Of a DNA stretch of 64,000 nt, positions 1 to 64,000 are shown in pieces. Origin of the DNA: Auricularia sp. M13 (lineage: Eukaryota; Basidiomycota; Agaricomycetes; Auriculariales; Auriculariaceae); the NCBI GenBank assembly GCA_037042915.1, contig CM073193.1, forward strand, positions 2,108,001 through 2,172,000, written 5' to 3'. A program made the translations under genes and the position numbers. Within the stretch, counting starts at the first letter, position 1; each line of letters opens with the position of its first letter. A model generated the notes under the pieces. It was not told the origin of the DNA and did no database searches. It saw nothing but the letters and a program-made list of their open reading frames with translations.

Positions 1-970
1 GACCTTGCTGTCGAGCCAGATGCCTTCCCAGCACACCTCGAGAACGCGACGGCATACGGCGTACGGGTCCGCGTGCAAGCCGCGGAAGAGCGCCCAGAAT
101 GCGTCGCGGTGCTCTTCCAGGAAGACCGTCTTGACTGCCGAGGGCGTCCCGGGCGACAGGAACGAGAGAATGAATAGGATGTAGAGCGTCCGGATGTCTG
201 GGCGCGCGAGCGGCAACGGCTCGGGTTTGCCTTTGCGGCGCATGCTGAGCAGACGCGGCAGAGACTGCGTATGGTTAGAACCGTCTAACACAAATGAGAT
301 TTTGCTCACCTTCTGGCTCCAGTTGAATACCTTAAGCAGTGTCGGACGCTCGCGCCCTCCGCCAAAGTCTGATATGGCGTTGAGCAGTTTGAGCGTTGCG
401 AGCACATGGTCGTTCTGCGCGGCCGTCAAGCCGCCGTTCAGCCTGCGCATCCACGTAGGCGAGAGCAGAGCTTTGACGATGTTCCATCCAGCAGCATGGT
501 AAACGAAGTGAACGGAGAGCAAGTTGAGCAAAGCAGCCAAAAGGCCCATGGCCAGCGGCTGAATGGTGGTATGTTGCTATAGCACAGTGTGAGCAGACGT
601 ACAGATATTCCATGATGTAACGCACACGAATAGCAGTCTCCCAGACGTCAAAGACGTCTGTTGCGCCGGGCTGGGCATCCAGCCATGCTTTTGCCAGCAG
701 CAAGCGCGCGTCCTGCGGGCCGATGGATTCGTCGTGCTTGAGAGAAAACTTGTTGCGCAGTGCGACAAGTGCTGTAATTTGAATAAGATTCAGAATTTAT
801 GCTATAACGGGCTTACCGTCGCGAAGCTCATCTTGATTCTGGTTCTGCAGCGCGCGGTGAACGTCGGATCCGTTTGCAAACGAGATTTTTGGCGCGGCTT
901 CAGCAACCTTGACGCGTTTTTGTCGCGCTGGGTCGTCACCGGCTATAGATTTGCGTTTATATGAGGCCAT
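1..970 (-). CDS. URB1: URB1/NPA1-like nucleolar pre-ribosomal protein, N-terminal part
   Basis: URB1 (Npa1) acts in the nucleolus in early assembly of the large ribosomal subunit. Four exons can be read on the minus strand: 970-817, 771-626, 576-310 and 264 to the window edge, with introns of 45-49 bases (donors GTAAGC, GTGCGT, GTGAGC). Phases agree throughout and give about 277 residues. The start at 970 gives MASYKRKS followed by a basic, nuclear-signal-like stretch (PARQKRVKV). The body matches what I know of the Npa1 N-terminal domain: LLKVFNWSQKSLPRLLSMRR, then a region ending in RRVLEVCWEGIWLDSKV. Full-length family members exceed 1,000 residues, so most of the protein lies beyond the left edge. 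Family assignment is from memory of the domain pattern; the exon structure is seen directly. Confidence 0.85.
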
Positions 971-1666
971 AGGGGCGGGTCACACTCAGTCTGAGCCCGC
1001 CGTGGTTGCGGAAGCGCTGAGAAAATTGGAGCACTGTGAAAATTATTGGCTGTAACGCCAATAGATCGTTGGCCGTGAACGAGCGGCCACAGTGAGCGTC
1101 TACGGTGGACTTCGCAGAGCAAGGAGCTGGAAGAGCGGAGTGCGGATTGGCGTTCGACGCGGTGGCTGCCAGAAATATTTCGGCAAAGGCCGGATTCACA
1201 ATTCAATTTCTCACTGGCGCGTCGAGGACGCGTTTATCAGCGCTAATCAACGTAGGCAGCTTACAATGGCGCCTTTTAGCCGCCTTGGTATGCGCTGTCT
1301 CGGGTTAATATCTCCCTAGGCCTTCCTAGCACTCTGCACCAAGCTCTGCACTCTTGCCTGGACTCTGAATACCACATGGTGAGTCTCACCTAACGAGCTG
1401 TCTTACGGGCCTGAGCTTATTTGCAGCAAGTGCGCGTGCTGTCAGCCGGGTCGTCTCTTGAGGATAAACAACGAAAGTTGCGGCGCAGGGCGAAACGTAA
1501 GCCCACTCAGTCCTAATATTGCTCAAGCCTATCTTCCTCCGTAAGGTCTGCAAAGGAGACTACTCAAACCTCCCTTCCTTCCTCACCTCACACTGGTTAA
1601 TCATTCTAAATAAGGTGGAGGATTAAACATTCAGACACGTCCTCCCTTTTCCCTCCATGTCTTATA
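971..1666. other. Upstream region of URB1, no firm gene
   Basis: No convincing protein is seen. A possible micro-exon pattern exists at 1374-1536: an ATG directly followed by a GTGAGT donor, then a short basic reading after a TTTGCAG acceptor. It matches nothing I recognise and could be chance. The region probably holds the URB1 promoter. Confidence 0.35.
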
Positions 1667-2093
1667 ATGGAGGACAACACGGCGGCTGCTGTGGTACATC
1701 CGTCCGTCCTGTCCCGCCTACCTGTAGCTATCTCTTTTTCTATACGCTAACATCTCGCCAGGATTCGTTGAAGACCTCGTCCCTCGTGATGCCCGAGGTA
1801 TATACTGTACCGTACGCCATGGATTTGCAGACACAACGGAAACATCCTAAAACAGCCGAACACACTGAGACGCGCGTCCCTCGACACAGTGCGAGGTCTG
1901 GCAGTCTATTCGCGCAGAGATCTCCACTCGAGTCGAGCTTCCACGGGCACGCGGCACAAGCCCACGGTCCTGCTCGAGGAAAATATAGGTCCATGGTGCC
2001 AGTCACCCATGGCCAGTAGTCTGTAGAAAGTTGTCGCCGACGCGTGCGAGACCGCGCTCAAGGAGCAAAAAGATGCATCATGATTGCAGCGGA
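1667..2093 (+). CDS. Possible small multi-exon gene, unknown function
   Basis: Three exons with consistent phase can be placed: 1667-1723 (MEDNTAAAVVHPSVLSRLP), 1762-1797 and 1856 to about 1987. The first intron has a good branch site (GCTAAC) ahead of its CAG. The third exon reads PNTLRRASLDTVRGLAVYS and continues open. The last junction is unclear: after a weak donor near 1988 a coding-looking segment follows to a stop near 2093 (KVVADACETALKEQKDAS), but its phase does not fit the only GT available. No family is recognised. It may be a real small protein, a decayed gene or chance; transcripts would decide. Confidence 0.28.
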
Positions 2094-5000
2094 GCAGGCG
2101 TAGAAGTGTGCAACTTTGAAGGCGTTTTCAAGTGTGAAAGGCGACCAGCCACTGGCTCGCGCCAGGCAGCATTCAGATGTTCGCACGACGCGCGCACCAC
2201 GTTCAACGTAAGCATCGATATATTGAAGAGCTCGTGACTCGTGCGCTAGGATTCAACGCATCGCCTGCCGTGCCCAGAGGTACTATCGCGCAGCGACAAT
2301 GTCGTTGAGTGGCAAGATGGGCCGAGCGCCGGCGGCGGCGCATAGAAATTTCTCAATCGCCGGGTATTCCAGCTCTGAGCCTTGAATTTTCGCGCACGCA
2401 GACAATGCGCGCTACAGTCCGCTGTGCTCTGGTAGACCTAAGGCCAAGCATTGGGATGCGGTAGGCGGCACCGACTGCGCGACAGTCACCGTTGCGCAGT
2501 CGGTGAGGAGGCGATGTTGTCGGGCAAATTCGAGTGGGACGTTTCCATGTACGGAGGTGCGGCGTCGAGCGGTGTCTGGCAACGAAGGGAAGAGGTTGGC
2601 GAGTGGATGCCGAGCATAGAATGGGGGTGGGAATGACCCATGTCCTCGCAAGTCTCCTAGACCCCGAACGATCGGGCACCTCCCAAAAAAAAATGGGTAT
2701 TGCCGCGACGGGAGAACTCGATAGAGTTAGCCACGGACAGATCAAACACGAGATTCGAGTTGCAGGGTGCTGGTGCTGTTCGATCGTTGCGGCGAGCGGG
2801 TTTGCCAGGCGCCGGATAAGGTCACTACCCTTCGAGACGAGGCTGCAGGGCGGGATCGGCATCGTCAGTTGCTGATGTTCGACTTTTCGGTCAGATTCAA
2901 CCGGGCCCGATGCGAAGGAGGAGCCCTCGGCCCCTCTAATCCGTTTGCACGTCCACTCATGTGCCCGTATGTGGTATCAATCGAAAGCTCCTGGTCATCG
3001 GAATAGGCCAAGCGTGTAAAACCGGGAGGGACGCGAAGTTGGCGAGCACAGTGAGTAATTGGATGCCTGGCTGCTGAAACAGTCGGCGCAGATCAGTATT
3101 CAAACCTCCCGTCCTCGGGTAACGCGAGCGAGTCACAAAGCCGAGGTCACGAGCAGGTCCGGGGTCCTTGTCACTGAAACGGCCAGAGTAATTGTTTCTG
3201 AGAAGCGAAGAATGAGCGTCGCCTGGCAGGATATCCGCCGACGGACAAACAGCGCCCCAGAATGATACCCCGCTTCTAGAACCTCCCTCACGCCGCCGCG
3301 CAGAACAAAGGCAATGAACCGAAAGCGAGCGCACCACACCCTGGCCGCTCCACGTTATCGCTAGCAGGAAACAATGTCTCGGGATTCACGGTCCGCTGCC
3401 TTTCCAGAGGTGCATCAGCAGCGGCCAAGGGGCAAATAACCTGAGCTGCCGGCAGTGTCCTCCACGGTCCACGAAGTCAGGCGACAGCGCATTAGAGACA
3501 GAAAACCCGCGAACACAGTCGTGGATGAGATCATACACGGCCGCGCTCGCGGCTCCCGTGCTGTCTCATCAGCGTCGCTCTGGACGGAAGCGCTACCAGA
3601 GCTTTTGTCGCTATGATCCTATGCGCTCGCGAGGTACCCCTCACGCTGTCTTGCACGTCGGCGCGATGAGTTGTGGGTGCTCCTTTTGCAGTATGGTCGA
3701 TATTCAAGCCGTACTCGATGCTGGGCCCATCTGCAACCAGACGGTTCGGCGGTGACTGGGCGTAACGCAGCTTGACTAGGCTCTTTCGTGGTTATGAACG
3801 GCAACCAGTATCCACTAGCCAGGAATATGATACTGGAGTCTACGCACCTGGTTCCCTGCAACGAAATCTTGCTCGCTCTCATCCTAGACCGGCGCCTGTC
3901 TTCGGATCGACTTGGGCGCTTCGTTGTTAGCGCTTGACAGAAGGCGCTTCCCTGTCAGTCAACCCGTGGATGCCCGCGCACAACAGGGTATTGGGATGAG
4001 GCCTTTGCCAATTGGTGCGCCGAGACTATGTCTTGACTCTGTGCTGTAGAAAGAAGCACTGGAGTTTACTGCAGAGTTCGTGAGTGTCTCAAGTACATAG
4101 ACAAATTACTGTAACCATTAGCTTACTCTAATAAGTCTTGCAGCGATTCGCATCTTTGCAGAGATATCCTGGACTTGACCAAAGCCTGTTGTTCCCACAG
4201 GGGGAGCATAATGAGGGACTCGTCGGAGAAATGCGCGAAATTCCGGCTCCGTGTTGCTCCCAGTTGCGCCCGCTCAGGTTCGGCTGACTTGCGAATCTCG
4301 AAGCCGCAGGCCCCAGTATCGCCCATTAGGCGTCCAGGAACTAAGTGATGCACAGGTAAACGAGGTTTCTGCAGCTGATTAAAATCCAGTGAGCGCTACG
4401 CTGGATGCAGACTCATGTGACACCGGCACGCGTCGTTCGATGGATCCAGGGACAGTACGACCCGCCAACTGGTCGTATATCGGAGATACTGGTCGCGCAG
4501 CTCGATTATGATCTTGTCATCTGCAGAGGCAGTCTCCCGCTGGTCATTCTCGAGCGACTGTCGCTAAAAGCTTGTTACTCACACTGGCTGCAGCGCCGCA
4601 GGACTGGCAGCAGCGTATAGTATGCATATGTCGGCGGCCGCTGGTGCAGACGTCGACGCCGCTGCGACCGGTGTTTGTCTGGCAAATCGCCCCGCTGACG
4701 CCTTGACGGGGCATCCGGCCGGCCGAATTGGCTCCAGCTTGTCCTTGAGGCATGTGACCACGCGGGTCACCGCGCTGGCTTTCCGCTATCAGAGTCCATA
4801 CACCTCGACTCGGAGTAGAGCTGACCATCTTCCGACTGGTTTTGGAGTCTCTTGCCTGGGAATATGATACACACCGACCAGCGGCTCGCGTCAGTGCCCA
4901 ATCGGCGGACAGAGATTTGTGGTGGGGGGACGCTTGTCTCCTCCAGGATGCGAAAGCGGGGAAAGAGATGTTTTGACCGGCAGTCGGAGATCGAGTTGCA

Positions 5001-5180
5001 ATGGTCTCTGATCAAAATTGTCCCGCCGGCGGCTGCTCTTCATTTTGTGGGATCTCCGCTACTGTACAGTCAGGCCTGGCAGCGCTAGGTTGCCACTGTC
5101 CAGCGGGACAGCCTAGGGAAGCTCCATATATTCAACCGTCGGCGGCCTCCTTGGTTTCTCGATTCCTAACTTGTGCATGA
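2094..5180. other. Gene-poor stretch
   Basis: About 3 kb with only short, composition-driven reading frames on both strands. The longest is a minus-strand frame of 169 codons at 2353-2862, which has no recognisable motif and no fitting splice partners. I see no LTRs, terminal repeats or long tandem repeats. It may be old decayed transposon or gene sequence. Confidence 0.4.
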
Positions 5181-5189
5181 CGGTCTGGC

Positions 5190-5378
5190 CAGCTTTCAAG
5201 AGCGACCTCATGCTGCGTTGCCTAGATCCCACAAGTTAGAAAGTCATCTTTGCACCTTTGCAATTCCATGACATAGCTTTATGCCAAAATTGCAGGGTGC
5301 ACCGGTGAATTTTGAACTTGTGGGATCTGGGCAACCCGCAAAGCTCGCTCTTCAGCTCTATCCAGCATTCAGTTCTTG
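5190..5378. repeat. Imperfect inverted repeat (hairpin), possible decayed MITE
   Basis: Two arms of about 65-75 bases pair around a loop of about 20 bases near 5270-5285. The best core is GTTGCCTAGATCCCACAAG at 5218-5236 against CTTGTGGGATCTGGGCAAC at 5318-5336, with one mismatch. Outward, GAGCGA and CTTTCAAGAGC-like stretches also pair with gaps. No clear target duplication is visible, so it is probably an old element remnant. Confidence 0.5.
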
Positions 5379-5674
5379 TCAGCCCAAAATTTGCAACACA
5401 CTCGGCTTGCCTTCCAAAGGCAAGCTTTCCCGTCAGTCAGGTAGGTTCAAATTAGTGTTCGATGTTTATTACAGCAGAACATTGCTGACCGTTGGACAGT
5501 GTGACGACTCTAAGGGGATCAAATTCTACCTCGTTATTCCCTTGCGTCTTGACGGTACACCGGAGGGGTCAGAAACCCAAATACTAATAGTTTGCGGTGA
5601 GTGGGGTGTCATTCTTCTGCGGTATTGTACAAATTGCTGATCGTACTCAAAGAACATCTGCGTTCGGATAGAGA

Positions 5675-6746
5675 TCAAGCAAGCTTTACGTCCACCTCGA
5701 CAGGCTTGAGATAGACGCTCTTTCCCGAATGCGTCGGATAATCGGCCTTCACATCCGGCTCCCAGCCGTCTTTCGGAATGTATGTCTCGCGGACTTCCCT
5801 CTTGGCCTCCGTGGAAACGCCGAGCTCCTTGTCGCGCTCATCGAGGGCGTCCTTGAAGCCCCGAGTCTGACTCTCGTCCGTCCAGCTCATCATGAGCTGC
5901 GGAGGTCCCATGGGGATGTCAGGGTGCTCGTCGAAAACCCACGTGTGGATTGTCTTGCCTGCGAGGCGATAGACACGTGTTACATGATGCGCCATGCCCT
6001 CCAAACTCCCACGCCACGCACCGTATGTCTTGCGGAGGGCGAGCATCGCTGGCTGCTCCGCCGTATCGGCCACAGCATCTACGCTCGATATCAGCAGACG
6101 GCTCATCTCTCCGCGGTATCTGCGTACTCGGCACTCCGGCCTTGGTGACCAGCATGCTATGCGACGTTGATTAGCCCTGCGTAAGCTCCCGTAGCTAAAA
6201 GTACGCACAGTAAACCGCTTTCGACTTCGTACTTATGGGAGTGCCAGTATTTCTTCTCTTCGTCGGGCAGAGACTTGAAGACTTCATCTGTCACGATGTA
6301 CTCGATGCCTACACCCATGATTAGCGTGATAGCACGTTGCAAGACTGCGAATCCTCACCGATCAGCCTGGCGTTATCTCCAGGTCCGTCACTTGACCAAG
6401 CAGCTCAGCATACCGATTCACATGTATACGAGCAGCCTCACTAAATAACGCATTGGTGCATATCCGGACGGAAGTGCGTGCAGACTATCCATCATTCGTC
6501 AGAATGTGAGAGGAAGTCCTCTGCATTCGTGTGACGTGCAGTGATGAGCGCGGACGGCACGCGTCCTGTCGTGCGCATACGGATGGAACGCGCAGATGTG
6601 CTGGTGGATCCTACGAGAGGCTGAGCACTGGCTCGCTACACTGATCGAGGCACCCTTACTTTTGGATCGGTTGGAACGACATCAGCGGCACCCGCTGAGT
6701 GGTAGGCGTGGGTGCCGTAGGCAGCCTGCTTGGTCTCTGCGTCCAT
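5675..6746 (-). CDS. OBAP-like (DUF1264) protein, apparently frame-damaged at exon 1
   Basis: Oil-body-associated protein family (DUF1264); the role in fungi is not settled. Eight exons are seen: 6746-6660, 6610-6540, 6484-6442, 6390-6359, 6308-6209, 6156-6128, 6078-6022 and 5958-5675. They give [70 protein letters not shown] and [10 protein letters not shown], all typical of the family. Exons 2-8 join in phase. Exon 1 (MDAETKQ to VPTDPK, then GTAAGG) ends in phase 0 while exon 2 needs two more bases, so the exons total 703 nt, one more than a multiple of three. Two missing bases at the exon 1 border would restore 234 residues. Intron 2 (6539-6485) starts GCACGT, so it would be a GC-AG intron. 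A TATA box lies 63 bases ahead of the ATG. Confidence 0.8.
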
Positions 6747-6808
6747 GGAGAATGAATCGATGCGCTCGAAGAACTGAGGTCCGCGCAAAAGTCGCGCAGC
6801 GCTCCGCC

Positions 6809-6816
6809 TTTTATAT
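6809..6816 (-). promoter_or_regulatory. TATA box of the OBAP-like gene
   Basis: TATAAAAG read on the minus strand, about 63 bases upstream of the chosen ATG at 6746. It argues against using an in-frame ATG-like start further upstream. Confidence 0.55.
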
Positions 6817-7105
6817 GCGAGAGTCACTTGAATGACTGTCTTTACGTCATCGTAGGACGTGCGGGTTACGTTGGGGGAAGCGGGGCTGTTTTCGCGAGCT
6901 CTTCGTCTCGGGCAGTCTTAGAATCGCCTCAGACGGGCTCCGTCCCGCAAGGAAAGCTCGAACATGAGTGGGACGGACTTGCTAAAAGCGGATGATCCGC
7001 CCATGAGCCCGGTGAGTTCTCACCGCGCGGCAGTGCTTTGTGGCAGTTGAAGTATCCACCGAATGTGGTGCCAAAAACGCTGCCGCCGCCGCTCTCTCCC
7101 TCGCC

Positions 7106-8148
7106 ATGTTTTTCTACGCGGCGCTTATCCTAGCTGTGGCGAGAGTGGCTGCAGACACGAGCGTCATCGTTAACGACGCCGACGCGAAGATCGAATGGAT
7201 CCAATCTTCCACCACGAACCAGACGTGCGAAACTCAAGATCTCGGGGCGCCGTGCGACCATACCTGGTGCGCAAGAGTTCTCGAAGCTGCAGCGATGATC
7301 TCCCTGATAATGGGGCGCTCTGATCAGGTGGGTCGGGCACCAAGTGAGCCACTTCGACGGGAACGCGCACTTCACCTTTGGCCCCGATACGAGCCTGCAG
7401 TTCACGTTCAAGGGTTCGTCTTTCCGACCCTCACCGCAAGCGGCGTGCTAATATAGCACTTATCCCGCCCAGGATGCTCTGTGGGCGTCTTCGGCGTGCA
7501 GTTGTCCTGGTCTGGTCGCGGACTCGCCAGCGTCGACGGCGGAGCAGAGGCCACGTTTGATACGCACTCTCCCGATGACCAGAGCCACTTCCGGAAGCCA
7601 TTCTACACAACGAGCGGCCTGGACCCAATGAAGACTCATACTCTCACCGTCAAGTACGATCCCTCACAGTTCCAGGAGGATCCGAGTTCAAGGGCCATCT
7701 TGGGCATTGATTACCTCACCTATGGTTATCCAGATGCAATTCCATCCACACCCACCGGTCTCAGATTGTGCGTACTTCGCCTCACTTTGAATTATATTGA
7801 GAGCATCATGGCATTGACCCGGCTCGTTCTGTCCGCATCAGTCCGACTGAAGCCTCGAAAGGGCCAAACATCGCTGAGTGCGTCGGTGGCTTATTAGGAG
7901 GGATAATCGGCATTGCGATGGCCGCGACCATATTTATCTGTTGGAAGAGACGCCGCAGCTTAGCACGTCCAAACGCCGAGCGTGCTACGAATAGCAACGA
8001 CTCGGACCACGACAATGATGGCACATTGAGACCTTGGCGGGGATCGATGCTGCCTGCTTGGCAGTTCCCTGAGGCTCCTTCTGGTCCAGTTACGTCTCCT
8101 CGCCGCATGAAGAACACCTCCGAGCCTCCACCTTACACAGAAAGATAA
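7106..8148 (+). CDS. Secreted-type single-pass membrane protein, unknown function
   Basis: Four exons in agreeing phase: 7106-7266, 7328-7413, 7473-7767 and 7842-8148, encoding 282 residues. The start at 7106 gives a signal peptide (MFFYAALILAVARVAADTS). The ectodomain reads WWVGHQVSHFDGNAHFTF and CSVGVFGVQLSW and looks like the beta-rich ectodomains common in Agaricomycete surface proteins. A transmembrane helix (GGLLGGIIGIAMAATIFICW) is followed by the basic stop-transfer KRRR and a polar tail ending PPPYTER. The proline-rich PPPY end could recruit a WW-domain protein such as a Rsp5-type ubiquitin ligase, which is inference. The topology is signal peptide, ectodomain, TM, cytosolic tail. 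The family is a guess from layout only. Confidence 0.75.
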
Positions 8149-8483
8149 ACGATTTGTAACGACTTTTCGGGCAGGCGATGCTTGCTCGCAATTGAGATTT
8201 ATCTATTTCAGACATGAGCATGTTGGGAATTTGCTTGCTGCAACATTTGTGTGTCCATGGGTTCGAAGAGAGCAAATCACCATCGATCCGGTGCCGCGAT
8301 AGGTGCACGCAGGGTGTACGCTCAAATCACCAAAAGGCCGTCATAAACCAATACCATATTGCATAGCGTACAGATTGAGAGAGTTTCCAGACACAGACAG
8401 CATAACGTGAACCCTAATCAATCCGTCATAAAAGCATGCCGCTGAAGCAGGTGCACGTGGCACCACGGGTTCCAAATCGATCT
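8149..8483. other. Intergenic, convergent 3' ends
   Basis: The 335 bases between the membrane-protein gene (plus) and the small zinc-finger gene (minus). They hold only 3' flanks; I see no further gene. Confidence 0.5.
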
Positions 8484-9034
8484 TCAAAACTTGCGGCCGG
8501 ACCACCACTGGCCCAGGTGGCTGCGCCCGCGCAGCGCCTGGCGCTTGCGACACTTGTTGAGGACGATGTGCTTCCAGAACGCCTGCCGCCTGCTCGACGC
8601 GAACACCGCGCCGCACGCCTCGCACCTCCCGTCCGCGAGGAATCCGGAACCGGAGGCGAACCAGTCGTCCTCGTCACTTGCAGAATGCGTACTGGTGTCG
8701 TGGTGAGAGCGACTGCTTCGTGAGGGCGTCGCGGTTGACGGTTGGAGGTAGATGCGGATGGGGAGCGTCGGCGCGGCTTCCTGTTTCATCGTTGGCGTCG
8801 GCGGCGCGGAGGGCGGCGGGCGGCCTTCGATGACCTGCCAAACGGCGCTACAGTCAGTACTACTAGTGCCAATCTCCGAATGAGCGAGCGGCGTACCATG
8901 TGGATGGGCGCGATGTCCATGTCAATGGTCTCGAACGTGACGGTGAATGTTTCTTTCCCGGTGGCACTGAGTGTGCCAGTGCCACTGGTAGCGTTGGTCG
9001 CCGGTTTGGCGTGCGACTGAGCGGTTGGTTTCAT
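8484..9034 (-). CDS. Small protein with C-terminal C2HC-type zinc finger
   Basis: Two exons, 9034-8897 and 8834-8484, join in phase 0 across a 62-base intron (GTACGC...CAG) and encode 162 residues. The ATG at 9034 is preferred because a TATTAAAA element lies at 9091-9098 (minus sense) and a CT-rich leader follows it; an in-frame ATG at 9103 is the alternative. The middle is serine- and proline-rich. The C-terminal end reads GRCEACGAVF, then WKHIVLNKC, a C-x2-C...H...C pattern that could bind one zinc, followed by a basic tail (RKRQALRGR). No named family is recognised. A nuclear role is possible but only inferred. Confidence 0.6.
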
Positions 9035-9929
9035 TATGTTGGAGAGCGGATGAGAGAGGGGCCAAAGAGACACAATTGCCTGACGCGGGATTTTAATACT
9101 CATTGTGGCGAACGGCTGAACGTGGTGGGCGGTTCGTGACTCGAGATCGGCGTGGTCCACTGACACATTGTCCTGACAACACGGCCACGTGCAATGTGCT
9201 CAGCAATAATTGTCGAGAGCTGGCAATATCGACGCGGGGATCGTATTATCGACTGAGAAATTGTGTAGTTTGGCATCGGTAACGTCGACGGTTTCAAGGC
9301 TGATTGGACCAGACTACCAAGTAGAACAGCACAGCAATGTCCAGCCCGAGTGCGAGTCGTGCTGCATGTCTCTGACGAGTCATATAGCGTCCAGCCACAG
9401 AATAAATGACCTCCGATCTGGAGTTCGTCGCAGCGGTGATATAACGAACCAGCGCAGCACCAGAGCTCATATGCAGAGAGATCATCGTCGTATGCCTTAG
9501 GAACACTGCGAAGACACCAGCTGAGGATTTTCGAAGCCGCGGGATCTCTGGAAGATTATTTCCGGTCGTTTGTAAAATCGCGAGACAAAAGCCAGTCACC
9601 GCCAGTTTCCCGCAGACATCCAAGTCTTCAGGTGCGAGGTCGCAACTCGTCTTTCACTCCTATAGGGCGGGTGCTGTTGCGCTACTCGTCCCGATACGGG
9701 TTTAAGAAGCGAAGCTCGACGCGGAGCGCGGAGGGTAGCCGTTCAGGTGCATCGCAAGCCGCCAGGAGCCTCTCCATCGCATGCCACCTAGCATCCAATC
9801 TTCGAACTCAGCGTATGGTCGAAAACAAGCCGCGTGCGTGCCATCGTGACTGGAAAAGGGCAAGCCAAGAAGCGGAGTCTGGGCGGCGGATGCGCGTGAC
9901 CCTCCTTTCGCTCTTGCTTCTGTCACCCG
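9035..9929. other. Intergenic between divergent genes
   Basis: No gene is recognised in these 895 bases. The left part holds the promoter of the small zinc-finger gene, the right part the promoter of the uracil phosphoribosyltransferase gene. Frames on both strands are short and featureless. Confidence 0.45.
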
Positions 9930-11163
9930 ATGAGCGCCGTCCTGGCCGCCCCAACGACCCAGGCTGCACCCGCAACGGTGCCGCCCAATGTATACACGCT
10001 CAACAGAACCGCCCAGCTTGAGGCGCTGTATACAATCATCAGGGACAAGACAACGTCCAGGGGCGACTTCATCTTCTACTCTGTTCGTACTATCCTCAGG
10101 ATATTGCCCGTATCCTGCTCATAGGATATTTAGGATAGAATTATCCGGTACTTGCTTCCCTATCCTCAAATACCGAGGCTGATATAGATGTAAAGGTTGC
10201 TTGTGGAGGAGGGCCTGAATCACCTGCCGGTCGTCCCCAAGTCCGTTGAGACACCCACGGTACGCGCTCCAGCCGCACCCGCATATACATTGGCTGGTCT
10301 CATATGGTATATTATAGGGTGTCACGTATGAAGGCGTCGGGTTTGAAGGCCGCATCTGCGGCGTGTCCATTCTGCGCGCGGGCGAGGTGCGACTTAGCGC
10401 GCACACGAGCATGCCTGGCACGTGCTCAACGGGCGGCAGGCTATGGAAGCGGGCCTGCGTGAAGTGTGTCGTAGCGTGCGCATAGGCAAGATCCTCATCC
10501 AGCGTGTACGTCGTGCTGCATCGCTTGGCCCTCTGAACTCCGTACTTATGCTGCTGGGTGGTATAGGACGAGGCTACGGCAAAGCCGAAGCTCTTTTATT
10601 CCAAGGTATGTTTCGGGCTTCGGCAGCCCTCTACGCTGCTAAAAGGTGCTTTCAGCTGCCCGAAGACATAGCATCTCGCTACGTCTTACTGCTCGATCCC
10701 ATGCTGGGTCAGTTCGTCTTTAGTCCTCGAGTCACTCAAAGACCGCATACTTATCCAGCCGTCGTCCAGCAACCGGAGGCTCCGCTATCAAGGCCGTCGA
10801 GGTGCTCATGGAGGGCGGCGTACCCGAGGAGCGCATTATCTTCATCAACCTAGTACGTCCATAAACTTTAACATTCACGCCAATAATCACTCACGCTCTC
10901 GTCTAGATTTCCTGTCCCGAAGGTCTAAGCAACTTCTGCACGCGCTATCCGCGACTGCGCGTCGTACGTCCGACGTGCTTGTTCCTTCTGTCTTCTCAGT
11001 GCTTGCCGTCAGATTACTGGCTGGATCGACCAAGGGCTCAACGAGAAAGCGTACATCATCCCTGGGCTTGGAGATTTTGGCGAGCGACGGTATGTTTGTC
11101 TGTATAGTTATCACGTCATGCCTCGATTTCTGAATCGTGTATCGTTTCAGCTACACCATCTAA
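9930..11163 (+). CDS. FUR1: Uracil phosphoribosyltransferase
   Basis: Converts uracil and PRPP to UMP in pyrimidine salvage (cytosol). Eleven exons agree in phase: 9930-10082, 10134-10147, 10196-10259, 10318-10386, 10440-10505, 10567-10605, 10656-10707, 10770-10852, 10907-10963, 11013-11089 and 11151-11163. They encode 228 residues, close to the usual fungal length. Exon 2 is only 14 bases and supplies the first residues of DRIIRLLVEEGLNHLPVV. Further matches are GFEGRICGVSILRAGE, DEATAKPKLFYSK, the PRPP-binding loop LLLDPMLATGGSA, SCPEGLSNFC and the C-terminal PGLGDFGERRYTI. The last exon is only 13 bases. All catalytic-loop residues I know of are present, so the gene looks intact. Confidence 0.93.
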
Positions 11164-11536
11164 AGAATCAGAATCAGAACGGTCCATTTCCTCAACCTCT
11201 TGCGCGGACAGCTTCCAAATACTTGTATTACAGAACTTGACTCGCAATAACTGACATGACGTTCCACGTGCTATGGGCTCTAGATGAGAGTTTGGAACAA
11301 TTGGATGGGACTGCCACTGAGTGGGAGTGATGAAGGCAGCACAGGCCGGACACTTCCGTGTGTCCAATGATGTTAAGCTTGTATCACACCCTATGGTATG
11401 TATCCGCTGAATGCAGCCATTTCATCCTGCAGTCACGTTGTAGGCGAGTCTCTCAGCCTGCGGCGTGTTCGGAGTTTGAACGCGTGAAGTCACGGCACGT
11501 GCCGTGCGCTTATTCCAAGCTATCGTTCATGAATCC
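11164..11536. other. Intergenic between FUR1 and ALG2
   Basis: 373 bases. A minus-strand frame (11116-11367) contains CPAC and looks mildly coding but lacks an ATG and overlaps the last FUR1 exon, so I do not call it. The rest is presumably the ALG2 promoter. Confidence 0.45.
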
Positions 11537-13314
11537 ATGTCCGGCCAGAAACTACGCATTGCATTCGTGCATCCAGACCTAGGCATTGGCGCGTAGACTT
11601 ACCTGAATTTGCGCCTTGAATATTCACAAAATTCTGCAGGCGGTGCAGAGCGCCTGGTGGTCGACGTGGCCGTTGGGCTGCAGCGACTTGGGCACAGTGT
11701 CGATATCTACACCTCGTATCACGACCCTAAGCATTGCTTTGAAGAGACACGGGATGGTGAGGGCTGGTTTATTATCAGTTTGAGCATTGTAGCTCAGTGC
11801 ATTGTAGGAACGCTGCGCGTTCATGTCAAGCGGTCGCTGTTACCTCGCTCGCTCTTCGGGCGGTTCCACGTGCTCTTCGCACACCTGGCCCAGCTGCAGC
11901 TGACGCTGCGCCTCGTCGGCGGCGACGCCATCCACCAGCACGATGTGTTCTTCGTCGACCAGCTTGCGACATGCGTGCCGCTAATCCGCGACGGCGGCAA
12001 GCGCGTCGTGTTCTACTGCCATTTCCCGGACAAGCTGCTCGCTGCCGGCGAGTATGTTGACGACGATACAGACGGTGGCCAGGCGCCAAAGAGGAAGTAT
12101 GGCTTACTGAAGAGGATCTATCGCGTACCTATGGATTGGTTGGAGGAAGTTACAACTCGTGAGTCTGCCTCTGCGCATTCGGGCGAATCAATGTGCATGC
12201 GATTGTCTGCAACGGATGCCATAGCATACCGACCCCTTGGGATATTTCATCCTTGGAGGTCGGCTTGTGTGCTTCAATTTGCAAGCATTGCATGCACTGT
12301 GACATCCCCAGTTGTCCACAGCAGAATGCTCACCGAATTGCAGGCCAAGCGGACATCCTCCTCGCCAACTCCCAATTCACATGCCGCGTGTTCAAAAAGC
12401 ATTTCCCGAACATCCCGCGCACTCCGCGTGTCGTCTACCCCGGGATTGACGGCGCGGCCTACGCCCCGCTGTCCGATGCCGAGCTCGCGCTGCCCGACGT
12501 GCGCCTTGTGTTGTCCGACAGGCCCACGCTGCTGAGCATAAACCGCATCGAGGGTAAGAAGAACCTCGCGCTGGCCGTGCGCGCCTTCGCCGGCGTCCGC
12601 GCGACTGGCGACTTCCCCGACCTGCGCCTCGTCATCGCGGGCGGACACGACCCGCGTCTGGCAGACAATCGCTCCACACTCGACTCCCTGCTATCCCTCT
12701 GTTCCTCTCTAAACCTCTCCGCCGCGGTGCTCGGCTCAGAGCCCTCTAATGAGGACGTCGTCTTCGTGCTGAACTTCAGCGCACTGCAGCGGCGGGCGCT
12801 GCTCAATGCGCCGAGCACGCGCGCGTTGCTCTACACGCCGACGAACGAGCACTTTGGCATTGGGCCTGTGGAGGGCATGCGCGCGGGGCTGCCGGTGCTC
12901 GCGTGTCGCTCAGGTGGTCCCATGGAAAGTATCCTGGACCCCGACCCGCTCGTGCGCAACCCCGCTGCGACGGGCTTCCTGCGTGCGCCCGTTGAGGGCG
13001 AGTGGACGCGTGCACTGCTCGACATCCTGCGCATGCCCTCTGCAGAGCGCGCTGCCTTGGGTGAGCGTGCACGGCGTCGGGCTGAGGAGATGTTCGGGCC
13101 GGAGACAATGGCAAAGGGTGTGGAGGATGCACTGAAGGAGGCCGTTGGCATGGGCGCATTGCCTGCACGAAATGTGCATGAGCTGCTTTGGGTCGGTCTC
13201 CTGCTTTTCTTTGCTGTCTTCATTTCCATGGGTGCCACTATCCTGGAGAGGATTTACATCACACCGCATGCACCCCGTAGGCAATTCGACCAGGACCCAA
13301 GGTTGAAATCCTAG
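11537..13314 (+). CDS. ALG2: Alpha-1,3/1,6-mannosyltransferase ALG2
   Basis: Adds the second and third mannose to the dolichol-linked oligosaccharide on the cytosolic face of the ER (N-glycosylation). Four exons: 11537-11588, 11640-11756, 11808-12158 and 12344-13314, encoding 496 residues, about the family length. The glycosyltransferase-4 start FVHPDLGIGGAERLVVD lies at the N-terminus. KRVVFYCHFPDKLLA and SINRIEGKKNLALAV mark the fold, and the E-x7-E motif is seen as EHFGIGPVE near residue 341. A hydrophobic C-terminal helix (LLWVGLLLFFAVFISMG) fits membrane attachment. Intron 1 must begin GCGCGT to keep the conserved GIGGAE in frame, so it appears to be a GC-AG intron. Intron 3 is long for this genome (185 bases). 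Confidence 0.93.
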
Positions 13315-13758
13315 GTCGAGGTCCTTCTGGATGGTCTGTTATACTGTATGAATAAAGTAATGCTGGTGCAAAATGGATGGTCTTCAAAGTTGACTGAACC
13401 TAGGTGTGTTGGACAAAGTAAAAGTCATAACAAGGTTTCCGTAGGTGAACCTGAGGAAGAATCAAAGATTCTGGGGCTTGTGCGCAACTTTTTCATTTAG
13501 CTGAACGCTTTTCATGCTGCACGAAAACTTCACATGCTGTCAGGGTCATCCCGCCCCGTCCTCCCCCGCGACACCTTTCAGCTGACCTTGAGACGATGTT
13601 CCGCTAGTGAGACAGGCCTCCCGCGAGTTGAGCGCGCATGCCGGGTGGGTACGCGTGCGTTGACTCATCTTGCCGCGTCGCGGAGCAAGTCGGAAGCCGG
13701 ACAGTGAAAACGCTCCAGCCCGCGTCTCAGGCCTGCTTTGCGCCCCGATGCTCCCCGC
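13315..13758. other. Intergenic, contains an rDNA scrap
   Basis: The stretch between ALG2 and the PPR gene. It holds an 18S rRNA 3'-end fragment (listed separately) and the presumed PPR gene promoter; nothing else is recognised. Confidence 0.5.
13414..13465 (+). pseudogene. Fragment of the 18S rRNA 3' end (nuclear rDNA scrap)
   Basis: About 52 bases match the universally conserved end of eukaryotic 18S rRNA: AAAGTAAAAGTCATAACAAG, then GTTTCCGTAGGTGAACCTG, then AGGAAGAATCA. Compared with the standard sequence I see a G-to-A change in GTCGTAAC, C-to-A in CCTGCGG and G-to-A in AAGGATCA. There is no longer SSU match upstream and no ITS/5.8S downstream that I recognise, so it is a stray, decayed fragment and not a working gene. 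Confidence 0.85.
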
Positions 13759-16700
13759 ATGATACCAAAGGTAGCATCGCATATCCTTCACCACACGTCG
13801 CGCGCCGCGGCCGCGGTCCAGGCGCAGACGACCCAGTCCATCCGGAATGCGCTCCAGTATCAGTCTGGCCAGCCATCCGCTGCTAACACCCTTAATCCCT
13901 GGGCATCTACCCCCGGCTCGTCATCATCGGGCTGGGGCAGCGCGGGCAACGCGAAGCAAAATGCTGGCCGAAAGTTCTACAGCCATACGCAATCGGTGCG
14001 TCGCCCACATACATTTTTTTTCCAACTGTGTGCTGACGGTTGGTCGGTTGTACAGGGCGACGGGCTCGTCAGCCAGGCCACTAATTCGGCTTCAACGCAT
14101 GGCTCCGGGGCCTCAGATGAACTCGAAGACACTAAACGTATAATTGTTTTGAGACGGCAGCCAGCTGGCCATGCTACCGTTGCAGTTCCATGTGAGCACG
14201 AACAGCTGTCACCGTAGTTTCAACTCACGGCGCATCCAGCTGTTCGCGGACACAGACGGCCTAGAAGTACCAGTCACTCCAGCGCACTTTCGCCAAAGCT
14301 GAGCGTGTTGGATGCGGTACAAATATATGCTCGCCATAAGCACACCTTCGCCGCTGCTGCGCCTCAGGCAATAGAGCCTGCACCTGCCCAACGGTCATTC
14401 GTCCGCCGCAATTCGACTTCCTCCGCTTCTGTGGGCTCAGCAGAGGACAGATTAGAGGAACCTGCTCCTGCTCCTGCTCCCGGGGAGCCTTTGGCAACGG
14501 CTACATCGGACTCTGCTGTAATAGACTCGGACGTCGACTCGGCCTCCCATGCGGCCTCGCAGGCATCTGCGGACGCCTCCACGGCTGCCACGGAACCCGA
14601 ACAGGACTCGGACAGCGACGGGCTGAACCTGCCCAAGGGCAAGTACGACCCGGTGCTCATGCAGGAATTCAAGGCGGCGCTCGTCGCGAAGAACGCGGAG
14701 CGCGTCGACGCGCTCATCAAGCGGTTCCGCGAGAGCGGCCCGCTGGACGTCGCGTTCTACAACATGGCTCTGCGCGCGGCAGTCGCCGTGCGGCAGCCGG
14801 GGCAGCCGCTGCGGCCGTTCATCGGTGTGTACAACGAGATGCTGGCGAACAGCGTGCGGCCGGACTCGGAGACGTACCGCATCCTCATCCTCGCGTTCTG
14901 CGACCGCGACTTCGAGGTCTCGCGCGCGCTCGAGGCCGTGCGCCAGCGCCAGCGCCGCCGCCACCTCGCGAACCACAATGAGACGGCGAACCGCGAGCAT
15001 GATACGGCACTCGAGGCGCGCCTGGGCAAGGAGCAGAACGTGCACTTCCAATCGGCCATGGAGCTTTTCAACCTCATCTCGCCTCGCTACTGGAAGATTG
15101 GTAGCCCTGTGTACACCGCGCTGCTGCGCTCGTGCAGCGTGCATGGCGACGTCGACCAGGCTATCAAGATCTACGCGCACCTGGAGCAGTACAGCAAAAA
15201 GGCCGGCATCACGCCCAGCGCGTACTACCACCTGCTCGGCGTGTACCAGCGCGCGAAGGACATTCAGGGCGCGCAGGAGGTCTTCAACGAGTTCACCAAA
15301 GCGGCAAAGGACGGCAAGGTACTCTGGCGCAGCGCGTCGGACCCGCGCCAGGCGCACATACGGCTGTATAACCGCATGCTCGCGGCGTACATGTCTGCAG
15401 GTCAACCGGACAAGGCGATCGGACTGCTCGAGCAGATGATGGACCACAACGGCGGCGTGGAGTTCAGCCACGCTGACATCCCCCCTCCCAACGGGCGCTC
15501 TTTTACCGAGCTCCTGCACGGATTCGTGGAAAACGGCGACTTGGACTCGGCGCTCGCGTGGCATAGCAAGTTGATGCAGCAGGAGGCCGCGCCGCTGGAG
15601 GACTCGGAGACGCCCATCGTCACCCCGACGCGCCCGGATGCTGTCATGTGGGAAATCGTCATGCAGGCCTGTGCCGCTGCTGGCCCCCCGGCTTTGGACA
15701 AGTTGAACACGCTCTGGCTCCAATTTTGCGAGGTGGGACCCAAGGATGGCATCAATGTGCGCGGCGTGGACAAGCAAATTGTGCTCACGGCGAACCTGCA
15801 TGCACTCTCTGCCCTTGAGCCCACCTCCGCGCGTGCACAGGAGCTGCTAGACTTCATTATCCACCGCGTACTGCCTACTGAGGTCTCGCTTCCGTCCACT
15901 TTCCCACTCATCGGCTCCGTCGTGCTACGTGACCCGGTATTGGCACACTGCAAGGTGCTCCTCAAAGCTGGCCGTCCGTACGAAGCTCTCGCCGTCGCAG
16001 ACTACCTCGTCGATTTCGAGATGCAGACCGTCAAGGCGTATGAGGCGCGCGGGCTCGCCCCGGCGGATCTAGTTGTGCAGCACGGCAGGCTGCTCCGCAT
16101 GTTCGTCCAGCAGGTTACCGAGGCCGTCATCAAGCTCGCCGGCGACACGCTACCGCTGCGTGCGGCCGTCCAACTTGCGGTACTCCGCTTCAACGTTTCG
16201 CTGTCCATGCGCCACGACGTCACCATCGCGATTTTGCGCGCCTATGCCGCGGAGGCGGACGGCGAGCGTTCTCAACTGGACGCGCGGGAGTGGGACATGG
16301 TAGCCCAGGCCGCCGTGCAGTTCCACGAATGGAAAGACGCGCCCGAAGGTCTTACACGCTCCATCCCCGAGCCCGACTTCAAGCGCATACTCAGTGACCT
16401 CGTCGCGCAGAACATCGATCCCCGGAAGTTGCATGGGCGCAAACGGTTCGTGATTACCATGGTCCAAAGACTCGGCCTCGAGGCGACGGACCAGCTCATC
16501 AAGGACGTCTACGGCGACTCACCCTCAGGATTGGTGTTATCAAACCTCGTCACGCGCACGACGAGTCTCAACGCGTTCCTCGCCAATGAGGAGAAGCCGG
16601 CGATTGACGGACAGCAGGCGCCGCCGAAACTCAAGGTCGACACGTATCACTCGCGCATCGTGGACGAGTACTACCCTTCGCATCCGACTCTCACGCCGCT

Positions 16701-18390
16701 CGATGGGTACTTGCGCTTCGAGCAGGGTGTCCAGAACAACATATATCCCACGCCCGAGGCGATCGCGCGACTCATCGGCGCACTTGGGCGGCTCGGGCAC
16801 ATGGACAAGGTTGCGACGCTGTACAACGCTGCGCAGGCTGTCCTCGCATCGCTGGAGAACACGGACAAGCAGTGGCAGTCGCTTGGATGGTACCACGTCG
16901 AGGACCAGATGATTGTTGCCTTCGCGCACAGCGGCGACCTCGCGGCGGCGCAGGTCCACCGGCAGCGCATCCTGCAGTATCGTGGCGTGCCGTCGGCAGA
17001 CGCGTACGGCGCGCTTATCTCGGCGACGAAGGACACGACCGACGACGTTGCGCCGGCACTCGCGCTGTGGGAGGAAAGCCAGACGCTCGGCGTGCGGCCG
17101 CACATCTTCCTGTACAATACCATCATCTCGAAGCTCGCCAAGGCGCGCAAGGTCGACCATGCGCTCGCACTGTTCCAGAAGATGAAGGCGCAGGGCATTC
17201 GGCCGTCGTCCGTCACGTTCGGCGCGATGATCTCCGCGTGTGCGCGCGTCGGCGACGCCATCTCCGCTGAGCACCTCTTCGCGGAGATGGCGAGCATGGG
17301 CAACTACAAGCCGCGCATCCCGCCGTTCAACACGCTTATGCAGCTCTACACGTACACCAAGCCGGATCGCAGTCGCGTGCTGTGGTACTACGAGCAGATG
17401 CTTGCTGCGGGTATCTCTCCCAACGGGCACACGTACAAGGTATACCGTCCTCAACGCCATTTCTTGGCGCCTCGCTGACTCGATCCACTTGCAGTTGCTT
17501 ATGGACGCATATGGCATGATTGAACCCGTCGACTTCGCGGCACTCGAGAGCGTCTTCGAGTCGCTCTGCCAGGACAAGAGCGTCACAGTCGCCGGTTCAC
17601 ATTGGGCGTCACTCATCAACGCGTATGGCTGCACTGCCAAGGATCTGGACCGTGCAATTGCCGTGTTCGAGAGCGTGCAGATGCACCCGACCTCGCTGCG
17701 CTCGCCGCGTATCATGCCCGACGCCGTCGTGTACGAGGCGCTCATCAACGTGCTCGTCACGCAGCGTCGTGTGGATCTCGTGCCTCAATACATCGAGCGT
17801 CTGCAGCAGAGCGGTATCCACATGACGGCGTACATTGCCAACCTGCTCATCAAAGGGCATGCTGCGTCTGGAAATATCGATGCTGCGCGCGCGCTCTTCG
17901 AATCCCTCGCCGACCCGCCGGAGGGCGTCGCTGCGCCTAACAACCACATCCCGCATGGTGCAGAGAACTCTTCTGCGCCCCCGCCTGACGCTCCGGTATA
18001 TCGCGAGGTATGCATTTTTATTGAGAGGTTGGGTTGGAGTGCTCATGATCATATGCTCGTAGCCGTCTACGTGGGAGGCTATGGTCCGTGCTGAACTGGG
18101 CTACGGCGATCCAACGCGCGTCGACAAGCTCCTCCAGCGTATGGAGGCACGGTACGTTGAGATATCTTCTGCATTGCAGTACATATCTGACCGGTTGGCT
18201 TGACAGGCGGTACCCATCCGGCGTCATCAACCGCATTCGCGCAATTCTGCTGGGCAACGACGCGCCGGAGTTGGGCACGCCAATCACGCAGCTGCAAGCA
18301 TCCATGCAGGCCCAGCGTGCACAAGGCGTTCCCGTCTACCTGGGCGACCCCGCCACGCCGCTATCGGCCAGTACCCCGCCTCCAGCATAA
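13759..18390 (+). CDS. Large pentatricopeptide-repeat protein, probably mitochondrial
   Basis: PPR proteins bind RNA, mostly in mitochondria in fungi. Six exons: 13759-13995, 14056-14191, 14240-17439, 17495-18007, 18063-18151 and 18207-18390, all in phase, encoding 1,452 residues. The N-terminus (MIPKVASHILHHTSRAAAAV, then a serine-rich stretch) lacks acidic residues and suits a mitochondrial targeting signal. PPR-like helix pairs recur, for example YNMALRAAV, YNRMLAAYMSAGQPDKAIGL, YNTIISKLAKARKVDHALAL with FQKMKAQGIRPSSVTFGAMI, and FNTLMQLY. An acidic low-complexity spacer lies near residues 150-225. The exon 2/3 junction is the least certain; the chosen 48-base intron keeps KLSVLDAVQIYARHKH in frame. 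Its RNA target cannot be told from the sequence. Confidence 0.88.
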
Positions 18391-18910
18391 TACTCTTGCA
18401 TGCGCCCCACCTGCAGCCCTCTTCGCGCCCCAAAAACTACCCGGCTCGATCATTCGTCCAGGACGCCGCGACCACCTCGATTCTTCATTTCGATATCGTT
18501 AGATGGCACTCAAGTTGGCGACGATTTGGAAACTTGCTAACTTAAGACTTACATTTGCTGATGACGACCCTGGATTGTTCGCTGTGCATGATCTCCCTGC
18601 CGTCTCGCCACCCCAGCCCCCAACCCACCGATGCTGCTGTATCATATCCGACGCTCATTTTGCTCTTGCTCTCGCGCCGTTGTTGCACTTTGCACTTGTG
18701 ATCCGTGCGTCCCCCCACCACCACCTGTATAGTACAGTTTGCCATCCGCATCCCAGCATCTCATAGATTATTATCATTCGCTGTATGCACGCGACGTAGT
18801 TTCCAATGACAAGGCCTCTGTTGTGCTTGTCGATGTCTCCATCGTTTCAGTGAGACTGAAAAAGTAAATATTTAGGGCTGAATTGCAGTCAAGAGGTTGA
18901 ATTTCGAGGA
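18391..18910. other. Intergenic between convergent genes
   Basis: 520 bases separating the 3' ends of the PPR gene (plus) and the coilin gene (minus). No gene or repeat is recognised. Confidence 0.5.
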
Positions 18911-20553
18911 TCAAAGGAGCCGCCAGTCCTCTTTCCCAATGATGTCTGCAAGCGCCATCTCGATTTCCTCTGGCTCTTCTTCGTATTCATCGGTAAGGCC
19001 TCCTGCTACTGCGCCGAACGCTACCTCCGCCTTCGTGACACCGAGTTTGACGGTATTGGCATCCGCGTCGACTGCGAGCACGCAGCCCGTGTGGATCATC
19101 ACCTCCGGCGTGAGCGTCGCGGGGTTGATGTCCAAGGCCTGGTAGGTAAAATCAGTCAGTTAGCGATACACCAACACGATATAGGACAAGGAGACAAGAG
19201 CTGCGTGTACCTTCCATGCGAGCATCGTGCCTACAGACGGCGCGGAGGCGAGCGGTGCGAGCGCCGGCCATTTAATGTCGAGGTCTGGCGCAGGGGCGGG
19301 CGCTGGACCTTTCACGCCTGATGCCTCGTTCACTATGGACACCTCCGCGTCCGCCTCGTCGGCGTAACTGAGATCGACCGACTGATCGTGACCATACGGC
19401 TCAGCAAATTCCACGCGCTTCGCCTTGCGTCTGCGCTTGGACCCGGACCACAGATCGGCCTCGACGTCCACGCTCGTGACGAACACGTTGGACGGGAGGT
19501 CCGCGCGCTCGGACGGCGGGACGAGGCGGGGCAGCTGGCGCTGCGCGACGGGGGCGGCTTCGACGGCTGTCTCCTGCGCAAAGACGATGCGCTCGGGCGC
19601 GGTCGCTCCACCGTCAAGAAAGTGCTTGCGCTTGCCCTTGTTGCGCAACATCGTCGCGGTGACCTGCACCGGCAGCGCGGCTGGGGCGGCGACAGGGCGT
19701 TCGGGCGATGCAGAGGAGAGGATCTCGGCGTCGGTGCCATGCGTCTGTGAACCTTTGAGCGCCTGTTGGCGTCGGCGGCGACGTGCATTCCGCGCTTGGG
19801 TCGATGGTTTGCCTTGGCCTGGTGGAACGAAGGAAGCGCTGGCAGAGTCCGATTGCGGTCCAGCACGCTGTTGGTCATATCCAGCTAATGGGCCTGACTG
19901 AAGGGGAGCAGGCTGTTTGGGCCGCTGTTGTTGTGGGCGCGCTGGGGTAGATGAAGCCGACGAGGTAGAACTCGAATCCGAGTCAGAGTCAGAGTCCGAG
20001 TCAGATTCTGAATCAGAAGAGGAGGAGCTGTCCGAGCTCGAGGATGATTCTGAGGAGGAAGATGAAGCTGCACGCGACTTGGCCGGTTTGGCTGGTGGCG
20101 GATTGGAATTCTGTATTTTGGCCCTCTTCTTGGGCAATTCTGTATCATGCCTTGATCAGAGCGTGGGAGTGTGGCTGATAAATGTTAACAGACCTTCTTT
20201 GTCTTCTTCAGTGCGTGTTTTGCGCTTGGAGCCTGCAACCACCGCGCCAGCATTTGAAGATGTTCTCTGCTTTGCGCTGCTCAAATGTCAGGTACGAATA
20301 GAGGTAACTGACTACTCACTCACACAATCAGGTCTCCTGGTTGCAGAACTTCAAGCGACGTATCATCCAGGATTTCAAACCCTTCAATGAAAAGGGCGAC
20401 CTGGTCCGGCGAGCTTTCGTTCAAGACGCTGGAGCACAGTGCGCGCTTGATGTCGAGCACAGTTGACGACGCATCTTCGGCCAGGGCAGCAGGTAGCACA
20501 TACCAGGCCTTGTATGGCGGAAGCGGGGGCAGCGTATTTAACCGAATTCGCAT
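18911..20553 (-). CDS. Coilin-like protein
   Basis: Coilin is the scaffold of Cajal bodies, the nuclear sites of snRNP maturation. Four exons, 20553-20324, 20276-20194, 20139-19211 and 19138-18911, agree in phase and encode 489 residues. The N-terminal domain is recognisable: MRIRLNTLPPLPPYKAWYVL, then VLDIKRALCSSVL and LFIEGFEILDDTSLEVLQPG. The middle is disordered, with an SSSESSSSSDSSSS run and SDSDSDSD repeats between basic patches (GSKRKTRTEED, NARRRRRQQ, SGSKRRRKAKRVEF). The C-terminal part (MLAWKALDINPATLTPEVM, then HTGCVLAVDADANTVKLGV) resembles the Tudor-like end of coilins. Transcribed away from the neighbouring aminopeptidase gene. Confidence 0.82.
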
Positions 20554-21147
20554 GTCGAGGCCAAATGGCACAGGCAAAGGTGTCGGTGGCAAACACGCCC
20601 AGATTCTCCGCTTCTGCCTCCGGATGCCTCTTCAGCTCCAGTTTACTGAAACCGAGAGCCGGCCCAATATCGCTTTTCTGCAGCTTGACGTGGTGCATAC
20701 CCAGACTATTCATGATCATTGCCGTCTCTTGATACCGTCCTTGACTCTGCGCCCTACTAGACGCGCTCTCTTGGCACTCCAGCTTCGATTTGACGGCCTT
20801 GATCCATCGCAATCGCCTGGCATCGCAACGATTAGGTCAGTGTTGCAGGCGGTCGTACGCAGCTTATCTAGCTCGCCATGGGGTACATACCGGCTGTGCT
20901 TATACTTTGTTCATGACATACTGTACGGTGTTCAGTATTATGCGGTTGAGGGGCTCACTGGCCCATCGCGGAATCCGCATGATCCCATGCTTCTCGAAAC
21001 CGGACGCACCGCCAGCTCACCGTTAATCAGTGAATTATTCCACGCGCCCCGCCCCGCCCATCGAAACGATATAAAGATGGCGTGCTCTCTGTTCGACTGC
21101 TCCAGGTTCCTTTCTGGTCCCCATTCGCACCTGCCCCTCGTTGCACA
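20554..21147. promoter_or_regulatory. Shared divergent promoter region, coilin / aminopeptidase
   Basis: 594 bases between two start codons on opposite strands. A TATA element for the aminopeptidase lies at 21070-21076. Frames on both strands here are short and featureless, so I treat the region as regulatory. No motif for a particular regulator was recognised. Confidence 0.45.
21070..21076 (+). promoter_or_regulatory. TATA box of the M28 aminopeptidase gene
   Basis: TATAAAG, about 72 bases ahead of the ATG at 21148, followed by a CT-rich leader. Confidence 0.55.
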
Positions 21148-22392
21148 ATGAAGGCCGTCGCCGCTCTTACTCTGCTTCTCACTGCGGTCTTCGCCCGCCC
21201 GTCGCGCCCGGCAACGCTTTCGCACGAGGAGATAGTCGAGAAGTCGGCCGCAGGTCTGCGCCTGCTCAAGCTGGACCCGAACTCGCTGCCGGTCTGGTTC
21301 AGCGAGGAGGGCAAGCTCGAGCTCATGCGCGCCCATGTCCGCTTCGTCGATGTGACGGAAACGTGGGAGGACAAGGTCGCGCTCAAGGCCGCCGAGGGCG
21401 AGTCGGCCAGCGCGGCGCGCTTCGCGTCGTTCCCCGCGCCGTCGCACCAGTCGGAGGTGTCCGCGCTCGTGCCCAACCTGTCCATCTCGCGCATGAACAG
21501 CACGCTGAGCCAGCTCACCGCGCTCAACAACCGCTACTACCGCTCGTCCACCGGCGCCCAGGCGTCCACGCTGCTGCTCAGCATCGTCAACGATATCATC
21601 AGCGGCCGCAGTGATATCTCCGCAGCGCTCTACAGCCACAGCTGGACGCAGAGCTCCGTCATTGCGAAGGTCGCCGGCGCAAGCAACAACTCCGCGCCCA
21701 TCGTCATCCTCGGCGCCCACCTCGACTCGATCAACCTGTCCAGCCCGACCTCGGGGCGCGCGCCCGGCGCTGACGACGATGGCACTGGCATCGTCAACAG
21801 TCTTGAAATTCTGCGGGTGCTCGTCGAGAGCGGGTGGAAGCCGGCGACGCCGGTCGAGTTCCACTGGTACTCCGGCGAGGAGGGCGGCCTCTTGGGCAGC
21901 GACGCCATCGCCACTGCATACAAGAAGGCCGGCAAGCAGGTCAAGGCTATGATGGAGCTCGACATGACCGGCTAGTGCGTTTCATTTCATTTCCCTCCAA
22001 GCGTGGTGCATCGCGCATCGGCGCTTCCTGAGTCGTTCGCGTGCTGACAACGCAACGCCCCCCGCAGCTTCCGCCCAGGCTCGAAGGAGGTGATCTCCAT
22101 CGAGGCGGACTACATCGACTCGGGCCTGAACACCTTCACGAAGTCGCTCATCACGACGTACAGCGCGCTGCCGTGGGCGATGGACACGCCGTGCGGCTAC
22201 GCGTGCAGCGACCACGCTTCATGGTACGACCAGGGTTACCCCACTACGATGCTGTACGAAGCCGTCACCGGCGACGACAACGCGCGCATCCACTCTTCTT
22301 CCGACACGATCACCGTCTCGGGCTTCTCGTGGTCGCACTCGCTCGAGTTCACCAAGGTCGCGCTCGGCTTCGTCTACGAGCTGTCCGCGTGA
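21148..22392 (+). CDS. Secreted M28 family zinc aminopeptidase
   Basis: Extracellular leucine-aminopeptidase-like enzyme that removes N-terminal residues from peptides. Two exons, 21148-21974 and 22068-22392, joined across a 93-base intron (GTGCGT...CAG), encode 383 residues. MKAVAALTLLLTAVFA is a signal peptide with a likely cut before RPS. The zinc ligands of the M28 fold are all visible: His and Asp in LGAHLDSIN and APGADDDGTG, the catalytic Glu pair in YSGEEGG, Asp in MELDMTG, and His in ARIHSSSDT. The intron splits the codon straight after DMTG. NNS/NST sites could carry N-glycans. It looks complete. Confidence 0.93.
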
Positions 22393-22834
22393 GCTTGCGT
22401 TTTCTGAGTCTTTCGCATACCACATGTACCTTTTGCGTTCTTTCTTCAAGGTCGCAATACACATACCACTCGTTCTTGAACCTGAACTCAGAATCGCCAT
22501 CGCCCTATGAGATGTGAGACTTGAGGGCGTGACGTTAGATGCAAAACATTGATGCATGGACCTCGTGCTTCTCACGACAATGAACCACGAGTTGCTTCCG
22601 CGACCCACCACGGCTACAGGCGAACCACAGTGACAACGCATCACGACAACGCGGACTGTGGTGCCGGGCTCCCTGAACCACGCATGCCTTCCAGCGTATA
22701 TAATGATGGCTCGCATCGCCGTTTCGCTTCAGCTTGCGAGAGTTTCCTCCTCCTCTTCCAAGCCCATCGAGTCCGCTCCCTGTTCACTGCGCACACGCCC
22801 TCCTCCCTCCAATTCCATCACACACCCATAAAAA
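22393..22834. other. Intergenic
   Basis: The 3' flank of the aminopeptidase and the promoter of the next small gene. Only a TATA element (22697-22704) is supported. Confidence 0.5.
22697..22704 (+). promoter_or_regulatory. TATA box ahead of the small coiled-coil gene
   Basis: TATATAAT about 131 bases upstream of the ATG at 22835, with a pyrimidine-rich leader between them. Confidence 0.45.
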
Positions 22835-23218
22835 ATGTTCGGCGAACCCTCCGCGCTTCTCGAAGAAGTCCGCCGCCTGGACGACGAGATCCAAGGACTC
22901 ACATGCCATGTGAACCTGCGCGCTGAGATTCGGCACGACCTATTCGAGTGCGTCCTTTGGCCGTTGGCCGTCTCTCGCTACAAGTTTGATCCCTAATTCT
23001 GACATGTCTCTTGCTAGACTCCGCAAGCGAATTGTGAAAAAGGGCGTGCTTGCCTATTTCTGCGCATTCAAGAGCGAGTTGGAGCGCATTGAGAACCGCA
23101 TCAAGATGAGTTCTTCCTATGTCAGTGACTGGATACCGAGTGCTGATATATGGTCGTATAATAGGCCGCCGAAAGAGAGGTTTCTCAGTATACATTCCAA
23201 GGGTACTATCGCTACTGA
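22835..23218 (+). CDS. Small coiled-coil protein, unknown function
   Basis: Three exons, 22835-22947, 23018-23120 and 23165-23218, agree in phase and give 89 residues. It begins MFGEPSALLEEVRRLDDEI and is mostly helical with heptad-like spacing (LEEVRRL, ELERIENRIK), ending QYTFQGYYRY. Introns have canonical donors (GTGCGT, GTCAGT) and YAG acceptors, and the ATG follows AAAAA. No family is recognised. Its small size and lack of motifs mean transcript evidence is needed for certainty. Confidence 0.6.
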
Positions 23219-24580
23219 GGCGAGGTTGTGATGCGTGGACTGTGATGGACTTTGCTGTTCTGTTTCATGGCTTTCGTCTGTAATCTGCGTTGGGCTATAC
23301 TGTAAAAGTTTTTGGCTGATATTCAATGAACTATAGATGTGCTGCAACCTATTACTCTGACTGGGCTGCCTCCATCATTGGCTCGAACTCGCACAGCCTG
23401 ATCAAGTCCAGATCAGGTGGCTGTCAAAGTGGTTATCTCTCGCAAACACGCGCAAATCTCAGATAACATCGGTTCCTTCTTCCACGCGGCCGACGACAAG
23501 TCTCAATTTCAGGGACTCTGGCTGGGAGGTGGAATCCACTTGTCACGAGTAACAGAAGAGTTAGGTTGTCAAGATGCCGGGCGTCCCGTGTGGGCACGAA
23601 TGGCCGGAAAAAACTGGCAGCTTGAACCCTTCAGCACAGGCCGCCCAATTTTCTTCATTTCTAAAGTCAGTACACGCCGTAGTCGTACATAGTACAGTCG
23701 TCGGTCAGGCAATGTTCATGCCACCGCTTTGCAGGCGACGGTGCTCGTGATGATATCAAGTAACCGCTGTCTTGAGGCGTCTGCGGGTAACTTGTAGTAC
23801 TTCGAATGTGTGATCAACCAGCATACCTCGCTATTCCTTCGGGAACACCTACCTTCTTCAGCAAAGTCCAGTCACAAAAGTCGGATATGCGCGACAAAGG
23901 CACAATGGAGCCCTCCGTCGCAGCGCGCATCGCCGTTTCTATCGATTCCGGAGATGTCGATCCAGCTTCAGCACCTGAGCACACACGCAGGACGAGGAGT
24001 CGTTGACTGCTGTCCGAAACGCCAAAGCGACGAATCGCCTCCGAAATCTATGACCATGAGATTGTATAACATTCCAAAGTATGAAGCGCACATTGTTTGT
24101 TGGGTTAAGAGCCCAAAGAATCTCGGAGTGGATTGTTTTTGTCCTGAGTGCCCCTCGCGAGTCTGTAAGCAAGGCGTAGAGCAGAGCTGTTTGAAGATGG
24201 AGATCGCTAGCGACCTGAGCAGCACAAACGACTAAACGACAACCTGGCTAATATTTCAGAGCGGGTAACGCACGAGAGACGCGTCGATAAATGCGAAATT
24301 GACAGCCTCGCGTTCAGCGTCGCCGTCCGCGCCAGGCATTGTGCTCGCGGATATCAACCTGGCCCGCAGCGCCTTCGCATTCTGAACGCCGTCAAATAAG
24401 GCGACGTGGACAACGGCGTTGAATACGGGGAACGGCCAGGACTCCATTTCAGCAGACGCGGATGATCGCGGTCGCGGTGCAAGATGCTGTTCCTGGAAGT
24501 CGGAGTTGCGATACGCGGCCACGCTTCCCTTCCTCAGCTCCGATTCTTTCTCTTCGTCGACCGGTTTCGTTGCTGCAGCT
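23219..24580. other. Intergenic stretch without a recognised gene
   Basis: 1.36 kb. Frames are short and lack motifs. A GAGTTCGAGCC-like string near 23380 (minus sense) looked like a tRNA B box but no tRNA fold forms. The right end presumably holds the promoter of the EPS1-like gene. Confidence 0.45.
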
Positions 24581-27057
24581 ATGCGGTTCTTTGCGCTGCC
24601 CATCGGGCTATGGGCGCTCTCGTTGCTTGTATCAGTATCCGCCGCCGCGCCCGCAGACCCCAAGAAGGCCAAGAAGAAGAAACCGCCCGCGCCGCCCATT
24701 GGAAAGCAGCTGACCCTGGGAGACTTCAACAAAACCATAGCCCGCGAATATTGGTAAATGACTGCATTCGGTGTATGAGCTTATGTTAATGTATATCAAT
24801 TGCAGGTTTGTTGAATTCTATTCGCCCAGCTGTCCGCATTGCAGGCGGTTTGCGCCGACGTGGAAGGAGTTCGTAGAGGGCCCCATAAAGGACACACCCA
24901 GATTGCATTTTGCCCAGGTCAACTGTCTGGCTCAGGGTGGTGAGTCCTTTGAAATGGCCTGTTCGCGTGCGCCAGCAGCAAGCGCGATGCTGGCTCAGCG
25001 CTTCTTTCCTAATTTCGGCGCAGTGCTGACCTATACCACGGCCAGACCTGTGCAATGCCCAAGGAGTACAAGGATACCCAGAACTGAACTTGTACGTGCT
25101 CGTTTCTTATCATTGCATACGACCAGTCGTCTGCCACTTTTGTTCGAGGATACCATCGTCTCGATGGACAAGTATGCGAGAGAATGGTTGTTCAACGTTC
25201 AACCTCTAAACAAGTCTCCGGCTTACCTGCAGAAGGATATGGAGATTTCCTTGAAATTTTCACCTCTGTGTATCCCGTCTCTTTAGCTGTGCCTCTGACA
25301 GTAATTTGCAGCTTCCATGACGGCAGACGAATTGGCCAATTTGGGGACGACAGACTCATTGACAAGATGACTGCGTTCGTGCAGACCGAAATAAAGAAGC
25401 ACGATGCTGAATCTCTGGCCTCATCATCGACGCCGTCCTCTACGTCGTCGTCGTCGTCTTCCTCGGCAGCGGCCGTCGAGAAACCGACACAAGCGATCGC
25501 AAAGGAAGAGAAGCCCGACGCCCAGGTCCACGAGCATGACCACGAGCACGAGCACGAGGAGCACGAACGTCATCAACACGACGCGGAGGAGGATGCGCTG
25601 CTGCCCGCCGTGCGCACCGCAAACCCATCCGGCACGGTCCTCGCCCTCAACCCAGATACACTTCCTGGCGCCGTAGCCGAGGGCCCCGTCTTTGTCAAGT
25701 TCTTCGCGCCATGGTGTGGCCATTGCAAGAAGCTCGCTCCTAGTACGTGCAGCATAAACGCGCCGCAGGCTTCTGCCAGCTAACGTTGAATGAAGCTTGG
25801 GTCACGCTCGCGCAGAAGATGCAAAACAAGCTGACTATCGCGGAAGTCAACTGTGACGAGTTCCAGAGCTTCTGCAAAGAACAGGGCGTCCAGGGTTATC
25901 CCCAGATGTTCCTCTACTCCGGTGGCAAGAAACTCGAGTACACGGGCGGTCGAACTTTGGAGCCGCTGGAGAAATACGCGACCAAGGCTGCTGCACCGTG
26001 CGTTTTCAACTGAACCACTTGTGTCGTGGTGCTTATTGGATTATTTCAGGGCTGTTGATTTCATCCAGTACACGCAGTTTAAGACCGCGTTAAAGGAGCA
26101 AGATGTCTTCTTCATTTATGTTTTCCAGACGGGCGATAACACCATGACTGTACGCTCCTCTGCCTCGGTTCAAAGCATGATCCTGACACATACATAATCC
26201 AACAGAAAGTCGTGGAGGAGGCTGCGAAGCCGCTCGTGGGCAACCCGGCGATCTACAAGTCGTCCGACATGCGGATCCCGCAAATGTTCGACCGCGTGCA
26301 CTCGCCCGCGCTCCTCGCGCTCAAGTCGGGCAAATTGCAGGCGACGCTGCCGCTGGACAGCTCGCAGACGCCGGACTACCTGGCGGGCTGGCTGCTCGCG
26401 CACCGCCTGCCGCTCGCGCTCGAGCTGAGCCCGGAGAACTTCCAGGAGGTGATGAAGTCGCCCGCGAAGCCGCTCGTCGTGCTCGCGGCCATCGACCCCG
26501 CCGCGCGCGAGGCGGACGAGGTCAAGGGCAAGGTGCGCGCCATTGCGGAGGCGTGGCGCGACGACCCGAAGGGGAAGCGCGAGGTCGTGCATGTGTGGAT
26601 GGACGGCGTCAAGTGGGCCAGCTGGCTCAAGAGCATGTACGGCATCACGCCGCCGTGGCCTAAGGTCGTCATTGTTGACCATTCGGTATGTTTGCGTTTG
26701 CATTTTCGTCGTTTCCGTCGTCCTGATGAGTGTCACTTGCAGCGTCTGATATACTACGACGCGGACGCCAAAGGGCGACCGATCGAGTTCGACAGAGATA
26801 GCGTGCGGCACGCGCTGAAGGACGCGCTGGAGGGCAAGTCCGTCGTGCGGCACTCGGAGAACATGGTGGAGCGCGGCGTGCGCCGCGTCGAGCAGTCGTT
26901 CGACGCCGGTTGGACGGCCGTACAGAACAACTTGCTGCTCTCGCTCGTCGGCTTCGGAGCACTCGCCGTCGTCGCCGGCACCGCGTTCAAGCGCTGCTTG
27001 CGCGTCGACCATAGTGTCTATGTCCCGCACCACGCCCAAGGAGCGCGGTTGGATTAG
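24581..27057 (+). CDS. ER membrane thioredoxin/PDI-family protein, EPS1-like
   Basis: Likely a membrane-bound disulfide isomerase of the ER lumen. Eight exons: 24581-24753, 24806-24939, 25046-25091, 25312-25742, 25796-25997, 26050-26149, 26206-26685 and 26743-27057, in phase, 626 residues. MRFFALPIGLWALSLLVSVS is a signal peptide. The first thioredoxin domain has the active site SPSCPHCRRFAP; the second has FAPWCGHCKKLAP near residue 254. A serine run and a His/Glu-rich linker (HEHDHEHEHEEHERH) lie between them. YPELNLF and YPQMFLY are the usual cis-proline strands. A transmembrane helix (LLLSLVGFGALAVVAGTAF) near the C-terminus replaces a KDEL signal, as in yeast Eps1. Intron 3 is 220 bases, unusually long here, and could hide another exon. 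Confidence 0.88.
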
Positions 27058-27302
27058 AGTGCTGGTGGCTAATTTTTCGTACCGGTGCTGTAGAGCGTGG
27101 CGTCCGCTGTCCTGTTATAAGTTATTTGCTGCGATACAGTACGGGATTTATGTGACATTTTCTTGTAGTATGGAATATCCAAGCCATCCTTCTCTGTGCT
27201 ATTGGAGCTTGGATGTGCCTGATAAAGTGAGCTGCTGTTGCAATGAATGACCGGGACACATTGCTCTGTGTTTCAGACATTGGTTTCAGTGACGCACGAT
27301 AG

Positions 27303-28850
27303 TTACACCGGCAGCTCAGAGTCTGGTAAAACGTTCTCCTCCACGGTTTCTCCCAGAAAGTAACGAACCTGGGCGACATACCAAGGTGCAGCTGAAGCGC
27401 CAGCGAACACGATAGTTTTGATTGCAACAGGTCCGTTAGGCAACGCGCTGGCAAGTTTCCGCGCGGAAAGAACGTCGACAAGCCCGGCGCCTGGATCGCT
27501 GCGCCAGCTGAAAGTGATAGACTCAAGCAAAGGCCACATCCACTCGCCGGAAACAGCGTGCGGGCTCGCCAGCGCCGAAATAAACTCGCTGGACACTTTG
27601 CAGCGCGTGAATCTTACGCGGCGCAGAGCGGACAGCGGGCGCAGGATGTCGGCTGCGCGCCAGCTAAGCGCATCCTCGGTGTTGATCAGCAGGTCGGCGA
27701 GCGTGGCCTGGATAGTGGGAATCAGCGGCTGGAGATTCGAGATGAGTTTCGTCGTGATTTTGTAGTCCGCAAGCGCGGGCATGGACAGCAGCGGCGCGTT
27801 GGCGGAGAGCATGGCGCAGGCGGGCGAGTCGCTGACGAGGGAGCGTAAGACAGGTAAGGAAACCGGGAAGCCCTGGCCATCTCGCAGGCGGTCGTCGCCG
27901 GTGGCGATTCGATAGAAGCCGATGTCCAGGGACTCGAGGCGCGGCGCGGAGCGCAGGATGCCCCAAACGATGGAGCAGGATACCAGGACCCGTAGCTCCA
28001 TGTGTACGAGCCCTAGAAGGGGTGTTGGAGGTATCGCAAATATCACGTTGTCGTCCTGAGAGACGAAGTGGCGCAGTTTGGGGCAGATGGGCAGAAACGG
28101 ATCGAGTCGTTCTTCCCAATCGGGCGAGCATTTCGCATCCATGCGACGAAAAGACGCAGATTCAAGCAGAGGCGTTGGATTCCGCAGAAATGTCAACTCC
28201 TGTCTGGGCACCTCGATGACGGGGAAGAATATGACTATTCTTTGCCATCTGAACGCGGACTCAGCCAGTGCGGTGCAGATTGTGGTGTGGTCCTTGGTCC
28301 ACTGGCCTATCTTGTCCCAAGGCAGCAAGACCTGAAGCGGTGCGCGTGCTGACCGTCTTACGAGAAGAGAAATAAGGCTCAGCCTGCTCTTGAGACCCTT
28401 CGACCCTGGAGGATAGACAAGGACGTAGGTCCATAGTGCAGATGTTCGTGTCGCCACAGATCGCCAGAGCGTATTGACAGCTGCGAGCCTAAAGGGGGCG
28501 CGGAGGCCTTCTCGATGATACTCGCACTCGCTGGTGGCCCAGTCTGTGACCGCTGTTTCGTGATAGATTTTGAGAAAGATTTCGCGCCAGATCTCGGCGG
28601 GGACGCGCGCCACCAAGCGAGGAAGGAGTCGATACCGCAACTCTTCGGTGCTATAGGACAATTCCTCCTTGCGTCCTCGTAATTCGTTCAATTGGGCCTG
28701 CACGGTGTCGAGGTGCGCGCTGGCTGCGTCATACGCTGCCTTGGCATTCCGCTCTGCCGCTTCAAGGTCGGAAATGTGTCGCTCGAGACTTGCCAGCTGG
28801 CCTCTGTCGTACCTTAAGCGCAGTTCAAGCGTGCTGAGCCCTGGCGACAT
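27303..28850 (-). CDS. F-box protein with N-terminal coiled coil
   Basis: Single-exon gene of 515 residues; F-box proteins recruit substrates to SCF ubiquitin ligases. The start is the ATG at 28850 (MSPGLSTLELRL). Residues about 10-75 form a coiled coil (LERHISDLEAAERNAKAAYD). The F-box core follows near residue 83 (RVPAEIWREIFLKIYHE). The remainder is leucine-rich with repeated segments such as LRHFVSQ, LVHMELRVLV and LRSLVSD that resemble the irregular leucine-rich tails of the large Agaricomycete F-box family. No intron is seen. The substrate is unknown. Confidence 0.82.
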   Translation of the reverse strand: MSPGLSTLELRLRYDRGQLASLERHISDLEAAERNAKAAYDAASAHLDTVQAQLNELRGRKEELSYSTEELRYRLLPRLVARVPAEIWREIFLKIYHETAVTDWATSECEYHREGLRAPFRLAAVNTLWRSVATRTSALWTYVLVYPPGSKGLKSRLSLISLLVRRSARAPLQVLLPWDKIGQWTKDHTTICTALAESAFRWQRIVIFFPVIEVPRQELTFLRNPTPLLESASFRRMDAKCSPDWEERLDPFLPICPKLRHFVSQDDNVIFAIPPTPLLGLVHMELRVLVSCSIVWGILRSAPRLESLDIGFYRIATGDDRLRDGQGFPVSLPVLRSLVSDSPACAMLSANAPLLSMPALADYKITTKLISNLQPLIPTIQATLADLLINTEDALSWRAADILRPLSALRRVRFTRCKVSSEFISALASPHAVSGEWMWPLLESITFSWRSDPGAGLVDVLSARKLASALPNGPVAIKTIVFAGASAAPWYVAQVRYFLGETVEENVLPDSELPV

Positions 28851-29072
28851 CGGAAGCAGGCGTAGCAGGTCAAGACGCAACAAAACAACCACAAATTTGG
28901 TTTCGATTGTTCGTGATCCATCACATGACGAGGAACAGCTCAGAAAAACCTTGAACTTGGAGAAAACAGGCTCTCAGCTACCTCATGCTGCACCGCATGT
29001 GACATTGGGAATGCTCCTTAACAGAAAAAATACGGCCGCACCAGATCTCATGCAAGAACCCGTACCCGCTCT

Positions 29073-29578
29073 TCATTGGCCCCCAGATGCCGCGTCACTG
29101 GTATTTGCGAGAGGAACGGCGTTCTTTCCGTCAAAAACTTCCTCCTTGAGATCGTGCACGTCGACTGGAAGATTGTCCACGCAGCGAACGTTGACTACGG
29201 CCATACCGAAGACATTCGACCCTATGTGGATCCCGCACACGGGGCAGAACGAATGGTCAGCGCTGCCTGTGTTCCATTTGTACGCGGTCAGCTGGTCCCA
29301 GCCGCCTTTCGTCCATGTCAAGCTATCGAGCTTCATGTAACTATCACATCGTTCATGATCAGACGCAACTTCCACAGATCAGACTTAACAACCTACATGT
29401 GGAGGCCTCCACGTTTTGTGCAGAACGAGCAGTTGCAAGACCTCACAACGAGTTGATCTGGAGGCGGCGCGGTGCATGAGAACTTGACGCGGCCACAATG
29501 GCAGCCCCCGGTGTAGGTGTAGGGCGTATATGTGCCAGGTATGAGGATGTTAGGCGGTTCAGTTGTGAAGGCAGGCAT
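29073..29578 (-). CDS. GFA/CENP-V domain protein (glutathione-dependent formaldehyde-activating family)
   Basis: Two exons, 29578-29397 and 29340-29073, with a 56-base intron (GTAGGT...TAG) in phase, encode 149 residues. The zinc-binding cysteines typical of the GFA fold are present: GGCHCGRVKF, then SCNCSFCTKRG, and later HSFCPVCGIHIG. VNVRCVDNLPVDV is a usual family segment. Members of this family are small cytosolic proteins; formaldehyde activation is shown only for a few bacterial ones, so the reaction here is unknown. It looks complete. Confidence 0.86.
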
Positions 29579-29753
29579 GGCTGTGGGTAGGTACGAGCTA
29601 ATGCTGCTGGTTGCCGCTCTTTTTAAAGATGTTCACTGCGCCGCATGTCAGCTGAGTCAACAGAGAAACCGCGTGTGATGCGGCATGCCTCCGGGCATTA
29701 CATAAGCAGAGCTGCTCGTCTTCATGCGATATTCATCCCGGGGCTCTCAACAT

Positions 29754-30463
29754 TTAATCTCGACACGCCCAAGTCGCATCTCGTAGCTGTGGCGGTCCTA
29801 GTCGTTCATACGCGCCGGCAGGTTGCTGCTCCCCGAGGCATTCCGAAAGCGTCACAAGGCGAAACCCTCGCATCATCGCCCATTCCGCAATCCTACGTCC
29901 CAGCACTCGTGAAGTAGTTTCCAGAGGATCGTGCATGAGCGCCACAAAGCTCGACCGCCCTTCAGCGTGAGAGACGAGACGACGAAAGGAGTCTTCCGGC
30001 GTCCGTCCTTCATACGCAATACCGGTCAAACGAGCGCAGGGCTGGCAAGCTGACGTGAGACTCACGGTTCCAGTCTTCGGAATCGCCGTCCCACAAGGCG
30101 ATCTTGTAATCCATCTCACGCAGTTTCGCACGCACTGTGTCGTTCACACGCCCATACGGAGGCCGGATCCACCGCGGTCGGACGCCCAAGATCTTGTCGA
30201 GCGCGACTTCGAGCTTACTGATTTCGCCGTTCAGTCGCGGTGGGGGAAGGGTGTCAAGAGCGGGATGGCTCCAGGTGTGCGAAGCGATCTGATGGCCGGT
30301 GTAAAATGCTCTGCAAAGGAAGCTCTATCAGTTCTACTGTGAAGCATTGTGTCCTGCAACAAAGATATACTTTTCCAATACGCGAGTGCGGTCGAGGTCG
30401 TAGAGACAACCGTAGAGATTCCCGCAGACGAAAAAGGTTGCCTTCGCCCCGATTGCGTTCAAG
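29754..30463 (-). pseudogene. 5'-truncated CE4 polysaccharide (chitin) deacetylase
   Basis: Three exons remain: 30463-30371, 30310-30066 and 30007-29754, in agreeing phase. They give GAKATFFVCGNLYGCLYD, TGHQIASHTWSHPALD (the H-x3-H metal motif), RWIRPPYGRVND and ALWDGDSEDW, and end in a tail with SFVALMHDP. The first NodB motif (TFDDGP-like, with the catalytic base) should lie just upstream but is not present between 30464 and 30780. The gene start is therefore missing, and the loss borders the Helitron region. As it stands it could not make a complete deacetylase. Confidence 0.8.
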
Positions 30464-30570
30464 CTACAAGACGAACCTGCGCTACGCTTCGGTCTCAGTA
30501 AACTTATGGCTGAGCAAATATCCACAATTCCACCGGGCAAACTTATCTACTTCATGAATCAACCAATATT

Positions 30571-30765
30571 ATGTTCTGTGCAACGATAGATTCACTACGA
30601 CGGTCTACTAAAGAGGCCGCCTTCCGGCAATGGGCTGCCGATCTCGACAAAACATGTGCGATACTCCGTGAAGACCGTGAAAAATTCGCCGACGCGACAT
30701 ACTCGAGCGAAGCCTTGATTATCCGCATTTCAGCGAGGGCGCTGGAACGCACGGCCTTTTGGTAA
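30571..30765 (+). CDS. Possible short coding fragment
   Basis: A 64-codon frame from ATG to TAA with a charged, helical composition (WAADLDKTCAILREDREKF). No family is recognised. Its place between a truncated gene and a Helitron replication gene makes a captured exon scrap plausible, but this is inference. Confidence 0.25.
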   Translation: MFCATIDSLRRSTKEAAFRQWAADLDKTCAILREDREKFADATYSSEALIIRISARALERTAFW

Positions 30766-30837
30766 AACCTCTACATTTAAACCCACCTGACAGACAGTAA
30801 GAAACGACACTGTCTTGGAACTTCTAGCCGTAATCCG

Positions 30838-30943
30838 TAATGTCTCACAACTTTTATGTACAACCCGTAATGTCTCACAACTTTCATGTGCAATCAGTAA
30901 TGTCTCACAACTTTAATGTGTGCCAGTAGCGTCTCAGGACTGT
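30838..30943 (+). repeat. 30-bp direct repeats (iteron-like) upstream of the Rep gene
   Basis: TAATGTCTCACAACTTT starts at 30838, 30868 and 30898, an exact 30-base period. The spacers are also alike (ATGTACAACCCG, ATGTGCAATCAG). A fourth, weaker copy (TAGCGTCTCAGGACTGT) lies at about 30927-30943. Confidence 0.85.
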
Positions 30944-31274
30944 TGTGATGCCTTACTTGGACGGAGAAGGTGCTCCTGGAGGGAGATCCGGCGGTATACT
31001 TCCGAACTATTCCTGAACCCTTAAGGTTCAGGTCTCTCCGACGCGAAAAAGTCTAGGACCAGAGCTAGGGACAATTTCCTTTTTAGTAGCCGCTAAACTG
31101 GAAAGGGTATCCGAAAAGGCACGGCGTTAGCCGTACGACACTCTTGGACCGTGTCTTTACACTCTTTATTGTGTCACGCGTTTATCCCCACTCTAAGACT
31201 GTACTACACACTCCTTGCCTTCACCACCTTGCTCTGCAAATTCAACAACTACCGCGTCGCCAACTCTGCCTGCT

Positions 31275-34200
31275 ATGTCCACCGATTCTAAGAAACGCCC
31301 ACACTCGACCGAGATGTACGTTCATTTTCGTGTTGCATTTGCAATACTCAGCATCACTTCTAGTGGCGCCCATCCCCCTCGCAAGCGTCCGCGCATCGTT
31401 CGACCGTATGCAACGGCGCCTATTATGTCCCTTGCTCCTGCCGTAGAGTCGTATGTCGCGTTGCTGGATTTCATAGCTTCATGTTGATCGACCTTCCTCG
31501 CTACAGTCCTGGTCCTAGCATCATGCCCGTTGGATCTCCTTCTGTCTCCTCAGAGAGCGTGAGGTACGCCGCATACTAGCTCCATATTTTCACTTTTTGA
31601 TAGAATTGTAGCTATGCGAAATCGTCTCGTCGGCGCCAGCGCAAGTCGCCAGCGTCCATAATTTCCGCGCGTGGATCTGCTACGACGTATGTATGACATG
31701 TTTCAGTATGTCAATGTTCGTCTGATGCTCGAATCGTAGCTCTATGGACGGTGGCGCTACGCCCGCTGCCCACGGCATGCCGTCCATGATGTATGTCTGG
31801 CAGCTATCGGCGACCGTTGACCCTACCATGGCGGCTGCGGGCAGTCAGAACGTACACGAAGGCGGCGGGTCTGCTCTGTGCTTTCGCCCAGCAATTCCTG
31901 TTCTTTCTTCGGAGAGCGCTGCACTGCCTGTGCATGGTGATGATACGATGGTTGATGGCACGATGAACGATGGCTCGATGAACGATGGCTCGATGAACGA
32001 TGGCACGATGAACGATGACACGATGAACGATGGCACGATGAACGCTGGCACGCTGCACGATGACGATATCCACGGTGATGATGATAAGTCCGGTTCGCGC
32101 GATGCTGCTATGCGGTCTATAGTCATCGATAAGACTGGCAACGGCTTGACGTTTGAGGAACTTCCTTTGGCAACGTTAAACGATGAGTCCTTGCGCGTAG
32201 TTTTGGCTGCACATCACATCCCGCACGGCGGATCGCAAAAAGACGGACGGTATCGCGAGCTGGCTTTGTCTCATAGCTGCAGTCCGTATTGCGAGCATAT
32301 CCTCTTTGGCTTCGTCGAAAGGCAGACTGAACACAAAATGCCAGACGCGGAGCGAGTTTGGGATCATTACACCCGTCTGGTTCAAATCCCCGAGGCCGCA
32401 CCTTTCCCTCCAGAATCCTCTTCTGACGACGAAATCGACTACATTCGTCGGTATCTCGGCCGGCTGGTGAACCCAAACTATGACGAGGTCGTCTGCGCAT
32501 CTTGCTCTGGTATTCTTGCGCTTAATAAATCGACGATTCAACGCGTATCGCGTAGCCATCTCGCGGTTCTCGTTGACCCAGAACTGCCTTCCGGTGTGTT
32601 TCCTACAGGCTATGACCGTAATGCCGTTGGTGATGCCATGCTTGACTGCGACGGGATCGTGTCGCTGACTCCGGACATCATTTTGAGATTCTGCTCGCCT
32701 TGCTGGTCGCGTTTGCGCACGTATAGAATGCCTACTCGAGCGCTTGCCAACAAAACTTACACAGGCTGGGATAATGTTCCCGAACACATCCGCGAGCTCT
32801 TTCTTAAGGCAACGATCCTTGAGCTTTCTCTTATTGCTCGGTATCGAGCGCGGTGTACTGTTTTCAAGTTTAGTCGGAAGGAAGGCAGTCCCGACTACGG
32901 CAAGCCTCCTCTAATCTCGCAGACGTACAGCAAGGGGCATGTCATCACTTTCGCAAATGGTAATATGAACCTACTTGACGTTTTGCCGCCTTCTCCGAAC
33001 GAGTTGAATGAGTCCATATCCGTTATCTTCGTTGGTAGTGTGCTTCCCCCGCCGGAAGAATTGAAGCGCTGTACGCCGTTGCTTATGCGCCGTCCTGTCG
33101 TGGTGCCTTTACTACAGTGGCTGAAGTCTTCGCACAGGTTATACTACGACGTGACCATTAGCCAAGAGAACCTCGATGCCCTTCTTCCAGGCCAGGAAGC
33201 GGGTTTGCCAACCGGCTTACAGATCCAGCTCGTAACTTCATCAGGGACAGAAACCGCGTCTCAACCCACTGTTCCTGTCGAAGAGCTGCAAGCTTCTGAT
33301 ATCTCGCAGGTTCCTATTGCCTCTTCCGGTATCATAGGGCGGTCCATCTCTGACTTAACTGTCCAGGAAATGAAGATGATGTCTCTGTCGAGTTGGCGAC
33401 GCGGTGGATCGTCCTTCACGGTCCCGCACGGAAAGACGCCATTGTCTGAATGGCATAATCCAGACCTGTTCTGCGGCGCGTTTCCTCATTTGTTTCCTTT
33501 CGGCATCGGTGGAATGGATAATCCAGCGACAGGTTTGTCGTTGGAAGATCACGCTCAACTTTTACTCAACCGAAAGTGTAGGAGGTTTTCGACTGACCAT
33601 TCTTTCATGTACGTCGCGATGAATATTATTCTGCGTCGTCGTGTTAGCTCTGCCACTACTTTTAGAGTGAATCGCTCTGATTATACTGCCGCTGACGACT
33701 TCTTTGCGGCGGTCGATAAGGATGTCCTGTCGACGCTTCAAGAGCGCGCCAAAAAGAACAACGGCTTCGTGCGAGGTGAAACCGAAGACGAGTTGGCTGC
33801 CATTCGCTTTGTGAACCGTTTGAGAAATGTGCCTATCAGCATGCCTGGTACGCCGGCTGCTAAAAAGTTGATGAGGAATGAGCTGAGGTCGACGACGTAC
33901 CTCGAAGGTATCTCCACGTTGTTCATCACGCTTAACCCCCCTGATCTTCATCATCCACTGTTCTGTAAGCTCGCCGGGCTTGACATTGATCTTTCTCAGC
34001 GTTTGCCTGCCAATTTACCCGGAGATTTCGAACGCAAACGCCTCTTGGCACAGAATCCGACGGCTGCTGCGAAGTTTTTTGATCACATGGTCGACTTATT
34101 TCTGGCTGTAGTGGTCGGAATGGCTAACGATGGTAATGGGCTGTTCGGAAAGGTCAAAGCGTACTATGGCACCGTTGAGACGCAGCAGCGAGGATCGTTA

Positions 34201-37200
34201 CACCTTCATATGCTGTTGTGGATATCTGGTTCTTTGGCACCACAATCTCTGCGCGACACCATGGAATCCGATGTGAATTATAAACGTCGCCTTTTCGACT
34301 ACCTCGAGCGTATTATTAGCACATCTATGCCAAAAGACCGGGCGGTTGTTAAGGCATCTCGAGCCAAATTCGTTGAACGGCCCGATGGCGAGCCGCATCC
34401 GTCGACGCTGAGATGTCCGCATCCCGATGAGCCCAATTTTCGCAAGGAATGGGATGCACAGCTTGAGCGTTTAACTTACGATTCCCACTTCCACCGTCAT
34501 AATCCCGGATGTTACAAGAGTCTGAAACCTGGTCAGTCGCCATTCCTTCCCGACGGATCATACAATCCCGCGCTCTGTCGCATGCGAATGGATGGTATTA
34601 CACGCGCTGAGACGGTCATTGACCCTGAGACTGGTTCTATTTTGCTTCGACGGTGGCATCCTCATATCAATCAGCACAATCGAATCTTGACTATGTTATC
34701 TCGTGGTAACAATGATGTCAAATTTATCGGATCCGGCCAGGGAGCAAAGGCCCTGACTTATTATGTGACCGATTACGTAACGAAGGACAATCTGCCCATG
34801 GAGGAGATTTATGCCGCCTTGGTTAAGTGTGTAGAACGTGCTCGGGATCCCAAGTTTCAAGATCCTTCTTTTGTTGTTGGCAAGCCAGGCGACGCAGACA
34901 GTCTTGAGCGAGGTCGTAAACTGTTGCGACGTGCATGTAACAGTTTATTGGCATCTCGGGAGATTTCTGGCCAGGAGGTTGCTATGTTTTTTGAGAAGAG
35001 ACATTCAGCTCCGGATCATTACACTAACATCAGCTATGCGACGTTGATCTGGGGCAACTTCTGGCGTTGGCTAGAAAGTAACGAGAAGGTGGAACGAGGC
35101 GAAGATGTCATTGTCAACGACAAGTTAACCTTTGATGAAGAGGACATTGCAAAAGGATTTGCTCCATCGAGTCAGTTAGAGGACTACCGTTATCGTGGTA
35201 CAGCTCTGCAGAATGTACCTCTCTATTGGTTTGTGGCAACCACTGTGCGGGTGTCTGCTGCGAGGGAAACAGTACGCGAGGCAACTGCTCAAACGACTAG
35301 CAACCGCGCTACGCCTCGGATACCTTTTCTCCCAGAGCATCCGAGGTATAAGCAACAGATGCTGCGATTGCGCGAGTCTAGAGCATGCCCGACTATTGTA
35401 GGACCGACGCTTCCCCGAGCTGATCATCCAGATGAACGCGAGAAATACTGCAAAGCGATGTTACTGCTATTTAAGCCCTGGCGCAGGTATTCTGACCTCA
35501 AAGGTCAACTGACATGGCAGGCCGAGTTCGATCGTTTCGAGTTTGATGACCACAGTCGCGCGGTCATGCGTCATATGCAGGAGTGGTATGAGTGCAAGGA
35601 TGCCAGCGAAGTCTATCGCGATCTCAAGAACAGAGGTGTAATCGTGAATGACATAGTGCATGGAGACATTATCAACCAGGCAATGGAGAGCGGCCACATA
35701 CGCGGCGCGGTGGATTTGTATGATTGGATCAACGAGCATCACCCAGCTCTCGAGGGCTTATTGACCGCACCCCTCGACCAAGATGATGAAGATGAAAGCG
35801 CGGAGTCTGTCGAAATCGGCCAGCAGATTGTGGTCACCAAGCATCGGGTCGAGCGCGTCGAAAAGGCGAAGAAAGTGGTTGGCGAGTTGATTGCGGCAGC
35901 CGGGCCCAATTTTCATACTATACAAGCACATAGCCAGGGCACAGAGCTGAAAGATAATGCAGAAGAGAGCACATCGGTCTCCAATAAGATGCTACGCTGG
36001 CGTTCAGAGACTGTCGCTATACGCAAGCGGTTGAAAGCAGAATCCAGGTTCGACGCAGTCCTGGACGGAAATGAGGTTGACAGTGATGTATTGGGTATGT
36101 TGTTCTCCGAGACAGACGCGCGCTCTACGGATGAACCTCGTGTTCAAGAGGTGCCAACGGAGCAGACTGGTTCAATCGGTCCGGACCGGTGGCCCGAGCT
36201 CGTTCGCGGCATTATTAAGAAGTATTCCTTTAACGCCGAACAGGAAGCTGCCTTCGGAATAATTGCAGACCATCGACTCATGCAAAGGACGGAGCAGTTA
36301 TTCATGTTCGTCGCTGGGGGCGCAGGAACGGGCAAAAGTTACATTGTTAAGGGTTTGACCGATTTGTTTCTGGCTTTAGGCTCCTTAGAAGAACTGGCCA
36401 TGTCCGCGTTTACGGGAGCGGCATCTCATTTGCTCGATACAGAGACGCTGCATTCGATGCTTGGCCTTATGATGAACGGGGAGATTCAAGGTGCAGTGTT
36501 GGACGGCTTGCAGTTCCGATGGCGCCGTGTGAAGTACTTGCTCATAGACGAAGTTTCGATGATAGGAGCTAAGTTTCTGGCACAAATAAGCAGCCGCTTA
36601 CAGCTCATCATGGGCAATACAGCACCTTTCGGAGGTATTAATGTGATATTTTTCGGTGATCCTCGTCAATTGCCTCCAATCGCAGATCCGGCTGTCTGGT
36701 CCACTCCCTCGCAAATCGCAAATAGTGCCAGCACAAACAAACAGTTGGCTACTGCAGGTGTCGCGTTATGGAAACAGGTTGAGAATACGATTGTTCTCAC
36801 TCAGAACTACAGACAGAGTGGCGATAAGGTTTATCAATCCCTGATTCAGCGCGTAGGAGATGGCACCGCCACGCGCCGTGATTGTGAATTATTGCGGACC
36901 CGTCTACTCGGCAAGGTATCTGTTACTGAGGATTTCTATGATGCACCATTAATTACTACAGATAAGGCTATTCGCGATGAGTGGAATATCAATGCTGTCA
37001 AGAGATTTGCGGCCAGAACAGGCCAGATCTACGCAGAGTACGTCGCGTTGGACAAAAGTGAGGGTAAATTAGTTTCGCACATGCACCGTGACGTTCTACT
37101 TCAGATGTCGTCCTCTTACACGCGGGATAGGATGGGATATCTTCCTCTCGTTGAGGGCATGTCGGTCATGATCATACAGAATATTTTGACTCCCGCAGGT

Positions 37201-38103
37201 ATTGTTAATGGCGCTGAAGGTACTCTTGTAAAAGTTTTCTATGATCGCTTGCCCAACGGCGAAAGAAATGCTAGCTGCGCACTCGTTAAAGTCAAGGGCT
37301 GCACTCTTCAGTATGAAGGTTTAGAACCTGGAGTCATTCCAATCAGCCCCATGGCGAGCAAGGCGTTTACGGTGAGACTTCGTAATCAACAATCCCTGAG
37401 CATCACACGGTGGCAATTACCGTTACTTCCTGCGGCCGCATATACGGATTACAAGAGTCAAGGTCAAGGCCTGCGCTTTGCTATGACTGATCCTGCGTCG
37501 GCGAAGAAGAAACGAGAGTCCGCGTACGTCATGATCACTCGTGTGCTTTGCTTGAAGAATCTGATTATCCTGAGAGACTTTGATAATTCAATTTTTACAC
37601 GCCCGTTATCTGACGAGACGCGACAGCTATTTCGCGGATTGCAAGCCCGCAGCGTAACGACAATAGAAAAATGGCAGCAGTCGGTACTTAGGAACAGCCA
37701 TTGTTACGCCCGTGCCCCGGTCCGCGGACCCCACGTGCGCTCGGCATCACTCGGCGTCATTCTACGTCACTCGGCCAACTCGGTCAACTCGGTCAAGCTC
37801 CCGAATACCCGGCTTATCTCCCCTCGTGTTCATATGCTCGGGATATGTTCTCCTCATCGTCCTCTACCTCTAGACCTCTCCCTCACTTCTCTAGCTTCTC
37901 TCCTTACTCGCATACATCCACCTAACTCGCCTTGTCCCTACTGTATCGATAGTGTTCATATCCGGTTCGCTCCACTCGTCTTAGTCATTCGCCTCTCGTC
38001 ATTCGCCCGATCCCCCGATACCTTACCCACTCGCTCTTACTCATCCTATCGGCCGATGACGACGATCTCTATTGATCTGAGGCCCCTTCTCCTTCGTCTC
38101 TAG
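31275..38103 (+). CDS. Helitron Rep/PIF1-type helicase, five exons, now reading into an LTR
   Basis: Exons 31275-31315, 31364-31450, 31507-31563, 31612-31686 and 31740 onward; every intron splits a codon after its second base. Up to 37701 the frame has 2,074 codons. Order: basic N-terminus, acidic repeats (NDGTM), a DUF6570-like part (LISQTYSKGHVITFANG), the Helitron_like_N domain (FITLNPPDLHHPLF), the Rep HUH motif (RGSLHLHMLLW), the tyrosine pair in TYYVTDYVTK, and then a PIF1 helicase with Walker A GGAGTGKS, Walker B LLIDEVSM and the late motif YKSQGQG. An LTR element inserted one codon before the stop, so the frame now runs on through LTR sequence to 38103. The original stop TGA is seen at 61463, beyond the insert. 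The catalytic part looks intact. Confidence 0.9.
31947..32062 (+). repeat. 15-bp coding minisatellite in the Helitron gene
   Basis: Seven to eight degenerate copies of GATGGCACGATGAAC in tandem, coding for five-residue repeats (NDGTM/NDGSM). Unit length is a multiple of three, so copy changes keep the frame. Confidence 0.85.
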
Positions 38104-38427
38104 GATACACTCCGAGTACTTCGGATCACCTCCCCAAGTATAAAAGACACTCGACTTTGTATCTAGCTCCCCAGTTACGAAATCGACATAGTCGTGCCCC
38201 TCGCACACTCTATCTCTCTCTCTCTCGACTTCGCCTCTGGGTTCTCCCTTCGCCCGACTTACTCGTCTGAGTCCTCTGCTGTTCGCGGTCCCTTCGGTCG
38301 TGCTACTCGACGTAGCCGGTGTGCTCAATAACGCACCGAAGGCTCTAGTTGTTCGTTCGAGTGTTCTCTGCGCCCAGACGTTCGACTATCCTTGCAACCA
38401 AACCCCCAAGGCACAGCAGGCTTAACA
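37702..38427 (+). repeat. 5' LTR of LTR-1
   Basis: 726 bp. Contains TATAAAAG at 38139-38146 and, 27 bases after it, AGTTACGAAAT (38173-38183), which is complementary to the primer-site position 38430-38440 just after the LTR (ATTTCGTAACT). This is the layout of self-priming Tf1/sushi-type elements. Confidence 0.93.
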
Positions 38428-38459
38428 GTATTTCGTAACTCGAGCTCCGCTCGAGTTGT

Positions 38460-41400
38460 ATGGCCTTTGGGACTCGACAGAACCTCAGAAGAAACCAGGA
38501 AGAACCTCATCCTCTACTCGACTCCCCCGACGCTATCCTTCGCGAAGCCCGTCGTCAGGCTCGTCTTCGCGACCAACAACCTCCTCAGCCGGCTACGCCT
38601 TCGCCATCAGTCTTGATGTCGGGCACTAGCCGCTTCGGATCATCTCGGCACTCGCAACCGCCGAACGATGATGACGAAATCCTCTCGCAACACACTCTTT
38701 CCGGCTCGCTTCACACCTCGCGTTTCTCGCCGGCCCAGTCCACACTACGCGCGGACCCGAGCGGTTCCTACCCTCCCTCAAGTCGCACGACGCGATCGCC
38801 TTCGCATCCCTCGACTCACTCGCTCGGCTCTCGACACCCTCTCGCGCTCGTTCCGTACACCGGCTCTCGCTCGACTCCTCGCTTTTCGCAGCACTCCTCG
38901 TCGTTCCGCGGCTTCTTCCCATCCGGCACCCTAACACGCCCGGCGTGGCGGCGGGGGTGGCGGAGGAGGCGGCGGAGGTGGCGGCGGTGGAGGCGGAGGC
39001 GGCGGAGGCGGCGGTGGCGGTGGTGGTCATCGAGGTGCTCCCTCGCCCTCGTCACACCACTCGCACCACTCGCACCACTCGCACGGCTCGCACCTCCGAA
39101 CCCTCCTCCCGGAGGTGGCGGCGGTGGGGGCGGTGGTGGCGGTAACGATCCTCCTGGTCCCCCGGGACCTCCCTTCGACCCTCCGTCGGACGGCTACGAC
39201 TCGGACGTCGATCGCGAACGACAATTCCACGATCAACACGACAACGTCCCTCGTGTCTACTTCGTCGACCGCGACAGCGGCTCTCGCATCGACGCCGCCA
39301 AACCCGACAAATTCGACGGCGAAACGCCAACAAACTTCGCGGATTCCTCATCGACTGCGAAACCTACTTCCTCGCCAACCCTCGGAAGTACCAGACGTCC
39401 CCGAGAAGATTCTCTTCACCGCGACCTATCTCTCGGGTCGGGCGAAGGAATGGTGGGGCGGCTACGTTCCTCTCGTCCCGAATCCGCCTCCCGGTTACGA
39501 GTTCCTCGAAGACTGGAACGAATTCAAGAACGAACTCACGATCACCTTCGGCGTCACGAACGAACGCGAACGCGCCGAAGTCAAGATTCGACGACTGCAA
39601 ATGGCCGACAACGGCAAGGTCGCCCGCTACAAGCTCCAGTTCGACGAATACGCCAAACTGCTCGGCTGGGACGACGCTGCACTCGCCTCGCAATTCTATC
39701 GCGGACTCCCTCGCCGCATCAAATCTGTCTTCGCTGCTCAAGTAGCTCAACGCCCGGCTTCTCTGACGCCACTCGCTGCGCTCGCTCTTAGCATCGACGC
39801 CAACTACTGGATCGATAAGGACGAGCAAGCTCTCGAGCACGCGAACAAACCCCGCAAAGCGCAGAAGACCACCTCGACCGCAACGCCTCAATCGGGCTCC
39901 CGATCGAACACCAAGTCCAACGCGCGCTCCAACAACGGCAACAACGGCAACTCGAACAACCACTCGAACTCGAAGGGCCAGTCCTCGACCTCGGCCCGCT
40001 CGTCTTCGAAGACCACGACCAAGTCGAAGGACGACGTCGCGAAGAACCTCAACTCGAACGGCAAGCTCAACGACGCCGAACGACGCCGTCGCCTCGATAA
40101 CAACCTCTGCCTCTACTGTGGCCATGCCGGCCACACCGCGTCCGAGTGCCGCAAGGCCGCCACAATCGCGAGTCGAAGGGTCGCGCCGCTAAGGCTCAAC
40201 CCGCGACTTCCTCGACGCCGGCTCCCGCTCCCTCGGGCGCCGCCGCTTCTGCCCGGCGGAAGCGAAAACTAACGGGCAGTTCCCCACGGGCATCTAGGGC
40301 CAACTGCGTCAAGCCCAAGATGCCTTACACTCGGTTGAACGCTGCCGCGCTCACCGATCAAGACGCTCTCATCGTCGTCCTTTCCTCCGACGCTGTCCCA
40401 TCCTTTCGCACACTCGTCGACTCCGGCTCCGAAGATCAGTTCCTCGATACTCAGTTCGCCGAGAGTCTTCGACTCCCTCAAAAGTCTCTCGATCAACCGC
40501 TACGCCTTCGGCTCTTCGACGGCTCCTATCGCGGTGTTATCTCCAAATACGTGTCGCTTCCCGTCCGCTTCCCTTGCGGAACTTCGATGATCATCAACTT
40601 CCTCCTCACCACTCTAGATCCGACTTGCTCTGCAGTGTTGGGATACCGCTGGTTGGCCCGCTACAATCCTAGGATTGACTGGTTCCATCACCGCATCTCT
40701 TTCCCCACTCGTGTCTCGCCCTCGGATCCCTCGGGCTTCGTCCCTGGGTTCTCGCTCGACTCGGATCCTCCGACTCCGTCGTCACCTCCTCCCGCGCCAC
40801 GTACTCTGCCTCCCGAACCGCCGATGGACGAAACCGCCCTTCGCGCGGCCGCTGCTCGCGTCGACATCAAGATCATCGGCGCCGCAGCCTTCGACACCTC
40901 TCGTCGACTTCGCGGCTCGATGGTCTCGGCCATCTACATTCGAGATCCATCGGTGCCCGCTCGCTCTGCGTCTGCCAACCCGGCCTCGGAAACCGGCGAA
41001 GGCATCCCCGAGTGTTATCACGAGTTCCTCGACGTCTTCTCAAAGGAGGCCTCGAATCGACTCCCTGAACATCGGCCGTACGATCTCAAGATCGACATGG
41101 AAGAAGGCAAGCCTCTCCCATCCGGCCCGATCTACTCGCTCTCCGAGCCCGAGCAACTCGCGCTTCGGGAGTACATTCAGGATAACCTCAGCAAAGGACA
41201 CATTCGCTCGTCGTCGTCCCCGGGTGGCGCCCCGGTTCTCTTCGTCAAGAAGGCCGACGGTTCTCTTCGCCTATGCGTCGATTATCGTGGGCTCAACAAG
41301 ATCACTCGGAAGGACAAGTACCCGCTTCCGCTCATCTCGTCTACGCTCGACCGCCTTCGCACCGCCAAGAAGTTCACCAAGCTCGATCTTCGTGTCGGAT

Positions 41401-44040
41401 ACAGCAATGTTCGCATCGTGGCCGGCGACGAGTGGAAGACTGCCTTTCGAACGCGCTACGGCACCTACGAGTATCTCGTCATGCCTTTCGGTCTCACGAA
41501 CGCTCCAGCCGCTTTCCAGCGCTTCATGAACGACATCTTCTCCGACCTCCTCGACGTCACGGTCACCGTCTACCTCGACGACATCCTCATCTACTCGGAC
41601 GATCCCTCGAAGCATGAGGAACACGTTCGAGAGGTCCTTCGACGGCTACGGGAGAATGACCTCTTCTGTAAGCCCGAGAAGTGCGAGTTCCATGCTGACA
41701 CCATCGAGTACCTCGGGTACATCATCAGCCCCGAGGGCATCAGCATGGACCCGAAGAAGATTGCCACCCTCCTCGAGTGGCCCGTTCCTCGCAACGTTCG
41801 CGACATCCAGTCGTTCCTCGGCTTCGCGAACTTCTATCGACGATTCATCTACGACTACTCCGATATCGTCGTCCCGCTCACTCGTCTCACTCGAAAGACC
41901 GCAACGTGGAACTTCACTCCGCAATGCCTCGCTGCGTTCAACGAGCTCAAGAAGGCGTTCACTTGCGCTCCCGTCCTTCACCACTTCGATCCCGCTCTTC
42001 CTCGCGTCGTCGAGACTGACGCTTCCGACTACGCGATCGCGGCGATCTTCTCGCACGTCCTCCCGGACGGCTCTGTTCACCCCGTCGCTTTCCATTCGCG
42101 CACGCTCACTCCCACCGAGCTCAACTACGACACGCACGACAAGGAGCTACTCGCGATATTCGAGGCGTTCGAACTATGGCGACACTACCTCGAAGGGGCC
42201 GAGACCCCAATAGACGTCGTCACGGACCACAAGAACCTCGAGTATTTCTCTACCACGAAGATGCTCACTCGTCGGCAAGCTCGCTGGTCCGAGTACCTTT
42301 CTACCTTCAACCTCCTCATTCGCTTTCGACCCGGTCGACTCGGCGGCAAACCCGATGCTCTCACTCGCCGCCACGACGTCTATCTCAAAAGGGGGATGGT
42401 GGCTACGCCAGCGCAAACCCGCAGAACTTCCGACCCGTTTTTACTTCGGAACAGTTCGCCGCTTCCCTTCGCGCGACGTATGCTGAAGAGACTTTCCTTC
42501 GCGCAGCCACGATCATGGACACCCAGTCCATTCGGGATGACATTCGCGCCTCGTACGACTCGGACGAACTCGCTCTCGACATTCGCTCGAAACTCGGCAC
42601 CGATGACGCGATCAACTGGTCGGCCTCGGACGATGGATTCTTGCTGTTCAAGGGCAGGATCTACGTACCGAACGCTCTCGATTGTCGCCTTCGTATCCTT
42701 CGCGAAAGCACGATCACCCGCTCGCTGGCCATCCGGGTCAGAACAAGACACTCAAGATGGTCGCCCGCGAGTACTACTGGCCCGACCTGCGCGACTCGAT
42801 TCGTACCTACGTCCAGGCCTGCGTCACCTGTGGGCGCAGCAAACCTCGACGACACAAGCCGTACGGTCGACTTCAACCGCTCCCGATTCCGCTTCGCAAC
42901 TGGGACTCGATCTCGATGGACTTCATCGAACAACTCCCTGAGTCCAACGGTTACACCGCGATCCTCGTCATTATTGATCGCCTCTCGAAGCAGGGTATCT
43001 TCGTCCCGACCAAGGGCAAGATCACCTCCGAAGAACTCGCGCGTCTCTTCCTCATCCACGTCTTCGCCAAACATGGCGCTCCCTCGCACGTCTCTACCGA
43101 CCGCGGCTCCGAATTCGTCTCCCGCTTCTTTCGCGCACTCGGCTCGCTCCTCAACATGACCATGCACTTCACCTCGGGTCATCACCCGGAAGCGAACGGT
43201 CAAGTCGAACGCACAAACCAGACGCTCGAGCAGTACCTCCGTCTCTACTGCAACTACGAGCAGGACAACTGGTCCGAGCTACTCCCTCTCGCCGAGTTCA
43301 CGTACAACAACACCCCGAACGACTCGACTGGTGTCTCGCCTTTCTTCGCCAACAAGGGTTTTCACCCGAACATCTCCGTCTACCCCGAGCGCGACGTTGC
43401 CTCTGCTCGCGCCCGCGACTTCGCTGTCGACATCCACGAACTGCAGGACGTCCTGAAGGAGCAGATCGCTGCCGCTCAGAAACGTTACACTGCATCTGCG
43501 AATGCTCGACGCACTCCCCCGCCTGACTTCAAGGTCGGCGACATGGCCTACGTCCTCTCGGAGCACATCAAGACGACGCAGCCCACTCGCAAACTCGCCG
43601 ATCGCTACCTAGGCCCGTTCCCGATCGTCGATCAACCTAGCTCGCAATCGTTCACCCTCAGCCTACCCGACTACCTCGCTCGCGTACACCGGTCTTTCAC
43701 GTCTCGCAACTCGAACCCCACCCTCGAGAAGCGTTCCCCGGTCAACGTCAAGAACCTCCTCTGCCCGTCGTCGTCGACGGCGAGCAAGAGTACGAGCTCG
43801 AAGTACTCAGCGTACGCATCGACAATCGCCATCGTCACTCGCGCCTTCGTTTTCGCATTCGCTGGATCGGTCACATCGGCACTCCTGACGACCCCGAGAC
43901 CACCGAGATGGGCTCCGAAAATCTCGAACACGCGCAGGAAGCAGTTCAAGACTTCTATGCTGCAAACCCCAGCGCTCCCGGCAGTTATCAAGAATTCCAG
44001 CAGATCCTCAAGAAATTCGAAAACATCTAAGCACTCGCTT
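38460..44040 (+). mobile_element. gag-pol region of LTR-1 (fossil)
   Basis: Domain order is that of Ty3/gypsy chromoviruses. A gag part has low-complexity glycine/proline sequence near 38940-39180 and a CCHC knuckle (CLYCGHAGHTASEC) near 40115. The protease shows LVDSGSEDQF near 40415. Reverse transcriptase has YLDDILIYSDD near 41575, RNase H is near 42000-42230, and the integrase has the core TDRGSEFVSRFF near 43100 with HHPEANGQVERTNQ after it. A chromodomain-like segment ends near 44030. The reading is interrupted a few times, so this copy is a fossil. Confidence 0.88.
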
Positions 44041-44150
44041 TTTCACTCGCTATTTCTTCGCTCACTCGCTTTTTACTCGATTCCAAGAAACAGCCCTTTA
44101 TTACATTTTGGGCGACTTTGGTCGCACCCGCTACTACTCTATCCTATCGC

Positions 44151-44659
44151 CTACTCGTCCGCGTCCTCGGTCGCTTCCTCGACCGCTTCCTCGTCCTCCT
44201 CCTCGGACTCCTCCTCGACCTCCTCCTCGGCCTCCTCTTCCTCCTCGCTCGAAAACGGATTGTCGATCGAATCGTCGATCGACTGGCCGAACTGCTGCGC
44301 TTGCCACTGCAGCATCCGGTACAACATCCGCTCGATGTTGTGCACCGAATTGTTCGTCCACAGGGCGTGGTTCTCCACAACCCTGCGGTGCTCGGCCGTC
44401 TTCGCGCGATCCTTGGCCGCCCTCGTCCCCAGCGTCGTCCCCTCGACGATCCGCACCTTCTTGGGGCGCTCGGGCGACGCACTCGGCGACGCTGCCCTCT
44501 TCTCGCCGCGCGGCACGAAGGGCTTGCCCGAGTGCGTGCACTTGCCGCGGCTCTGGTTGCACGCGGTGCACGTGTTCGAGCGGTGTGCTCGAACGCACTG
44601 GCCGCCGCGCTTGGCGCAAGCCTCGCACTACTCGTCGTCAGTCCCGGCGAGCAAAACAC
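44151..44659 (-). CDS. LTR-1 antisense frame with six-cysteine motif
   Basis: Antisense to gag-pol, in the 3' half of LTR-1. It carries CEACAKRGGQC and then CTACNQSRGKC, that is C-x2-C-x6-C-x8-C-x2-C-x6-C, near 44525-44640. The downstream part has a coil-like stretch (IERMLYRMLQWQAQQFG) and a very acidic end (SSEEEEEAEEEVEEE). The cysteine spacing equals that of fungal Zn2Cys6 clusters, but nothing shows DNA binding. Comparable antisense frames occur in LTR-2 and LTR-3. Confidence 0.6.
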
Positions 44660-45895
44660 GAACGACCAAAAAACTCACCTGGCTCGGAAACCGCGTCCCG
44701 TACGGCACCTCCGGCCACCTATCCGTGAACTTGCCGCCCGCGCGCGGCTTGGGCTTGGGCTTGGGCTTCGCGGCCGGCGCCACCGGGCTCGCGAGCTCCT
44801 CGACCTCGTCGTCGTCCTCGAGCGTCTCGCCCGCCCCGAGCGACGGCGAGCGAGCGACCGCGACCGGCGCGGGTTTCGGCGCGACCTTGCGCGGCGCCTG
44901 AGTCGTCTTCGCGCTCTCGACCTGCAAAATAAGCGCACCTTAGCAACGTCCCGCAATCGCGGGAGCTCGACCCATACCTCCATGGCCTTCCGCCTCTTCG
45001 GCGGCGACTCGGTCTCCTTCGCGTCCTTCGCCGGCGCCTTCGTGCTCGTGGTCGGCGCCTTCGCCGGCACCCCAGGCAATCTGTTTGCGACCCCTTAGGC
45101 CTCTAAGCGAGACCACTGATGGCTGACCCAAGGGGTCACACCAAACAATGTCCCTTTGCACAGCCACCCCTCGCGGTCACCTCCAGCAGCACTGGCCAAT
45201 GCATCACTGCGCTGAAAGCGATCTGGTGCGTTCCCAGCGTGTTCAGATGGTCCATTGGTATTGCCCCATCACAAATAGCATCTATAATCGGTTCCCTAGG
45301 TGCCTCTGAGCATGCTGCACACTGGTAGCAGCAGCAGCAAATGCAGCAGCAGCAGCAGTAATGCCGCTTGTCGTTCTGGTTGTGCGCAGCAGTCTAGAAT
45401 GTAATTTAGTGATGTGAGACACTATTCCATGCACAGAGCGGCCGCCGCATTGAGCTACACATTGAGTGCATTGTTTTTGCGGTCGCCGCGAAAATCAGCA
45501 CAGCCACAGCGTCGCATCACAGCCGGCAGCATTGAATGCAGCACAGCGGAACTGCGAGCAGCTTGGTGCACTAGTTGTACATTAAGGAGGTCTACATGTG
45601 TTATCCCATTGCTATAGTGCAAAGAAAGAAGTGTCCTGAGCTGTTCCTTACAGGCTGTTGCCCGTTGGCAGCAGCAGCAATGGCGCAGTAGCACCAGCAG
45701 CGACAGAGAGTGCTCTGGTCGCGCGCCATGCTGGAAAACACAACTCTCCATTGCTAGACACTATTCCACATCAGGGGGACGTGCTATACTATGCAGTATA
45801 TCGATGGCATTAATTTCGCGGCGACCGCGAAATTTGCACAGCCACATCTCGCGGTCACCGCCAGCAGCGGCAAGCACTGCGTTACAGCACTGCAT

Positions 45896-46374
45896 GTTGC
45901 GGTCTTCGTCGAGTCCCTCCTCCCCCGCTGTTTCATTTCGCCGTCCCGTGGCCCTCGCACCTCGGCCGGGCGCCCAAACTCCTTGCGCCCGGCCCCGCGG
46001 CCCTTTCGTCGGCGCGTCCAAGCGGTCTCTCCGCTCGGCGAGCACCTCGGTCTCTTCCCAGGAGAATGGTAATATGACGGGATGTTTCTGGTTTGGTTGG
46101 GCTCTATTTATCCCGGGTTTTCTGTCTCGCCGACGACGCCCCGGCGGTCTCTTTCGGCCTGATCTGTGGCGCCCGCGTGACAACCGGTCGGTGGCGCAAT
46201 TGGTCCGCGGGGCCCCTCGGCCTTGCTTCCGTAGTATATATATATGGGCCGTCGCCCCTCTTGTACCTTAGGTTTGGTCTGGTCTATCATACCGCTTATC
46301 CGCGCCTCCCTCTCCCCACTCATCCCTTCTCCTCGGGCGTCGTCTCGGAGAGTGATATAGCAGTCACCGTGACA
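45896..46374 (+). repeat. 5' LTR of LTR-3
   Basis: Contains a TATATATATAT run (about 46235-46245) and, 23 bases later, TAGGTTTGGTCT (46269-46280). This is the exact complement of AGACCAAACCTA, which starts two bases after the LTR at 46377: a self-priming signature. Confidence 0.9.
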
Positions 46375-46957
46375 TAAGACCAAACCTACCCTCCCTCCCG
46401 ACGCTCGAGATCCCCATACCCCTTACTCACCACCCTTCCAATCCGGGCGAACCGTTCGGTCGGCGTTGCTCGGTCCAGGAAGGAATCCGACCCCTCGGAC
46501 CGGCTAGGAGACCCCTCGCGTCGACGAGGACCCGTCGCGACCGCCGCGCCCACTCATCGGCCCACCAGGACCCTGCAGGACCCACCCTCCGGACGCCGAG
46601 CCTTGCCCACTGGCCTTCGGGTCAGGCACTCAGCCAACGAGGACCCCTCCAGACCCATACGGTCGTCAAATCCGAAAGCTCATTCCATCACCGGCTCCTG
46701 ATCTCTCCTCTTCATCAGAGCCAGGTCATCCGCGGCGAGACCACCCCCCACAAGCCCTACTCGCCGAATGCGCCGCTGCGCGTCCCCACCCCTCGGTCAA
46801 CCTCTAAACCTCCCACGGCCGACCCCTCTCTCCAGAACCTCACCCTCCGCGCATCCCGAGAGCAAGTTCCCCCCCCGTGGTGCGCGCGGCGCATTCACAT
46901 CATCTTCCTCGGATCGTGACCCCCATCATCCCCACGCATCAACGCTTACGACACATA

Positions 46958-47818
46958 CAGTGACGGAAAAAATAATTTGTACACCCGATTTTTGCCACTT
47001 TTGCAGACACAACTGTGAGAGCCTCAGACTACCAATCCTCCTGGTATTCACGTATGTTGGTGGCAAGCACCTAAGCTTTGATTGTGTGCTGTGATCATGT
47101 GAATTGGACGGGTGCTGATCGAGATATAAGCACAAGTCCATGAAACCTATATAAGTGCGAATTAGCCCCTCATTCCTGAACAAAGGCTGATATTTCTGAG
47201 ATCCCTTTCCTATCACTAAATGAGATGGTAGGCTATAGGAATATGCCATGGGAATTGGAGTCTGAGGCCAGTCTGTTTGCTGGCGTCCCAACAAACTCGG
47301 CTCTCAGTACACCCCAAACTTCATCTCATCGCTGATGTCCAGGCAAATAAACCCAGGTCTCCCTGGAATAGCTACATATAGTTATTTATACAAGGAACAT
47401 AACTCATAAATATGGGTTATCAAAGTTATCTGGAGGATTCTCAGCGATGAGATGAAGTTTGGGGTGTACTGAGAGCCGAGTTTGTTGGGACGCCAGCAAA
47501 CAGACTGGCCTCAGACTCCAATTCCCATGGCATATTCCTATAGCCTACCATCTCATTTAGTGATAGGAAAGGGATCTCAGAAAGATCAGCCTTTGTTCAG
47601 GAATGAGGGGCTAATTCGCACTTATATAGGTTTCATGGACTTGTGCTTATATCTCGATCAGCACCCGTCCAATTCACATGATCACAGCACACAATCAAAG
47701 CTTAGGTGCTTGCCACCAACATACGTGAATACCAGGAGGATTGGTAGTCTGAGGCTCTCACAGTTGTGTCTGCAAAAGTGGCAAAAATCGGGTGTACAAA
47801 TTATTTTTTCCGTCACTG
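46958..47818. mobile_element. 861-bp palindromic TA-flanked element, copy 1 (Tc1/mariner-type ends)
   Basis: Two perfect-looking inverted arms of 378 bp (46958-47335 and 47441-47818) flank a 105-bp loop. Ends are CAGTGACGGAAAAAATAATT, flanked by TA on both sides (46956-46957 and 47819-47820), as in Tc1/mariner-type transposition. The arms give a frame of about 110 codons on each strand, but no transposase catalytic motif is recognised. It is inserted in LTR-3. Confidence 0.9.
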
Positions 47819-47910
47819 TACACCATATAATCCGGATCGGCCGCCAGACCGACGCCTCTTTCCCCCCTTTTTCCCCGACACGCCCCTTTGTTCGGACCGA
47901 AAGCTCACAA

Positions 47911-48703
47911 AATGTCCCAGTACGACGAGACCATAGTTAACCCTCAATACATACCGGCGGCAGTCCTGGACCACCGCGTACACCGAGGAGTTCCTCAATA
48001 TCTCGTCCAATGGATGGGCTTTCCCCCCGAGGACGCTAGCTGGCAACTGGCCGCCGACCTGGACGGAACCGGACTCGTGGAGGAGTACCACGCCGAACCA
48101 CCGGAGCCAAATGAGGACCAAGGCGCCGCACAGGACCTGGACCAGGATGCGGACATGGACCTCGGCGAGGACTTTGGCGACGGACCCCAAGAGCTGTTCG
48201 GCGAATCACCCATCAGCACCGGCGAGTCACCTCTCGCCGCCGACGAGTCGTCTGAGCTTGAGGACGCGCGCCCGGCCACACCTCCGCTGGGGCTCATCCC
48301 CCTTCGCGCTCGTATCCGGTCGCCGGACCCGGACGACACCCGGCTCGACATCGCCATGCTCGTGGCCCCTCCCCAACCTTTCTTCTGGATGCTAGACCGC
48401 TTCACTCACTACGGCCGCTTCACTGCCCCGAGACATCTCCCGCTCGATATCTCGCGTTACTGGGTACTCCCGACCGTCGTGCGCAATGACCGAGGCCGAC
48501 GGGCTCGCACCGAGCTAGTGGTCTTTTCGTTCCCACCTCGCCTCGGCCCTCATCTCATCACGTCGCCTACGACGGAACGAGCCCTCCAGGTCGTTCGGCT
48601 TACGGCGTGCCTTGTCTGGGACGTCCGCGAATATCGTGCCACGTACGCCGACGACGCCCTGGTCCTGCGGATCGCGTCCCCCGGCCCGGCCCACCGTCTT
48701 TGA
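47911..48703 (+). CDS. Chromodomain protein encoded by LTR-3
   Basis: A 263-codon frame from the ATG at 47911. Residues about 12-55 form a chromodomain: IPAAVLDHRVHRG, then VPQYLVQWMGFPPEDASWQL, with the aromatic positions Y, W and W that read methylated lysine. An acidic linker (DQDADMDLGEDFGDG) and a second part with no recognised fold follow. In chromoviruses this domain is normally the tail of the integrase; here it stands alone with no integrase in the element. The frame is open to its stop. Confidence 0.75.
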
Positions 48704-48995
48704 ACGCTCCGGACGGTTGCCCCTGCCTTGTACAGCAGCACGCTTTGCGAAGCCAAACCGCCCTTCTTTGTCGATATCTACTGGCGTACAGGTGACGCCA
48801 CCCGTCGTTCCCTCCCCTCGGCGACCGTGCCCAGAATCGGACCCTACCTCGGTCGGACGCCGCCGGTCGGATGCTCTCCACAGTCACGGTCCCGGTCGTT
48901 TCTCATACCCCGTATTTATGCTCGTCTTTCCGCCTCTCTATTTACATATTTTACGAGCCTCCACACCACTACCCGAATCATACCCGGACACGGTC

Positions 48996-49781
48996 TTACT
49001 CCTCCATGGGTTGGCCCGCATCGACCGACTTCTCCCCTATCACGGACGCATCCCGACCCTCGGACCGTTGGACGCGTGGCAGGAATCCGGACCCGGACCC
49101 AGACGCCTCCAGCGACGCAAAGCTGGGTATCGGACGCACATCCCCCGGCACTACCACGCCAAGAAGGGCCAGGTCGGCGCCGAAGTCAGCAAGCACGCCG
49201 ACAGGACCCGCCGGCGCCTCCGCCTCCACGCCCGCGGCGCCAGGGGAAGTCGGCGCGTCGGTGGGCGACCTCCTCGCCTCGTCCTCCACCGCTCGGCCGT
49301 CATTGGAGTCGGTATCGCGCTCGCTCCCGCCCGGCGACACGAGGCGCACCGTCTTATGGGCACGCCGGTCATCGACGAGCTCCTGCGTCCACTTGCGAAG
49401 GTCGCGCCTCAACGCCGAGACGGACAGCTGGAACCCCTGGACGATGCGGTCGCCCAGGACCTCGAGGTCGGCCATGGTGGCTGTCCCCGGCGACCGAAGC
49501 CTTCGGCGTGTGCGCGACCGCGCCACGGACGCGCCGACGGTGTCCACCACGTCGTCCTGGTCCGGATCGTCCCCGTCGCCGCCGTCCACGTCAGCGTCCT
49601 GTCGCGCCCTCTTGCGCGATGTGCCCGACCGGCCGACACTGTGAGAACACCCCACGCGGGTCCGGTGGCAACGAGCACAGGCAGTCGCCGACCCGGACAC
49701 TTGTCGAAAACACGGCCGGCCAGAGCGCTCGCACTGCTCACAAGGCTGGACCCGGACGAAGGATGTCAGCGCAGGATACAC
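48996..49781 (-). CDS. LTR-3 antisense frame with six-cysteine motif
   Basis: Antisense frame of about 260 codons. CEQCERSGRPC and then CARCHRTRVGC give C-x2-C-x6-C-x10-C-x2-C-x6-C, followed by a basic patch (GTSRKRARQ) and an acidic run. The motif lies near 49645-49745. A further antisense frame (49819-50256) with coiled-coil character lies just upstream of it. Coding status is supported by the match in layout with LTR-1 and LTR-2. Confidence 0.55.
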   Translation of the reverse strand: MYPALTSFVRVQPCEQCERSGRPCFRQVSGSATACARCHRTRVGCSHSVGRSGTSRKRARQDADVDGGDGDDPDQDDVVDTVGASVARSRTRRRLRSPGTATMADLEVLGDRIVQGFQLSVSALRRDLRKWTQELVDDRRAHKTVRLVSPGGSERDTDSNDGRAVEDEARRSPTDAPTSPGAAGVEAEAPAGPVGVLADFGADLALLGVVVPGDVRPIPSFASLEASGSGSGFLPRVQRSEGRDASVIGEKSVDAGQPMEE

Positions 49782-49818
49782 CCCGGAGCAAGAGGACCTT
49801 TGACCAAGACGTACCGTG

Positions 49819-50256
49819 TTAAAAGGAGGCCCGACCGCGTCCTTCTCCTCGTCGCCGGTCCCTCGCGCGCCGACGTCCGAAGGCCGCCGACCCAGACGCG
49901 ACCACTCCCGATGAGCCCTTGCCCTTCGTGGTCGAGGAGGTCGTTCCCGTGCGGCGAACCCCTTCCACCTTCGGCACTACGGGGAGCGAGGCTGCTGTCA
50001 TGCCGAGGAGAGACGCCGCCGTCTCCAGATTGCGGGTCGCGGCGTTGCGTCGGCGCACCTCGGCGTCAATGGCCTCCAACCGCTGGCCCGCAGACGCAAG
50101 CACCGTACGCGCCTTCTCCTCCTCCGCGTCCGCGGCGTAGTTCCCGAAGTCCAGTTGGCGCTGGATGGAGGCATGCAGCGTGAACACCCGCTCCCTGAGG
50201 TCCCGAAGTTCGCCGAGAGGCTTCGCAGTCAGTCCGTCGGCGGCGGTGGGCGTCAT
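49819..50256 (-). CDS. LTR-3 antisense frame, coiled-coil type
   Basis: Starts with an ATG at 50256 near the 3' LTR and reads LGELRDLRERVFTLHASIQ, then RLEAIDAEVRRRNAATRNLE, a helical, charged stretch. It lies immediately upstream of the six-cysteine frame on the same strand. Coiled-coil-like antisense frames also sit near the 3' LTR of LTR-1 (55890-56213) and LTR-2 (59730-59936). Confidence 0.5.
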   Translation of the reverse strand: MTPTAADGLTAKPLGELRDLRERVFTLHASIQRQLDFGNYAADAEEEKARTVLASAGQRLEAIDAEVRRRNAATRNLETAASLLGMTAASLPVVPKVEGVRRTGTTSSTTKGKGSSGVVASGSAAFGRRRARDRRRGEGRGRASF

Positions 50257-50481
50257 AGGATATCGGACGGTGACGGGAAGCGGGGAGGCGAAGAGCGAGA
50301 AGTACCGCGGTTCGTGTACGGCGGCAGCCGAGCCTTTCGCGGCATCTGACGCTTAGAGTTTGATCCCGCGACGGATGGAGCTCGGCCCGGCCACGCTATG
50401 GTCCGTCTCCCCACGCCCGATCTAACCCGCACCTCCCCTGGCCATTCCCCCTCGGTCACTGGACGGCTAGAAGGGGGGTTA

Positions 50482-50961
50482 TGTTGCGGTCTTCGTCGAG
50501 TCCCTCCTCCCCCGCTGTTTCATTTCGCCGTCCCGTGGCCCTCGCACCTCGGCCGGGCGCCCAAACTCCTTGCGCCCGGCCCCGCGGCCCTTTCGTCGGC
50601 GCGTCCAAGCGGTCTCTCCGCTCGGCGAGCACCTCGGTCTCTTCCCAGGAGAATGGTAATATGACGGGATGTTTCTGGTTTGGTTGGGCTCTATTTATCC
50701 CGGGTTTTCTGTCTCGCCGACGACGCCCCGGCGGTCTCTTTCGGCCTGATCTGTGGCGCCCGCGTGACAACCGGTCGGTGGCGCAATTGGTCCGCGGGGC
50801 CCCTCGGCCTTGCTTCCGTAGTATATATATATGGGCCGTCGCCCCTCTTGTACCTTAGGTTTGGTCTGGTCTATCATACCGCTTATCCGCGCCTCCCTCT
50901 CCCCACTCATCCCTTCTCCTCGGGCGTCGTCTCGGAGAGTGATATAGCAGTCACCGTGACA
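50482..50961 (+). repeat. 3' LTR of LTR-3
   Basis: Almost identical to the 5' copy at 45896-46374. Preceded by a polypurine tract and followed by the CTGCA target duplication. Confidence 0.9.
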
Positions 50962-52421
50962 CTGCAAATGGTTTGGCACACCTGTAGCAAGCTTAGGGTG
51001 TCTCCCGCCATGATATAAGCTCATCGCATTGTACATAACTGTGTTTGTAGCACTGATGGATAGGACTGCTCGCCGTCAACAGCAGCAGCAACACTGCAGC
51101 AGCACTGGCAAACCTCAAATGGTGTACTGATCACGCGCCAGGCTTGGAAACACATTTCCCCATTGCCAGACATTATCCCTTGCTATTCCAAGGTGTTGGG
51201 ATGTGCTGCACGCCAATGACGTCGATTTAGCGGTCGCCGCGAAACCTGCACAGCCACAATTCGTGGTCACCGCCAGCAGCAGTGAGCACTATGTAGTGGC
51301 ACTGCAAGCAACCTGGCGCATTGGTAGCAGGCTTGGGGTGTCTTCTAGCATTGTACAAACTCAAAATCTAATACACAGCAGTGTCCTCAACACTGCTAGA
51401 CAGGCTGCTCATTGCCTGCAGCAGCAGCGAGGGTGCAGTGACAGCGGCAACACGTTCTGACTGTGCAGTATGCTTGGGAATGCTATTCCGCACCGCCAGA
51501 CACTGTTTTGAGCAAGGGAGAGTGTCCTGGGTGAGCTGAACACCAAAGGTATTGATTTATCGGTCGCCGCGAAATCTGCACAGCCACCTTCCCGCAGTTG
51601 CCTGCAGCACCATGAACACCTTGTTGCAGCATCAGGAACATTGCAGCGCATGGCCAGTAGGTTTGTACAGTCTAAAAGGGACATCCCCTGCGAAGGAATT
51701 GAGTTAAATGATGTCCTGGATGTCTCTGAGTGTGGTGCTCACTGTCTGCAACAGCAGCACCACTGCCGACGACAGTGGCGAGTGCAGACACTGCAATAAC
51801 ACTTTATTGCACTCATTTATGACCTTTGAAACCTTCCTCTGCACAAAATACACCTAGGGCAAGTCCCTGAGCATGTTGCAGGCTCAAAGACCAGTTTATC
51901 GGCCGCCGAGAGATTCTGCACAGCCACTGATCTGCATCAATCAATCCGGACTTAAGGCCGCTGTTGCCCTAACCTAAGTGCACTTGGGGCATGGGAATTT
52001 CGAGGAAATAGGACTGGATTATGATGCATTACATTAGGCCAGAGTCAATGGCACATTTCCAAGTGCCTGCAGTGCCTGGAAGGTGTGCAGTGAGCCAAAT
52101 ATACCTCCAGAATGCGAGCATAATAGCAGCTCAGTCCCTGCTCCAATCCATTGGGTATGATAGTGTAAAACACTTGGTTTTACGTCTAGATCATACTCCC
52201 CAAGGCCCATACAAATGCATCAAGAATTGGGAGCTGGGTGCAAGTGCACATTTCCTGATGGGGCAAGCATTTGCACCCAGCTCTGTAGACATCTCCAATG
52301 CGCATGGGACTTTTGGATTACCTTCTCTGAGTATATCTAAGCATATTCCGCCCATGTGCCTGGTGGGATATAACATTGGAAGCATCCCAGAAGCGAAGCA
52401 ACTGGAGCTCAGGGTAGCATA

Positions 52422-53282
52422 CAGTGACGGAAAAAATAATTTGTACACCCGATTTTTGCCACTTTTGCAGACACAACTGTGAGAGCCTCAGACTACCAAT
52501 CCTCCTGGTATTCACGTATGTTGGTGGCAAGCACCTAAGCTTTGATTGTGTGCTGTGATCATGTGAATTGGACGGGTGCTGATCGAGATATAAGCACAAG
52601 TCCATGAAACCTATATAAGTGCGAATTAGCCCCTCATTCCTGAACAAAGGCTGATCTTTCTGAGATCCCTTTCCTATCACTAAATGAGATGGTAGGCTAT
52701 AGGAATATGCCATGGGAATTGGAGTCTGAGGCCAGTCTGTTTGCTGGCGTCCCAACAAACTCGGCTCTCAGTACACCCCAAACTTCATCTCATCGCTGAG
52801 AATCCTCCAGATAACTTTGATAACCCATATTTATGAGTTATGTTCCTTGTATAAATAACTATATGTAGCTATTCCAGGGAGACCTGGGTTTATTTGCCTG
52901 GACATCAGCGATGAGATGAAGTTTGGGGTGTACTGAGAGCCGAGTTTGTTGGGACGCCAGCAAACAGACTGGCCTCAGACTCCAATTCCCATGGCATATT
53001 CCTATAGCCTACCATCTCATTTAGTGATAGGAAAGGGATCTCAGAAATATCAGCCTTTGTTCAGGAATGAGGGGCTAATTCGCACTTATATAGGTTTCAT
53101 GGACTTGTGCTTATATCTCGATCAGCACCCGTCCAATTCACATGATCACAGCACACAATCAAAGCTTAGGTGCTTGCCACCAACATACGTGAATACCAGG
53201 AGGATTGGTAGTCTGAGGCTCTCACAGTTGTGTCTGCAAAAGTGGCAAAAATCGGGTGTACAAATTATTTTTTCCGTCACTG
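52422..53282. mobile_element. 861-bp palindromic TA-flanked element, copy 2
   Basis: Same length, arms and ends as copy 1. Flanked by TA at 52420-52421 and 53283-53284. The central loop is in the opposite orientation to copy 1, as expected for a palindrome inserted the other way round. It lies in the left arm of the large palindromic element; the matching position in the right arm (about 53596) has no insertion. Confidence 0.9.
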
Positions 53283-53511
53283 TAAACTCCCATGAATTCC
53301 CCACTATCCCTCGCATTCCAGCTCGGAATCTCAATGCGGACCATCTCAGGGGTACTCTATGCATGATTTCCAACAGTTTCCTGGTGGATCAATCCTCATT
53401 CAATCGAAAGATACATGTTCACTCATGTTTGCTGAATGTTCACTAAGATTGCATAGCCAACCTACCTGACCTTCCAGCTCGGAGTTTTCCGAGTGGATTT
53501 TAGCTGGTATA

Positions 53512-55881
53512 CATGCATAGAGTACCCCTGAGATGGTCCGCATTGAGATTCCGAGCTGGAATGCGAGGGATAGTGGGGAATTCATGGGAGTTTATGCTAC
53601 CCTGAGCTCCAGTTGCTTCGCTTCTGGGATGCTTCCATTGTTATATCCCACCAGGCACATGGGCGGACTATGCTTAGATATACTCAGAGAAGGTAATCCC
53701 AAAGTCCCATGCGCATTGGAGATGTCTACAGAGCTGGGTGCAAATGCTTGCCCCATCAGGAAATGTGCACTTGCACCCAGCTCCCATTTCTGAATGCATT
53801 TGTAAGGGCTGTTAGGAGTACGATCTAGACGTAAAACAAAGTGGTTTTCACTATCACACCCAACAGATTTGAGCAAGGATTGAGGTGCTATTGTGCTCGC
53901 ATTCTGCAGGTATATCTGGCTCACTGCACACCTTCCAGGCACTCCAAGCACCTGGAATTGAGCCATTGACTCTGTCCTAGTGTAATGAATCGTAAGCCAG
54001 TCTTATTCCCTCGAAATTCCCATGCCCCAAATGCACTTAGGTTAGGGCAAAAGCGGCCTTAAGTCCGGATTGATCGATGCAGATCAGTGGCTGTGCAGAA
54101 TCTCTCGGCGGCCGATAAACTGGCCCTTGAGCCTGCAACATGCTCAGGGACTTGTCCTAGGAGCCCTTTGTACAGGGGAAGGTTTAAAGGGTCATAAATG
54201 ATTACAATAGTGTGTTATTGCAGTGTCTGCGCTCATTGCTGCCGCCAGAAGTGGTGCAACTGTTGCAGACAGTGAGCACCACACTCAGGGACATGCAGAA
54301 GGTCATTCAACTTGATTCTTTCACAGGGGATGTCCATTTTAGACTGTACAAACCTACTGGCCCTGCACTGCAACGTTCCTGATGCTCCAACAAGGCGTTC
54401 ATGCTGCTGCAGGCAACTGCGGGAATGTGGCTGTGCATTTCTCGCGGCGACCGATAAATCGACAGCTTTGGTGTTCAGCTCGCCCAGGACACTCTCCCTT
54501 GCTCGGAACAGTGTCTGGCGGTGCGGAATAGCATTCCCAAGCATACTGCACAGTCAGAACAACAATGAGCGTTGCTGCTGTCACTGCACCCTCGCTGCTG
54601 CTGCAGGCAGTGAGCAGCCTGTCTAGCAATGTTGGGAACACTGCTTTCTATTAGCTTTAGTTTTTACAATACTAGAAGACACCCCAAGCCTGCTGCCAAT
54701 GCGCCGGATTGCTTGCAGTGCCGCTACATAGTGCTCACTGCTGCTGGCGGTGACCGCGAACCTGTGGCTGTGCAGATTTCGCGGCGACCGCGAAATCGAC
54801 ATCATTGACGTACAGCACAGCACAGCACCTTGGGATAGCAAGGGATACTGTCTAGCAATAAGAAGATGTGTTTCTGAGCCTGGCGCACAATCAGTACATC
54901 ATTTGAGGTTTGCCAGTGCTGCTGCAGTGTTGCTGCTGCTGTTGACGGCGAGCAGTCCTATCCATCAGTGCTACAAACACAGTTATGTACAATGCGATGA
55001 GCTTATATCATGGCGGGAGACACCCTAAGCTTGCTACAGGTGTGCCAAACCATTTGCAGTGCTGTAACGCAGTGCTTGCCGCTGCTGGCGGTGACCGCGA
55101 GATGTGGCTGTGCAAATTTCGCGGTCGCCGCGAAATTAATGCCATCGATATACTGCATAGTATAGCACGTCCCCCTGATGTGGAATAGTGTCTAGCAATG
55201 GAGAGTTGTGTTTTCCAGCATGGCGCGCGACCAGAGCACTCTCTGTCGCTGCTGGTGCTACTGCGCCATTGCTGCTGCTGCCAACGGGCAACAGCCTGTA
55301 AGGAACAGCTCAGGACACTTCTTTCTTTGCACTATAGCAATGGGATAACACATGTAGACCTCCTTAATGTACAACTAGTGCACCAAGCTGCTCGCAGTTC
55401 CGCTGTGCTGCATTCAATGCTGCCGGCTGTGATGCGACGCTGTGGCTGTGCTGATTTTCGCGGCGACCGCAAAAACAATGCACTCAATGTGTAGCTCAAT
55501 GCGGCGGCCGCTCTGTGCATGGAATAGTGTCTCACATCACTAAATTACATTCTAGACTGCTGCGCACAACCAGAACGACAAGCGGCATTACTGCTGCTGC
55601 TGCTGCATTTGCTGCTGCTGCTACCAGTGTGCAGCATGCTCAGAGGCACCTAGGGAACCGATTATAGATGCTATTTGTGATGGGGCAATACCAATGGACC
55701 ATCTGAACACGCTGGGAACGCACCAGATCGCTTTCAGCGCAGTGATGCATTGGCCAGTGCTGCTGGAGGTGACCGCGAGGGGTGGCTGTGCAAAGGGACA
55801 TTGTTTGGTGTGACCCCTTGGGTCAGCCATCAGTGGTCTCGCTTAGAGGCCTAAGGGGTCGCAAACAGATTGCCTGGGGTG
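53512..55881 (-). repeat. Right arm of the palindromic element (uninterrupted)
   Basis: 2,370 bp, reverse complement of the left arm. Unit landmarks (GTGGCTGTGCA next to a CGCGG palindrome) lie near 54090, 54430, 54770, 55110, 55450 and 55780. It contains no insertion and so shows the arm in its original form. Confidence 0.88.
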
Positions 55882-55889
55882 TTCGCCGG

Positions 55890-56213
55890 CGACGCCTGGC
55901 TCTTCGTCGCCTTGGCGCCCGCGTCCGCCGCGATCCTGGCCACGCGCTCGGCCAGCATCCCGAAGCGTCGCTGCGCCGCCAGGCGCAGCTCGGCCTTCGC
56001 CTGGCGCCTGCGCGCGCTGAACGCCTCGATCGCGTCGAGGTCCTCTTCGTCGACGGCCTCTTGCTGCAGGCCGCCGAGCGTCCGTTTTGCGTCCTCGTGC
56101 GCTGCGATCAGCGCCTCCATCGTCGGGTCGTCCTCGAGCGACCTCATGACGGCGCCGACGGTCTTGCGGTCGTACGCGGCGGCGACGTCCTCGAGCGATT
56201 CGTATCGCGGCAT
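55890..56213 (-). CDS. LTR-1 antisense frame, coiled-coil type
   Basis: Starts with an ATG at 56213, close to the 3' LTR of LTR-1, and runs to the border of the palindromic insertion. It reads MPRYESLEDVAAAYDRKTV and later LDAIEAFSARRRQAKAELRL, a long charged helix. It appears to be the near-3'-LTR counterpart of similar frames in LTR-2 and LTR-3. Confidence 0.5.
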
Positions 56214-56645
56214 GGTGGGCGGCGGGCAGAAGACAAGAGTGGTTCGACGATTCAACTCCCGACCCAACCACTTTTAATCTGCGCCCGACCCGTTCCGACC
56301 CGACCCGATCTTTTGGCCCCATTCGGACTCGAGTGCGTGCTATCTCATTTTTCGTATTCACCTTGCGTTGCTGCAGTCCTTCGTGGGCTCAGGACGTAAA
56401 GGGGGGATACTGTTACGCCCGTGCCCCGGTCCGCGGACCCCACGTGCGCTCGGCATCACTCGGCGTCATTCTACGTCACTCGGCCAACTCGGTCAACTCG
56501 GTCAAGCTCCCGGATACCCGGCTTATCTCCCCTCGTGTTCATATGCTCGGGATATGTTCTCCTCATCGTCCTCTACCTCTAGACCTCTCCCTCACTTCTC
56601 TAGCTTCTCTCCTTACTCGCATACATCCACCTAACTCGCCTTGTC

Positions 56646-57504
56646 TGTTGCGGTCATCACGGCCGTCGCAAGCTCTGTCCGCTTGCCCGCGGGTTTTACG
56701 CCGCTTCGCCGAGCGTTCGGTCGCTGCTGTATACAGTCGGCGCACTGTTTATCCTCGGACGGAGACTCGGCCATGGGTTATACGCCTAGAGCTGCTCACC
56801 TCGGGATATGATCGACGCGCCGCTCTCTACCTGTCTAGAGGGTGAGACGACCTCGGCGCATACCCCAATTCGGCTCGGTGGAGGCTTCTTCTCCTCGGAC
56901 CAGGGTTCGGCAGCTTTCCCCTCGCTGTATATGTCGGATACGGGCGTTACGGTGCTCGGGACAAGCTCCAGGACCACCTTTGGACCTGGGGCTGACTCGG
57001 CGGGTCATCTTGAGCGGCCTCGGAGAGTCGGGAACGCCTCTATTGGACTTCTCGTGGGTGCGGTACTCCTCGGATGGATAGTAGGCTGGTTATCATCGCC
57101 TGATACAAGCTCGGCTATACCCTCGGACCCTCGGCCCGTGGCCTCAACAGTGCGGCGCTCTCCCCGTGTACTCGGGAGGTGCCCTCCTTCTCGGTCCGTA
57201 CCCTCGGTGGATGTGTGTGCGTGTGTAGCATACCTCGGCACCTTCACCCTATCTCGGACCACGTTCGACTGGAGGTGTGGTATGGTTTTGGCACCATGGG
57301 AGACGACGGTGGGTGGACCCTTTAGCTCCGGGATCACCCTGGACCGGATCAGCGGACCTTGGGGAGGGGTATATAGGTTGTAGGGTGTAGATGCGTGTAC
57401 CCTAGGTTTGGTCTGGTCAATTGTACCGCTTGTCCGTTCTTCCTCGTCCCTCTCTCCTCCCTTGGGCGTCGGTCTCGGCGAGTGACGAGCGCTCTGCCGT
57501 GACA
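56646..57504 (+). repeat. 5' LTR of LTR-2
   Basis: 859 bp. A GTATATAGG element is at 57369-57377 and the probable transcript start AGGTTTGGTCT at 57404. Confidence 0.92.
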
Positions 57505-58600
57505 TAAGACCAAACCTTCACTCCCTTTCGACCGACGCTCATCCCTCTTCTCCTTCCCCACACGGCCGCGGCGTCCTCTCGACTACTATCGCCCGTGTGT
57601 CAAAGCCGACGACCTCATCAGGCCGGCCTCGCCGTCAGCTAGCCGCTGTGCACCGGCCGAGGTCCATTGGCACCCGCATCCTTCTCCCTCGGAGTCGCCA
57701 CCCACCCCGAGAAGCGAGGCGTACGCTGCCAAGGCCCTATCTCCACCCCATCGGCCGCAGCGCATGACCAAGCCCTTGGCACAGCCTCTCCACACGGTCG
57801 CGCGGGATAACCCGATCCCGCCCCCGGCGACCCCTGGTGCAGCACCTCCTTCGCACCTTCTACCCCGGCGAGTAAACCGAGACACTCGCCTACGCCCAAA
57901 ATCCCACCCCGGTTGTCTGGACTTGCGCGCTCAAGCCACAGCTGTTGTACCTTCCCCTCTCGCTCGCCATCGGCAGATGGGGCCTCGGCCGTGATCCGGA
58001 TGGACTGGATGCACGCGCCGCAACGCCCGAGATATGTATACCCTCATCCCGAGGACGTCACGACCCACCGGCCACTGGCTGGACGAACTGTACGATGTCT
58101 CACGACCCTCCGAGCTCACGCCGAAGCTCCGGCAACCAGTAACTTCACTCGCTGCGCGAATCCCAGCCGCCGACGGCGGATCCCACACGTTCCTTATTTC
58201 CCTTATCACTTACAGGTCGTGGCGCGGGCGCAGTCGGACCCACAGGACACAGTACAAGATTGGAATCCCACGGCCCTCGGACACTGGATTCGGCCGCAGG
58301 AGACATACATTGAACGGCACCCCATCTAGGATGGACGCGCAGGCGGTCGGAACCGAACCCTTGGACCTGCAAGGAGGAGCCCAATTATTCTCACACGGAC
58401 CCGGACCCTCGCCTAGGTCGCAAGTTCAAGAAAACTATTTATATTTTGTACACGCGCCCATTGCGACAAGAAAACTACATACAAGCCGGCCGATTCGAGC
58501 ATCTAGTCCATATCCATCGCCTCCTCCACCTCCTCCTCCTCCTCCTCCTCCGGACCCGACTCAGGTGGCGCGGATGCGCGCGAGGAGGCCGCCCCAGGTG

Positions 58601-59710
58601 TCACGGAGGCGCGCGACGACCGAGTAGCGGTACCCGCTGCGGCGAGTGCCCCGACGCATCGCCGAGCGCAAAGGCGCCGTCGCCGACGGCTGCGCATTCG
58701 CGGCCGCACCCCGGTGACCAGCGCCCACGCCGCCGCAAACTGGCCCATGAAGTTGGGGTGCAGCGCGGGCGCTGCGACCCGACCTCACCCGGCGCCTCGA
58801 TAGGCAGCGCCGGCAAGCTCTCCTTCGCCGCCCGGGACCGCGACACACGGGACGATGACGACGCGGGCACCTGGGACGTGACCGACGCGGCGCGGGAACG
58901 AGAAGGCGGCGCGCGCGCGCCCGATACCGGCGCCTTGGAGCCCTTGCCCGTCTTGGTCCCGAACCCGAGCGGGGCGCGCAGGTCCTTCCAAGAGCACTTT
59001 ACCTTCCGACGCGAGCACTCGAGGCACGCCGCCAGCCCCTGCGCCGGAAGGCAGTCGTCGTCGCGGTCCGCACAACGGCTGCACGGCTGCCCATTGTCAG
59101 ATATCACAACCCGCGCAGGACGATGGTAACTACTCACCGAGGTCGGGACCCCATGGCGGTCTATCAGACCCTCCGCGAACGCCCGGTCCCACGCATGTCG
59201 GCGGTCGCGCAGAGCGGGTTGCTCCTCCACGCCGGGCGGGGGTGTCCGTGGCCGACGCGGGTGATGCAACACAGAGCCCAACGACGGCGGCACAGGAGCG
59301 GGCGGCATCCGCACAGCAGACGATGAGCGCGGCCGACGAGCAAGCGGCGCCGAGGGAACAGACGGAGCGGGCGCCGACGGTCGGGACGAAGACGACGCTG
59401 GCGCAGGACGGCGCGGCCGAGGAACAACAACCGACGGCGGCGGCGGCGCGGACCTCTCGCACTCGGCGTACAGCGGGTGCCCGGGCGGGATCTTCAGCGT
59501 CGAGCAACGGGTCCTGAACACGGCATCCGATGGCAGAGGCGGGAGGCGAAGCGCCAGCGGACGAACTTGCTCGGATAGCGCGGCGGGCACGGACAAAAAC
59601 GGCGACAGGAGAGCGTCCGCGGGCGACGAGCAAGCAGCCAGACCGAGAGCAAGAGCACGGGCCGACGGCAACAGCGAGAAAAGCAGGCGGCGCTCGACGC
59701 CGAACTCCAA
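58601..59710 (-). CDS. LTR-2 antisense frame with six-cysteine motif
   Basis: An open antisense frame of up to 369 codons, rich in proline, serine and arginine. CSRCADRDDDC and CLECSRRKVKC give C-x2-C-x6-C-x8-C-x2-C-x6-C near 58985-59085, the spacing of Zn2Cys6 clusters. A shorter frame near the 3' LTR (59730-59936) lies upstream on the same strand and starts MPSADRADDARDDQRS. High GC means long open frames arise easily, so the cysteine motif shared with LTR-1 and LTR-3 is the main support. Confidence 0.55.
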   Translation of the reverse strand: MEFGVERRLLFSLLPSARALALGLAACSSPADALLSPFLSVPAALSEQVRPLALRLPPLPSDAVFRTRCSTLKIPPGHPLYAECERSAPPPPSVVVPRPRRPAPASSSSRPSAPAPSVPSAPLARRPRSSSAVRMPPAPVPPSLGSVLHHPRRPRTPPPGVEEQPALRDRRHAWDRAFAEGLIDRHGVPTSVSSYHRPARVVISDNGQPCSRCADRDDDCLPAQGLAACLECSRRKVKCSWKDLRAPLGFGTKTGKGSKAPVSGARAPPSRSRAASVTSQVPASSSSRVSRSRAAKESLPALPIEAPGEVGSQRPRCTPTSWASLRRRGRWSPGCGRECAAVGDGAFALGDASGHSPQRVPLLGRRAPP

Positions 59711-60102
59711 CTGTCGGTCGCGGGCCAGGTCACGGTGCGCAGCGGGGATGCCAGGGTCGCCGGCGCGCGGCGGCGATGCGGTCCATGGCGTCGGTCAGGA
59801 CAACGATGCGGGCCTCCATATCCACGGTCCGGGCGCGCGAGAGCACAAAGTCGGGCAGCACGGGCACCCAGGCGGGTGCTCCGCCACTGCGCTGGTCGTC
59901 GCGGGCGTCGTCTGCGCGGTCTGCAGAGGGCATGGTGGTGGTAAGAGGACAAGAAGCAGATTGACAGGCCGAAGCTTTATGTCCAACCGCGAACTGAATT
60001 GCCATTCAGTCCGCGGCGCCCTCGGCCCGTTGTTTCGTCCTCCCCGCCTTTCGCCTCTCGCCCTCGGACGCTCTCTCGGCTCGCGGCTTGAAAGGGGGGT
60101 TA

Positions 60103-60961
60103 TGTTGCGGTCATCACGGCCGTCGCAAGCTCTGTCCGCTTGCCCGCGGGTTTTACGCCGCTTCGCCGAGCGTTCGGTCGCTGCTGTATACAGTCGGCGC
60201 ACTGTTTATCCTCGGACGGAGACTCGGCCATGGGTTATACGCCTAGAGCTGCTCACCTCGGGATATGATCGACGCGCCGCTCTCTACCTGTCTAGAGGGT
60301 GAGACGACCTCGGCGCATACCCCAATTCGGCTCGGTGGAGGCTTCTTCTCCTCGGACCAGGGTTCGGCAGCTTTCCCCTCGCTGTATATGTCGGATACGG
60401 GCGTTACGGTGCTCGGGACAAGCTCCAGGACCACCTTTGGACCTGGGGCTGACTCGGCGGGTCATCTTGAGCGGCCTCGGAGAGTCGGGAACGCCTCTAT
60501 TGGACTTCTCGTGGGTGCGGTACTCCTCGGATGGATAGTAGGCTGGTTATCATCGCCTGATACAAGCTCGGCTATACCCTCGGACCCTCGGCCCGTGGCC
60601 TCAACAGTGCGGCGCTCTCCCCGTGTACTTGGGAGGTGCCCTCCTTCTCGGTCCGTACCCTCGGTGGATGTGTGTGCGTGTGTAGCATACCTCGGCACCT
60701 TCACCCTATCTCGGACCACGTTCGACTGGAGGTGTGGTATGGTTTTGGCACCATGGGAGACGACGGTGGGTGGACCCTTTAGCTCCGGGATCACCCTGGA
60801 CCGGATCAGCGGACCTTGGGGAGGGGTATATAGGTTGTAGGGTGTAGATGCGTGTACCCTAGGTTTGGTCTGGTCAATTGTACCGCTTGTCCGTTCTTCC
60901 TCGTCCCTCTCTCCTCCCTTGGGCGTCGGTCTCGGCGAGTGACGAGCGCTCTGCCGTGACA
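60103..60961 (+). repeat. 3' LTR of LTR-2
   Basis: 859 bp, practically identical to 56646-57504. Preceded by AAAGGGGGGTTA and followed by TTGTC. Confidence 0.92.
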
Positions 60962-61465
60962 TTGTCCCTACTGTATCGATAGTGTTCATATCCGGTTCGC
61001 TCCACTCGTCTTAGTCATTCGCCTCTCGTCATTCGCCCGATCCCCCGATACCTTACCCACTCGCTCTTACTCATCCTATCGGCCGATGACGACGATCTCT
61101 ATTGATCTGAGGCCCCTTCTCCTTCGTCTCTAGGATACACTCCGAGTACTTCGGATCACCTCCCCAAGTATAAAAGACCCTCGACTTTGTATCTAGCTCC
61201 CCAGTTACGAAATCGACATAGTCGTGCCCCTCGCACACTCTATCTCTCTCTCTCTCGACTTCGCCTCTGGGTTCTCCCTTCGCCCGACTTACTCGTCTGA
61301 GTCCTCTGCTGTTCGCGGTCCCTTCGGTCGTGCTACTCGACGTAGCCGGTGTGCTCAATAACGCACCGAAGGCTCTAGTTGTTCGTTCGAGTGTTCTCTG
61401 CGCCCGGACGTTCGACTATCCTTGCAACCAAACCCCCAAGGCACAGCAGGCTTAACAGCCATTGA

Positions 61466-61785
61466 ATAATACGTGCTGGCGGACCCTGCTGTATGGCCTG
61501 CTGGAGAGCGTTGACAAGTCCTCGGGTAACAGGTTGACACATGGTGAAGCCAATGTCATCACCATGCGGCCGACCTTGGCGATGTGCGAGACAGCGTCGG
61601 CGAGCCGCGCGTCCTGCTCCGTTCCGCGCATCATCGAGCCGATATCATGATCTCGTACTCTGCGTCGCGCGCCGCCGCCTCTTGAAGCTGCGCAGCGTCG
61701 TCTGATTATCTGTTCGAAGCTAGTGCACGTGGCAGGAAAAAGACGACGCGAACGTGAGAAGGAGCGGGTTGCATTCGGTCCGTGC
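61466..61785. other. Helitron 3' flank, no recognised gene
   Basis: Follows the Helitron stop codon. A minus-strand reading (about 61500-61640: MMRGTEQDARLADAVSHIAK) looks mildly coding but matches no family I recognise. A CTAG at about 61717 with a short palindrome ahead of it is a weak candidate for the Helitron 3' terminus. Confidence 0.4.
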
Positions 61786-63188
61786 TGTTCAAAATTCTTT
61801 TAGGACGAGGCCGCCGTCGTGCGCGCGCCTTCGCGTCGACGTCGAGCCCCCCTCTTTGGCTTCGTCGAAGGCAGACTGCGCCTGGATCGTGCCCATGACG
61901 TTCTGCTTCACGGCAGGCGGGACGGGCCCGTCGGACGCGTTCTCGTTGAGGTACGCTACGCCGAGGTTGGACGTCATGATGATGACCGTGTTGCGGAAGT
62001 CAACAACGCGGCCCTGGCCATCTGTGAGGCGGCCGTCGTCCAGCACTTGCAGGAAGAGCGTAACGAATTTGTGCGAGGCTTTCTCGATTCTAGTAATGTG
62101 ATGTCAGCATGCTATTGCCAAGGTGGGATGAGGGAGACGCGACTTACTCATCAATGAGAGAACGGCTTGTGGCGGACATATTCGGTGACTTGGCCGCCTT
62201 GGTCATGCCCGACGTAGCCCGGAGGAGCACCGATGAGCCTTGACACGGAATACTTTTCGGAGTACTCGGAGCCGTCGGTGCGAATCATGGCGTCGGGCGA
62301 GTCGAACAGAAGTTGTGCGAGCTAGAAATCTCGTCAGCACTGAACCAGTCATGCCAGAACAGAAGCAACATACCGTCTTACTCATGATCGTCTTGCCCGT
62401 GCCACTCGGACCGGCGAGGAGGAAGCTCGCGATGGGACGGCCAGCATTCCTCAGACCCGAGCGCAACAGTCGGATGGCGTTCGCGACGGCCTTGACCGCC
62501 TCAGGCTGACCGACGACCAACTCTCCAATGATCTTCTCCATCTTGAGCAGCTTTTCCTTCTCGCTCGCGACCAGTCTTGTCACAGGGATGCCCGTCCAGC
62601 GGCTGACAATCTCCGCGATGGTTTCAGGCGTGACGACGTCCGTGCCGCCGGTCTCGCCCTCCTCGGCGGCCTTGCGCGCCTCGAGCTGCTCGAGCTTCTT
62701 CTGCAGGTCGGGGATGGCGTAGTAGCGCAGGTCGGAGACCGTCGCGAGGTCGTACCGGCGCTCGGCGTCGTCTGCCTTGGCCTTGAGCTCGTCGATACGC
62801 CGGCGCACGTTGGCGATCTCGTCGCCGCGCTTCTTCTGGTCCTCGTACGTGGCCTTGAGCGGACGCAGCTGCTCGTCGAGGTCCGCGCGCGCCTTGCGGG
62901 AGGCCGCGAGCCGGTCCTTGGACGCGACGTCCTTCTCGCGCTCCAGTGCATGGATCTCGACGTCCACCTCGAGCTTGCGCCGCTCGAGTTTGTCGATAGC
63001 TTCGGGCGCCGTCTCGCGCGTCACGCGAACACTGGAAAGCACCAAGTCAGCAAAGATTACATACATTTGAGGGAGCTGTAGACGTACCTTGCGCAAGCCT
63101 CATCGACGAGGTCAATCGCAGCATCGGGAAGACGTCTCGCAGTGAGGTACCGCTTGGCCAGTGTCGCGGCTGCGACGAGCGAGCCGTC
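61786..63188 (-). pseudogene. HSP104: HSP104/ClpB disaggregase fragment, broken
   Basis: Hsp104 is a hexameric AAA+ disaggregase of about 900 residues. Only the middle is here. Exons: 63188-63088, 63031-62374, 62331-62148 and 62089 to about 61786. They give [20 protein letters not shown], the coiled-coil middle domain (DKLERRKLEVDVEIHALERE), SRWTGIPVTRL, Walker A of NBD2 (LLAGPSGTGKT) and [16 protein letters not shown]. The N-domain and NBD1 are missing. In exon 3 roughly 7-8 bases are lost where VVLIDE should be, so the Walker B part reads into stops. After VMGTIQAQ, sequence is lost up to a LDVDAKA-like scrap, and the C-terminus is absent. Introns are kept, so it is a DNA-level copy and not a retrocopy. 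Confidence 0.87.
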
Positions 63189-63481
63189 TTCCGGCCATTT
63201 TCCGGCCGCGGGTTGTGTTCTTTGGTCGACGGAAATCAAGTCGGCGTGAGCATAGCCGTCGCGGTTGTAATCACACGCGTCACGAGCTTCAGCATCAACT
63301 TTGGTATGCAGACAGCAGTGTTCAACGTGTATGGGCAGCTACAGGTGTGTAATGCATTCGTGGGCGACCGCGGAAGGGAAGGCGCGGAAACAGAATTCGC
63401 GGTCCGCCACAAGCCCGTCCGTCACCTACTACGACAGGGCCCAACGGTTTCACAGACATGCCTCTGATCCAATCGTTTACA
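63189..63481. other. Junction beyond the HSP104 fragment
   Basis: HSP104 similarity stops abruptly near 63188. A plus-strand frame (63213-63467) with a hydrophobic stretch ([20 protein letters not shown]) looks mildly coding but lacks an ATG and a recognised family. It could be part of another broken gene. Confidence 0.35.
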
Positions 63482-64000
63482 ATGGCCTCAGACAATTTGA
63501 GCGACGAGGAAGGTTAGTGCATCCCATCTATAAAAAGTTACGACTCATACTGTGCCCAGCCCATTGTTCATGTGCTGAAGCTGGTTCGGTCTGCAAAGTC
63601 GCGTCTGGGTTACGCAGCCTCACGTATGACCAGATACCTCAAGATTACTTAACCGTGTGTCGATGCTCAAACGCTTGTTGTCTGGAAGTGATTAATACTG
63701 TTACAGTGCTATATCTCATTATTTAATCCCTTTGCACTTTCCCGACTTCCGAATGTCGCCCTGGATACAGATGGGAACCTACTGCCATACGCATACCTGG
63801 GGCATTATATGACTTTGTTGCAGTGGATTGATACCGCTATGTGCTCGTTCCCTCGTCAAGGTTTCACCGCGAGGGCTTTGCACAAAACGGGTGCAGCTGC
63901 AATTTCGTTGTACATGAGGCTGGTACAGGAGCTGAAGGAATCGCCTCTAGGGTGTGAATGGCTACGTAGGCACTATTTCGTCTTATTCAACTGGATTACA
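63482..64000 (+). CDS. 5' part of an unrecognised gene, cut by the window edge
   Basis: Three exons in agreeing phase: 63482-63512 (MASDNLSDEE), 63560-63654 and 63707 to the edge. Donors are GTTAGT and GTGTGT, acceptors CCCAG and TTACAG. The third exon is open for all 98 codons visible and reads FNPFALSRLPNVALD, then LGHYMTLLQWIDTAMCSF and later EWLRRHYFVLFNWIT. No family is recognised. The even phase and the long open last exon support a real gene; exon 2 is the least certain. Confidence 0.45.

Follow-up and report, generated by a model that had tools for sequence, protein, structure and literature searches.

Zisupton, which carries Ulp1, is reportedly the subject of Bohne 2012, and the KDZ (Kyakuja-Dileera-Zisupton) group that of Iyer 2014. 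In the portions of the KDZ papers used here, among the sources of this comparison (PMC12730594, PMC12810828, PMC12477816, PMC4022104, PMC4079207 and PMC3688188), KDZ elements are described as large, gene-carrying transposons, such as KDZ1 of Cryptococcus neoformans with about 11 kb, 241-bp terminal inverted repeats (TIRs) and 8-bp target site duplications (TSDs), the TIRs of KDZ1-3 ranging from 139 to 241 bp (PMC12730594, PMC12810828). The TSD of Zisupton is likewise 8 bp, Kyakuja is given there a 7-bp TSD, CA..TG ends and no TIRs, and EnSpm/CACTA elements have CAC..GTG ends and a 3-bp TSD (PMC12730594). Among foldback elements, Galileo of the P superfamily in Drosophila has foldback-like TIRs whose internal repeats hold extra transposase-binding sites, with binding demonstrated (PMC3688188); Tetris of Drosophila virilis is a non-coding foldback with repeats of about 220 bp in long TIRs, 8-10 bp TSDs and possible homogenisation, for which the portion of the paper used here reports no transposase source and a suggested Mutator origin (PMC4079207); and Drosophila FoldBack4/FB is non-autonomous, with inverted repeats around a loop (PMC4022104). 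No palindromic KDZ element was found described among the papers listed from an open-access library, Repbase, Dfam and most subscription journals lying outside this search.

The element reported here lies in a window, the whole analysed stretch of 64,000 nucleotides from Auricularia sp. M13 (contig CM073193.1, positions 2,108,001 to 2,172,000), and was thought in a first-pass annotation to belong to no known kind; sequence comparison assigns it most readily to the KDZ group, as a non-autonomous derivative, because partners with matched tips encode KDZ and no KDZ match lies inside the window copy or its two sister copies (genome KDZ search, 150 of 163 candidates scored). Like Zisupton and KDZ1-3, it shows an 8-bp TSD, inverted ends, and KDZ and CxC1 domains in its matched-tip partners, whereas it consists almost wholly of arm (about 2.4 kb each, against TIRs of 139-241 bp in KDZ1-3) and no gene was found in it. 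Long inverted arms, internal repeats and a short loop place it in the foldback structural class. The long TIRs, with internal repeats as putative extra transposase sites, recall Galileo, although Galileo belongs to the P superfamily with a THAP domain and demonstrated binding, while here the partners are KDZ and binding would be presumed; a Galileo-like working combined with KDZ membership is by this analogy the best reading. It resembles Tetris as a non-coding foldback with repeat-bearing long TIRs and possible homogenisation, but transposase-domain partners were found here and the units are degenerate rather than near-identical; FB, likened by description and not by sequence, shares the inverted repeats flanking a loop and the lack of autonomy, the difference here being that the partners are KDZ. 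Kyakuja was ruled out by the 8-bp TSD and long inverted arms, EnSpm/CACTA by the 8-bp TSD despite the presence of CAC..GTG ends, FB/MULE foldbacks, which have a MULE-type source of transposase and a 9-bp TSD, by the 8-bp TSD and KDZ-bearing partners, and MITEs, which are non-autonomous elements below about 1 kb, by the size of 4,879-4,891 bp.

Structure of the palindrome and its sister copies

When an LTR retrotransposon and a MITE are set aside, the window copy (45068-55881) is an element of 4,879 bp with arms of 2,363 bp (left) and 2,370 bp (right), which are identical at 2,230 of 2,361 aligned bases (94.45%) and enclose a 146-bp centre, with the 8-bp TSD TTCGCCGG on either side (Table 1). 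The outer arms (45068-45894 and 55055-55881, 827 nt) form an inverted match of 100% identity. Two sister copies without the two inserts were detected, at C7:2876949-2881838 (4,890 bp, arms 99.2% identical) and C8:3319494-3324384 (4,891 bp, arms 96.8% identical), each with its own 8-bp TSD, and the three copies differ from one another in sequence by about 4-10%. At the related empty site (L023, C10), the joined flanks matched over 431 bp at 100%. The first-pass description of a mobile, foldback-like and near-perfect palindrome of 4.9 kb, with arms of about 2.4 kb, a 146-bp centre and an 8-bp target duplication, is thus borne out by the window alignment, the sister copies, the separate TSDs at three loci and the empty site.

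Table 1. Features of the palindromic element and its target in the window
Feature	Position	Strand	Remarks
Target: interrupted multi-copy ORF, 3' side	44978..45067	-	
8-bp TSD TTCGCCGG, left copy	45060..45067		single copy at related empty site L023 (C10)
Left arm, outer part, tip CACCCCAGGCAATCTG	45068..45894	+	GCACAGCCAC at 45158 (without CG palindrome), 45498 and 45836 (both with CG palindrome)
Insert: LTR retrotransposon	45895..50961		LTRs identical across 481-bp match; 5-bp duplication CTGCA
Foldback MITE nested in LTR retrotransposon	46956..47820		865 bp, 380-bp arms; identical to 52420-53284 copy
Left arm, middle part, units 4-6	50967..52421	+	GCACAGCCAC at 51248, 51578, 51918
Insert: foldback MITE, TA duplication	52422..53282		MITE copy also given as 52420-53284
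Left arm, innermost part	53285..53365	+	
Non-palindromic centre, 146 bp	53366..53511		orientation as in C7 copy; flipped in C8 copy
Right arm	53512..55881	-	six TGCACAGCCAC words (0-1 mismatch), minus-strand starts 54087, 54427, 54764, 55104, 55442, 55782 (outermost, without CG palindrome)
8-bp TSD TTCGCCGG, right copy	55882..55889		
Target: interrupted multi-copy ORF, 5' side	55882..56213	-	flank is part of a repeated, LTR-retrotransposon-like sequence; m5110 also carries an insertion of it

Palindromes are generally error-prone in assembly, and evidence that the inverted arms are an artefact had been named as what would overturn the annotation; however, two uninterrupted sister copies with their own 8-bp duplications make such an artefact very unlikely, and since the same centre occurs at three loci on three contigs, with differing flanks and TSDs and a related empty site, the probability of an assembly artefact or of an ordinary segmental inverted duplication is close to nil. 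That the centre is flipped in C8 was considered as a sign of arm recombination and rejected, because a palindrome inserted in the opposite direction looks alike; it served solely to orient the copy. All genome copy counts are lower bounds, and the end-paired set omits the single-ended places C1:2336096 and C11:1387653 (20 places found).

The earlier claim that the element holds no gene agrees with the domain scan, in which the 4 ORFs scanned, out of 45 (at least 60 aa) listed for L009, had no Pfam match above cut-off, and one ORF of the C7 copy gave a weak Tsg_N match (20.3 bits, below the cut-off of 25). A 90-aa core ORF is free of in-frame stops in its full-length window match, but is interrupted by them in L023 and in one member of each of three pairs (the two C8 arms, the two L024 matches and the two s4403 matches); a protein-coding core may exist but is not supported. 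TET/JBP domains gave 19 genome matches, four of them over cut-off, and among those listed none lies in the window, C7 or C8 copies, s4403 or m5110.

Gene-bearing KDZ elements with matching tips

The first-pass annotation had proposed a search for elements that share these ends and carry genes, and such elements of 16-17 kb were found at C2:5047463-5064563, C1:2664111-2680306 (b2664) and C1:2693247-2709449 (b2693). An identical 16-bp tip occurs at both ends of these elements and of the window, C7 and C8 copies, and the first 66 bp of the C2, b2693 and b2664 elements are identical to the window tip at 56-58 of 66 positions. The KDZ domain (PF18758) was found in scanned ORFs of C2, b2664 and the further elements C5 and C4, and genome KDZ matches also lie inside b2693; CxC1 (32.6 bits) and Ulp1 C48 (37.1) were detected in C2, and C48 (36.1) in b2664. 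Of the 11 end-paired elements examined, nine have 8-bp TSDs, C5 and L023 being without one. The b2664 and b2693 elements are 99.83% identical with different TSDs, which indicates that a partner moved recently. The place C1:2336096 carries, next to a KDZ fragment, unit 1 alone, and its right end was not found.

A foldback outside KDZ, FB/MULE-like or hAT-like, with the 8-bp duplication as its one common trait with KDZ, might be supposed, as neither the foldback layout nor an 8-bp TSD is peculiar to KDZ and Tetris, a foldback with 8-10 bp TSDs, was tentatively assigned to Mutator by its authors (PMC4079207, in the portion used). This is very improbable in view of the identical tip on both ends of KDZ-holding elements and of the C2 scan (10 of the 29 listed ORFs of at least 150 aa), where KDZ, CxC1 and C48 lay above cut-off and no hAT or MULE family was listed. 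The window element is, with high probability, a non-autonomous foldback KDZ element that depends on others for its movement and whose arms are kept alike by conversion: the same-tip elements C2, b2664 and b2693 would supply the KDZ transposase, which would recognise the tip together with repeated GCGGYCGCCGC boxes in the arms, cut out the palindrome and insert it with an 8-bp duplication in a cut-and-paste manner.

Repeat units and CG boxes of the arms

The arms are repeat-built as first described, with a period of about 340 bp and not 335 bp, as shown by the TGCACAGCCAC spacing in the C7 copy (90, 430, 768, 1108, 1447 and 1788); about 340 bp corresponds to roughly two nucleosome repeats. The CG palindrome said to stand beside every unit accompanies five of the six GCACAGCCAC words per arm, the outermost word having none. 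Beyond the box, units 1-4 are clearly related, unit 5 partly, and unit 6 barely above shuffles; this rests on a second comparison with shuffles, whereas in an earlier one with weak gap penalties the units were indistinguishable from shuffles. Each arm holds six copies of GCACAGCCA, whereas in 20 shuffles the highest count reached by a 9-mer was 2-3. All 28 exact genome matches listed for CCGCGN6GCACAGCCAC lie inside five palindromic elements; a pattern search allowing 2 mismatches did not outperform the reversed pattern (187+195 matches, with 184+212 in the control) and was left unused. CAGCCCAGGCAAACTG words were also noted among the sequences examined.

In the terminal 400 bp of C2, b2693, b2664 and C5, the CG box GCGGYCGCCGC gives 5-12 matches against shuffle means of 0.07-0.33, where a near-palindromic box may be scored once per strand with an offset of a few bases, in real ends and shuffles alike; the box is also internal to the gene-bearing elements (1.15-1.37 per kb). 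The word TGCACAGCCAC has no match at up to one mismatch in C2, b2693, b2664 or C5, so the whole unit is in none of these four, and the box is not a site common to KDZ elements in general, since the KDZ element C4 has 1.5-kb TIRs without it. Because the box that recurs about every 340 bp along the arms is also concentrated at the termini of four gene-bearing partners, the arms are probably multiplied candidate transposase-recognition sites, in line with the annotated possibility that the unit palindromes are transposase sites. They may act as an extended subterminal array of recognition boxes with about 340-bp spacing, which may aid competition for the transposase. The CG box and the tip are candidate KDZ recognition sites, provided by matched foldback and gene-bearing pairs within one genome, and the Galileo idea of multiplied binding sites in long TIRs would be extended to another superfamily.

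The arms are CpG-poor (observed/expected 0.56-0.58) with an excess of TpG/CpA, while the boxes retain their CpGs, which suggests constraint; on the annotated possibility that the unit palindromes are sites of a methylation-sensitive protein this bears only indirectly, and it does not amount to methylation sensing. The composition of the arms also fits past methylation, and long near-perfect inverted repeats can yield double-stranded RNA, so the palindrome might act mainly as RNA, read-through transcription giving long hairpins and small RNAs that silence the tip-sharing KDZ elements, or might itself be a silencing target. Such a role is unlikely: in the DNA search only about 66 bp of the tip is common to C2, b2693 and b2664, which offers little for silencing, and CpG transitions make up a minority (6 of 65 and 3 of 37) of the changes private to the window arms.

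Arm-to-arm homogenisation and related palindromes

In the window copy, left/right mismatches are absent from the outer 982 columns and number 131 in the inner 1,391 (about 9%; log10 P of -30 if independent). Among 308 two-state columns, 120 are copy-specific and common to both arms, 148 are single-arm and 40 are neither. The left arms of the window and C8 copies agree against the other four arms at 15 sites, 14 of them at columns 994-1159, and in the alignment these are left/right differences older than dispersal. The mosaic site patterns, as read from the aligned arms, show tract-wise copying between arms, for which conversion would be the molecular route; the left and right arms would have been made alike repeatedly, implying a palindrome that predates its copies and is maintained. 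A conversion tract ending at the LTR insertion (column 827) was considered and dropped, since the tract extends to column 982, and no tie to that insertion is claimed.

Arm identity could also arise if every copy had begun with one arm duplicated anew in inverted orientation and older copies had then decayed, which would likewise yield two-arm copy-specific sites and would be expected to give C7 arms of 99.2% identity while copies differ by about 4-10%. It is nevertheless improbable, as the centre is common to all three copies, the window and C8 left arms agree with each other at 15 bases where both right arms differ, and the contrast between the outer and inner columns of the window copy is not expected from whole-arm duplication. 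With homogenisation by copying between arms, the mobile palindrome would serve as a natural system in which this process is readable site by site.

Three end-classes were distinguished: A (the window, C7 and C8 copies), B (s4403 and m5110) and C (the hybrids L023 and L024). The class B family, which is palindromic too, pairs in parallel fashion with the KDZ element C5, whose tips are identical to s4403 at 15-16 of 16 positions and to class A at 13-14 of 16. In family B, 123 old left/right difference sites outnumber 40 two-arm copy-specific sites, so homogenisation there is partial only. A tentative and rather doubtful reading is that these palindromes are KDZ parasites of one long-lived lineage: classes A, B and C would share a related core near the centre, outer arms would have been swapped or re-evolved to fit different KDZ partners, conversion would have kept the symmetry, and class-specific CG boxes in A and B (at about 340 bp in A) would form a code of multiple sites read by KDZ transposases. 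All six A-class sequences counted contain the box variant CGGTCGCCG, the counts for the three B-class sequences being 0, 0 and 1, and at the b2664 and b2693 ends CGGCCGCCG (11) outnumbers CGGTCGCCG (8).

Structure, dispersal and target of the palindromic element

The genome searched comprised 52.1 Mb in 14 contigs, within which the window represents G000:C1:2108001-2172000. The palindromic element of the window forms a single inverted structure with the 8-bp duplication TTCGCCGG on both sides, and its left arm is split by two inserts, a foldback MITE and an LTR retrotransposon whose LTRs match along 481 bp without a difference. Without both inserts the arms measure 2,363 and 2,370 bp around a 146-bp centre, with 2,230 of 2,361 aligned bases identical. 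The two MITE copies in the region are 100% identical, indicating recent activity, and have 380-bp arms. Sister copies on contigs C7 and C8 lack both inserts and each carries a separate 8-bp duplication, indicating that the whole palindrome is a mobile element; an assembly accident would be a very unlikely origin.

The element interrupts a multi-copy ORF with 69 genome matches (pieces counted apart), several intact at 96-100%. Its joined flanks match L023, a stretch of contig C10, at 100% over 431 bp with TTCGCCGG present once, making it a related empty site. They also match the insert of m5110, a palindromic element of a second family (B), along 602 bp (95%, 2 gap positions). The repeated sequence holding the ORF has 724-bp direct terminal repeats (99.7%) in m5110 and is thus LTR-retrotransposon-like; it also sits within the m5110 arm. 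The C8 copy has a TET/JBP dioxygenase domain, scoring above the cut-off, at a distance of 1.2 kb, which may be chance, and GACCCCAGGCAAT occurs six times, on the plus strand only, on both sides of the C7 copy.

Coordinates of the palindromic element, its copies and related features
Feature	Location	Length	Remarks
Window palindrome	window 45068-55881		single inverted structure
LTR retrotransposon splitting left arm	window 45895-50961		duplication CTGCA
Foldback MITE, second insert splitting left arm		865 bp	length includes TA duplication
MITE copy inside LTR retrotransposon	window 46956-47820	865 bp
MITE copy inside palindrome	window 52420-53284	865 bp
Target ORF pieces	window 44978-45067 and 55882-56213
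C7 copy	C7:2876949-2881838	4,890 bp	arms 99.2%
C8 copy	C8:3319494-3324384	4,891 bp	arms 96.8%
TET/JBP domain	G000:C8:3325614-3326021
Region with GACCCCAGGCAAT	G000:C7:2828981-2894810
C2 partner	C2:5047463-5064563	17.1 kb
b2693 partner	C1:2693247-2709449	16.2 kb
b2664 partner	C1:2664111-2680306	16.2 kb
C5 KDZ element	C5:3016988-3026079
C4 KDZ element, third class	C4:2923622-2934880 (L026, L027)	11,259 bp	TIRs 1,497 bp, 99.5%; duplication GGCTGTGA
Hybrid elements	L023:3457-6290; L024:4268-6822		C4-class end sequence around core like window palindrome
C1:2336096 tip and first unit	L011:1597-2250		88% over 335 aligned columns
Family A centre region	L009:2715-2841

Gene-bearing KDZ partners and end classes

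With 150 of 163 candidates scored and each exon counted separately, at least 149 matches to Kyakuja-Dileera-Zisupton (KDZ) domains were detected in the genome; such abundance suggests a fungus, probably of the basidiomycetes. Exact copies of the tip CACCCCAGGCAATCTG number 13, at both ends of the window palindrome, its two sister copies and the gene-bearing elements C2, b2693 and b2664 (class A), and at one end of C1:2336096. The ORFs scanned in C2 exhibited KDZ (52.8 bits), CxC1 (32.6) and Ulp1 C48 (37.1) matches, those of b2664 KDZ (70.8) and C48 (36.1), and b2693 also contains KDZ matches in the genome search; b2664 and b2693 share 99.83% identity but have unlike duplications, indicating recent movement. 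The palindromes of family B, s4403 at 3,499 bp and m5110 at about 3.73 kb without its LTR retrotransposon, form a second pair, which shares 15-16 of 16 tip positions with the KDZ-bearing C5. The 8-bp duplication was observed for nine of the 11 end-paired elements examined (the window palindrome, C7, C8, s4403, m5110, C5, C2, b2693, b2664, C4 and L023), being absent from C5 and L023. Tips, duplication and partners place the window palindrome in the KDZ group as a non-autonomous derivative; unlike a KDZ element proper, it has no transposase match of its own among the candidates scored. No description of palindromic or foldback KDZ elements was found among the papers listed in an open-access library.

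C4 represents a gene-bearing KDZ element with long repeat-built TIRs unlike the window palindrome in sequence; these TIRs abound in TGCAGGTGC and GCAATTGCA words. C4-class ends are also found on the short hybrid of L023, and the cores of the hybrids (L023, L024) share about 77% identity with inner-arm and central sequence of the window palindrome. At C1:2336096 the tip and first unit directly adjoin a C-terminal KDZ domain segment (56 bits), and no right end of this element was found; it may be what remains of a gene-bearing parent, or a chimera derived from one. The outer arms of families A and B are not alike past the first ~100 bp, and the families resemble each other (72-79%) in a stretch of about 70-115 bp next to the centre of the palindrome.

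Repeat units and the CG box

The window, C7 and C8 palindromes each contain 12 TGCACAGCCAC words (0-1 mismatch), those of the C7 left arm at positions 90, 430, 768, 1108, 1447 and 1788 (spacing 338-341 bp), and a CG-rich near-palindrome (such as TTTCGCGGTCGCCGCGAAA) adjoins five of the six words per arm, the outermost lacking it. Against 200 shuffles, units 1-4 are far more similar than expected, also with the box removed; unit 5 reaches this level when paired with unit 4, barely exceeds shuffles with unit 1 and does not exceed them with units 2 and 3, and unit 6 hardly exceeds them. All 28 exact genome-wide matches listed for CCGCGN6GCACAGCCAC fall within five palindromic elements (window 6, C7 6, C8 6, s4403 6, m5110 4); with 2 mismatches allowed, the genome search was no better than the reversed control.

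Within 400 bp of the ends, GCGGYCGCCGC (at most 1 mismatch; near-palindromic boxes countable on both strands, in shuffles likewise) occurs 6 times in C2, 5 in b2693, 5 in b2664 and 12 in C5, where shuffles average 0.12, 0.07, 0.10 and 0.33 (maximum 1-2), and inside these elements at 1.15-1.37 per kb. The CG box is a putative recognition site of the partner transposase, and two results count against this reading: none of the four gene-bearing partners of classes A and B contains TGCACAGCCAC, and no CG box lies within 2 kb of the C4 ends. Galileo, a foldback-like element described as having several transposase-binding sites within long TIRs (PMC3688188), offers a precedent for multiplied sites in foldback arms, and the window palindrome probably works likewise.

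The variant CGGTCGCCG is present in every A-class sequence counted (C7 6, C8 8, window right arm 4, C2, b2664 and b2693 ends 8 each) and numbers 0, 0 and 1 in B-class s4403, m5110 and C5, while CGGCCGCCG numbers 11, 12 and 18 there and 11 in each of the b2664 and b2693 ends, exceeding CGGTCGCCG; the box variant thus follows tip class in part. The palindrome arms are poor in CpG, with an o/e of 0.56-0.58, the corresponding values being 1.13-1.20 in gene-bearing C2, b2664 and C5, and 0.98 overall in C4 (0.44 in its TIR); 24 of the 89 CpGs of a C7 arm sit within five 23-bp boxes.

Maintenance of arm symmetry

Between the arms of the window palindrome, the outer 982 columns show 0 mismatches and the inner 1,391 columns 131 (log10 P about -30, assuming independent sites). 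Among 308 two-state columns in the alignment of six arms (left and right of the window, C7 and C8 palindromes), 120 are copy-specific on both arms (68+32+20), 148 single-arm (65+37+20+18+5+3) and 40 of other patterns. The two-arm changes require copying between arms or, as a rival explanation, fresh duplication of an arm; copying would proceed by in-place gene conversion or by repair after excision. At 15 sites, 14 of them in columns 994-1159, the window and C8 left arms agree against the other four arms, and most simply the arms would have been unlike already before the copies dispersed, with the C7 left arm later overwritten by the right-arm type. For the four arms of family B, where the left of s4403 corresponds to the right of m5110, 123 sites preserve an old left/right difference in each copy, and there are 40 two-arm copy-specific and 120 single-arm sites; whole arms are 87% identical with s4403 tracts of 97-99%, indicating partial homogenisation.
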